From a virus: 35,233 nucleotides of DNA. The notes under the pieces were generated by a model that worked only from the letters and a program-made list of their open reading frames with translations, was not told where the DNA came from and ran no database searches. The stretch's first letter is position 1, and the number at the start of each line of letters is the position of its first letter. Made by a program: the position numbers and the translations under genes. Location of the stretch: the IMG/VR virus record IMGVR_UViG_3300006750_000036, positions 1 to 35,233 of that record; one strand, given 5' to 3'. This document shows, in pieces, positions 1 to 35,233 of this stretch.

Positions 1-2
1 AG

Positions 3-78
3 TAGGACGGGTGGGGTTCGAACCCACAATCATGAAAACATTTGAAATTTTCTGGTCTACCAATTGCCATACCGTCCC
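3..78 (-). tRNA. tRNA with anticodon CAA (Leu-like), short variable loop
   Basis: On the minus strand this folds as a 76-nt cloverleaf. The acceptor stem is GGGACGG with CCGTCCT, the T arm is GTGGG-TTCGAAC-CCCAC, and the anticodon stem AAAAT with GTTTT closes a 7-nt loop TTCAAAT, giving anticodon CAA. Base 73 is A, and CCA is not encoded. CAA should mean leucine, but the variable loop is only about 7 nt, while bacterial tRNA-Leu normally has a long variable arm. The acceptor and T arms are nearly identical to the tRNA at 267-339, so the two probably arose by duplication. The fold is fairly sure; amino-acid identity is not. Confidence 0.7.
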
Positions 79-82
79 ATAG

Positions 83-172
83 TTCCCCTGGCAAGATTCG
101 AACTTGCAAGTCACTTTGCCAAGTGACACCCCCTTCTCGTGGGATCGCGTTTACCAATTTCGCCACAGCGGA
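83..172 (-). tRNA. tRNA-Leu(GAG)
   Basis: The minus strand gives a 90-nt type II tRNA. The acceptor is TCCGCTG with CAGGGGA (one G:G mismatch), the D arm resembles leucine tRNAs (GCG-AAATTGGTAAA-CGC), and a 7-bp variable arm pairs GTCACTT with AAGTGAC. The T arm is GCAAG-TTCGAAT-CTTGC and base 73 is A. The anticodon loop reads ACGAGAA, so the anticodon is GAG. Position 33 is C instead of the almost universal U. The long arm, A73 and D arm all agree with leucine. Confidence 0.75.
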
Positions 173-174
173 AG

Positions 175-261
175 CAGAAGTGACTGGGTTCGAACCAGCA
201 GACCCTTTAACCAGGCCACAAACTTTCCAAGTTTGCTGCTCTACCAATTAGCTACACTTCT
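175..261 (-). tRNA. tRNA-Ser(GGA)
   Basis: This is an 87-nt minus-strand type II tRNA with a perfect acceptor AGAAGTG/CACTTCT, D stem GCT/AGC, anticodon stem CAAAC/GTTTG with loop TTGGAAA (anticodon GGA), a long variable arm, and a T arm with loop TTCGAAC. Base 73 is G, the serine discriminator. It sits a few bases from its neighbours, as expected for one processed transcript. Confidence 0.85.
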
Positions 262-266
262 GTAAG

Positions 267-339
267 TAGGACGGGTGGGATTCGAACCCACAATCATGAG
301 ATTTTCTAAAAATCCCTGGTCTACGTTGCCTACCGTCCC
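267..339 (-). tRNA. tRNA with anticodon TAG (Leu-like), short variable loop
   Basis: This 73-nt minus-strand cloverleaf has acceptor GGGACGG/CCGTCCT, anticodon stem GGATT/AATCT with loop TTTAGAA (anticodon TAG), and T arm GTGGG-TTCGAAT-CCCAC with A73. The acceptor and T arms match the tRNA at 3-78 almost exactly. The D loop is short and lacks a clear GG pair. TAG predicts leucine (CUA), but there is no long variable arm, so its charging identity is open. Confidence 0.65.
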
Positions 340-344
340 GTAAG

Positions 345-418
345 CGGTTTTGCAAAAGGGAATCTAACCCTCTCCTCTCCGCTTTCATGGAGCGTGCGCC
401 ATTACACTATACAAAACC
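345..418 (-). tRNA. tRNA-like RNA, identity unclear
   Basis: The minus strand has perfectly complementary ends (GGTTTTG with CAAAACC; alternatively TTTTGTA with TGCAAAA) and a D region resembling Gln/Glu-type tRNAs (TATAGTGTAATGGC). The anticodon hairpin CTCC/GGAG encloses 8 nt (ATGAAAGC) instead of 9, and the T loop is TTAGATT instead of TTCRANY. GAA could be read as a Phe anticodon, but a regular tRNA-Phe follows at 422-496. It may be a decaying tRNA, or one with an expanded anticodon loop. Confidence 0.45.
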
Positions 419-421
419 TAG

Positions 422-496
422 TGGAGCCTTTCGGAGTCGAACCGAACTTTCTTGGTCTTCAGCCAAGCGCTGTCACCCGACCAGCTTCAAAGCTCC
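422..496 (-). tRNA. tRNA-Phe(GAA)
   Basis: This is a canonical 75-nt minus-strand tRNA with acceptor GGAGCTT/AGGCTCC, anticodon stem CTTGG/CCAAG with loop CTGAAGA (anticodon GAA), T arm TTCGG-TTCGACT-CCGAA and A73. Its 5' end lies only 6 nt after the 3' end of the SRP-type hairpin at 503-546, so cutting at the tRNA 5' end by RNase P would also release the SRP RNA 3' end. Confidence 0.9.
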
Positions 497-502
497 ATAA
501 CA

Positions 503-572
503 CCCGTCATAGGCTGCTTGCTCTCGCACCTGACCTGTTTGACGGGCTAAGACATCCCGAAGGACTGCCTTA
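503..572 (-). ncRNA. ffs: 4.5S-type signal recognition particle RNA (domain IV)
   Basis: Read on the minus strand, 546-503 folds as an outer stem CCCGUCA/UGACGGG around the SRP domain IV core. The core is CAGGUCAGG, a 3-bp stem UGC/GCA capped by the GNRA tetraloop GAGA, then AGCAGCC. E. coli 4.5S RNA has the same flanking bases, with UCC/GGA and GGAA in the tip, so the differences are compensatory in the stem and conservative in the tetraloop. These asymmetric and symmetric loops bind Ffh in bacteria. A second hairpin at 572-548 with a C(UUCG)G tetraloop precedes it and may form the 5' part. The RNA lies between a hypothetical gene and tRNA-Phe on the same strand. Identity of domain IV is strong; the true ends are not known. 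Confidence 0.85.
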
Positions 573-1049
573 TCTTCTACAAGAATAACTTCGCCTACCT
601 TTTCTATCTTTTTTCGAAGCCTTCTTTAATTCATTTCTTTCTTTCGATGAGAGGTTTTTATCAGTGCAAACATGAGGTCGTTTTTTTAAAATTTCCTTTA
701 CGTCTGCGGGATAAAAAGTTTCCCACTTCCATTGGTGTTTCCATCCATGCCACCAGCTATTGTTTCCTTCACATCTTAAAATTGACAATAGACGTTTTGT
801 AGAAAGACCTTCAAGCCAAATAAGTGCTTTTTCTCTTTCATCACGTTGTCTTTGTTTTCTGATTTCCATTTCCATTTTGTGAACAATCCTATCGGGATTT
901 CCCACGCCAGAAAACTTTTGCCAACTTTTTTTCAAACCTCCATGAGTATCTGCTGGTCGTCTGAAAAAATAATTTATTTCATCATTGTTAAGTTCAAGTT
1001 CATTACATTCATCCCAAGAGACAAGTGCATTAATTAATATTTCGTTCAT
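570..1049 (-). CDS. hypothetical protein inside the tRNA cluster
   Basis: This 159-residue protein is not recognised. It is hydrophilic, with a Trp-rich middle (WWHGWKHQWKW, about residues 99-109) and a strongly basic Lys/Arg-rich C-terminus, which would suit nucleic-acid binding. No signal peptide or membrane segment is visible. It is the only sizeable protein gene within the stable-RNA cluster and lies in the same orientation, between the tRNA-like RNAs at 1071-1236 and the SRP RNA. Its TAA stop overlaps the start of the UUCG hairpin, so it is probably cotranscribed with the RNAs. A role in RNA metabolism would be a guess from context only. Confidence 0.7.
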   Translation of the reverse strand: MNEILINALVSWDECNELELNNDEINYFFRRPADTHGGLKKSWQKFSGVGNPDRIVHKMEMEIRKQRQRDEREKALIWLEGLSTKRLLSILRCEGNNSWWHGWKHQWKWETFYPADVKEILKKRPHVCTDKNLSSKERNELKKASKKDRKGRRSYSCRR

Positions 1050-1070
1050 TTTGTATATCCATGATTAAAG

Positions 1071-1158
1071 TGGGAAATGGAGGAATCGAACCTCTACGGC
1101 ACCCACCACACAATTTTACGCCGCCTGTTTTACAGACAGGTGTGTGGAGCATCGCCCA
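1071..1158 (-). tRNA. tRNA-Tyr(GTA)-like RNA with aberrant D region
   Basis: The minus strand has an anticodon arm CCTGT-CTGTAAA-ACAGG (anticodon GTA, Tyr), a T arm around loop TTCGATT, and an acceptor GGGCGAT/ATTTCCC with one mismatch and A73. The variable region is 29 nt, closed by CGGC/GCCG. Only about 10 nt separate the acceptor from the anticodon stem, so no D arm can form. Instead CCACACA in that stretch is complementary to TGTGTGG inside the variable region. It may be a tRNA-Tyr with an unusual fold, a degenerate tRNA, or a tRNA-derived regulatory RNA. Confidence 0.45.
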
Positions 1159-1162
1159 TAGG

Positions 1163-1236
1163 CGAGCCGGGAAGTGCTCGAATCTCCGTTATGGCATCTG
1201 CCGACACCATCGCTAGTCCATCTCAGCTACCGACTC
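1163..1236 (-). tRNA. tRNA-like RNA with non-canonical anticodon arm
   Basis: On the minus strand the ends pair as GAGTCGG/CCGGCTC, followed by TA and a good D arm GCTG-AGATGGAC-TAGC. A T-arm-like element GGAGA-TTCGAGC-ACTTC has one mismatch. Total length is 74 nt, typical of a tRNA. The anticodon region does not form a 5-bp stem with a 7-nt loop; it forms an 8-bp hairpin ATGGTGTC/GATGCCAT with a 4-nt loop GGCA. Counting from the 5' end would place CGG (Pro) at 34-36, but that stem is not paired. Identity is unclear. Confidence 0.4.
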
Positions 1237-1299
1237 ATTAAACAATCATGGTAATATACGTTTTCCTTTTTATTACGTTTTTTAAAGTTTGTTTTCAAG

Positions 1300-1372
1300 T
1301 ACCCAGAGCAGGATTCGAACCTGCTAACACTAGTTCCTAAAACTAGTCGCTCTGCCGTTGGCGTATCTGGGC
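1300..1372 (-). tRNA. tRNA with anticodon TAG (Leu-like), short variable loop
   Basis: This 73-nt minus-strand cloverleaf has acceptor GCCCAGA/TCTGGGT, D stem CGC/GCG, anticodon stem CTAGT/ACTAG with loop TTTAGGA (anticodon TAG), a 5-nt variable loop TGTTA, T arm GCAGG-TTCGAAT-CCTGC and A73. All stems pair well. As with 3-78 and 267-339, the anticodon says leucine but the long variable arm expected of a bacterial tRNA-Leu is absent. Confidence 0.8.
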
Positions 1373-1386
1373 TTATGTAAGTACAT

Positions 1387-1424
1387 AAAAAAAGCCTCCT
1401 TGACGCTGACGTGTCAAGGAGGCT
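1387..1424 (-). terminator. Rho-independent terminator
   Basis: A perfect 12-bp stem (AGCCTCCTTGAC with GTCAAGGAGGCT) with an 8-nt loop is followed on the minus strand by seven T residues. It lies downstream of the 28-codon ORF at 1444-1530 and upstream of the tRNA at 1300-1372, so it separates that small unit from the tRNA cluster. Confidence 0.85.
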
Positions 1425-1443
1425 GTTGTTGTGCCGTTAACCC

Positions 1444-1530
1444 TTAGAGCAAGTCTATAGCGTCTGCGTGTCCACTGCTAAAGAGCAGTGAATAAGACAA
1501 GGACGATAATAGGTTGCTTAGGTAATTCAT
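1444..1530 (-). CDS. 28-residue peptide gene with its own terminator
   Basis: A minus-strand ATG ORF of 28 codons encodes a short peptide rich in Leu and Ser in its first 19 residues (MNYLSNLL start, then YSLLFSSG), with a more acidic end HADAIDLL. There is no clear Shine-Dalgarno sequence. A TATAAT box lies about 28 nt upstream (1558-1563) and a strong terminator follows 20 nt downstream, so this is a discrete transcription unit. A 7-bp hairpin CACTGCT/AGCAGTG lies inside the ORF. It may be a small membrane-active peptide, a leader peptide, or a non-coding RNA with a chance ORF. No family is recognised. Confidence 0.4.
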   Translation of the reverse strand: MNYLSNLLSSLSYSLLFSSGHADAIDLL

Positions 1531-1557
1531 TTTATATCTTTTGTTTTCTTACGTATT

Positions 1558-1563
1558 ATTATA
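1558..1563 (-). promoter_or_regulatory. TATAAT -10 box for the 28-codon unit
   Basis: A perfect TATAAT on the minus strand precedes the small ORF by about 28 nt. No good -35 hexamer is present at 16-18 nt; TTAACT is too close (13 nt) and TTGAAC too far (22 nt). Confidence 0.35.
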
Positions 1564-1589
1564 GTACGTATGTGAAGTTAATTTTGTTC

Positions 1590-2050
1590 AATAAAAATAA
1601 AAAACTTATAAGACAACGGGTTTGGTGGCCACCGCCCCCGTTGCTCATAAGGTGTTGCTGATAGTAAACTATCAGCCCGCTAAGTGGTTCATTTGGCTGT
1701 GCCGAAGCACTGTTTTTATTTTGGTTTACTTTTTTTGGGAGTCTCGAACCCCAAGGGATTTCCAAGTGACTTTCTGTTTGAGATTAACATGGCATTGCTG
1801 CCGTATCATAGCTCAAATCTGAGTGAGTTTTCAAATCGTCTAAGCCCAGTGGTGATTCTCCTGCCCTTACCTCACTTGCGATGAGGTTCACCAAGGTGAT
1901 TAACCAAGGTGCATTACTGGCTCAACTTCGGTCGAAACCGACGCTGAGGGTAACACCAATGCTTCTAGTAAAAAAAGCAATCAAAATATCAACGCCACAT
2001 GAGTCACATTGATGGTTTGTTGTTTGCGACTGTTTGTGTCGCACTTCTTA
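1590..2050 (-). ncRNA. Structured non-coding RNA candidate (about 460 nt)
   Basis: No convincing ORF fills this interval, but the minus strand holds a dense series of hairpins: 2042-2026 (GCGAC/GTCGC), 1948-1921 (imperfect stem with TCGGT-TTCG-ACCGA tip), 1911-1889 (CACCTTGGT with its partner), 1886-1870 (CCTCA/TGAGG), 1802-1791 (GGCA-GCAA-TGCC, GNRA loop), 1710-1699 (GTGC-TTCG-GCAC), 1676-1657 (GCTGATAG/CTATCAGC) and 1643-1614 (CAACGGG/CCCGTTG followed by a T-rich tract, a likely terminator). GNRA and UUCG loops fit only the minus strand. A good promoter sits at 2057-2085. A tRNA T-arm-like motif (GGGG-TTCGAGAC-TCCC) occurs at 1752-1737. The family is not recognised; phage ornate RNAs such as GOLLD also sit next to tRNAs, but no match is claimed. 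Confidence 0.55.
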
Positions 2051-2056
2051 TACCAC

Positions 2057-2085
2057 ACTATACTTCGTTGAGTGTCGTTTGTCAA
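2057..2085 (-). promoter_or_regulatory. Sigma70-type promoter for the 1590-2050 RNA
   Basis: On the minus strand the sequence is TTGACA, a 17-nt spacer, then TATAGT. The expected start is near 2050, with no protein gene downstream until 1530. The -35 overlaps the stop codon of the gene at 2082-2297. Confidence 0.75.
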
Positions 2086-2297
2086 CTAAGTTTTCTAAAA
2101 AGTTTATCTTCGACTTCAACATCACAGACTCCTGGCAAGTTCAGCATAGTTTTTAGTGTGCTTTTCTCGATGTTTCCTGTGAACACTCTTGTTTTCTTGA
2201 GGGCAGAAATTATTTCCATGCCTTCTTTGCGCAAATCCTTCTCAACGGACTTCATGGAAGCCTCGTTTAGCAAAACTACTACAATTCCAATCATCAT
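2082..2297 (-). CDS. Small hypothetical protein, possible ferredoxin-like fold
   Basis: The 71-residue product begins MMIGIVVVLL. The start was chosen at 2297 because this ATG overlaps the TGA stop of the upstream gene (ATGA) and has AAGGTAGG just upstream. The pattern of a hydrophobic strand, a charged helix (SMKSVEKDLRKEG), a strand, a second helix (IEKSTLKTML) and a final LPGVCDVEVED strand resembles small beta-alpha-beta proteins such as ACT or protease-inhibitor I9 domains. That is a structural impression only. It is translationally coupled to the 55-residue gene at 2294-2461. Confidence 0.75.
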   Translation of the reverse strand: MMIGIVVVLLNEASMKSVEKDLRKEGMEIISALKKTRVFTGNIEKSTLKTMLNLPGVCDVEVEDKLFRKLS

Positions 2298-2461
2298 CCT
2301 ACCTTGTACGTCTTTCTGATGTACCATGTGGAAGAACCAAGGCGGTCAGTTTTATCCCACTCTTCTAATTGTTTGATAGCATCTTCTTCGCTATCAAACT
2401 TTTCGTAGAATGGGTCGTCTCCCCTGTGATCTGTCTTGACAATTTCGAATCGCACTATCAT
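2294..2461 (-). CDS. 55-residue hypothetical protein
   Basis: The minus-strand ATG ORF encodes a charged peptide that starts MIVRFEIVKTD and ends TWYIRKTYKVG. A short beta strand, an acidic helix (SEEDAIKQLEEWD) and a basic final strand can be seen. Its stop TGA overlaps the ATG of the following gene, a typical coupled arrangement, which supports both genes as real. Function is unknown. Confidence 0.75.
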   Translation of the reverse strand: MIVRFEIVKTDHRGDDPFYEKFDSEEDAIKQLEEWDKTDRLGSSTWYIRKTYKVG

Positions 2462-2476
2462 TTTTTTTCTTTCTGA

Positions 2477-2755
2477 TCAACAATCAAAAAACAAAGTCAG
2501 TTTCACCAGTTTGTCTGGTCTTCCACTGTGATTTTCATTTCCGCGATTGAAAACTGGATCTTCCCAAAAATCTGGGTCGTCACTGTTTTCTCTCATTTCA
2601 TCTACGTTGATAAAAACGTCCTGATTGAAATCAACGTCTTTCGAAGCCTTTAACATCATGGCTTCCACAGGATTTTTTTCATCTAAGTCATCACTATTCA
2701 CAAAGAACCTTCGTTCCTCGTAATCATGAAACTGTTCGTTGACTTGTAAAATCAT
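2477..2755 (-). CDS. Acidic hypothetical protein
   Basis: The 92-residue product starts MILQVNEQFH and is strongly acidic in its middle (SDDPDFWEDP). No known domain or membrane segment is seen. It is the first gene behind the promoter at 2807-2836 and is followed in the same direction by the genes at 2294-2461 and 2082-2297, so these three form a small early-type operon. The motif SDDPDF also occurs in the large protein at 4584-6812, probably by chance. Confidence 0.75.
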   Translation of the reverse strand: MILQVNEQFHDYEERRFFVNSDDLDEKNPVEAMMLKASKDVDFNQDVFINVDEMRENSDDPDFWEDPVFNRGNENHSGRPDKLVKLTLFFDC

Positions 2756-2806
2756 TTTTGTTCTTCTTTCTAGTTGGCAGTTGCCTGAGAATCATTCCTC
2801 TGACAC

Positions 2807-2836
2807 ATTATACTTCAAAAATGTCAGATTTGTAAA
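2807..2836 (-). promoter_or_regulatory. Early-type promoter (TTTACA-18-TATAAT)
   Basis: The minus strand reads TTTACA, 18 nt, TATAAT, with TTTTTGAAG directly before the -10. This whole block is almost identical to the promoter at 8144-8173 and similar to those at 4491-4519, 8797-8825 and 25488-25516, so the phage uses a repeated promoter design. Confidence 0.8.
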
Positions 2837-2936
2837 CTAAGTTTTGAAATAATTCCCGATTAATAGGCTATTGACCGAGAATCGGTTGTCTGACAACTAT
2901 TTTCAAAAAGATTTTCTCAAACAACTAAATAGCTTT

Positions 2937-3968
2937 ATGGAATTCAAAGAATGGCTGACAATATGCGAAGTAGGTGAAACAGACATTGAAACCAAGCGGG
3001 GGTCTGACTTGTTTCAAGACAAAGCTATGGAAATAGCTATGTATATCTCGTATCGACATGCCTACGATTCTGTAGCTAAATCACACAGAGACGCAGAAAT
3101 CAGCCGCAACGTAGATACCGGCATGGACCAAGAACAATCTGAAAAGTCATCTAAACTGCCGAAAACAGCGTGGTCGTACCGAGACTGGACATTTCCAAGT
3201 TCTGGTGGAACTCGTTCTCCAAAATGGATTTTCGCTGGACAGTTCCCAGAAGAAAGCGAATTACAAATAATCCGTGACAGGATGGAATCTGACAATACAA
3301 ACGTAGACGAAATCGCAGAAGAATTACTTACCTCACGCACTTTTATGAAAACATGTGGTGGTATCTCTTATAGAGATGATAAACCAGGAATGATTAAACT
3401 TACTGGCATGTGGGGGAAAAACAATATTGCTAAAATGCGAGCAGCCGTGGAAGTCCTTCACTTAGCTAACACCAAGGGCTTAGAAATCTTTACTGGTGCT
3501 GACAGTGCTTTGAGGGCGATGATTGATAAATCAGAAAGACAGCTTTCTAAATTTCATAAACGCGGATTAGTTCCAACTAACACCTTGGGCATTGAAACGC
3601 CACCTAAGGAGGTTATACCGCTACTGTACAGCTTCCTGATAAAAAACCCTGCCGCCAGCAGTGGTGGGGAGTGGATGGGCTATAACGCAGATACGGGCGC
3701 ATTAAAAATCAACCTAGCTGGCACTGGCAAAGCCGAGAAGTTCATTTACGGCAACAAGCACATGTGGAAAAACTCAATCAACAAAGCACTAGAAAAGTCT
3801 GGCGTTGATGTCAAGATGTTGAAGTGGGCAAAGACCGCTCTTAAAATGCCGGGAATTGGCAATGTGGCAGCAAAAAAAATTAACGGAATGTTAAAGAAGG
3901 CATTGCCAACCGCCCCTGACGTTCCCAGAAGCGGACTACTTTGGCTGGTCAATCAAGCAACTGGTTAA
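2937..3968 (+). CDS. Capsid-targeted hypothetical protein with HhH-like C-terminus
   Basis: The start was placed at ATG 2937 because the product then begins MEFKEWLTICE, matching the N-terminal tag shared by seven proteins here and ending in I-x-E, the cut motif of T4-type prohead protease. A TTG 66 nt upstream would hide this tag. The 343-residue protein is not otherwise recognised. Near the C-terminus the stretch LKMPGIGNVAAKKINGML looks like a helix-hairpin-helix DNA-binding motif. A TAAATAG box lies 4 nt before the start and no Shine-Dalgarno sequence is visible. It converges with the hydrolase gene at 3949-4476, overlapping by 20 nt. It may be an internal head protein that is injected with the DNA. 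Confidence 0.8.
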   Translation: MEFKEWLTICEVGETDIETKRGSDLFQDKAMEIAMYISYRHAYDSVAKSHRDAEISRNVDTGMDQEQSEKSSKLPKTAWSYRDWTFPSSGGTRSPKWIFAGQFPEESELQIIRDRMESDNTNVDEIAEELLTSRTFMKTCGGISYRDDKPGMIKLTGMWGKNNIAKMRAAVEVLHLANTKGLEIFTGADSALRAMIDKSERQLSKFHKRGLVPTNTLGIETPPKEVIPLLYSFLIKNPAASSGGEWMGYNADTGALKINLAGTGKAEKFIYGNKHMWKNSINKALEKSGVDVKMLKWAKTALKMPGIGNVAAKKINGMLKKALPTAPDVPRSGLLWLVNQATG

Positions 3969-4476
3969 TTGCTTTCTTCAAATGCATTCGACCTATCTTA
4001 CAATTTAAGCGGTGATTTTCACCCCCCGAATACAGTGAAACTCCATCCACGCTGTTTAGCATTAGTTCTGCGCTGTTTTTTGGCGACACCATACGATCAT
4101 TGGGCGAATGAATTAAAATAACATTGTTCTTTTCAAGCTTATCTGACTTTCCAAATTTTTTCCATGCTGGCGAGAGAAGTACCATCGGCGTATTGCCACT
4201 ATCTATATTCATAGCCACAGCACCACCGCGAGAACTGCCTACGATAAGATCGGGCTGGAATGACTTATATGATTTTTGAGCTTGATTCACAGCATCACTA
4301 AAACTCCAATCACTTAACTTAGGGGAAAATACGTCATGTCCAAGAAAATCAAGAAAAAGTCGCTTAGAGCTACCCGTCGAAAACCAGCCGTGTAAAAACA
4401 GTATTTTTTTTTCGTCAAATTTCCTAATATGAAACACTTGAACCTCTGTCAATTGAACTAAAGAACACTTATACAT
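3949..4476 (-). CDS. Small alpha/beta hydrolase
   Basis: The 175-residue protein carries the hallmarks of a compact alpha/beta hydrolase of the YqiA/esterase type: LFLHGW (about residues 27-31), the nucleophile elbow G-S-S-R-G with Ser82, an Asp in SPNDRMVSP (Asp127) and a His in GENHRL (His155). This is a complete catalytic triad. The substrate is unknown; such proteins are esterases, thioesterases or lipases. It is read from the promoter at 4491-4519, whose -10 lies only about 15 nt from the ATG. No signal peptide is seen, so it should act in the cytoplasm. Confidence 0.85.
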   Translation of the reverse strand: MYKCSLVQLTEVQVFHIRKFDEKKILFLHGWFSTGSSKRLFLDFLGHDVFSPKLSDWSFSDAVNQAQKSYKSFQPDLIVGSSRGGAVAMNIDSGNTPMVLLSPAWKKFGKSDKLEKNNVILIHSPNDRMVSPKNSAELMLNSVDGVSLYSGGENHRLNCKIGRMHLKKAINQLLD

Positions 4477-4490
4477 TAAGCCTGTTACTC

Positions 4491-4519
4491 ATTATACTCA
4501 AAAATAGCCCAATTGTTAA
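4491..4519 (-). promoter_or_regulatory. Early-type promoter (TTAACA-17-TATAAT)
   Basis: The minus strand has TTAACA, a 17-nt spacer and TATAAT, with TTTTTGAG before the -10. It reads into the alpha/beta hydrolase gene. It lies in the first copy of a 39-bp tandem repeat. Confidence 0.75.
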
Positions 4520-4577
4520 GCGAGATGAGTAGATTTTTACTCAAAAATGTACTAATTGTTAAACGAGATGAGTAGAT
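4496..4577. repeat. 39-bp tandem direct repeat, two copies
   Basis: Copies at 4496-4534 and 4539-4577 share ACTCAAAAAT, AATTGTTAA and CGAGATGAGTAGAT with few differences. The first copy supplies the -35 and spacer of the minus-strand promoter. The second retains TTAACA but has lost the TATAAT, so it looks like a duplicated and decayed promoter. Confidence 0.85.
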
Positions 4578-4583
4578 AAATGC

Positions 4584-6812
4584 ATGGAATTCCGTGAATT
4601 TATTTTGTTTGATGAAATCGCCAGCGTGCTTAACGAATTTGACCTATATTGGTTGTTTTCTGAAAATGCACCACTGTCCCCAAAAAACGCTCAACAGCTA
4701 AAAAATAATTTGCATATAAACCCAAAAACAGGAATGTCATACCGTCCTGTTGATGCTTGGGAACAAGTAAAGGCTATTGTTGCTCACGAAGTTAAGGTGA
4801 ACAAGACGGACGTAAACAAAATATGGCTAACATTTAGTGAGGTTTCTAAGCTGGGACAGAGAGCACATATAAGTGATAGTAAGTCAACGCCAGTAGGAAT
4901 CTTCGCCTTTCCAATCAAGTATGCCCTAAAAAAAACCACCAATCTTCCGTTTGGCAGTAGACCATATATTCACATTTTTAAAACCAATAAATCTCATTTT
5001 GAAGCTGGTGGTTACGCTGATGATCAGAAAAAACAATTCAGCAACATTAAAGATAAATTAAACTTGGCTAACGTTGGCAATGATGGTGATGATGATAACG
5101 TTGAGTTAAGAAGGTTTATGTACAGTCAATTCGATGATGCGACAGAAGATGCGTTGGAAAAATTCGAAAGACACGCAGACGAAAATGAAAATGTTTTCGG
5201 CGCAAAATATAATTATGGTGGCTGGAGAGAGAAGGTAGGAACGTGGATTAAGAGAAAGAAAAGGGAAATTAGAGGTGAAATAAGTTACATATACACCAAG
5301 GATCGAATGAAGGATTTTTTAAGGGATCTAATAGAAGCCTTTACAGAAGAAGACCTATTTGAGGAAATGGGACTTAAGATGGATAAAGCTACGAATAAAA
5401 ATTTTATTCATAAAGCTATTGAGGATACAATCGGATACCCCGAGCCAATCGAAGGCAATTCCGATGACCCAGACTTTACTATTCGTTTATATCAATACTT
5501 GCTCGATGACACTGAAACTAAGGACAAACTTCCTCCAATGCAGGCTGGCAATGAAGGAACATACAAAGAAGGATCATACAGATGGTCAGACATTAGGGAC
5601 CAACTATTCGCATCATTGGATGATTCTACAGCGTTGTATCCTACAGAGATCGAAGCATTTAAAGACCTTAGGGCTAGATTGCTAAATAACGTGGCTGCGT
5701 CGGACATCATTGAAGACAAACGCTTTATAGAAATAATGGAAGGTTGGCAACGCCAAATTATTGACACACTTAGAGAAGGTTTGAAAAAAATAGAGGAGGA
5801 CGAACAGAATCAAAAAACTTCCGACCTGACCGAAATGCCTTATGGCAAGAAATTAAAAGATCTTGCTGATCGCTATGATCTAGACTACGAGAAGGCTGTC
5901 AAGTTTGCTTTGGGATACAACGATTCAGATAACTATACGCCAGCCTCTTTCCAAAAAGCCAAAAATCCTAACCAATTTTTATATAGAGTAACACAAGGAC
6001 TGGCGTACTTTATGTCTAAGAAGCCAGGAGCAAAATCTGATTGGCGAGCAATTTGGAACAAATTTAGCAGAGAGTTAGGCATAGACTCTTATGCGGATAC
6101 CCATGACAGTGGACATGTCCACCAAAGCGAAACAACACAAGGTGTGTTTATGAACCCAAAGGACATCACTCACATCACCACCATTGTACAATCTCAAGGT
6201 TCTGATAAAAATGATCCAGCTAATCGCCCATCAGCCAACGATTGGTATCCGTCAAGAAAGCAACACAACAGAACCTTGTCGCCACAAAACCAAAGAGTGG
6301 GGCAAGTGTCAAGTTGGATGAAACGTCCAGAGGTCAGTAATTTTGACAAAGCCGAGCGATATTACGCAGGTATTTCGAAACGACTGAGTATGATTAAAGA
6401 TAATTTACTAAGTGCAACACAAGATTATGACCCAAGCATAAATGAAGTAGACAAAATATTGGTTCAGGGAATTAAATTAGCCAAGTCTTTAATTAAGCTA
6501 AGACAATCCTCAAGCTCAGAACGAGGGCTAATGAGCAATACGAAAACAAATCCATACTCTTCAATAGAGTCAATGTTGACGACTATGAGGGATAGGATGC
6601 CAAAATTTAGTAATTTTGTTGCTATGTACAAGGCAACTGCAAATGAAGTCACTGCACTAAAAGATAAGTTTCGGACATTAAAAAAGCTGAATAAAGAACT
6701 GATGCAAGACAGCCCTCAGCAAGTCAAAACTCCAGTTTACACAAAAGCAAAGGATGTTTCGCCCACGTCTACCCAGCCAGAAAACTTTTCCGATTTCGTT
6801 AAAGCAAACTAG
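4584..6812 (+). CDS. Large capsid-targeted protein, possible internal virion protein
   Basis: The 742-residue protein opens with MEFREFILFDE, a variant of the shared N-terminal tag with F-x-E. No Shine-Dalgarno sequence is present; TAGATAAATGC directly precedes the ATG. The rest is hydrophilic, rich in Lys, Asp and Glu, with long predicted helices. A recognisable stretch at about residues 100-137 (TPVGIFAFP and SRPYIHIFK) suggests a folded N-terminal domain. No membrane segments or catalytic motif are identified. Its size, tag and lack of a known fold suggest a head-interior protein, possibly ejected into the host. Confidence 0.85.
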   Translation: MEFREFILFDEIASVLNEFDLYWLFSENAPLSPKNAQQLKNNLHINPKTGMSYRPVDAWEQVKAIVAHEVKVNKTDVNKIWLTFSEVSKLGQRAHISDSKSTPVGIFAFPIKYALKKTTNLPFGSRPYIHIFKTNKSHFEAGGYADDQKKQFSNIKDKLNLANVGNDGDDDNVELRRFMYSQFDDATEDALEKFERHADENENVFGAKYNYGGWREKVGTWIKRKKREIRGEISYIYTKDRMKDFLRDLIEAFTEEDLFEEMGLKMDKATNKNFIHKAIEDTIGYPEPIEGNSDDPDFTIRLYQYLLDDTETKDKLPPMQAGNEGTYKEGSYRWSDIRDQLFASLDDSTALYPTEIEAFKDLRARLLNNVAASDIIEDKRFIEIMEGWQRQIIDTLREGLKKIEEDEQNQKTSDLTEMPYGKKLKDLADRYDLDYEKAVKFALGYNDSDNYTPASFQKAKNPNQFLYRVTQGLAYFMSKKPGAKSDWRAIWNKFSRELGIDSYADTHDSGHVHQSETTQGVFMNPKDITHITTIVQSQGSDKNDPANRPSANDWYPSRKQHNRTLSPQNQRVGQVSSWMKRPEVSNFDKAERYYAGISKRLSMIKDNLLSATQDYDPSINEVDKILVQGIKLAKSLIKLRQSSSSERGLMSNTKTNPYSSIESMLTTMRDRMPKFSNFVAMYKATANEVTALKDKFRTLKKLNKELMQDSPQQVKTPVYTKAKDVSPTSTQPENFSDFVKAN

Positions 6813-6841
6813 CCCGACACCGCCCCAATAACGTCTGGTAA

Positions 6842-7213
6842 TTACAATTGCGAATCATACATCGTGTGCCAAACCTCAAGACACTTTTCTTGATATTCTT
6901 CTTTGCCATCGAAATCAACAACCGAAGGTTTGAACTTAGGATAATCCATTTCTAGCGCCAATCGGGCAATAACTTCTACCCAGACAGCTTTTGGAACGAT
7001 GGTTATATACCTATAGTCTCTTTGAGAATGTGTATCGTCATCTATCTCAAATTCGCCAAGTAAATCTGAATAGGCTTCCTTCAAATTTTCCATGTGAGAT
7101 AGCACTCTGGTTCTGATGATTATTTTATCAGGGTCGGTGGGGTTGTTGCGGTTTCCATCCCCGGTACGTGCATTCACAGCAGTAATAAAGCCATACTTCG
7201 TAAACATCCACAT
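6842..7213 (-). CDS. Conserved hypothetical protein (MWMFTKYGF family)
   Basis: The 123-residue protein starts MWMFTKYGFITAVNAR and has the pattern GDG, PDKIIIRTR and DYRYITIVPK. I recall this pattern from a small conserved family of unknown function found in bacteria and phages. The full length looks intact. It lies just downstream of the kinase gene on the same strand. No catalytic motif is evident; the alternation of strands and helices suggests a compact alpha/beta domain. Confidence 0.8.
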   Translation of the reverse strand: MWMFTKYGFITAVNARTGDGNRNNPTDPDKIIIRTRVLSHMENLKEAYSDLLGEFEIDDDTHSQRDYRYITIVPKAVWVEVIARLALEMDYPKFKPSVVDFDGKEEYQEKCLEVWHTMYDSQL

Positions 7214-7278
7214 TGTTTAATTTCCTGTAAAGGTAGAATTCGATTACACGCCGACATTTTGCGGAGAGTAATCTGATT

Positions 7279-7572
7279 GGGCAAGCCATGGGCGATCCAC
7301 GCTATCAACTCCCAGTAAATCTTGTCGTCTTGTTTGCTTAGGGTTAGAAGATGCGATTTCCTAAGGCTTTGTTGGTCGAAATCCTTGTCCATGGGTGATC
7401 CACGCCCAGTAAATCTTGTCGTCTTGTTTGCTTAGGGCTAGAGGCTGCAAGTTCCCTGTTTACAATACTTCGACCTTTGGGGTTCTTCAGCCTTTGATTG
7501 ATGATTTTATTGCCTAATTTTCTTAGTTCCGGTCCAACAAGCCTAAGGCTTTGTTGGTCGAAATCCTTGTCA
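7279..7572. repeat. Partial tandem duplication at the 3' end of the kinase gene
   Basis: A segment coding for KDFDQQSLR (7545-7571) recurs at about 7362-7388. A segment containing CAAGACGACAAGATTTACTG (near 7395-7430) recurs near 7305-7325. The second, leftward copy lacks about 90 bp of the middle and is read in another frame, so the duplication changed the kinase C-terminus and left an extra ORF fragment between the kinase and 7213. Confidence 0.75.
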
Positions 7573-8138
7573 TTCAGGACTGTTTGGTAGTTGCCATCTC
7601 CAAAAATATCTCGCATTTCTTTCCAGTTCTCATGGGATTTCCACCAAGCGTTGGTGAGAAAATCTTCGTCGGCCACATGCGCTCCACGCTCGCCTTTTCG
7701 TTGTTTATTTCTACGTAAAGCTGATTCCAAAGATGTTGACACAAAAACCAACGATGCATCATAACCTGCACCTTCAAAATCTGTCTTCAACTCTTGAACC
7801 AAAGCAAGATTTCTTCCAGTAATATCAACAATGAAAGGAATGCCGCTTTTGACCCAAAAATCAGTGCGAGACTTACTTATTCGAACCGCCTTCTTTTCCA
7901 ACTCTTGCTTTTTGACATAATCAGGCTGTCCCCTCACAGATTTGACAATATCTGGTGACTTCTTAGAAAACAGCTTCATAATTTCATCGCTATTAGAGCG
8001 TTTGAATTCCTGACCAAACATTTGGTTCGCAATCCATGTCTTTCCACTTCCAGGCCCGCCAGCCATAAAGATCACTCTGAATGGGTGTTTGTTGTCAGTG
8101 GCACCCTCAGATATATCTAGCCATTCCTTAAATTCCAT
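7344..8138 (-). CDS. P-loop kinase (zeta-toxin/AAA_33-like) with capsid-targeting tag
   Basis: The start at 8138 gives MEFKEWLDISE, the shared tag with I-x-E, followed at residues 27-34 by the Walker A motif GGPGSGKT. Later come IVDITGRN, a Walker-B-like strand, and an Arg-rich lid ALRRNKQRKGERG. This is the layout of polynucleotide kinase/zeta-toxin type phosphotransferases acting on RNA, nucleotides or sugar nucleotides; the substrate is unknown. The promoter at 8144-8173 puts the transcription start at or next to the ATG, so the mRNA should be leaderless. The last 25 or so residues come from a partial duplication and are probably not ancestral. If packaged, this enzyme could be delivered with the DNA. 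Confidence 0.85.
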   Translation of the reverse strand: MEFKEWLDISEGATDNKHPFRVIFMAGGPGSGKTWIANQMFGQEFKRSNSDEIMKLFSKKSPDIVKSVRGQPDYVKKQELEKKAVRISKSRTDFWVKSGIPFIVDITGRNLALVQELKTDFEGAGYDASLVFVSTSLESALRRNKQRKGERGAHVADEDFLTNAWWKSHENWKEMRDIFGDGNYQTVLNDKDFDQQSLRLVGPELRKLGNKIINQRLKNPKGRSIVNRELAASSPKQTRRQDLLGVDHPWTRISTNKALGNRIF

Positions 8139-8143
8139 GTAAC

Positions 8144-8173
8144 TATATACTTCAAAAATGTCAGATTTGTAAA
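8144..8173 (-). promoter_or_regulatory. Early-type promoter abutting the kinase start
   Basis: The minus strand reads TTTACA, 18 nt, TATATA, with the same CATTTTTGAAG before the -10 as at 2807-2836. The predicted start falls at the ATG at 8138. Confidence 0.75.
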
Positions 8174-8377
8174 CTAGGCTTTTTGAAATTTTGGAATAAC
8201 CCGAATTAAGAGGGTTGTTAGGATGGGAATCAGCGCAGTTAGTCTTATTATCAGAGGAACGGCAGTACAGCCAGCTATAACGATTGGACCTCCCAGAACT
8301 ACCAACATCACAAAAAACCTCCAAGGCTCGGGTACGCTGTCATACCAAGCATTCAAGCTTCTGATTCTCTTAAGCAT
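8174..8377 (-). CDS. Small two-helix membrane protein
   Basis: The 67-residue protein has a short basic start (MLKRIRS), then two hydrophobic segments: FFVMLVVLGGPIVIAG (about residues 21-36) and LIIRLTALIPILTTLLI (about 42-58). A good ribosome binding site, AAGGAAAGAATA, precedes the ATG. It follows the zinc-ribbon gene at 8390-8773 in one operon from the promoter at 8797-8825. It could be a small inner-membrane protein of holin or superinfection-exclusion type, but no family is recognised. Confidence 0.8.
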   Translation of the reverse strand: MLKRIRSLNAWYDSVPEPWRFFVMLVVLGGPIVIAGCTAVPLIIRLTALIPILTTLLIRVIPKFQKA

Positions 8378-8389
8378 TATTCTTTCCTT

Positions 8390-8773
8390 TCAATTGTTTT
8401 CAGGGTTTGCATCTGGCATAGATCTGTTGGGGTTAACAATATCTATGAAATCCTCTCTTTTCATCATTTCATCAAATTCATCTTGCTCTAGATTGCGTTC
8501 TTTTTCGCAATCTGTGCAAAGTCCATCTCCTGGCGATGCCTCAGATTCTCCGCACTCCGTGCAAATCATGCGTGTTTTGCGGGCATTTTTCAACATTTGT
8601 TCTGTCAAAATGCTTGTTGTTTCATCTGGAGCAAAGCACAATATAGAATCAAGAATTCCCCTGAATTCATTGGCAATAATGCTTTTGGGGGCTTGCAACC
8701 CCGCCAATTTAGCAAGTCTTGATGCTCGTCTTTCGATGGCTTCTAACAGTCTTTTTTCGCTTTTTGTATCCAT
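8390..8773 (-). CDS. Zinc-ribbon protein
   Basis: The product is 127 residues when started at ATG 8773, preceded by GGGAGAAAA. A TTG 12 nt upstream is a poorer choice. The N-terminal half is helical and basic; the second half has two Cys pairs, CTEC and CTDC, about 17 residues apart, forming a zinc ribbon. The last third is acidic. It resembles small phage regulators or adaptor proteins, but no family is assigned. It is the first gene behind the promoter at 8797-8825 and is followed by the small membrane protein. Confidence 0.8.
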   Translation of the reverse strand: MDTKSEKRLLEAIERRASRLAKLAGLQAPKSIIANEFRGILDSILCFAPDETTSILTEQMLKNARKTRMICTECGESEASPGDGLCTDCEKERNLEQDEFDEMMKREDFIDIVNPNRSMPDANPENN

Positions 8774-8796
8774 TTTTTCTCCCAAGGTTCAAATAC

Positions 8797-8825
8797 ATTA
8801 TACTTTGAAATCTTGGAAATGTAAA
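8797..8825 (-). promoter_or_regulatory. Early-type promoter (TTTACA-17-TATAAT)
   Basis: The minus strand has TTTACA, a 17-nt spacer and TATAAT, with CAAAG before the -10. It drives the two-gene unit ending at 8174. Confidence 0.75.
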
Positions 8826-8832
8826 CAAAAAA

Positions 8833-9324
8833 CTAGATTACGTGCCAATTTGACCCATCACATATCAAATGAATAGACATATACTGTGTGTCAATTGCAT
8901 AGGTTAGTTCTCCATCTATGGTTTCTGAGCTATTGCCATCTAATGTTACAGTGTTGTTAGAGGAGTCTATTTTTTTTATGTAAAAATGTAGTCCGCTATT
9001 TGCAGAGGACGCAGGAAGATCAAATGTCATGTCGGCACCAGAGGCATCTGCTAATTGAACGCTTTCGCTACTACTGGTCAAAACTATTGTCGAAGATGAC
9101 GCCTCTGTTATGCTTATTGTCCCGCCACCGCCACCGCCAAGATCTGCAATAGATTGAGCAGTAACAGTCTTTAGATTATCGCTATCATCAATGTCTTGGA
9201 TGAGAATTTTATCGCCAGTAGCAACAGTGGCAGAAGATAGTGTCGCTCCATCTAAAGCAGATGTTACATTTGTCTCATCGGTTACCGGAAAGGTTTGGTC
9301 GCTTCCATTTAGTGATGTAAACAC
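8833..9324 (-). CDS. Structural/tail-fibre-type protein, 5' end probably lost
   Basis: The 163 residues look like a phage structural protein: a Ser/Thr/Asp-rich region with GDKILIQDIDDSDNLKTV, a Gly6 linker at residues 64-69, then a beta-rich C-terminal domain ending ICDGSNWHVI, a motif common at the end of tail and appendage proteins. The only available start is GTG 9324, with no ribosome binding site, and homologous proteins usually have more sequence before GDKILIQD. Its 5' end meets the 5' end of the plus-strand ORF at 9191-9733 head to head. It is best read as a truncated or rearranged gene. Confidence 0.65.
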   Translation of the reverse strand: MFTSLNGSDQTFPVTDETNVTSALDGATLSSATVATGDKILIQDIDDSDNLKTVTAQSIADLGGGGGGTISITEASSSTIVLTSSSESVQLADASGADMTFDLPASSANSGLHFYIKKIDSSNNTVTLDGNSSETIDGELTYAIDTQYMSIHLICDGSNWHVI

Positions 9325-9733
9325 AGCAGGTGACGATGACTACGTTTTTTACCTTACCACTACTGGAGATAATGCAATTGAGATAACAGATATTAGATTG
9401 TCTTCAACTGCCGCAACCAGGGTTTACGTTCATAGCGTAGAAGGGACCGTATCTGGTGGAACGTCAATAAATCCTATATCTAGAACGATTGGATCATCTG
9501 CAACAATGGACGGTATGGCAGAATATGGAACAGACTTGACTGGATTGACCAGTGCAGGAATAGCATTTTTCTTAGAATGTCCCGTTGCAAATACACTTTA
9601 CCATTTAAAAACATCTTCTGGGATTAGAGTTCCTAGAGGTCAAGCTATTGCTTTGTTGGTAGAGAACGGAACAGCAGATTTAACAGGCGTCGTAAGTGTT
9701 GTTCAACACAGCATAAGCAATGGGGCGTTTTAA
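9191..9733 (+). CDS. Virion structural protein fragment, 5' end uncertain
   Basis: From about 9322 the translation looks like a compact all-beta virion protein (AGDDDYVFYLTTTGDNAIE, then SVEGTVSGGTS, and FFLECPVANTLYHLKT near the C-terminus). The first 44 codons (9191-9322) lie antisense to the gene at 8833-9324 and look unlike protein; no ribosome binding site precedes the ATGs at 9191 or 9200. The true N-terminus therefore seems missing. The two genes meet at the same point, which suggests an inversion or recombination joint. It ends close to the convergent gene at 9769-11139. Confidence 0.6.
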   Translation: MSWMRILSPVATVAEDSVAPSKADVTFVSSVTGKVWSLPFSDVNTAGDDDYVFYLTTTGDNAIEITDIRLSSTAATRVYVHSVEGTVSGGTSINPISRTIGSSATMDGMAEYGTDLTGLTSAGIAFFLECPVANTLYHLKTSSGIRVPRGQAIALLVENGTADLTGVVSVVQHSISNGAF

Positions 9734-9768
9734 TTTTAAATTCTATTGAAAGAAGCTGAAAGAAGAAG

Positions 9769-11139
9769 TTAATTCCCAGTTGGAATTCCACTTAAGAAAC
9801 CTTCTTTAGTTTCTTCTCTCTTTCCAGCCGCAATGATTTTGGCTGCATCTTCTTCGGAACAATAATTGATATAAATCATACCAACGGGTTCTTCTTGCCA
9901 GAAGTCAATGTCCTGTGGATCAGGAAGAATTTCTTGATTGATGCTGGCACCAGCCCCAACCTCCAAATTCTTTTGAATTTTAACAGTTGCAACATTTCGA
10001 CTTCTTACGGGACTTCCCTTTTTCTTTTTAGGAATAGGAGTATTAGGATTAGGATCAAATGAATTTGGATCAACAAAGGAAGTCTCTGTATAAGCCTCTT
10101 GGTTCTCTACCAGTGCATCAGTCGTGATTGCTGGGTTATTAGGTGCAACAAAATTAACGGACTCAACGGACGGAATGGACGTATTTTGAGTATCATTAAC
10201 AACACCACCTTTAGCAATGTCAAACATGTCTAAGTTGGCTTCACCGCTTGCAAACTGATGCAAGGATTTATTGTCATCACAAACTGATTTAGATTTATAG
10301 CCCTGAGCAAAGTTGCCTAGATTCGTTGAATAAAGACCTGATGCAATTCCAATAGAACGTCCAGAGTATTGAGCGTTGGCAGGTTGAGGCTTTTTTTCCT
10401 TGCTTAGATAGAAAGCAATTCCAATAGCAAACACACGATCTTTTCCAATTACGTTTGCTGCTACTCCACGAGCCTCTTCTTCTGTAAAAATGTACTGACG
10501 CACTTTTCCATCAGGAGTTCTAAATCCATCAAGCCAAAATTGACCATTTGGAGTTCCCGTAGTGGATAGATAATTTTGTGCTGGCCATTTGTAGCCACAA
10601 TCTTCGCAAAATCTATCTTGAGCAAATGGCTTATCATGAACTGGGCAATTCTTTTTATATTGCTCCAATTGAATAACTTCCGTCTTTTGTCCAGTAACGG
10701 AATTGACTCCTTGAACAGAAACGACTGCTGCGACCTGATGTGTATGTCCACAACATTCATTAAAGTCCAGCCACATGCCATGATCTTCTTTGATTGGGAT
10801 GAAATAGCTGCTTGCTAAATCAGATCCATGTTCCCAATTTACAGGGCATGCTGGATATTCATCGACAACAAAGGATTTTCTAACTCCATATCCAGGCAGT
10901 CCTTGAACCATTTCTTCTCCGTTGTCCATTTTAACAGATTTAATCGCTGGAGGCATGTTTAAATTACATGCTACTCCATTGACTTTCATTTTTCCTTCGC
11001 CATATTTTGCATTAAAAGATTTCTCTTGCTTTTCAGAAGCTTCTTTTTTTGCTTGCTCCAAGCCACCCTTCTTTTTTACGATGACTTGCTTCTTAATTTT
11101 GTTTAATTTGTTTTCGTCAAATTTTGTATCTTTTTTCAT
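9769..11139 (-). CDS. Unrecognised 456-residue protein with zinc-ribbon motif
   Basis: ATG 11139 was chosen because it has AAGGAAAA nine bases upstream and because the small zinc-finger gene ends at 11165. The product begins MKKDTKFDENK with a Lys-rich helical region, then a mostly beta region. Cysteines occur in NECCGHTH and in a likely zinc ribbon CPVHDKPFAQDRFCEDCGYK (about residues 190-209). The C-terminal third has a Pro-rich linker (PNPNTPIPKKKKGSP). Ending EEDAAKIIAAGKREE resembles a helix of an adaptor. It lies in a minus-strand set with 11165-11335 and 11403-12296, and may work with them. No function is claimed. Confidence 0.8.
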   Translation of the reverse strand: MKKDTKFDENKLNKIKKQVIVKKKGGLEQAKKEASEKQEKSFNAKYGEGKMKVNGVACNLNMPPAIKSVKMDNGEEMVQGLPGYGVRKSFVVDEYPACPVNWEHGSDLASSYFIPIKEDHGMWLDFNECCGHTHQVAAVVSVQGVNSVTGQKTEVIQLEQYKKNCPVHDKPFAQDRFCEDCGYKWPAQNYLSTTGTPNGQFWLDGFRTPDGKVRQYIFTEEEARGVAANVIGKDRVFAIGIAFYLSKEKKPQPANAQYSGRSIGIASGLYSTNLGNFAQGYKSKSVCDDNKSLHQFASGEANLDMFDIAKGGVVNDTQNTSIPSVESVNFVAPNNPAITTDALVENQEAYTETSFVDPNSFDPNPNTPIPKKKKGSPVRSRNVATVKIQKNLEVGAGASINQEILPDPQDIDFWQEEPVGMIYINYCSEEDAAKIIAAGKREETKEGFLSGIPTGN

Positions 11140-11164
11140 TTTAAATTTTCCTTGTAAGATTGAT

Positions 11165-11335
11165 TTAGTAGCCTTGAGCGTAAGGGTAATTGCGTTTCGC
11201 ACATCCGTTTGGACACCTTGTGCTATAATATCCTCCACTTAGGATTGTTTTATAGCCGCATGTAGGACACTTTCCGAATTCGGAGTCTTTGTGCTTTTCA
11301 TCCCATTCACTTAAATACGTCCAATGATTTTTCAT
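11165..11335 (-). CDS. 56-residue zinc-finger protein
   Basis: The minus-strand ORF starts at an ATG preceded by GAGGAATA and ends 25 nt before the next gene's start. It has the pattern GKCPTCGYKT then TRCPNGCAK, four cysteines spaced for one zinc ion. It has aromatic residues at both ends (NHWTYLSEW and RNYPYAQGY). Such single zinc ribbons occur in small phage regulators and in proteins binding nucleic acid. Its position and coupling explain why the long GTG-initiated reading frame of the following gene should not be used. Confidence 0.8.
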   Translation of the reverse strand: MKNHWTYLSEWDEKHKDSEFGKCPTCGYKTILSGGYYSTRCPNGCAKRNYPYAQGY

Positions 11336-11370
11336 TATTCCTCATTTATTATTGTTGATGTGTTGATATA

Positions 11371-11391
11371 CCGCCCCTTCGGGGGCGGTTT
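11371..11391. terminator. UUCG hairpin, possible terminator
   Basis: CCGCCCC-TTCG-GGGGCGG forms a 7-bp stem with a UUCG loop on the plus strand, followed by TTTATCTTTT. On the minus strand it lies 12 nt after the gene at 11403-12296 but lacks a T run (TATATC). It may end that minus-strand transcript, or protect its 3' end. Confidence 0.55.
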
Positions 11392-11402
11392 ATCTTTTGC
11401 CT

Positions 11403-12296
11403 CTAGTAGGACTTATTTGTTCCAAACGGATTGTTTGTTCCGCCGTCTGATCCAGCACTTCCAAGTTGAATTTTAAGCTTTGGAAGATTTCCCAATTTAC
11501 TTAAATCCTTGAAAGTTATAACAGCTTTTGGATAACGTGATGCAACTCGATCAAAGCCATTGCTGACAATATCGAACAGATCATGTTCATCATACGTATC
11601 AGAATTCAATTCACGAGTATCGTAAATTGCGAGATACACAAGCTGACGAATTTCTAGATCAAGACTAGCCCAAGCAATTCCTTTGTCAGACGTTCCATCT
11701 GGATTCAAAGGCGTTCCTCGGAACACAGGATGTTCATCAACATAGCGATCAGGACGATCACCAACGCGATGCAACTGCTCTGGGCTTCCTTCCACAGTAA
11801 CAGTTTGTCGTTCGGGATAATTATCACGAAGACGTTGCAATTCGGCTTGAGACGTTGGGACGTTCACTTGTCCATCGTCTGTAAAGACGATAAAACGTCG
11901 CCCTTTAGAGATTTGTTGCAGACGTTCACCAACAGGATTGTCCGTCTCTTCCAAATCATACGCAGCAACCAATTCAGCAGGCTTCATTTTTTTAGCTTGC
12001 TTTTCTGGATCGTCATCAACAACGACAATCTGTTGTGCGCCATCAGCCCATGTCCCAATTGTTTCCGCTTGCTGACGAAAAATGCCAGCGACAGAACGGG
12101 CTAGGAGGCGTGGAAGTCCACAATTCTCTAAGTCTTCCCAGGTACATGCGGCGAGAATCGCCTCAGAAGTGCCGCCTGAATTTTTCAGGTGGCTTAAAAA
12201 TACATCAAAGTTGACGCTTTCTGAATCCTTGCCTAAGGACTCGTTGTGCTGGGTAATCAATTTACGCGCAGCATCAATCTTACTTTCGTAACTCAT
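11403..12296 (-). CDS. Unrecognised 297-residue protein
   Basis: A ribosome binding site AAGAGG precedes the ATG. The N-terminal 80 or so residues are helical (NFDVFLSHLKNSGG and WEDLENCGLPRLLARSV), resembling a small death-fold or SAM-like helical bundle. A beta-containing middle part (RRFIVFTDDGQVNVP) and a C-terminal Gly/Asn-rich tail (GSDGGTNNPFGTN) follow. No catalytic motif is evident. Base composition appears richer in G+C than in neighbouring genes, which may point to a different origin. It leads the minus-strand group 9769-12296. Confidence 0.75.
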   Translation of the reverse strand: MSYESKIDAARKLITQHNESLGKDSESVNFDVFLSHLKNSGGTSEAILAACTWEDLENCGLPRLLARSVAGIFRQQAETIGTWADGAQQIVVVDDDPEKQAKKMKPAELVAAYDLEETDNPVGERLQQISKGRRFIVFTDDGQVNVPTSQAELQRLRDNYPERQTVTVEGSPEQLHRVGDRPDRYVDEHPVFRGTPLNPDGTSDKGIAWASLDLEIRQLVYLAIYDTRELNSDTYDEHDLFDIVSNGFDRVASRYPKAVITFKDLSKLGNLPKLKIQLGSAGSDGGTNNPFGTNKSY

Positions 12297-12429
12297 CTTA
12301 AACCTCTTTCGATCTCTACGATCATTCTACGTACTACATTCTACTACAGATTGCCGAACCACTCGGCACGCTCTGTCGGGCGTTAAACAAATATATGCTT
12401 CTCGTAGCCAAAAGTCAAATGGATTTTTG

Positions 12430-13270
12430 AAAAATATTCGATTTTGTTAAGATACATACTTTGTGTTCTTTTTGATTCCTGGCACATCCAAGGCATCGCC
12501 AACTTCCGTCCCTGGAGGAAGTGCTAATATATCATAATTTTCATCTCTCCCAAACACATTCTCGGCATTTCCTAAGAAGTTGTCCTGATGATACAATGGG
12601 CTGGCGTATGGGTGGCAAGTATAGCCCCAAGATTGGAGCAAATTGACCATAGTTTCGAAATTGGCTAAAGCCTCTATTGATATAACAGGCTTGTGTTTTT
12701 TGATAGTATCCTTAGCGCCAGCGAGGACTTCTAACTCCATTCGTTCTACATCTATCTTGATAAAGTCCAATCTATCAAACTTTAGTCCGTCAAGGCGTAT
12801 TTGTTGTACCAAGTATCTTTTGTTGTCGCCATTATTGCCGTAAACCTTAATATTGCCGTAGTTGTCATCGAAGTCTAAATACGGCAATTCAGGCATTTCT
12901 ATTTTTTTGTTGGTTTCCCCTACGGCGACATTATTGCATTTGACATGCATTAGATTATTTAACACGACATTAGCGCACAGATGGTAGTAAATGTACCGTT
13001 GTGGCTCAAATGCCATGACTTTTCCCTTCGGTCCTACCATGCGTGCTAAAGGGACTGTGATAGCTCCGATATGAGCCCCGATGTCAACTGCTACCATCCC
13101 TGGTTTGATAAATTTGCTGAACATGGCAAGTTCGGCTGATGCGTACTCTCCATAGGTGTCTAATGATTTGCCTATGTAAATGTCTGTGTCTGGATACAGG
13201 AATGCTCCGTGTTTGCATTTTTTGATTTTGATCATAATTAGTGATTATATTTTTAAAAAATATTCGATTT
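12430..13270. repeat. 15-bp direct repeat flanking the FkbM gene
   Basis: AAAAATATTCGATTT occurs at 12430-12444 and again at 13256-13270, enclosing only the methyltransferase gene and its edges. This suggests that the gene was gained by recombination, or can be lost by it. The rest of 12297-12446 holds only a short hairpin GCCGA/TCGGC near 12354-12368. Confidence 0.7.
12447..13235 (-). CDS. FkbM-family SAM-dependent methyltransferase
   Basis: The 262-residue protein has the FkbM signature: motif I VDIGAHIGAITVPLAR (about residues 50-65), motif II VMAFEPQ, and the family motif FIKIDVERMELEVLAGA (about residues 158-174; usually IKIDVEGxE). These enzymes bind S-adenosylmethionine and methylate hydroxyl groups on sugars or small molecules. 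In phages and bacterial surface clusters they usually act on glycans, so the phage may modify host surface polysaccharide or its own glycosylated structures. There is no Shine-Dalgarno sequence. It is flanked by a 15-bp direct repeat, consistent with a moron gene. Confidence 0.88.
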   Translation of the reverse strand: MIKIKKCKHGAFLYPDTDIYIGKSLDTYGEYASAELAMFSKFIKPGMVAVDIGAHIGAITVPLARMVGPKGKVMAFEPQRYIYYHLCANVVLNNLMHVKCNNVAVGETNKKIEMPELPYLDFDDNYGNIKVYGNNGDNKRYLVQQIRLDGLKFDRLDFIKIDVERMELEVLAGAKDTIKKHKPVISIEALANFETMVNLLQSWGYTCHPYASPLYHQDNFLGNAENVFGRDENYDILALPPGTEVGDALDVPGIKKNTKYVS

Positions 13271-13292
13271 CCGGCATCCTATATAGAGTAGT

Positions 13293-13640
13293 ATGAATTT
13301 CAAAGAATTTTTTCTGTTAAGTGAAGCACCTCCCGGCCCTGGCGGTCCAGCAGGAGGTTTAGGCGAACCAGGGGGATTACCACCAGGAGGCCCACCAGGG
13401 GGAGGCATGGGCGGTCCACCACCAATGGGAGGAGGCATGGGAGGACCACCAATGGGAGGACCACCAATGGGACCACCAATGGGAGGAGATCCTGCTGCTG
13501 CTCAACCACAAAAGACTCTTCCAATGACTCCAACTGATGTATGGGGAGCTTTAGAGAAGGTCATGGATGGCGGTAAAGATGACAAAAAAGAAGAAAAAAA
13601 GCCAGTTGAAGCACCGCAAACAAAACACTTAAATCATTAA
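13293..13640 (+). CDS. Capsid-targeted Pro/Gly/Met-rich protein
   Basis: The 115-residue protein starts MNFKEFFLLSE, the shared tag ending L-x-E, the ideal T4 prohead protease site. About 60 residues of low-complexity Gly-Pro-Met repeats follow (PPMGG and GGPP units), then a short helix TPTDVWGALEKVMDG and a Lys/Glu-rich tail. Such disordered sequences suit a protein packed inside the head with DNA. TATATAG sits 6 nt before the ATG with no ribosome binding site. A plus-strand terminator follows at 13671. On the opposite strand the repeats give open frames that are not real genes. Confidence 0.8.
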   Translation: MNFKEFFLLSEAPPGPGGPAGGLGEPGGLPPGGPPGGGMGGPPPMGGGMGGPPMGGPPMGPPMGGDPAAAQPQKTLPMTPTDVWGALEKVMDGGKDDKKEEKKPVEAPQTKHLNH

Positions 13641-13670
13641 GTTGTTGACAGCCATTTCCGATTAAATTTA

Positions 13671-13692
13671 CGCCCCTTATTGGGGCGTTTTT
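13671..13692 (+). terminator. Rho-independent terminator
   Basis: CGCCCC-TTATT-GGGGCG followed by TTTTT lies 30 nt after the stop of the Pro/Gly/Met-rich gene and separates it from the gp47-like gene. Confidence 0.8.
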
Positions 13693-13737
13693 AATTTTAA
13701 ACTTGTTTTGGATTTCGTTTTCAGTAGAATGGTTCGT

Positions 13738-14790
13738 ATGGCTAAAGTTTTAATTTTCAGTGATCTGCACATCCACGCCCATAAGAATAGTGCAGCTAGA
13801 CGAGATGATTGTCTTAAAGTGTTGGAATGGGTATTTGAAACTGCGTTAGAAAACAATGTCGAATCGGTAATATTCGCAGGAGACTTGTTTCATGACAGGC
13901 AGAAGATAGATCTAATTACGTATCAGCTTACTTTTGATATTTTTAAAAAGTACACATACGAGAACAAGTTCGACATCTTTTTGCTTCTTGGAAATCATGA
14001 TTTATGGTTTCATGAAAAATGTGACGTAAACAGTGTTGCGGTATTTTCTGAATTGCCAAACGTAACAACTGTTGCATACCCTGCTACATATCCAATCGCT
14101 GGCAAGCAAGTTGCTTTCTTGCCTTACACCCACAACCCAATCGAAGATCTTAAGGATCTTAATGGAGACATTTTATTTAGTCATCTTGCTATAGATGGAG
14201 CAATTTGGAATGTCATGCACGGCACTCAAGCCGATGTCTCTATTGAGCATGATGGAGACATGACTAAAGTTGGAGCGGACATATTTAATGGGTGGCAACG
14301 TGTTTTCTTAGGTCATTACCACGCCGAACAAAAACTATCTGATACTGTGGAGTATGTTGGATCTCCTCTTCAGCTTAGTTTTGGCGAAGCATTTCAGCAC
14401 AAGCATATCATTATTTACGATACGGAAACTGATGAGAGAGAGTATGTTCAAAACACGTTCAGCCCACAGCACTTTATAATACCTGAATCTGACTTGGACA
14501 AATATGATTTAGAGAACAATTTCATTCGTGTTGTTGTAGATGATATTGGTTCATCAGACTTAATTGACATAAAGAAAAAAATAACGACCAAACACAATGT
14601 TGGCTCTTTAGAAATAAAGCAGAATCCAAAAGAAGACTCTACTCATGTAATTGAAGAAGCTAAATCCATACTTTACAAAAAGGAAGGGATGCTAGAGCAG
14701 TACATCAAAGAAGTTGGATCTGATGGACTTGACCCTGACAAGTTGCTTCAAATTGGAAAGCAAATTTTAAATAAAGCAGAAAACAAATGA
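13738..14790 (+). CDS. 47: Recombination nuclease subunit, SbcD/Mre11-like (T4 gp47)
   Basis: The 350-residue protein has the full metallophosphoesterase motif set: SDLHIH, GDLFHDR, GNHD, FSHLA and GHYH, which bind two metal ions. With the SbcC/gp46 partner it forms the nuclease-ATPase that resects DNA ends during T4-type recombination-dependent replication. ATG 13738 (MAKVLIFSDLH) was chosen because family members start a few residues before the first motif; ATG 13729 is an alternative, and neither has a clear ribosome binding site. Its stop overlaps the start of the gp46-like gene (ATGA), showing translational coupling. Confidence 0.93.
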   Translation: MAKVLIFSDLHIHAHKNSAARRDDCLKVLEWVFETALENNVESVIFAGDLFHDRQKIDLITYQLTFDIFKKYTYENKFDIFLLLGNHDLWFHEKCDVNSVAVFSELPNVTTVAYPATYPIAGKQVAFLPYTHNPIEDLKDLNGDILFSHLAIDGAIWNVMHGTQADVSIEHDGDMTKVGADIFNGWQRVFLGHYHAEQKLSDTVEYVGSPLQLSFGEAFQHKHIIIYDTETDEREYVQNTFSPQHFIIPESDLDKYDLENNFIRVVVDDIGSSDLIDIKKKITTKHNVGSLEIKQNPKEDSTHVIEEAKSILYKKEGMLEQYIKEVGSDGLDPDKLLQIGKQILNKAENK

Positions 14791-16781
14791 TTAAAAACTT
14801 AGATTTCAAATACATGAGAGCGAAAAACTTCATCTGCTTTGGAGAAGAAGGCGTTGAGATAGATTTGCAAAAAGGAGGCAGAATAGTTCATATAACTGGT
14901 CGGAACTTAGACTATCAAGATGAAAACGGACCAGAGGGCAAAAGAAAATATGGATCTAACGCAGTCGGCAAAAGCACGCTTCCAGAGATAATTACATATG
15001 CTCTTTTTGGAAAGACTCTCAAAAAGAACGCAAAGCTAGATGCAGCAATTCATAAATCAGGAAAGGGTCTGGAGGTTGAAGTTCGTTGGGGGGATTTTCG
15101 TGTATTGCGAAAACGAAAACCAAATTCAATTCAGATATGGGAAAGCGCAGAAGGGGTTTGGAATGATGAAACAGATTTAACTGTTGGCAAAGGAACACAA
15201 GGCGTAATAGAAGAAAAATTGGGTCTTAATTACGACACTTTTGTTAAATTGATGGTCTTTACAGACAATGACATGAATTCCTTTTTGGAAGCTGATGGAG
15301 GCAAGAAAAGAGAGGTCATTGAAAACCTTTTGTCGTTAGAGGTTTATAGGGAATACGCAGAAATTGTAAAGCAGTCTCGCAAGGAACTTCAGGCTGCGAT
15401 TGATCAAATGTGCGTTGATTATGAGGCTGCTATAAATGAAACACAAATGGCAGAAGATAGATTTAACAAAGCAAAAACAAAAGAGAAGGATTGGCTGTCC
15501 GAGCAAAGGAGAACGCTTGAAAATTTAAAAAATCAGTCCATTGAATTAAAGAAAAAATTAGCCAATTCTGACGAAGGTGCCGCACTAGCGGAATACAATG
15601 CCGCTCAAGACAGAATTTCTGTGTTGAGCAAATCTGTGCCAGACATAAATGATGTAATTGTTAGATTAGATGGAATTATAAGCCAAGGAAACGAAAAGGT
15701 AGAAGTCGCTCGTAATCATAGCAATAAATTAAAAACCGAATTGGCAAATTTGCAGCACACCATTGACAGCAGTTCGCACAAAATACACGACCTAAAAGTA
15801 AGCAAAAAACGGTTTGAGTTTAGTGATGGAAAGTGTCCAACTTGCTTGGGAACAGTAGATTCTAGCAACTTTCAACATGTTCTTGATAAGGCAGATGCCG
15901 AGTCCAAGGAGTGTCAGTCTGCGATTGAAGAGTGGGAAGCCAAAGCTAAAGACATGTGTGCCGAAAAAGAAAAATATGACTCCATGATTTCCAATATAGA
16001 AGAAAAGTTGAGTATGGCTAATGGCAAAAGAAGCGAAAACTCCAACAAATTGGCAACAATTAGACTAGAAGTTCAAAAGTTGCAGAAAATAAAAGAGCCA
16101 AACGTAAGTACGGACAATCGTTTATTGGAAGAAAGAATAAACGCTATAAAAGCACAGGGATTAGAGAAAGTAAAGGAGATTAAAGGTCCAAGCCCATATG
16201 CGGAGATAATTGTCGATGCAGAGAAGGAATATAAAAGCAGAATTTCAATTAGAGAGAATCATAAAGATGAAGTAAAGAAAGCGGAAGACGAAATGGAATA
16301 TTGGAATTATTACAAGATTGCATTTGGTGATAATGGGATCAGAAAGAAAATCATAGATGGCATCACACCAGCACTTAATTCTAGAATAAATTATTGGATG
16401 CACATTTTGATGGGAAACTTCTCCTTGAAATTCGATGATCAATTGGATGAAACAATTGAAAGGAATCCAAGTGATGGACACAAATTTGTTTATAGTCTGT
16501 TGTCGCGAAGTCAGAAAAGAAGAGTTAATTTGGCTATATCGCAAGCCTTTGCTTACGTAATGGAATTAAACACTGGATGTTCGCCAAGCATGCTTTTCCT
16601 AGATGAAGTCTCTAGCAGCGTAGATGCAGTTGGAATACCAGCAATTTATGACATGATTTGCGAACTTGCTAAGGACAAGACCGTATTTGTTACGACTCAT
16701 GAGAGGGATTTACAAGAAATGTTAGATGGATGTGAAGAGTTAACGCTAGAAATGAAGGATGGCGTCACTAGGACTGTCTAA
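14787..16781 (+). CDS. 46: Recombination nuclease subunit, SbcC/Rad50-like ATPase (T4 gp46)
   Basis: The 664-residue protein has a Walker A motif GSNAVGKST (about residues 57-65), long coiled coils, and a zinc hook CPTC at about residue 349 at the tip of the coils. The C-terminal ATPase half has the signature LSRSQKRRVNLA, a variant of LSGGE, and Walker B MLFLDEVSSS (about residue 600). The length fits phage gp46-like proteins, which are shorter than bacterial SbcC. It partners the metallophosphoesterase encoded just upstream. Its 3' end overlaps by 14 nt with the convergent gene at 16768-17091. Confidence 0.93.
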   Translation: MIKNLDFKYMRAKNFICFGEEGVEIDLQKGGRIVHITGRNLDYQDENGPEGKRKYGSNAVGKSTLPEIITYALFGKTLKKNAKLDAAIHKSGKGLEVEVRWGDFRVLRKRKPNSIQIWESAEGVWNDETDLTVGKGTQGVIEEKLGLNYDTFVKLMVFTDNDMNSFLEADGGKKREVIENLLSLEVYREYAEIVKQSRKELQAAIDQMCVDYEAAINETQMAEDRFNKAKTKEKDWLSEQRRTLENLKNQSIELKKKLANSDEGAALAEYNAAQDRISVLSKSVPDINDVIVRLDGIISQGNEKVEVARNHSNKLKTELANLQHTIDSSSHKIHDLKVSKKRFEFSDGKCPTCLGTVDSSNFQHVLDKADAESKECQSAIEEWEAKAKDMCAEKEKYDSMISNIEEKLSMANGKRSENSNKLATIRLEVQKLQKIKEPNVSTDNRLLEERINAIKAQGLEKVKEIKGPSPYAEIIVDAEKEYKSRISIRENHKDEVKKAEDEMEYWNYYKIAFGDNGIRKKIIDGITPALNSRINYWMHILMGNFSLKFDDQLDETIERNPSDGHKFVYSLLSRSQKRRVNLAISQAFAYVMELNTGCSPSMLFLDEVSSSVDAVGIPAIYDMICELAKDKTVFVTTHERDLQEMLDGCEELTLEMKDGVTRTV

Positions 16782-17091
16782 ATCTAGGCTTTCCATTGTT
16801 CATTTTATCACGGTGTTCGTCACCTTTATAATTTGACTCAAAAGGATTTATCCCTAGTTTTTTGTCCTTTTCATACTCAGGCTTCCTATCCGATAACCCA
16901 ACATATTCTTCGCCTTTGAATGTGAAAACATTAATTGGCTTTTCTTTTATCAACTTTAATATCTCATCACGCTTCAATTGTGTTTCATTTTCCAGTGATT
17001 TCATATCTCTAGCGTACTTCCAAGGGTGATCTAAAGATTTATTTATCTTCTTTAAGTTAACGTCTTCCGTGAATGTTAAGAAACTTTTCAT
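16768..17091 (-). CDS. Small capsid-targeted hypothetical protein
   Basis: The 107-residue protein begins MKSFLTFTE, a shorter form of the shared tag ending F-x-E. The rest is basic and hydrophilic (Lys, Asn, Glu rich) with no known domain; the tail KMNNGKPRFRQS is positively charged, which fits DNA contact inside a head. TATATAA lies 4 nt before the ATG and no ribosome binding site is visible. It converges on, and overlaps, the gp46-like gene. Confidence 0.75.
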   Translation of the reverse strand: MKSFLTFTEDVNLKKINKSLDHPWKYARDMKSLENETQLKRDEILKLIKEKPINVFTFKGEEYVGLSDRKPEYEKDKKLGINPFESNYKGDEHRDKMNNGKPRFRQS

Positions 17092-17121
17092 ACTTTTATA
17101 TAGATAAAATTTTGATTTTGA

Positions 17122-17149
17122 TTGCTTTAAACACCACTATTGTTATACT
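17122..17149 (+). promoter_or_regulatory. Putative promoter with long leader for the reductase gene
   Basis: TTGCTT, a 16-nt spacer and TATACT lie about 120 nt before the reductase ATG. The resulting leader of about 110 nt contains a hairpin at 17217-17240 (GTCCA/TGGAC). No B12 riboswitch box could be recognised. Confidence 0.4.
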
Positions 17150-17268
17150 AATTATCCAACCATAAATTATTATTTTTATTGGGCGTATTTTTTAAATTGA
17201 TAACACTTAGATAGTAGTCCAGCCGCGAACCAGATTGGACACTAAACAATATGAATGCGAGGAAATAA

Positions 17269-19539
17269 ATGTCGATAAAGACACTTCAGGAATACACTTA
17301 CATAAGTAAGTATGCAAGATACGATGAACAGAAAAAAAGAAGAGAAACATGGAATGAAGCAGTAGATCGCGTCCGCGACATGCACATCAGAAAATATCCG
17401 ACAATAGAAAAAGAAATAAGATGGTCGTTTGAACAAGTACGACAAAAACGAGTTTTAGGATCTCAACGAGCCTTGCAGTATGGCGGCTCTCCTATCGAAA
17501 AGAAAAACAGCAGAATCTACAATTGCACAGTCTCTTACTGTGATCGAGTTAGGTTTTTTCAAGAGTCATTTTGGCTCCTTCTGTGTGGCTGTGGAGTTGG
17601 TTTTTCAGTGCAAAAGCACCATATTGAAAAGCTCCCAAACTTCTATACCGACCTTAATAAAAAACGCCCCAAGAAAACCTTCATCATTCCAGACACAATT
17701 GAAGGATGGGCTGATGCATTGGGCATCCTAATGGCAACACATATGCCTCACAAGCAGTACAGCCAATGGGAGGGGCATGAAGTCATTTTTGATTATTCAA
17801 TGATTAGACCAAAAGGATCTCTGCTTTCTTCAGGTGTTGGCAAAGCACCTGGACCAGAGCCTCTTATGAGATCTTTAGAAGTTATAAGAACTCTTTTGAA
17901 TCGCTGTATCTCCAATGGACAAAAAAAATTACGCCCCATTGATGCCTATGACATCATTATGCACGCTTCAGACGCAGTTTTGTCTGGTGGAGTAAGAAGA
18001 TCCGCTTGTATTTGCGTATTTTCTCCTGATGATGAAGAGATGGCAACTTCCAAGACTGGCAATTGGTTTAATGAAAACCCACAACGTGCAAGGGCTAATA
18101 ATTCTGCTTTGTTGTTGAGAAATAAAACAACCAAGGAAGAGTTTGCCAAGTTAATGGGTCATGTTAAGGAATTTGGCGAACCAGGATTTGTTTGGTCGGA
18201 CTCTACAGAACTTCTTGTAAATCCTTGCGTCGAAATCTCGATGTGGCCAGTAGATGAAGAAACGGGGAAATCTGGATTCAGTTTTTGTAATCTTTGCGAG
18301 ATTAATGGTAAAAAATGTATTGACGAAGAGAGTTTTGCGAAAGCAACAGTAGCAGCAGCTATTATTGGCACATGTCAAGCTGGATATGGAAGTTTTGAAT
18401 ATTTAGGAAAAACAACAGAGAAGATCGTTGCCAGAGAAGCGTTGTTGGGAGTTTCAATTACAGGAATGCAAGACAATCCTGATGTCTTATTAAATCCTAA
18501 AATGCAAAGAAAAATGGCAAAGTTAGTTGTTAAAACTAATGAAAAAATGGCAAAAGCTATTGGAATAAACCCAGCAGCTAGATGCACATGCGTAAAGCCC
18601 GCAGGAAGCACCTCATGCGTGCTAGGGACGGCTAGTGGCATTCATGCCCACCATGCGAGGAGATATTTCAGAAGGCAACAGGCGAACGCCCTAGAAGCTC
18701 CTCTGGGACATTTTAAGAGAAGCAATCCAAGAGCGGTTGAAAAATCTGTGTGGAGTGCAAATGACACGGATGAAATTGTAACATTTCTCATTGATGTTCC
18801 TAAAGGAGCTAGAGTTAAAAACGACCTGCCAGCCTTAGATTTGTTGGAAATAGTGAAGTCCACGCAACGTAATTGGGTAGTTCCAGGCACAGTCAAAGAA
18901 AGATGTACTCAACCTTGGCTTGTACATAATGTGAGCAACACTATTAACGTTGATCCCAATGAATGGGAAGAGGTTACAGATTTTATCTTCAAGAACAGGA
19001 AGAACTTCGCAGGAATTTCTTTGCTGCCTACGTCAGGAGATTTAGATTACCCACAAGCACCAATGGTTACTGTGAGGAACCATGTAGAAATTTCTTCAAT
19101 ATATGGACCAGGGAGCAGCTTCGCTTCTGGTTTAATTGTTGATGGATTAAGGGTGTTTCAAAAAGATCTATGGAAAGCGTGTTCTTGGACACTTAATCTT
19201 GATCTTTTGGAAAAGGAAGAACCTAAACTCCCTGATGAAGTTGAAGAAGCTTGTGAAATTTTAAATCTAAATGCACGAAAAGAGTTTCACAAAGCTTTTG
19301 AACAATATGAAGAACGAAAAGACTGGATTAGAAGATCGCACCAGTTTGCAGAGCGATACTTTGAAGGCGATATTAAGAAAATGACATACTGCCTAAAAGA
19401 CGTGCATAATTGGAAGCTTTGGAATGATCTAGAGCGAGAATATGTTGACGTTGATTACACAACGCTTATTGAGGAAGAAAATAACGTAAAACTCAATGAG
19501 ACAATCGCTTGTGCAGGTGGAGCTTGCGAGATAATGTAA
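17269..19539 (+). CDS. nrdJ: Adenosylcobalamin-dependent ribonucleoside-triphosphate reductase
   Basis: The 756-residue protein is a monomeric class II reductase (RTPR type, as in Lactobacillus leichmannii). It reduces ribonucleoside triphosphates to deoxyribonucleotides, using B12 to make the thiyl radical. Visible landmarks are NCTVSYC near residue 85, the active-site stretch FCNLCEIN (about residues 337-344), CVKPAGSTS around residue 443, and the C-terminal redox pair CAGGAC (Cys748 and Cys753), which re-reduces the active site and matches the RTPR tail. The ATG follows GAGGAAATAA. The phage therefore depends on host B12. With CTP synthase downstream it forms a nucleotide-supply block. A terminator follows. 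Confidence 0.95.
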   Translation: MSIKTLQEYTYISKYARYDEQKKRRETWNEAVDRVRDMHIRKYPTIEKEIRWSFEQVRQKRVLGSQRALQYGGSPIEKKNSRIYNCTVSYCDRVRFFQESFWLLLCGCGVGFSVQKHHIEKLPNFYTDLNKKRPKKTFIIPDTIEGWADALGILMATHMPHKQYSQWEGHEVIFDYSMIRPKGSLLSSGVGKAPGPEPLMRSLEVIRTLLNRCISNGQKKLRPIDAYDIIMHASDAVLSGGVRRSACICVFSPDDEEMATSKTGNWFNENPQRARANNSALLLRNKTTKEEFAKLMGHVKEFGEPGFVWSDSTELLVNPCVEISMWPVDEETGKSGFSFCNLCEINGKKCIDEESFAKATVAAAIIGTCQAGYGSFEYLGKTTEKIVAREALLGVSITGMQDNPDVLLNPKMQRKMAKLVVKTNEKMAKAIGINPAARCTCVKPAGSTSCVLGTASGIHAHHARRYFRRQQANALEAPLGHFKRSNPRAVEKSVWSANDTDEIVTFLIDVPKGARVKNDLPALDLLEIVKSTQRNWVVPGTVKERCTQPWLVHNVSNTINVDPNEWEEVTDFIFKNRKNFAGISLLPTSGDLDYPQAPMVTVRNHVEISSIYGPGSSFASGLIVDGLRVFQKDLWKACSWTLNLDLLEKEEPKLPDEVEEACEILNLNARKEFHKAFEQYEERKDWIRRSHQFAERYFEGDIKKMTYCLKDVHNWKLWNDLEREYVDVDYTTLIEEENNVKLNETIACAGGACEIM

Positions 19540-19550
19540 GATCATGTTGA

Positions 19551-19588
19551 AACCAGTTGTAAAGTAAATTCTTTACAACTGGTTTTTT
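19551..19588 (+). terminator. Rho-independent terminator after the reductase gene
   Basis: AACCAGTTGTAAAG pairs perfectly with CTTTACAACTGGTT (14 bp) around a 6-nt loop, followed by TTTTTT. It also ends where the convergent minus-strand gene at 19588-19770 stops. Confidence 0.9.
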
Positions 19589-19770
19589 CAGTTATAACAG
19601 TTCGATTGTTTCTCAAGCCATTCTATGTATTCTCTTAATAGTTTGTCCCATTTAGTTTGTTTGCTTTCATCTTTTTTTTCAGCATATTCCAACCAAGCGT
19701 TTTTCATTCTTTGATCCTCCAAATGGCTTATTCTGTATTTACAAAAATTAATCAAAATTTTATTCATCAT
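19588..19770 (-). CDS. 60-residue hypothetical protein
   Basis: Starting at the double ATG (19770/19767), the product is a basic, helical peptide (NKILINFCKYRISHLEDQR start, WDKLLREYIEWLEKQ near the end). No ribosome binding site is seen. The amino-acid pattern looks like real protein, with amphipathic helices and Trp residues on one face. It converges on the reductase terminator and diverges from the CTP synthase promoter. Confidence 0.55.
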   Translation of the reverse strand: MMNKILINFCKYRISHLEDQRMKNAWLEYAEKKDESKQTKWDKLLREYIEWLEKQSNCYN

Positions 19771-19776
19771 TCGAGT

Positions 19777-19804
19777 TTGCAACGACTAATTTAACTGCTA
19801 CAAT
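19777..19804 (+). promoter_or_regulatory. Promoter for CTP synthase
   Basis: TTGCAA, a 16-nt spacer and TACAAT on the plus strand predict a start near 19811, giving a leader of about 33 nt with GGAG before the ATG. Confidence 0.6.
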
Positions 19805-19844
19805 GCAATGGTCTGATTGTGAATTTTAATGGAGTAGTAGATTT

Positions 19845-21476
19845 ATGGCGAAATACATGTTTGTTGCTGGCGGTGTTATTTCTGGAACAGGGAAAGGCGT
19901 ATCAGCAGCTTCTCTCGGTCTTTTGATGAAACTCAGAGGTCATTCAGTTCAAATCATTAAGTTTGATCCCTACTTGAACATCAACGCAGGGGTTCTTGCC
20001 CCCCGAGAGCATGGGGAATGTTTTCTTTGTGATGATGGAACTGAAGCTGATCTAGATTTAGGTCACTATGAACGAATAGCGGGAATCACTGTTTCGCAAG
20101 CAAACATATGCACTTCTGGCACACTTTACAAAGAATTGATTGAAGAACAGGAGCGAGGTGATTATCTTGGTCAGACCGTTCAAATTATCCCTCATGTCAC
20201 GGATAAAATTCACAAAAGATTAACAGACCTTGGAGAAACAGCAGATATTGTCATCGCTGAAATCGGAGGAACTGTTGGAGACATTGAGAGTGGGGCATTC
20301 TATGAGGCAATTCGTCAATTTAGATGCGACAACCAAGAAGACGTAATGATTGTCATGGTAGCTCCTATCTTGTGGGTGCCAACCATCAAAGAATTTAAGA
20401 CTAAGCCTCTTCAAAACAGTGTTAAAGATCTCCAAAGGCACGGACTGCAACCAGACGTAATGCTTTGTCGTGTAGATAGACCAGTGCCAGAAAAGATGCT
20501 TGATAAAGTTGCGGGCATCACTAATGTTCCTAGATCTAATGTTTTTGACGCACCAGACGTGAAATCCATCTATCAAGTAGCTATTGAATTTTGGGAGAGA
20601 CACATTGATGATTTAATTGTTGACAAGTTTCACCTAAGACGAAACGGTTGCAGAATACACAAATACAAAGAAGCACTTGATAAGCTTAATGAAGATTTGC
20701 CAACTTTAAAAATTGGAGTATTTGGAAAATACGATAACTGTGATGAGGCATATCATTCTTTGAAAGAGGCTTTATTCCATGCTGGGCTATACAATGATGT
20801 TAAGATAAGCATTGAATGGGTTAATTCCGAGGACTTAGAAGCACATAATGGAATGAGGAATGTGCATCATTCTTTTGAAGGAATGCATGGAATTATAGTG
20901 CCAGGAGGATTTGATGGTCGTGGAGTAGAAGGAAAGATAAAAGCTATACGATACGTCAGAGAGAAAGGAATTCCTTTCTTGGGACTTTGCCTTGGACTTC
21001 AATGCGCTGTAATTGAATATTCTCGCAATGTTCTTGGAATAGAAGATGCTGACAGTGTTGAATTCAACACAGATACATATAATCCAGTAATTAACTTCAT
21101 CCCTGGACAAGAAGGTCTGGAAAAAAAGAGTGGAACCATGAGACTCGGAGCTTATGATTGCGAATTGAAAAAAGGGTCTTTGGCTGCGTCCTTTTATAAA
21201 AAGAAAACGGTAAGTGAAAGACATCGACATCGTTACGAAGTAAATAATGATTATATTGAAAAATTACAAGAGAAGGGTTTGATTGTCTCGGGCAAAAACC
21301 CTGAATCAGGTCTTGTGGAAATTGTTGAAATTGCTAAAGAGTCGCATCCTTATTTCATAGCAACTCAAGCACACCCAGAATTTAAAAGTAAATTAAACGC
21401 CCCAGCACCATTGTTTAATGGTCTTGTTGTTGCTGCTAAGGAGTTTTCAAAAGTGAATACGGCTAATCATCACTGA
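19845..21476 (+). CDS. pyrG: CTP synthase
   Basis: This full-length 543-residue enzyme (bacterial PyrG is about 545) makes CTP from UTP, ATP and glutamine. The N-terminal amidoligase domain has the P-loop ISGTGKG and the conserved GTVGDIES (about residues 142-149). The C-terminal class I glutaminase domain has the nucleophile Cys in GLCLGLQ (about residue 381) and the His and Glu of HPEF (about residues 510-512). All catalytic elements are present, so it should be active. The first motif is GGVISGTGKG rather than the common GGVVSSLGKG. It has its own promoter and lies next to the reductase gene. It overlaps the convergent nuclease gene by 14 nt. Confidence 0.96.
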   Translation: MAKYMFVAGGVISGTGKGVSAASLGLLMKLRGHSVQIIKFDPYLNINAGVLAPREHGECFLCDDGTEADLDLGHYERIAGITVSQANICTSGTLYKELIEEQERGDYLGQTVQIIPHVTDKIHKRLTDLGETADIVIAEIGGTVGDIESGAFYEAIRQFRCDNQEDVMIVMVAPILWVPTIKEFKTKPLQNSVKDLQRHGLQPDVMLCRVDRPVPEKMLDKVAGITNVPRSNVFDAPDVKSIYQVAIEFWERHIDDLIVDKFHLRRNGCRIHKYKEALDKLNEDLPTLKIGVFGKYDNCDEAYHSLKEALFHAGLYNDVKISIEWVNSEDLEAHNGMRNVHHSFEGMHGIIVPGGFDGRGVEGKIKAIRYVREKGIPFLGLCLGLQCAVIEYSRNVLGIEDADSVEFNTDTYNPVINFIPGQEGLEKKSGTMRLGAYDCELKKGSLAASFYKKKTVSERHRHRYEVNNDYIEKLQEKGLIVSGKNPESGLVEIVEIAKESHPYFIATQAHPEFKSKLNAPAPLFNGLVVAAKEFSKVNTANHH

Positions 21477-22005
21477 AAAAGAATTCGTCCTTCATAGCGA
21501 GGATGTCACTTAATGGCATAATTAACCACCCATTGTATTCCATGAATATTGGGGCGTTTATTTTTTTTGCATCTTCTTTCTTTATAATTCCCAGCCATTC
21601 TTTCCGCGACTTCTTCCAACAGATAAGAGGCTTAAGACCAGACCGATCAGATTCATCCTGAGATTGCTTAATCCATTTATCAATCATGGCTTGGCTTCCT
21701 TTGGACAACGCTGTATGAAGGTCGATGTCATCATATCCACCTTTTATTTCCATTACGAACAAAAAGTTTTCTGGGCAGACTAGATCTCCAGTGAATGTTT
21801 TTTGAGCATGGGCAGGTAGATATGATGTTTGCGACCATCGGTTTCCACTTCCAAGGGTTCTACTGAATTCGAATCCAAAGCGTTCTTTTAGCAGTTTTGC
21901 CCCTGCCCGTTCATATCTTTTGCCTTTGGCATTAGAATTTACACGCTTTTTCTTATTCTTTTCATTCTCTGCATCTTCCAAAATGTCATCTATTTCTATT
22001 TCCAT
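21463..22005 (-). CDS. Putative PD-(D/E)XK nuclease (resolvase-like)
   Basis: Started at ATG 22005, the product is 180 residues. After an acidic/basic N-terminal segment comes a nuclease-like core: an N-terminal Glu in RYERAGAKLL, then FSRTLGSGNRW, then the Asp of TGDLV and the E-x-K of VMEIKGG. This spacing is that of PD-(D/E)XK enzymes such as archaeal Hjc-type Holliday-junction resolvases and phage recombination nucleases. It could resolve branched DNA made by the gp46/47 pathway before packaging. An ATG 27 nt upstream is possible. It is the last gene of a minus-strand run starting at 24752. Confidence 0.7.
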   Translation of the reverse strand: MEIEIDDILEDAENEKNKKKRVNSNAKGKRYERAGAKLLKERFGFEFSRTLGSGNRWSQTSYLPAHAQKTFTGDLVCPENFLFVMEIKGGYDDIDLHTALSKGSQAMIDKWIKQSQDESDRSGLKPLICWKKSRKEWLGIIKKEDAKKINAPIFMEYNGWLIMPLSDILAMKDEFFFSDD

Positions 22006-22087
22006 TAATTTAAAATAGAAAAAACCCATCAAAAATTATATTTTAATGAGTTTTTCTGGCTCTAGGTGTCAGTTGTATTTATTGTTA

Positions 22088-23008
22088 TTACTCAAATAAT
22101 TTTTCGCCAATATCGTTAAACCATCCGTATTCTCCAGACCCATTTGGATCAAGTTGCTTCCGAAATGTATGACTACTGCTTGGCTTCATGCCAATGGCGG
22201 TATTATTTTTTGTTTCATAGACTTCTTCATCATTTGGAGCTTTTATTGCATCAATGCATTTTTCATGTGCGTGTTCTTTCCCAAAGCCATACTTAAATGC
22301 ACCCAATTCTCTTGAAGGCTTTGCTTCTCCTTTGCATATTCGGCATACTCTTAGTAGCTGAGCGTTTTCTACTGACGTTTCACCTGGAGCTAAATTTAAG
22401 ACTATTTCTACAAGTTTTTTATTTTTCTCTTTGAGTCTTTCAATTGTTCTATCTTTTGATTTAATTTCCCACTTGTGATTGTTTTCAGGTGTTCGCCATG
22501 CTTCTTCATAGTCTTCGGGAATGTTATCAGGATTTGTCCATTTTGTAGGACTATCGCATATTTGGCAATTTTCAGGATGGATAGTTTTTGGATTTAAACA
22601 TCCTCCATTAAGAAATCCACACGTTTCATAATTAAGGCACTGCCTTGTGTAATAAGTTCCTTCTGCAAAATTGACATCAACATATCCAGTGTCATTGCAG
22701 GTTTCGCAATTATTGCATTCTCCAAAGCATTTGGGACACATGGCGTTCATTGGTGGCTCTCCTAATTCGCGATCTTCAACTTCATCTGGCATTCGACAAC
22801 AGGAGCAAGCGACGGATGGATAGTCTCTCCACTTGCCATGACATTTATGACGTATTTCAACTTTCATTACATCTTTCTCATATTCTTCCACGGCATCGAC
22901 AAGTATTTCAAATCGCTCGCTTTGTTCTTTGGTCATTTCTTCAATACACATCATTTTATCAATGATTTCTATTGTTTCTTCATTATGAGAATCGTCTATG
23001 ATTTCCAT
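22088..23008 (-). CDS. Cysteine-rich zinc-binding protein
   Basis: The 306-residue protein has an acidic, helical N-terminus, then many Cys pairs (SCCRMP, CPKC, CNNCETCNDTG, CQICD) and, after a coiled segment (DRTIERLKEKNKKLVEIVL), another zinc finger CRICKGE with a downstream EHAHEKC. The central part resembles the DnaJ-type Cys-rich zinc domain. AAAGGG stands before the ATG. The protein probably binds several zinc ions and may contact RNA, DNA or other proteins. No family is assigned. Confidence 0.8.
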   Translation of the reverse strand: MEIIDDSHNEETIEIIDKMMCIEEMTKEQSERFEILVDAVEEYEKDVMKVEIRHKCHGKWRDYPSVACSCCRMPDEVEDRELGEPPMNAMCPKCFGECNNCETCNDTGYVDVNFAEGTYYTRQCLNYETCGFLNGGCLNPKTIHPENCQICDSPTKWTNPDNIPEDYEEAWRTPENNHKWEIKSKDRTIERLKEKNKKLVEIVLNLAPGETSVENAQLLRVCRICKGEAKPSRELGAFKYGFGKEHAHEKCIDAIKAPNDEEVYETKNNTAIGMKPSSSHTFRKQLDPNGSGEYGWFNDIGEKLFE

Positions 23009-23019
23009 TTAGTTTCCCT

Positions 23020-24144
23020 TTAAGATGCAAATGAATTTAACGGAATGAATTTAATTCCCAACACATGTTGTATCATATCTTTATTGTGTGCATTGAACAG
23101 ACTTGCCACAGGAGATCTGGCATCGGACCTAAGTGTTATCTCTCCTTTTGACATTGCTTGTTTCAGCCTATCCAAGTCTTCCTTTGTGGCAACACTGTAA
23201 CCGTTTGTGTAATATTCTTTGCCTTGTAGTATAAATCTGAAATATTCGTCGTATATAGTGCCGCCTTTTAGACTTTCGATTTGATCTGTCTTATCCCTTA
23301 AAATATACTTCAATGATAGTAATTTAGATTTTGATCTACCAGTATCAAAATTGGCGTTTAATATTTTTGTTAAATCTAGCACGTATTTGTGATATTTAGG
23401 TTTAATTGCCGAACTTCCAACACCAACATCGCCGCTTATTCGCCCTTCGTTAGGAGAGTATGTCACAGTAACGTGTGATGTGTTTTCTGGACCAAACAAC
23501 ACAAGCATAGTTCTGTCTTTATCCATGCTCATAAGCCCAGTGCTTCCACAATGCTTCATTTGATTGCCAACCAATTGACATCTCATTCCAACATCTATCC
23601 ACTTGTAGCCATTTTTGTATTTTTTGAGAGGCTTTCTATCTTCAAAAACCCTCTTTTTATCATACGCATCCTGAGCATCCCTGAACTTCATTTTTTTGTA
23701 TGGACCAACATTTTTTAACCTTTCCTCTTTAATGTCTTTGATCATCGTGTTTCTAAAAAATGTTTCTTCAAAAAACTTACCTTCGATTTGTCTGAATAAA
23801 TGATCGCGTTGATCTTTTAAGTACATGTCATCGTAAATTTCATCATCGTCTTTACTCAGTTCCAGCTTTTCTAGTGCTTTTAAATACTCATCCACACTAT
23901 CAGTTGCGCCATACAAGTAAGTCAAGTCATACAAAGACGCTATTTCGTGAAAGGATGATGTCGCTTGAAGCCACCAATTGCCTGGAATTTCTTGGTCGCC
24001 AAACCTATATTCTATAAACCATCTTCCTATAAGGAAAGCGTTTTTGCCGAATTCAGCATGCAATATCTTAGCCACAACATCAGGATACCCAAGACGAACA
24101 ATCTCTTGCTTGGATTCATTTATGAAAAACTTCTTGAAACTCAT
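23020..24144 (-). CDS. Capsid-targeted hypothetical protein, PcfJ-like core
   Basis: The 374-residue protein opens with MSFKKFFINE, the shared tag ending I-x-E. ATAAATA lies 4 nt upstream of the ATG, with no ribosome binding site. In the middle (about residues 192-210) the stretch RCQLVGNQMKHCGSTG resembles the M-x-H-C-x-G motif of PcfJ-type proteins of unknown activity, found in phages and conjugative elements. The motif is followed by predicted beta strands (MLVLFGPENTSHVTVTYSP). If it is packaged, the enzyme-like core would be injected. It lies between the Cys-rich gene and another tagged gene. Confidence 0.8.
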   Translation of the reverse strand: MSFKKFFINESKQEIVRLGYPDVVAKILHAEFGKNAFLIGRWFIEYRFGDQEIPGNWWLQATSSFHEIASLYDLTYLYGATDSVDEYLKALEKLELSKDDDEIYDDMYLKDQRDHLFRQIEGKFFEETFFRNTMIKDIKEERLKNVGPYKKMKFRDAQDAYDKKRVFEDRKPLKKYKNGYKWIDVGMRCQLVGNQMKHCGSTGLMSMDKDRTMLVLFGPENTSHVTVTYSPNEGRISGDVGVGSSAIKPKYHKYVLDLTKILNANFDTGRSKSKLLSLKYILRDKTDQIESLKGGTIYDEYFRFILQGKEYYTNGYSVATKEDLDRLKQAMSKGEITLRSDARSPVASLFNAHNKDMIQHVLGIKFIPLNSFAS

Positions 24145-24191
24145 ATCTTATTTATTGATTGTCACAGTTTTTTCTTTAGGGTCGGGGTAGT

Positions 24192-24752
24192 TCACATCGG
24201 TGGGGCTGGTTGTGGAGGTACTTGAGCGCCAGGACCAGCATTTGGGGCTGCTGGAGGCATTTGATCCATTGTAGCATCTTGAGGCATTGGTTGTCCAGGG
24301 GGGCTTTGTCCGTCTCCATCTGGAGGTGCGGTTGGAGGAGCATTCTCTTTATCGTGCATTTCTTTATCAACGCTGTCTTTATCTTTGGCTCTATCTCCGT
24401 CTGGTGTGCCAACTTGGTTGATTGGAACTTTCATATCTGATAGAATCTTTTGTAGTTCGCTGTTCGCACTAGGCAGCAAGTCAGATAGCTCCCCTTTTTC
24501 CTCAATGGTTTTCATGATAGCCACTCCAACCTTCTGTAGACCCTCTAAATGGCGTTGGTTCTTCTTAGGCCAGTTAGAGTGTAGAATGCGTCGGATCATT
24601 GACACGAGGCGTTCAGAGTGCTTTACCACCTGTCTCTTGCCCATGTTCTGACCTTCCTCTTCTAGTTCCTGCATGGCGTTAAGAATATCGCCCATTTTGT
24701 GACCCAAATGAATTGAATTTTCGTTTATCAAAAAATCTTTAAATTCGCCCAT
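24192..24752 (-). CDS. Capsid-targeted protein with Pro-rich tail
   Basis: The 186-residue protein begins MGEFKDFLINE, again the shared tag ending I-x-E. The middle 100 residues are helical and charged; the last 65 are low-complexity, rich in Pro, Ala, Gly, Asp and Met (PPTAPPDGDG, PGAQVPPQPAPPM). This mix of a tag, helices and a disordered tail resembles the protein at 13293-13640. Unlike most tagged genes it has a ribosome binding site, AAGGAGTAAT. Antisense frames over the Pro-rich part are compositional artefacts. Confidence 0.8.
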   Translation of the reverse strand: MGEFKDFLINENSIHLGHKMGDILNAMQELEEEGQNMGKRQVVKHSERLVSMIRRILHSNWPKKNQRHLEGLQKVGVAIMKTIEEKGELSDLLPSANSELQKILSDMKVPINQVGTPDGDRAKDKDSVDKEMHDKENAPPTAPPDGDGQSPPGQPMPQDATMDQMPPAAPNAGPGAQVPPQPAPPM

Positions 24753-24822
24753 TGTAAAATTACTCCTTATTTCCTTTCTAATACCCTTTTATTTATGGGC
24801 GTTCTTATTAAAATAGTATATT

Positions 24823-25167
24823 ATGGATGACTATCATTGCCATTTGTGCAAACAAGAATTTGAAGTGTTTACCTCTCGCTACTCTAGCGGACCATTTATA
24901 GATGGGCGTAAATATAAAATATTATGCGAAAACTGCTTATATGTGCCTAAAATGCATTCATATAACGAAAAAACTGAAGAATACACGACTTATGACTCAA
25001 TGAGTCCTAATCGACTTCATACAGTAAAAGAAATGGAAGAATTTGGATGCCACAAAGGAATGGCTGATAAGTCAGTTCGAGCAGTGAAATTGGCTATAAA
25101 AAAAGCCAAGGAGAAATCCAAGGCTAAGGGAGCGAAGTTAGAAGATGTTCCAAGGAATGTTGAATGA
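24823..25167 (+). CDS. Zinc-finger hypothetical protein
   Basis: The 114-residue protein begins MDDYHCHLCKQEFEVF; with CENC about 30 residues later it forms a C2C2-type zinc finger. The C-terminal third is a Lys/Ala-rich basic helix, which would suit nucleic-acid binding. TATATT abuts the ATG and there is no ribosome binding site, so its mRNA may be leaderless. The hairpin at 25172-25244 begins just after its stop. Confidence 0.75.
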   Translation: MDDYHCHLCKQEFEVFTSRYSSGPFIDGRKYKILCENCLYVPKMHSYNEKTEEYTTYDSMSPNRLHTVKEMEEFGCHKGMADKSVRAVKLAIKKAKEKSKAKGAKLEDVPRNVE

Positions 25168-25171
25168 AAGA

Positions 25172-25481
25172 ATTAAGCGGGTCTATTACAGGCTATGTTA
25201 TCGCATTGCCAGTAATAAGCCCTGTTCGCATCGACCCGCTTAATCCGAAAGGAGAGGCATTCTTTCTATAAAGTCCAAGTTCTACCGAGCAGAGAACTAT
25301 TCCTTTTGTAGAAAAAATGCCTAGACAGAAATCTATCAAGGGACAGGACTAGCACCCAAACGTACTCCCTTTAAGGTTTCAGAACTAGCCAAAAGATTGA
25401 AAGTATGATTGGTCTTTCCATCCTTTGAGTGGTGTCAAAGATGACTGCTAGTGACAGATCTTTGTCCGCTACACATGCTCT
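25172..25481 (-). ncRNA. Second structured non-coding RNA candidate (about 310 nt)
   Basis: The minus strand downstream of the promoter at 25488-25516 has no ORF of note but folds strongly. There is a 5' hairpin at 25464-25436 (CAAAGATCTG with CAGTCATCTTTG), a 13-bp stem 25321-25309 with 25268-25256 (GGCATTTTTTCTA/TAGAAAGAATGCC) enclosing a hairpin AGTTCT/AGAACT at 25298-25278, and a 12-bp closing stem 25244-25233 with 25183-25172 (ATTAAGCGGGTC/GACCCGCTTAAT) with an inner CAGGGC/GCCTG helix. The last stem is followed by TTCTTTC and may end the RNA. No known family is recognised. Confidence 0.6.
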
Positions 25482-25487
25482 GATCCT

Positions 25488-25516
25488 ATTATACTTCAAA
25501 AACAGGCAAATGTTAA
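25488..25516 (-). promoter_or_regulatory. Early-type promoter for the 25172-25481 RNA
   Basis: The minus strand has TTAACA, a 17-nt spacer and TATAAT, with TTTTTGAAG before the -10 as in the phage's protein-gene promoters. No minus-strand protein gene lies within 450 nt downstream, so it must serve an RNA. Confidence 0.8.
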
Positions 25517-25580
25517 GTGAGTCGAAAAAATATGTCAAAAAGAAGTTTCAACAGCGAAAGAGAAATGCGGACTGGCAAAT

Positions 25581-25615
25581 AAAAAGTCCCATCGTGGCGA
25601 GGAAGTCACGATGGG
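25581..25615 (-). terminator. Rho-independent terminator of the structural operon
   Basis: The minus strand has a 9-bp stem CCCATCGTG/CACGATGGG with a 10-nt loop, then ACTTTTTATTTG. It ends the minus-strand transcription unit that runs from 27901. Confidence 0.85.
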
Positions 25616-25638
25616 GCTTAGAACCAACCAACTACTAG

Positions 25639-25704
25639 TTAGCGGCTTAAAGTTTTATCAATCTGTAGAGATGATCGCACAGATTTATTGTTAGAATCAG
25701 ACAT
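25639..25704 (-). CDS. 21-residue ORF with strong ribosome binding site
   Basis: An ATG preceded by GGAGGATCA opens a 21-codon ORF (MSDSNNKSVRSSLQIDKTLSR) ending just before the operon terminator. The start MSDSN resembles the start of the gp26-like protein. It may be a real micro-protein, or the remnant of a longer gene. Confidence 0.45.
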   Translation of the reverse strand: MSDSNNKSVRSSLQIDKTLSR

Positions 25705-25753
25705 TGATCCTCCATTAGAAAAAAGTTATGACTTGAAACAGTAGTTGATTGAT

Positions 25754-26506
25754 TTAGTCATAAATTTGTAGCTGCATTGAATCGCTAACATATGTGTTGT
25801 CGCCAAAATTTAGGGTAAACCATATGTCATAAATTCCGCAATCAAGATCTGTTGTATCTAGACGATAAAAGCCAACGCATTTCTCTGAATAATCTACAGA
25901 TTCGCAATCAGCAATCAACCTTAAGTCTCGTTCGGCAGGCAGGCAATCCCCGCATTTTTGTTCAATAGAAACCAGCAGATCAGTATATATTGCTAGGTTT
26001 TCATAGTATCTTTCTAGGTCAGAAGCTCTTGGTACATTTGGTATAATTTCTACCTGCAAAAATTTACAGCTACCTTTTCGTACACGATTTGGTGTAAATC
26101 TAAATTCAAAATCATATACAACAGGAAATTCAGTCGTGTACCAAAGGTCTGGAAATATCTCAAAACGACTTTCCATTGATGTAGACCGATTTTCTAAAGC
26201 TTCTCCAGCCTCATACACCAAGAACCAAATGTCAACGTATTTCCCTATATTGTAAAGAGGTGCTGCTGTGGCTACAGATACATTGTATTCACCAACATCA
26301 TCTCTTGTTATGTCGGCGGCTTCTATGGTTTCAATTAGCCTACGTCCATCAGGATTTATCTCTGTGACCTCGGCAGGGTCACAGTACCAAATCTCAACCT
26401 TTGTAAACTCTTCTGGATCTGCTTTCCCATTTGAATTGAAAACAAATTGACGAAGGGTGATCGTGTCACCTGTTACTGGACTTTGCAAACGTTCTTTAAT
26501 AGCCAT
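25754..26506 (-). CDS. Virion structural protein, beta-rich
   Basis: The 250-residue protein starts MAIKERLQSPVTGDTITLRQF and is predicted to be mostly beta strands. Two similar halves seem to be present (the first around YNVSVATAAPLYNIGKYVDIWFLVYE, the second around CGIYDIWFTLNFGDNTYVSDS), each with an I(D)IWF motif, suggesting two immunoglobulin-like domains. Cysteines cluster in the second half. TAAATAA lies 3 nt before the ATG and no ribosome binding site is visible. Location behind the gp26-like gene supports a baseplate or tail-associated role; the exact part is unknown. Confidence 0.75.
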   Translation of the reverse strand: MAIKERLQSPVTGDTITLRQFVFNSNGKADPEEFTKVEIWYCDPAEVTEINPDGRRLIETIEAADITRDDVGEYNVSVATAAPLYNIGKYVDIWFLVYEAGEALENRSTSMESRFEIFPDLWYTTEFPVVYDFEFRFTPNRVRKGSCKFLQVEIIPNVPRASDLERYYENLAIYTDLLVSIEQKCGDCLPAERDLRLIADCESVDYSEKCVGFYRLDTTDLDCGIYDIWFTLNFGDNTYVSDSMQLQIYD

Positions 26507-26522
26507 ACTTTATTTAGGGCTA

Positions 26523-26735
26523 TTATTTTTTATTTCTTTCTTTTTCTATTGCTTCGTTTTCTTTCTCTTTTTGCTCAATAAACCTATAAATGTGCCATTT
26601 TCTTTCATAGATTGTCATTTTGTAAAATTCTGAAATCTGCTGATGAAGATGGTACATGAAAAAGAAACCCTCTTCATATAAGTTGTTTCCTAATTCTTTG
26701 CTTGGAGAATTAGGGTCTATCTCCCCATTTACCCC
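26523..26735 (-). CDS. -1 frame extension of the gp26-like protein
   Basis: The -1 reading frame runs open for 69 codons after the slippery site, from GTA at 26732 to TAA at 26523-26525. It has no start codon near its beginning; the first ATG is 26 codons in. The product (GFFFMYHLHQQISEFYKM, WHIYRFIEQKEKENEAIEKE) is aromatic in its first half and charged-helical at the end, like the second-frame domain of tail assembly chaperones in lambda (gpG-T), P2 and Mu. It would be made only as a fusion to the 390-residue protein. Confidence 0.7.
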   Translation of the reverse strand, partial: GVNGEIDPNSPSKELGNNLYEEGFFFMYHLHQQISEFYKMTIYERKWHIYRFIEQKEKENEAIEKERNKK

Positions 26736-27901
26736 TTTTTTTGGCGGGGGAAGAAAAAATTTGCTTCCATTGGCATCTCAACTTCGAACTCATGCAAGCA
26801 CATTGGGCAGGACATTCCAACTTTAGTGTCTACCCCAAATGGAGTGTCGTTTACAAGATTTCTAATATGAGAAACATCCCCAACAGGAAGTTTGTCTATA
26901 AGGATTTGTATTTCTCTTTTGTCAGTCAAACCTTCAATGTTGGTAAGAAGTTGAGCAGATCGGAATGACAAGGTATCATCGAATGTTCCTGCATCTTTTG
27001 TTTGATTTTCACGATGATGTTGTAACTCAAGCTCATCTTTTCCGGTTGACAAACGGTAAGAAAATTTAAGCCCTGTTTGCGGAAGTTCTCCATGTAAGCC
27101 TTCAACATTAAAATCATCAGGGCAATCTTCTACAAGTACGTCACTGCCCAGATCAATTACGTTATTGAATTTGTGTTCACATTCTGAGCAACGAATTTCT
27201 ACCTCATATTCATTTCCATAAGAGCGACCACGTAGATAGATTAGCAAAAATGTTCGATCAGCAGTAAGAAGTAGGCTTGGATCTACATCCTCTTTAATAC
27301 ATCTCTTAAAGATCATGTTCATCGCTGCGCCGGAGCGAACATATTTTGGCGTTGCCAAAATTTGTTCTTCCTCGCCTGTCATTGGTCGTATGTTTAATAT
27401 TCCGCCAGGAAGTCTTCCTCCATATCCAACTCCTTTAGAAGGTAGCACAACTTCGTCCCAAGTCTTAGCGACTGTAACGCGAGACAACAACTCTTCTAAT
27501 TGAGGACTTCCAGTTGCTCTTAGATTAGCTGAATTTGGCTGTTGAGCAGGTGGCTGAGATGTCATATTAAACTGTGGAGGTTTTACCCCTTCTTGATGCT
27601 GCTGAGGGATTTGTTTTTCAGACTTTGGATCAAACTGTTGAAAATCTGCTTCATCTTGACTTCTTTTTTCCGCAATTGCTTTTTGCATTTCGAGTGGCAT
27701 TGGTCCACTAAATTTTGCTGCCGACTCATTGTTCATTATTGTTTCTTGTGTTTTTTCAACGTTTTCCAAGGGCGAAAGCCGTTCTTTTGGTGCAGACTGA
27801 AAAGATCCCGCCTCTGGATCAAGCGGTTTAATTTCTTCCGCCATGCTGTTTTCGATGTCGTCTGGGGTTACTTTCCTTTGACGGAATTCATTGTCGCTCA
27901 T
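26729..27901 (-). CDS. T4 gp26-like baseplate/tail-assembly protein
   Basis: The 390-residue protein starts MSDNEFRQRKVTP behind CAGGAG. The first 150 residues are disordered and rich in Gln, Pro and Glu. The C-terminal 240 residues match my recollection of the T4 gp26 family: NIRPMTGEEEQILATPKYVR, FKRCIKEDVDPSLLLTADR, then FLLIYLRGRSYG. Two Cys pairs (CSEC and CPMC) form a zinc ribbon. In T4, gp26 helps assemble the baseplate hub. The gene ends at a canonical A_AAA_AAG slippery heptamer 4 nt before its TAA, and a -1 frame continues for 69 codons. Confidence 0.8.
   Translation of the reverse strand: MSDNEFRQRKVTPDDIENSMAEEIKPLDPEAGSFQSAPKERLSPLENVEKTQETIMNNESAAKFSGPMPLEMQKAIAEKRSQDEADFQQFDPKSEKQIPQQHQEGVKPPQFNMTSQPPAQQPNSANLRATGSPQLEELLSRVTVAKTWDEVVLPSKGVGYGGRLPGGILNIRPMTGEEEQILATPKYVRSGAAMNMIFKRCIKEDVDPSLLLTADRTFLLIYLRGRSYGNEYEVEIRCSECEHKFNNVIDLGSDVLVEDCPDDFNVEGLHGELPQTGLKFSYRLSTGKDELELQHHRENQTKDAGTFDDTLSFRSAQLLTNIEGLTDKREIQILIDKLPVGDVSHIRNLVNDTPFGVDTKVGMSCPMCLHEFEVEMPMEANFFFPRQKKG
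26735..26741 (-). promoter_or_regulatory. A_AAA_AAG slippery heptamer (programmed -1 frameshift)
   Basis: The minus strand reads CC then seven A then GGGG and TAA. In the zero frame this is CAA AAA AAG GGG TAA, which contains A_AAA_AAG in the exact phase used by E. coli dnaX. Slipping one base back opens the 69-codon extension. Confidence 0.7.
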
Positions 27902-27958
27902 AAAAATACTCCTGAATACTCAATTATTTGTGTATAATGGTCTTGTTGTTAAGTTAGT

Positions 27959-28324
27959 ATGATTTCAATAAATATAGAAAATATTGAAGAACTGATGTTT
28001 TATGATAAAAGGGTAAAAAATTTACTTCCTAATTATTCGCATTTGTTTGATCAATGGCGTCTCGCCCAACAGTTCTCTGCTTTAAGAAGCATGGGTAAAA
28101 GATCCGTGTTAGAGCTTCTTAATGGTTTGACAGGGGAAGACTTGCTTTCTCTTGAGGATCATTTTGGTGACTTGGTTGAAGTTATACCTTTGGATCACAA
28201 GACCGCAAAGCACTATAAGATTCCATTGGATGAAGTGGATGACCGAATGTGCGAAATAGACAAATACGGAAATGTAGCTCTCTTTCGAGACGCGAATTAC
28301 CTTTATATATCAATTTGGAGATAA
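27959..28324 (+). CDS. Hypothetical protein
   Basis: The 121-residue protein starts MISINIENIEELMFYDKR. It is mainly helical in the first two thirds, with GLTGEDLLSLEDHFGD, and ends with strands (YGNVALFRDANYLYISIW). No known domain is recognised. It diverges from the gp26-like gene and leads a close plus-strand run of five genes (27959-29877), six to 50 nt apart or overlapping, so it probably belongs to one operon. Confidence 0.75.
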   Translation: MISINIENIEELMFYDKRVKNLLPNYSHLFDQWRLAQQFSALRSMGKRSVLELLNGLTGEDLLSLEDHFGDLVEVIPLDHKTAKHYKIPLDEVDDRMCEIDKYGNVALFRDANYLYISIWR

Positions 28325-28330
28325 AAAACT

Positions 28331-28657
28331 ATGGGATCAATAATACTTTTTTCTTTGGCCACAATTGGCATGACGCACATTCTTGTGGATGGTCAAGTAT
28401 TTTCGGGCGTCAGAGATAGAATTGCAAAAAATAACATTACATGGCTTTCAAGTTTGGTTGAGTGTTATCAATGTTCTGGGTTTTGGTGTGGAGTGTTAGT
28501 CGGAGGAATAGTTTTTGGTGTCTCGACCATTTCCTTTTTGTCCGTATTATCATTGCTTGTTTATGGTTGTGCAGGAAGCTTTTTGTCAATGTGGGCTGCG
28601 GGTCATTTGGGGTATTTAGACTCGTTGACAAACATTGATTTGGATGAATTAGAATGA
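28331..28657 (+). CDS. DUF1360-like membrane protein
   Basis: The 108-residue protein has the pattern MTHILVDGQVF, RDRI, then a Cys-containing ECYQCSGFWCG motif between hydrophobic helices (GVLVGGIVFGVSTISFLSVLSLLVYGC). This fits DUF1360 proteins, small membrane proteins of unknown role found in Firmicutes and phages. GGAGAT precedes the ATG. Its stop overlaps the next start (ATGA), so the two are coupled. It should sit in the host inner membrane. Confidence 0.75.
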   Translation: MGSIILFSLATIGMTHILVDGQVFSGVRDRIAKNNITWLSSLVECYQCSGFWCGVLVGGIVFGVSTISFLSVLSLLVYGCAGSFLSMWAAGHLGYLDSLTNIDLDELE

Positions 28658-29019
28658 ATGTGAAAAATGATTATTACAAAGTAAAGCTTTACCAGTTTTA
28701 TTGCGACCACTGCAATTACAAGCACATTACAGATGGCAGTGATATTTCAAATCTAAAGGAAGTCAAAACAAGCCCTGTTCCTGGCGGAATCCCTAAGAAA
28801 GATCCCAAAACAGGAAAGATTGTAACTGGTAAATTGTACAAGCAAAAGAGGAAATTCAAATGCCCTGGATGTGGACGTGTTATATCTCCAAGACTTTTAG
28901 GAGTAAACAAACACCCTATGGAAGAGACTAAAGAGTCATCAGAGAGTCAAGAAGAAATTATAGAAAACATTATAAAAGAGTTGGGTAAATATGGCGAAGA
29001 TAACGCTTTTGGATATTAA
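28654..29019 (+). CDS. Zinc-ribbon hypothetical protein
   Basis: The 121-residue protein has CDHC (about residues 17-20) and CPGC (about residues 70-73) enclosing a basic beta region with KKDPKTGKIVTGK, typical of a zinc ribbon that binds nucleic acid. The C-terminal 35 residues are acidic and helical. It overlaps both the membrane protein gene upstream (ATGA) and the next gene by 29 nt. Confidence 0.78.
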   Translation: MNVKNDYYKVKLYQFYCDHCNYKHITDGSDISNLKEVKTSPVPGGIPKKDPKTGKIVTGKLYKQKRKFKCPGCGRVISPRLLGVNKHPMEETKESSESQEEIIENIIKELGKYGEDNAFGY

Positions 29020-29368
29020 GCATGCATTGCGAGATTCAAGATTTCGTGAAACATTACCAGAAAAATATGAGGCTGAATTAAGGAAATACAACAATAACCC
29101 AAATTGTCCATGCAACACTAAGTTCTATAGAGCAATAATCAAAAATTGCAAAGATCAGTTGTTAGCGTACTTCCCAGGCAAGAAGGTGATCAATGAAGAA
29201 GAAGAGTTCAAGAAGCTCGCAGAGAACCATTGGATGGTAATAAACTGTCATATTAATGATCTTGAAAAAGAATTGAAAAAACTACCTCCAGGCAGAAAAC
29301 AGGTCGAAGCATCTCGTTTTGAAGATAATGTCACAGTTATCGTAAATGAGATTGATGTGTTGTATTAA
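28991..29368 (+). CDS. Conserved phage hypothetical protein
   Basis: The 125-residue protein starts MAKITLLDIKHALRDSRFRETLP and continues with CPCNTKFYRAIIKNCKDQLL. I recall similar small proteins in T4-like phages of aquatic bacteria, but no function is known. A 4-Cys set (NPNCPCN, NCKD) may bind metal. It overlaps the preceding gene by 29 nt, a sign of tight coupling. Confidence 0.78.
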   Translation: MAKITLLDIKHALRDSRFRETLPEKYEAELRKYNNNPNCPCNTKFYRAIIKNCKDQLLAYFPGKKVINEEEEFKKLAENHWMVINCHINDLEKELKKLPPGRKQVEASRFEDNVTVIVNEIDVLY

Positions 29369-29415
29369 AATCGAAGTTTCTGCTATATAATGTAACGAGC
29401 CAAGGAGGTTAAAGA

Positions 29416-29877
29416 GTGAATCCAAAGCTATTACTGTTGGCAGATCACGATGAGTCTGATCGCAAAAAATTATTGAAAGCATTAAAGCCTTTCAATGCAA
29501 AAGTAAGAGAAGCAATAAATTGTGAAGAAGTGCATGATTACATATGCAAAGAAGACTTCGACTGCGTTATCTTAGATTACTTACTTCCAGAGTGTGATAC
29601 CCTTTCTTTGGTTAAAAGCCTTAGAGAAGAAGGCATTTCGACTCCAATTATTATAACAACCGATCATGGGGATGAAATGGTCGCTGTGCAGTTCCTAAAG
29701 GCTGGTGCGCAAGACTACATCCCAAAAAGTAAGGCTACACCGAAAATACTAAGAGACGCCGTATCGCAGGCTATGGAGTCCGTTAAGTGCAACACAAAAG
29801 AAGATATAGTGGTGCTTCAAAATCTTCATCAACAAATCGAAGAAAAAATAGCTTACTATAAGTCGGCTGCTTCGTAG
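29416..29877 (+). CDS. CheY-like response-regulator receiver protein
   Basis: The product is 153 residues starting at GTG 29416, with a strong AAGGAGG site eleven bases upstream. The receiver fold has its key residues: the acidic pair Asp10 and Asp12, phospho-acceptor Asp54 in VILDYLLPE, Thr81 or Thr82 in IIITTDHGDE, and Lys104 in YIPKSK. About 35 helical residues follow, but no DNA-binding or enzymatic output domain. It may be phosphorylated by a host histidine kinase and so act as a sink or rewire signalling; no kinase is encoded here. Confidence 0.9.
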   Translation: MNPKLLLLADHDESDRKKLLKALKPFNAKVREAINCEEVHDYICKEDFDCVILDYLLPECDTLSLVKSLREEGISTPIIITTDHGDEMVAVQFLKAGAQDYIPKSKATPKILRDAVSQAMESVKCNTKEDIVVLQNLHQQIEEKIAYYKSAAS

Positions 29878-29883
29878 GGCGTT

Positions 29884-30831
29884 TTATTTAACATATATCT
29901 TACTGTTGTCTAACAAATCCTGACATGTCTTTATCATGCTTTCTGGATATTCTTTATACTTACTAATGTCCATAGGCCAATCATCTTCTTTGAGCCTTTG
30001 ACCTCCCAACTGAATGGCATTCTCGTAAAACCTTTTAGATTTGGTGTATTTGTTTAATTTATAATAAATGTCGCCCAACAAGCACCAGAACTCAGCCATT
30101 AAACAATTGTCTTTCAAGCACAGAACAGCCCTTTGTGCGGCTTCTTGATGGTTCTTATTTACCAACGAAAGAACGGTAGCTAGATAATAGTTTGTCATTG
30201 TCTTGCTTCTTTTGTCGCCAGTTTCTTTAAATAGATAATGACGAGCTACGTTTTCAAAGTCATTATATTTTCCACAAGAAAGAAAGCTCAAAGCCTCATA
30301 ATAAATCGCTTCTTTTGAGTTTGGGCTGTCTTGACGCCACTTTTGGGACATTTTTAATTTATCACTTGAGTCTTTATTGCCAAAACTGAAAATAATATTT
30401 TCAGTATTTTCCCACTCCGCAACGTCTAAAGTTTCATACACAGGGTTTTTGAATTTAAGGTCCAAAGACTTGTGCCATAGCCGTGTGTCTTTGGTTAAGT
30501 TATTGCCCTCCATAATTAAAAAATTAAACGCCCCCGCCTCTTCTTTTTGCTTGTTGAAGATGTAGCGATGCCCAGATTCCAAGCTCTCCCAAGCATTAAT
30601 ATAAAGCTGCCATTCGTGTTTGCTTTTTTCAACTAGTCGATTTCTTAATTTGCCTAAGTCCTTTCCATTAAAGGATTTAGGGCGAATTCCAAAATTCATA
30701 CAAATGCGTTGAGTAGAATCGGTACTGCCCAAATCATTTATTATTATTTCTCCTTGCAAAGGCAATAATGACTTTATGCATCTCTCAATTGTCTTTTCGT
30801 TATTTTTCGTTATTATGTGTGTTGTTATCAT
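29884..30831 (-). CDS. Glycosyltransferase family 2-like protein with TPR-like tail
   Basis: The 315-residue protein starts MITTHIITKNNEKTIERCI and has the GT2 pattern of a first strand, EIIINDLGSTDSTQRIC, and LGKLRNRLVEKSKHEW. Where GT2 enzymes have a D-x-D-E metal-binding motif (LYLDADE type), this has LYINAWE, so the first acid is Asn. From about residue 165 come helical repeats (EAIYYEALSFLSCG, FWCLLGDIYYKLNKYTKSKRFYENA) like TPRs. TATAAATA directly abuts the ATG, and the ATG also lies inside the small gene at 30800-30964. Confidence 0.8.
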   Translation of the reverse strand: MITTHIITKNNEKTIERCIKSLLPLQGEIIINDLGSTDSTQRICMNFGIRPKSFNGKDLGKLRNRLVEKSKHEWQLYINAWESLESGHRYIFNKQKEEAGAFNFLIMEGNNLTKDTRLWHKSLDLKFKNPVYETLDVAEWENTENIIFSFGNKDSSDKLKMSQKWRQDSPNSKEAIYYEALSFLSCGKYNDFENVARHYLFKETGDKRSKTMTNYYLATVLSLVNKNHQEAAQRAVLCLKDNCLMAEFWCLLGDIYYKLNKYTKSKRFYENAIQLGGQRLKEDDWPMDISKYKEYPESMIKTCQDLLDNSKIYVK

Positions 30832-30964
30832 TATTTATAAGAGATTCAACGGCGTCTGCTTCATGCGTCCTTCCATTGGAACGAAGGTTTTTTGCAAGTA
30901 ATCTATAGCCTTTTTCTGAGTTTGGATCTTCTAAAATCAGAAGTATTGAATTAATAAGATTCAT
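30800..30964 (-). CDS. 54-residue hypothetical protein overlapping the glycosyltransferase start
   Basis: A minus-strand ATG ORF encodes a peptide with helices (NLINSILLILEDPNSEKGYR, EADAVESLI). Its last 32 nt overlap the start of the glycosyltransferase gene in another frame. No good ribosome binding site is seen. The amino-acid pattern (LAKNLRSNGRTHEAD) looks like genuine protein. The rest of 30840-31020 is covered by this ORF and the leader of the sigma gene. Confidence 0.6.
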   Translation of the reverse strand: MNLINSILLILEDPNSEKGYRLLAKNLRSNGRTHEADAVESLINNDNNTHNNEK

Positions 30965-31025
30965 AAAATTTAAAAAGTTGCTCCATATATGTAATAGATA
31001 ATCTTTTTTACTTTTTGGAGGATGT

Positions 31026-31592
31026 TTGGCTCATTATATTGATAATAAAGTTTTTGAAAGAACAATTTCTGTTTTTCAATGCTCTAAAAGAGATCAAGTT
31101 AAGTATTTGTTAATAATCGAAGATGTAAAGTTAACCCTCAAAAGACTTAAGGCACGAAAAGCAAAGAAAGAAACTCAGAAACAATGGACAGAGCTTCTGA
31201 AGAAGAAAAGCGATGAATACGAAGAGATAATGGAAGATTATCAAAGTTCAAAAGAGATCTTGGCAGATGCCTTTGCAACTCTTTCTGAAAACTTAGCAAG
31301 ATATAAAAAGTTTGAAAACATTGATGTTGATGATGCCATTCAAGAAGGTGTTTTAATTTGTTTCGAAAAAATAGACAGATTCAATCCAGTTAAAGGCGCA
31401 GCTTTTAATTATATGACTACTTGCATATTAAATCATTTTAGGCAGTTATATAGAAGTCACAAGCACTATAACGACCTTAAATCTAGGTATTTGGACTTTA
31501 TAAGGCATCAAGTTTGCGATTCTTTGTTTAATGGCACCAAAAATAGGGCAGGTTTTTCGCCAGGACAAAAAAATAGATATAGTGAGCTTTAA
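31026..31592 (+). CDS. gp55-like late sigma factor (region 2 only)
   Basis: The 188-residue protein starts at TTG 31026, six bases after GGAGG. The N-terminal 90 residues form a charged coiled helix. Residues 98-150 carry a sigma region 2 pattern: DVDDAIQEGVLICFEKIDRF then GAAFNYMTTCILNHFRQLYR, corresponding to the core-binding and -10-recognition helices. Region 4 is absent, as in T4 gp55. It probably directs RNA polymerase to the TATA-like late promoters. An out-of-frame ATG (31022) with a 6-codon ORF lies between the ribosome binding site and the TTG. A possible region 4 partner follows at 31633. Confidence 0.75.
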   Translation: MAHYIDNKVFERTISVFQCSKRDQVKYLLIIEDVKLTLKRLKARKAKKETQKQWTELLKKKSDEYEEIMEDYQSSKEILADAFATLSENLARYKKFENIDVDDAIQEGVLICFEKIDRFNPVKGAAFNYMTTCILNHFRQLYRSHKHYNDLKSRYLDFIRHQVCDSLFNGTKNRAGFSPGQKNRYSEL

Positions 31593-31596
31593 TGTG

Positions 31597-31625
31597 TTGA
31601 ATTGATTATATAAAAAAGGTATAAT
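31597..31625 (+). promoter_or_regulatory. Sigma70-type promoter abutting the 31633 start
   Basis: TTGAAT, a 17-nt spacer and TATAAT lie on the plus strand; only 7 nt (TAAAAGT) separate the -10 from the ATG, so the transcript should be leaderless. Confidence 0.65.
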
Positions 31626-31632
31626 TAAAAGT

Positions 31633-31890
31633 ATGAATCCAAAAGATATGACAGAAGACGTTGAACGCCAAGAATTAATACGAAAATTGGTGAAATGCGG
31701 CTATAGCGAACTTGTTGAAGCACTGCTACTAAATGAAAACAAAGTCTACACAAAAAGAGGCCGTCTTAATAAAAGCGGAGCATGTAGAGTCCTTGGGTGG
31801 AAGACCAAACAGCTTGAGGACGCATTAAAAGAATGCCGAGAGATACTTAAGGAAGACTTCCCAGAAGAAGCAGAAAGATTCGGTCTTTAG
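31633..31890 (+). CDS. Small HTH protein, possible sigma region 4/gp33-like partner
   Basis: The 85-residue protein has a helical start (EDVERQELIRKLVKCGYSEL) and a C-terminal helix-turn-helix pattern: GACRVLGWKTKQLEDALKEC (about residues 50-69), similar to the final helices of sigma region 4. Adjacent to a gene that has only region 2, it could supply the missing half, as T4 gp33 does for gp55. This is inference from position and pattern. Its promoter is tight against the ATG. Its stop overlaps the convergent tail tube gene by 4 nt. Confidence 0.65.
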   Translation: MNPKDMTEDVERQELIRKLVKCGYSELVEALLLNENKVYTKRGRLNKSGACRVLGWKTKQLEDALKECREILKEDFPEEAERFGL

Positions 31891-32450
31891 TCAGTTTTCC
31901 TGAAGGCTCTATCATATCTTAGCGTTATGTCTACGGTTACAACTTCTGAGTTTCCCATATCCAATTCTCCGAAATTCACGGACTGTGGATATGCATGTTG
32001 GAATATCCACTTTTCCAATATTTCCCCTCCACCATTTAACATAAATACTGTAGCAGTTCTTTTTAATCTGTCGCCTTCATCTTCTCCTTGAACAGAAGGA
32101 GTCCATATGTCATTTCCTTCAGCGTTTTCTGGCTTGTACATTGTTCTAAGCCATTCAAATACTGGATTTTCATTACTATCAGTCCTGTAGTCCCAAAGAG
32201 TTAGATTGATTGGTTTCCACTCAGCCTTTCCAGGGAAAAATATAGTTTCTGAAAGATGTTGAGCCTCCATGTCTCTAAATGTCACAGATGGTCTTGCGCC
32301 TTTTTTGGGCGGAAGTAGATTAGCGGTAAACGCTGGAGTAGATGTATTTGGAGTAACGCCTTTGATGTCAATTAACCATCTATACTTTCTTGGAAAGCAC
32401 AAGTATGGATTGGTCGAAAGACCTCCAAGACCCATTTTTACTTTAGCCAT
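31887..32450 (-). CDS. Tail tube protein, T4 gp19-like (copy 2)
   Basis: The 187-residue protein matches the gp19 tube family: PRKYRWLIDIKGV near the N-terminus, then PGKAEWKPINLTLWDY and VFEWLRTMY in the middle, and a C-terminal LEKWIFQHAYPQSVNFGELD followed by the strand VTVDITLRYDRA. These form the hexameric tube inside the sheath. GAGGTAAT precedes the ATG. It is a clear paralogue of the gene at 32559-33155. Confidence 0.9.
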   Translation of the reverse strand: MAKVKMGLGGLSTNPYLCFPRKYRWLIDIKGVTPNTSTPAFTANLLPPKKGARPSVTFRDMEAQHLSETIFFPGKAEWKPINLTLWDYRTDSNENPVFEWLRTMYKPENAEGNDIWTPSVQGEDEGDRLKRTATVFMLNGGGEILEKWIFQHAYPQSVNFGELDMGNSEVVTVDITLRYDRAFRKTD

Positions 32451-32473
32451 AAATTACCTCATGTATAATATAG

Positions 32474-32504
32474 AAAACGCTCGCAATAAATTGCGAGCGT
32501 TTTC
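32474..32504. terminator. Hairpin terminator between the tube genes
   Basis: AACGCTCGCAA pairs with TTGCGAGCGTT around a TAAA loop; T-rich tails follow on both strands (TTTTCTTTT on the plus, TTTTCTATATT on the minus). It probably limits read-through from the upstream tube gene on the minus strand. Confidence 0.8.
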
Positions 32505-32558
32505 TTTTGTATAAGTAGATTTTGAATCCAATCTAAATCCAAATCATCCTCGCGAAGA

Positions 32559-33155
32559 TTAAAATTCGCTTGGTCCTTGCGTACCGGGAACACATGCCTC
32601 GTGGCATGGCTTGATCTTGAAGTTTGGACAAATTGGATTGTAACTAACGTCTGAATATCTTAAAGTTAGTTCAATCGTACATTCTTCAGATGAGTCATAT
32701 GCTAAGTCACCAAACTGAATTGCTTGTGGCCAAACATTCTTTAGAACCCATTCCTCAAGCACGCCGCCTGAACCATCATATAGCTGCAAAACAGCTTTTC
32801 CAGCATACGCTTGTCGGTTAGATCCTTGGTGAAGTCCCAAGTTGTCTTGAAAGTTGTAAACAGTTGCAAGCCAATCCCAAAGAGGTTTGTTCTTTTTGGT
32901 TGCGACATCGTAATATGTCACTGTGATTGTCTCCCAACTTGCTTTACCTGGAATCCATGTTTTTCCATTCAAAAAGTTGATTTCTGTTTCATCAATTGTT
33001 AGATTTGGACGTGATGCCAATTTTACAAACGATTCAGGTATCCCCTCATTGCTGTTGCATACATCTTGGATTTTGAATGTCCAACGAAACTTTCTTTTGA
33101 ATCTTATCTCTTGGGACGCCAATTCGCCCATTCCCATCGGTCTTCCGGCTGGCAT
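32559..33155 (-). CDS. Tail tube protein, T4 gp19-like (copy 1)
   Basis: The 198-residue protein has the same plan as 31887-32450: IRFKRKFRWTFKIQDV, PGKASWETITVTYYDV, LWDWLATVYNFQ, then LEEWVLKNVWPQAIQFGDLA and CTIELTLRYSDV. An extra Cys/Pro-rich tail (CPNFKIKPCHEACVPG) ends it. A strong AAGGAGG site precedes the ATG. Lying directly after the sheath gene, it is likely the main tube subunit. Confidence 0.9.
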   Translation of the reverse strand: MPAGRPMGMGELASQEIRFKRKFRWTFKIQDVCNSNEGIPESFVKLASRPNLTIDETEINFLNGKTWIPGKASWETITVTYYDVATKKNKPLWDWLATVYNFQDNLGLHQGSNRQAYAGKAVLQLYDGSGGVLEEWVLKNVWPQAIQFGDLAYDSSEECTIELTLRYSDVSYNPICPNFKIKPCHEACVPGTQGPSEF

Positions 33156-33193
33156 AATTGCCTCCTTTTTAATTAATTATTGTTCCTCGCGGA

Positions 33194-35233
33194 TTAAAAT
33201 TCGGTGCTTTCCGTGAAATCGCTTCCAGTTCTATGAATGCTGAATTCTAAGAACATAAATTCAACCGCTCTTGTAGGAACAACACCAATTCTGGCTCTAA
33301 ACTCATTCCTGTCAATTACATCTGGTGTATTTAATTCTGAACTCGCGTCTATAACAAAGTCTGTCAATCCACGACCAACTGAAACCTGCTCTAAGACTTC
33401 TGTTGCCAAAAGCTTAAACGATGTTACAAAAACGTCATCATGCGGATCGAAAAGAAGGTTTTTAGAACGACGCCTAATTTCTTTTTCAATGAAGAACATC
33501 ATTCTTCTTACATTGATTCTATCCAAAGCAGACGCTCTCCTTTGAAGGGTTTTTTGTCCCCATACTAAGAATCCGTCTATGTCAGTAAACTGAACAATTG
33601 GATTTACTGCGTTACTGTTTCCATACATTGCGTCACGCTCAGCCAAGGTAGGGCGGCTAAACACGTCGGTTATTGATGGCACAACCCCTCTATTAACGCC
33701 CGCTGGTGCGAACCAAGGAGCGGCAAGACTGTCAGATCTTGCGATAACAGCTAGGATTGAACCAGAAGGCGGTGCCCAAACGTCAACTTTGTTGAAGCTG
33801 TCGCGAAGCTTGACCCAAGGCCAATACAATGCTGCGAAGTCAGTATCAAATCTTGTGTTATTTAGTGGGTGAGTTCCGTTTTGCCAATCAATGATTTCCT
33901 GAACCGTCAATCCAAATGGAGGATCAATGATAGCAAGAGCGTCTTGCCTGTAGTCTCTTACAACAGAGATCATAGACAAAATAACACTTGTTGAAGAGTG
34001 TCCTGGGACAGCCAACAAGTCAATGTCAATTTGTTCTGGCTCGGACAAGGCGAACATGCCGCTGTAGTCTCTTGCGTCTCCAATGAGCAATGCATCTTGT
34101 GCATCTGGATCAGATGGAATTCCATCACTTCCACCAGACAAAGTATAAGTTCCATCTGCTGGTGGTGATCCAATGTCAGTGTTGTCAACAATGGATATGT
34201 AATCCGAAACTAGATCAACATAAGTTCCAATGTAGAAGCTACTTGTTTCATCTTTCGTAAGATTGCCCCAAGACTCTACATTTGCTAGGTTATTATAAAT
34301 CTCTAAGGAGAACACTCCTTCGCCAATGTCATTGGTCACAACTACTTGCGTGTTGTTTCCTTCTACGCCAGCACTATCGGCATTTAATGTAATGCTAATG
34401 TCGCCAACAGAGGCATCTTCACCGAAGATGATTCCGTAGGTTGCTTCCGCAGTCGCCCCAGACGATCCACTTGGACTTGATCCGCTTGCAGTTAAATTAT
34501 CAAAGGCGAACATCACCTGAAGTCCGCTGTCTGACTTAACTAGCAACTGGGCGTCTGCACCGTGATGCAAAGTTCTAAGAGTCAAGTTGTCTGCCGCTGA
34601 CGCTGCATCAGCAACTAAACTAGGACCAGTGATTCCTCCACCAGCAGCTTCAAATCCGCCAGGAAGAGTTCCATCTAATACTTGTGCATTAATTTCTGTT
34701 GCAATTTCAGCAGTTGTTAGAACGTCTCCCAAGTCTGTTATTGCATCTGTGAAATCAATCAATTGAACTGAATTGTCAGTTGTTATGCTATCTGTTCCGT
34801 CAACAACCACTGACAATGTTGGAGTGGTAAAAGTGCTGAAGTCCCATTCCCCGGCTGCTGCCGAAGATCCATCGTCTGGATAGCGATCATTGACAGATGC
34901 AGTCGCACCAACAGTCATTCCTGTTCCGAATCCAGGGAAATTATTTGTTCCCACTAAATTTCTATTTACAACTGTTCCACCATAAAGTGCATTTGCAACG
35001 GAAACAAATTCCAATGTTGCGGAAGGACCAAACGCAAATGTAGTTCTTATTGCGATTTCATCACTATCGTTTACAAAGAATTGAATTCCATCAAACTCTG
35101 TGCTTAGCTGGTCGTTTAATTCCAAAGCAAGCTGTTCCGCTGAATATGTACCAGCGATAGCAACAAGTGTGTTGGATTTAAGAAGTCCATTAACTTTCCA
35201 CTTGAAAAACACGTCATCATCAAAGATGTATTC
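33194..35233 (-). CDS. Tail sheath protein (T4 gp18-like), 5' end outside the window
   Basis: The frame is open to the window edge, where codons for EYIFDDDVFFKW are read before the first possible GTG at 35212, so the start is missing. At least 679 residues are present. The N-terminal and middle parts are Ser/Thr/Gly/Asp-rich beta domains, as expected of sheath insertions. The C-terminal half has sheath hallmarks: ALYWPWVKLRDS, PAGVNRGVVP, GFLVWGQKTLQ, RINVRRMMFFIEKEI, and a final RIGVVPTRAVEFMFLEF. The product makes the contractile sheath around the tube genes that follow. Confidence 0.9.
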   Translation of the reverse strand, partial: EYIFDDDVFFKWKVNGLLKSNTLVAIAGTYSAEQLALELNDQLSTEFDGIQFFVNDSDEIAIRTTFAFGPSATLEFVSVANALYGGTVVNRNLVGTNNFPGFGTGMTVGATASVNDRYPDDGSSAAAGEWDFSTFTTPTLSVVVDGTDSITTDNSVQLIDFTDAITDLGDVLTTAEIATEINAQVLDGTLPGGFEAAGGGITGPSLVADAASAADNLTLRTLHHGADAQLLVKSDSGLQVMFAFDNLTASGSSPSGSSGATAEATYGIIFGEDASVGDISITLNADSAGVEGNNTQVVVTNDIGEGVFSLEIYNNLANVESWGNLTKDETSSFYIGTYVDLVSDYISIVDNTDIGSPPADGTYTLSGGSDGIPSDPDAQDALLIGDARDYSGMFALSEPEQIDIDLLAVPGHSSTSVILSMISVVRDYRQDALAIIDPPFGLTVQEIIDWQNGTHPLNNTRFDTDFAALYWPWVKLRDSFNKVDVWAPPSGSILAVIARSDSLAAPWFAPAGVNRGVVPSITDVFSRPTLAERDAMYGNSNAVNPIVQFTDIDGFLVWGQKTLQRRASALDRINVRRMMFFIEKEIRRRSKNLLFDPHDDVFVTSFKLLATEVLEQVSVGRGLTDFVIDASSELNTPDVIDRNEFRARIGVVPTRAVEFMFLEFSIHRTGSDFTESTEF

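Follow-up and report, generated by a model that had tools for sequence, protein, structure and literature searches.

A candidate phage-encoded mini-RNA of the signal recognition particle consisting of domain IV alone

Background

The signal recognition particle (SRP) is the machine that delivers membrane proteins. The translation-related genes known from phages include those for tRNAs, tmRNA, ribosomal proteins and translation factors, and cleavage of tRNA precursors at the 5' end by RNase P is an established step of tRNA maturation. In E. coli, the NG heterodimer contacts the tetraloop of the SRP RNA first and the distal region of the RNA thereafter, where hydrolysis of GTP is triggered by an RNA base (PMC5454536). 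A survey of huge phages that relied on tRNAscan-SE and ARAGORN leaves the SRP unmentioned in its text (PMC7162821), and our own search of the open-licence literature found no description of a phage SRP RNA. Here we analyze an SRP-like hairpin in the full 35,233-nt IMG/VR record IMGVR_UViG_3300006750_000036 (the window, in which all coordinates are counted), which is a 35-kb fragment of a T4-like myophage.

Identification and predicted structure of the hairpin

The hairpin of the minus strand (Table 1) has the sequence GCCCGUCA AAC AGGU CAGG UGC GAGA GCA AGCA GCCU A UGACGGGU and folds with an energy of -21.7 kcal/mol (z -4.28), a stability that was matched by 0 of 200 shuffled sequences. By chance, its 24-base core motif GGTCAGGNNNGNRANNNAGCAGCC alone would occur 2.7e-6 times in this record. 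The Rfam small-SRP model (RF00169, Bacteria_small_SRP), against which the first-pass annotation had proposed to check the locus, aligns end to end with positions 472-570 at 40.0 bits, with an E-value of 7.7e-7 when 1.1 kb was searched, the gathering score being 40. The match is flagged as over the cut-off in a search of the whole record, and it is missing from the matches listed when the whole window was scanned at the gathering score with the fast filter, as would be expected of a score that lies exactly at the threshold. Many non-standard pairs occur in this alignment outside the hairpin, and hence the hairpin part alone is supported. Our own covariance model (R1), of which the window sequence is a part, scores the hairpin at 57.1 bits.

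When set against the features of the SRP RNA family, the element reaches the RF00169 gathering threshold in a borderline manner and contains the GGUCAGG and AGCAGCC strands that make the symmetric loop to which Ffh binds in this family (512-535), the GNRA tetraloop on a 3-bp stem (UGC-GAGA-GCA) and the asymmetric internal loop below the core (AAC / A). It lies on a phage genome and is conserved in related phages, and it lacks the long rod-like helix that bears the distal GTPase-activation site. Judged from its sequence, the window element is a genuine phage gene for a miniature SRP RNA in which only the domain IV hairpin has been kept. The SRP domain IV RNA that the first-pass annotation had called on this strand is thus borne out by fold, RF00169 score and covariation (see below), although its designation as 4.5S RNA holds for domain IV only and not for the RNA as a whole. 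The locus it gave (503-546) compares with a measured extent of 502-547; the outer stem of 8 rather than 7 bp and the distance of 5 rather than 6 nt from tRNA-Phe are trivial differences.

Table 1. Features of the hairpin and its surroundings in the window
Feature	Position	Strand	Evidence
Mini-SRP RNA, domain IV hairpin, ~46 nt	502..547	-	fold, RF00169, model R1, covariation with nine other phage hairpins
8-bp outer stem	540-547 with 502-509	-	predicted fold
3/1 asymmetric loop, AAC / A	537-539 / 510	-	predicted fold
4-bp inner stem	533-536 with 511-514	-	predicted fold
4x4 symmetric loop, CAGG/AGCA	529-532 / 515-518	-	predicted fold
3-bp apical stem, UGC/GCA	526-528 with 519-521	-	predicted fold
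GNRA tetraloop, GAGA	522-525	-	predicted fold
Invariant Ffh-binding core, GGTCAGG-NNN-GNRA-NNN-AGCAGCC	512..535	-	exact motif, invariant columns in 10 phage hairpins
tRNA-Phe(GAA), 5 nt downstream of hairpin 3' end	421..496	-	ARAGORN, Rfam tRNA
Remaining downstream tRNAs: Leu-CAA, unassigned (anticodon GAGA), Ser-GGA, Leu-UAG	2..339	-	ARAGORN, Rfam
Small UUCG-capped hairpin directly 5' of SRP hairpin	550..570	-	fold of 497-570
159-aa ORF directly upstream of hairpin	570..1049	-	ORF list
tRNA-Leu(UAG), first recognised tRNA of minus-strand cluster	1299..1372	-	ARAGORN, Rfam
Strong bidirectional terminator-like hairpin, upstream bound of cluster	1393..1424		predicted hairpin

Genomic context in the window

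The phage genes of the window code for a tail sheath protein, a T4 baseplate hub protein, a gp19-like tail tube protein, SbcCD, a B12-dependent ribonucleotide reductase, a CTP synthase and a protein with sigma-70 region 2. The hairpin is embedded in a minus-strand tRNA cluster that spans 2-1372 in the ARAGORN predictions. The ORF upstream of it, for which no Pfam match was found, is probably co-transcribed with it. The UUCG-capped hairpin on its 5' side, of which a counterpart (TTCG) is present at the same place in G014/G040, might serve as a 5' boundary or protective element.

Several other features of these arrays deserve mention in their own right. The tRNA called by ARAGORN at 82-172 (-) has an apparent eight-base anticodon loop with the anticodon read as GAGA, and is possibly a frameshift-suppressor-like serine tRNA; three additional intervals (340-418, 1073-1157 and 1158-1240, all on the minus strand, one of them Tyr-like) are tRNA-like and were left uncalled by ARAGORN. 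Nearly all of the ~64 ARAGORN calls in the arrays of the window, G004, G011, G014/G040 and G015 are Leu, Ser, Tyr and Phe tRNAs. This unusual restriction to long-variable-arm tRNAs plus Phe might reflect a nuclease or modification of the host that is aimed at such tRNAs. The window also encodes a protein with a Zeta-toxin/AAA_33 kinase domain (7344-8324, -), possibly a polynucleotide kinase.

Distribution of the hairpin among phages

A motif scan of IMG/VR yielded 45 loci, which were sorted by RF00169 scoring, tRNA mapping and folding into compact hairpins on phage contigs, full-length SRP RNAs and chance matches. The compact hairpins fall into a group of window relatives with ~50% amino acid identity (group A: G004, G006, G011, G014/G040, G015), a group accompanied by RIIA, RIIB, RtcB and tmRNA (group B: G030, G043/G028), a 202-kb contig that has 64 tRNAs, a tmRNA and a DNA polymerase of its own (group C: G027) and a group with terminase (group D: G033/G037/G038). 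The hairpin is thus present in at least three phage groups unrelated to the window family, with up to 64 tRNAs. All carriers are metagenomic, and their phage genes include those for sheath, T4 baseplate, terminase, DNA polymerases, RIIA/RIIB and UvsX. A tmRNA accompanies the hairpin in G027, G028/G043 and G030; G020 and the G030/G043 set encode RtcB. Longer, full-length-like SRP copies were detected on the phage-like contigs G008 and G020.

Model R1 recovers the hairpins of G027 (E 1.8e-7) and G033 (E 7e-10), as well as a hexaloop version from a second motif scan that lies 3' of a phage tRNA-Thr (L210, 39.8 bits), all three of which are outside its training set. Given that the asymmetric loop is absent in G027 and G043, the outer stem in G033, and that L210 has a hexaloop, the copies need not all work alike.

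Of the 45 loci, about half proved to be host SRP genes, located at the edges of proviruses or on contigs of host-like character, and were excluded, as were several chance matches that lack the fold. G031, which has a full-length SRP RNA and an integrase, was treated as host-like, and L313, despite its truncated look, is an ordinary bacterial gene beside dnaX-like sequence. Around 14 isolate proviruses (L002, L003, L006, L008, L014, L017, L020, L022, L023, L025, L026, L030, L033, L037) contain full-length SRP genes that are nearly identical to one another; several of these genes lie ~600 bases from where the provirus is predicted to end, a position that suggests integration next to ffs. A hexaloop motif scan additionally retrieved two IMG/VR contigs (L232, L242) on which an SRP-like hairpin has a symmetric loop of 5x5 and a ~15-bp stem. 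Two carriers show further RNA-related features: G043, a phage genome with 52 tRNAs, has a match to the GOLLD RNA (L095 13496-13936), and G037 (L116) encodes a Ro60/TROVE RNA-binding protein (1042-2682, -) on the contig that it shares with the mini-SRP and a tRNA array, along with two tRNAs called as Pyl (CUA), which are possibly amber suppressors.

Searches in other sets of records delimit this distribution. RF00169 matched 0 of 43 sheath-related IMG/VR records, and R1 gave no convincing match among sheath-protein relatives; most relatives thus lack the element, which points to an accessory gene that has been repeatedly gained or lost, within the limits set by records that are mostly fragments. 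No match to RF00169 was obtained in the huge-phage records of 735-484 kb (LR756501-LR756504, LR745206, LR756508, LR756511), and blastn with several hairpin variants over 50,697 deposited phage records returned chance matches inside structural and other genes, and one host-like fragment. A gene of the SRP54 family (Ffh or FtsY GTPase) was found in none of 18 phage records, with all 14 control genomes giving matches, and any partner of the RNA would therefore be the host Ffh.

Among 84,980 species of bacteria and archaea, none has the exact apex of the window hairpin, although Methylophilaceae, Planctomycetota, Erysipelotrichaceae and others commonly combine this stem with a different GNRA loop. 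This absence of the apex argues against a recent capture from a host or chimerism, and does not by itself identify the host. Mis-assembly of host DNA into a phage contig, a possibility that the first-pass annotation had raised, is conceivable in so far as the IMG/VR scan also hit many host SRP genes of full length, which lie at prophage edges or on host-like contigs. It is nevertheless extremely improbable here, as the same contig bears phage genes and phage tRNAs, the order of SRP hairpin and tRNA-Phe is common to the window and G011, the truncated form is unlike bacterial SRP RNAs, and an identical apex is missing from the species surveyed.

Covariation and selection on the RNA

The first-pass annotation had proposed a comparison with related phages, and in the five further genomes of the window family the pairing is kept through wholesale compensatory change. 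To quantify this over ten phage hairpins, the paired segments were aligned after the asymmetric loops had been excised by hand. Standard pairs occupy 98.5% of the pair cells in this alignment, 10 of the 13 base pairs are changed on both sides, and 48 cells are doubly changed as against 13.2 in shuffles; the covariation score is 0.995, compared to 0.206 for shuffles and at most 0.193 for slid registers, and although hand excision tilts the alignment toward the tested register, the slid controls are less than 51% paired. Pairing of the apical stem is 100% across the phage hairpins. The symmetric-loop strands CAGG and AGCA are invariant in all ten, in part by construction since the search motif required the loop, but the stems were free of motif constraint. 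The contrast seen in these sequences is far beyond what a hand-cut alignment could produce, and covariation with kept pairing renders the identity of the element, which evolves as an SRP domain IV, secure.

These results bear on the proposal that the hairpin is a passive fossil, namely a fragment of a host ffs gene that was picked up with a tRNA cluster and is now functionless. Bacterial SRP genes can be found close to tRNA genes, the hairpin lies within acquired tRNA clusters, and its presence among relatives is patchy, all of which would be consistent with such an origin. However, the widespread compensatory change around an invariant protein-binding loop largely refutes this proposal, the same trimmed hairpin recurs across unrelated phages, copies outside tRNA clusters precede terminators, and the window apex has no prokaryotic counterpart in the species noted above. 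We accordingly consider it very unlikely.

Position relative to tRNAs and terminators

In 8 distinct arrays (window, G011, G014/G040, G015, G030, G027, G033, G037), 5-15 nt separate the end of the core from a following tRNA, and the order of the hairpin followed by tRNA-Phe seen in the window recurs in G011. This spacing could be taken to mean that the hairpin guides the processing of the next tRNA and resembles SRP RNA by descent only. Such a tRNA-leader role is hardly probable, as the hairpins of G043 and L210 come after a tRNA with none nearby downstream, those of G004 and G006 lie on the strand opposite the tRNAs or on a contig without tRNAs, and a processing hairpin would have no need of the invariant CAGG/AGCA loop. 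In G004 (near 60.7 kb) and G006 (near 90.4 kb), an ORF common to both genomes (C-terminus ...VPGREPGQA) extends at its 3' end into the hairpin, a dual arrangement of coding sequence and RNA; a terminator lies downstream of the hairpin. As these hairpins precede a terminator, the RNA itself is the thing kept, and the conserved feature is the hairpin rather than the neighbouring gene.

Size, the missing distal region and functional predictions

With the core enforced, the window hairpin has 9 enclosing pairs and 46 nt, and the members of group A have 7-11 pairs, versus medians of 26 pairs and 95 nt in 77 bacterial SRP loci with the same apex type; in groups B to D the count is less clean, for the folds run into adjoining tRNA sequence. 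The compact phage RNAs thus possess the tetraloop site and lack the distal GTPase-activation site, and on our analysis this missing region argues against their being a full functional stand-in for 4.5S RNA.

We propose that the hairpin would be transcribed together with the tRNAs and that RNase P, by cutting the next tRNA (tRNA-Phe in the window) at its 5' end, would set the 3' end of the mini-SRP RNA, a prediction that derives from the spacing in the eight arrays. The released RNA would bind the M domain of the host Ffh, giving rise to a hybrid SRP during infection; we consider binding to Ffh quite likely. As to the purpose of this binding, one option is supply, wherein an SRP core RNA is provided beside the phage tRNAs and tmRNA, such that co-translational targeting of phage membrane proteins could persist when host RNAs are depleted or limiting. 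The company of tRNAs, tmRNA and RtcB and the existence of longer copies slightly favour supply, to which we would give not quite an even chance; interference with the host is a more tentative purpose.

A specific form of interference is that of an SRP decoy or poison. The hairpin would bind Ffh, and via its GNRA loop also the early FtsY complex, and the hybrid SRP, being devoid of distal docking, could not activate GTP hydrolysis, so that host targeting is dampened or redirected. Loss of the distal site makes this a serious rival: the compact copies hold just the Ffh-binding and tetraloop parts, with the few enclosing pairs of the window family given above, and the E. coli NG heterodimer moves from the tetraloop to the distal SRP RNA, at which GTP hydrolysis is induced (PMC5454536). 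On the other hand, long-helix copies exist in G008 and G020, the tRNA and tmRNA setting suits supply more than sabotage, and the exact GNRA loop, which a decoy would not need, is kept in most copies, and on balance we regard the decoy as rather unlikely. Taken together, the reading we prefer, and hold to be probable, is that of an SRP-core RNA released by tRNA processing and loading the host Ffh, most likely for supply. It is a bolder and doubtful conjecture that there is a recurrent class of phage genes in which an SRP RNA of domain IV only captures host Ffh and FtsY, the distal GTPase step cannot be completed and large phages thereby rewire membrane protein traffic.

In either case, the phage mini-SRP RNAs suggest that viruses supply or tamper with host protein delivery. 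If they are functional, the viral take-over would reach past translation to co-translational membrane targeting. As natural minimal SRP RNAs of ~46 nt, the hairpins could also serve as a probe for the parts needed in Ffh loading, FtsY recruitment and GTPase activation. Genes of this kind escape both protein-centred annotation and tRNA finders.

Comparison with known systems

The element belongs to a known RNA family, that of the SRP RNA, and as far as the open-licence literature shows its predicted phage-encoded miniature form is the new aspect. With the bacterial small SRP RNA or 4.5S RNA (RF00169, ffs) it shares the full domain IV, including GGUCAGG/AGCAGCC, the symmetric and asymmetric loops and the GNRA tetraloop. 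It differs in being phage-encoded within a tRNA cluster, in its length (~46 versus ~95 nt) and in having neither the long helix nor the distal GTPase-activation region. Like the tRNAs and tmRNA of large phages (e.g. PMC7162821), it is a stable host-type translation RNA found in the same arrays, sometimes along with tmRNA, but its proposed role is in membrane targeting rather than decoding. GOLLD and other non-coding RNAs are similarly found inside phage tRNA clusters; GOLLD, however, is a large RNA of unknown function, with a fold unrelated to that of the mini-SRP.
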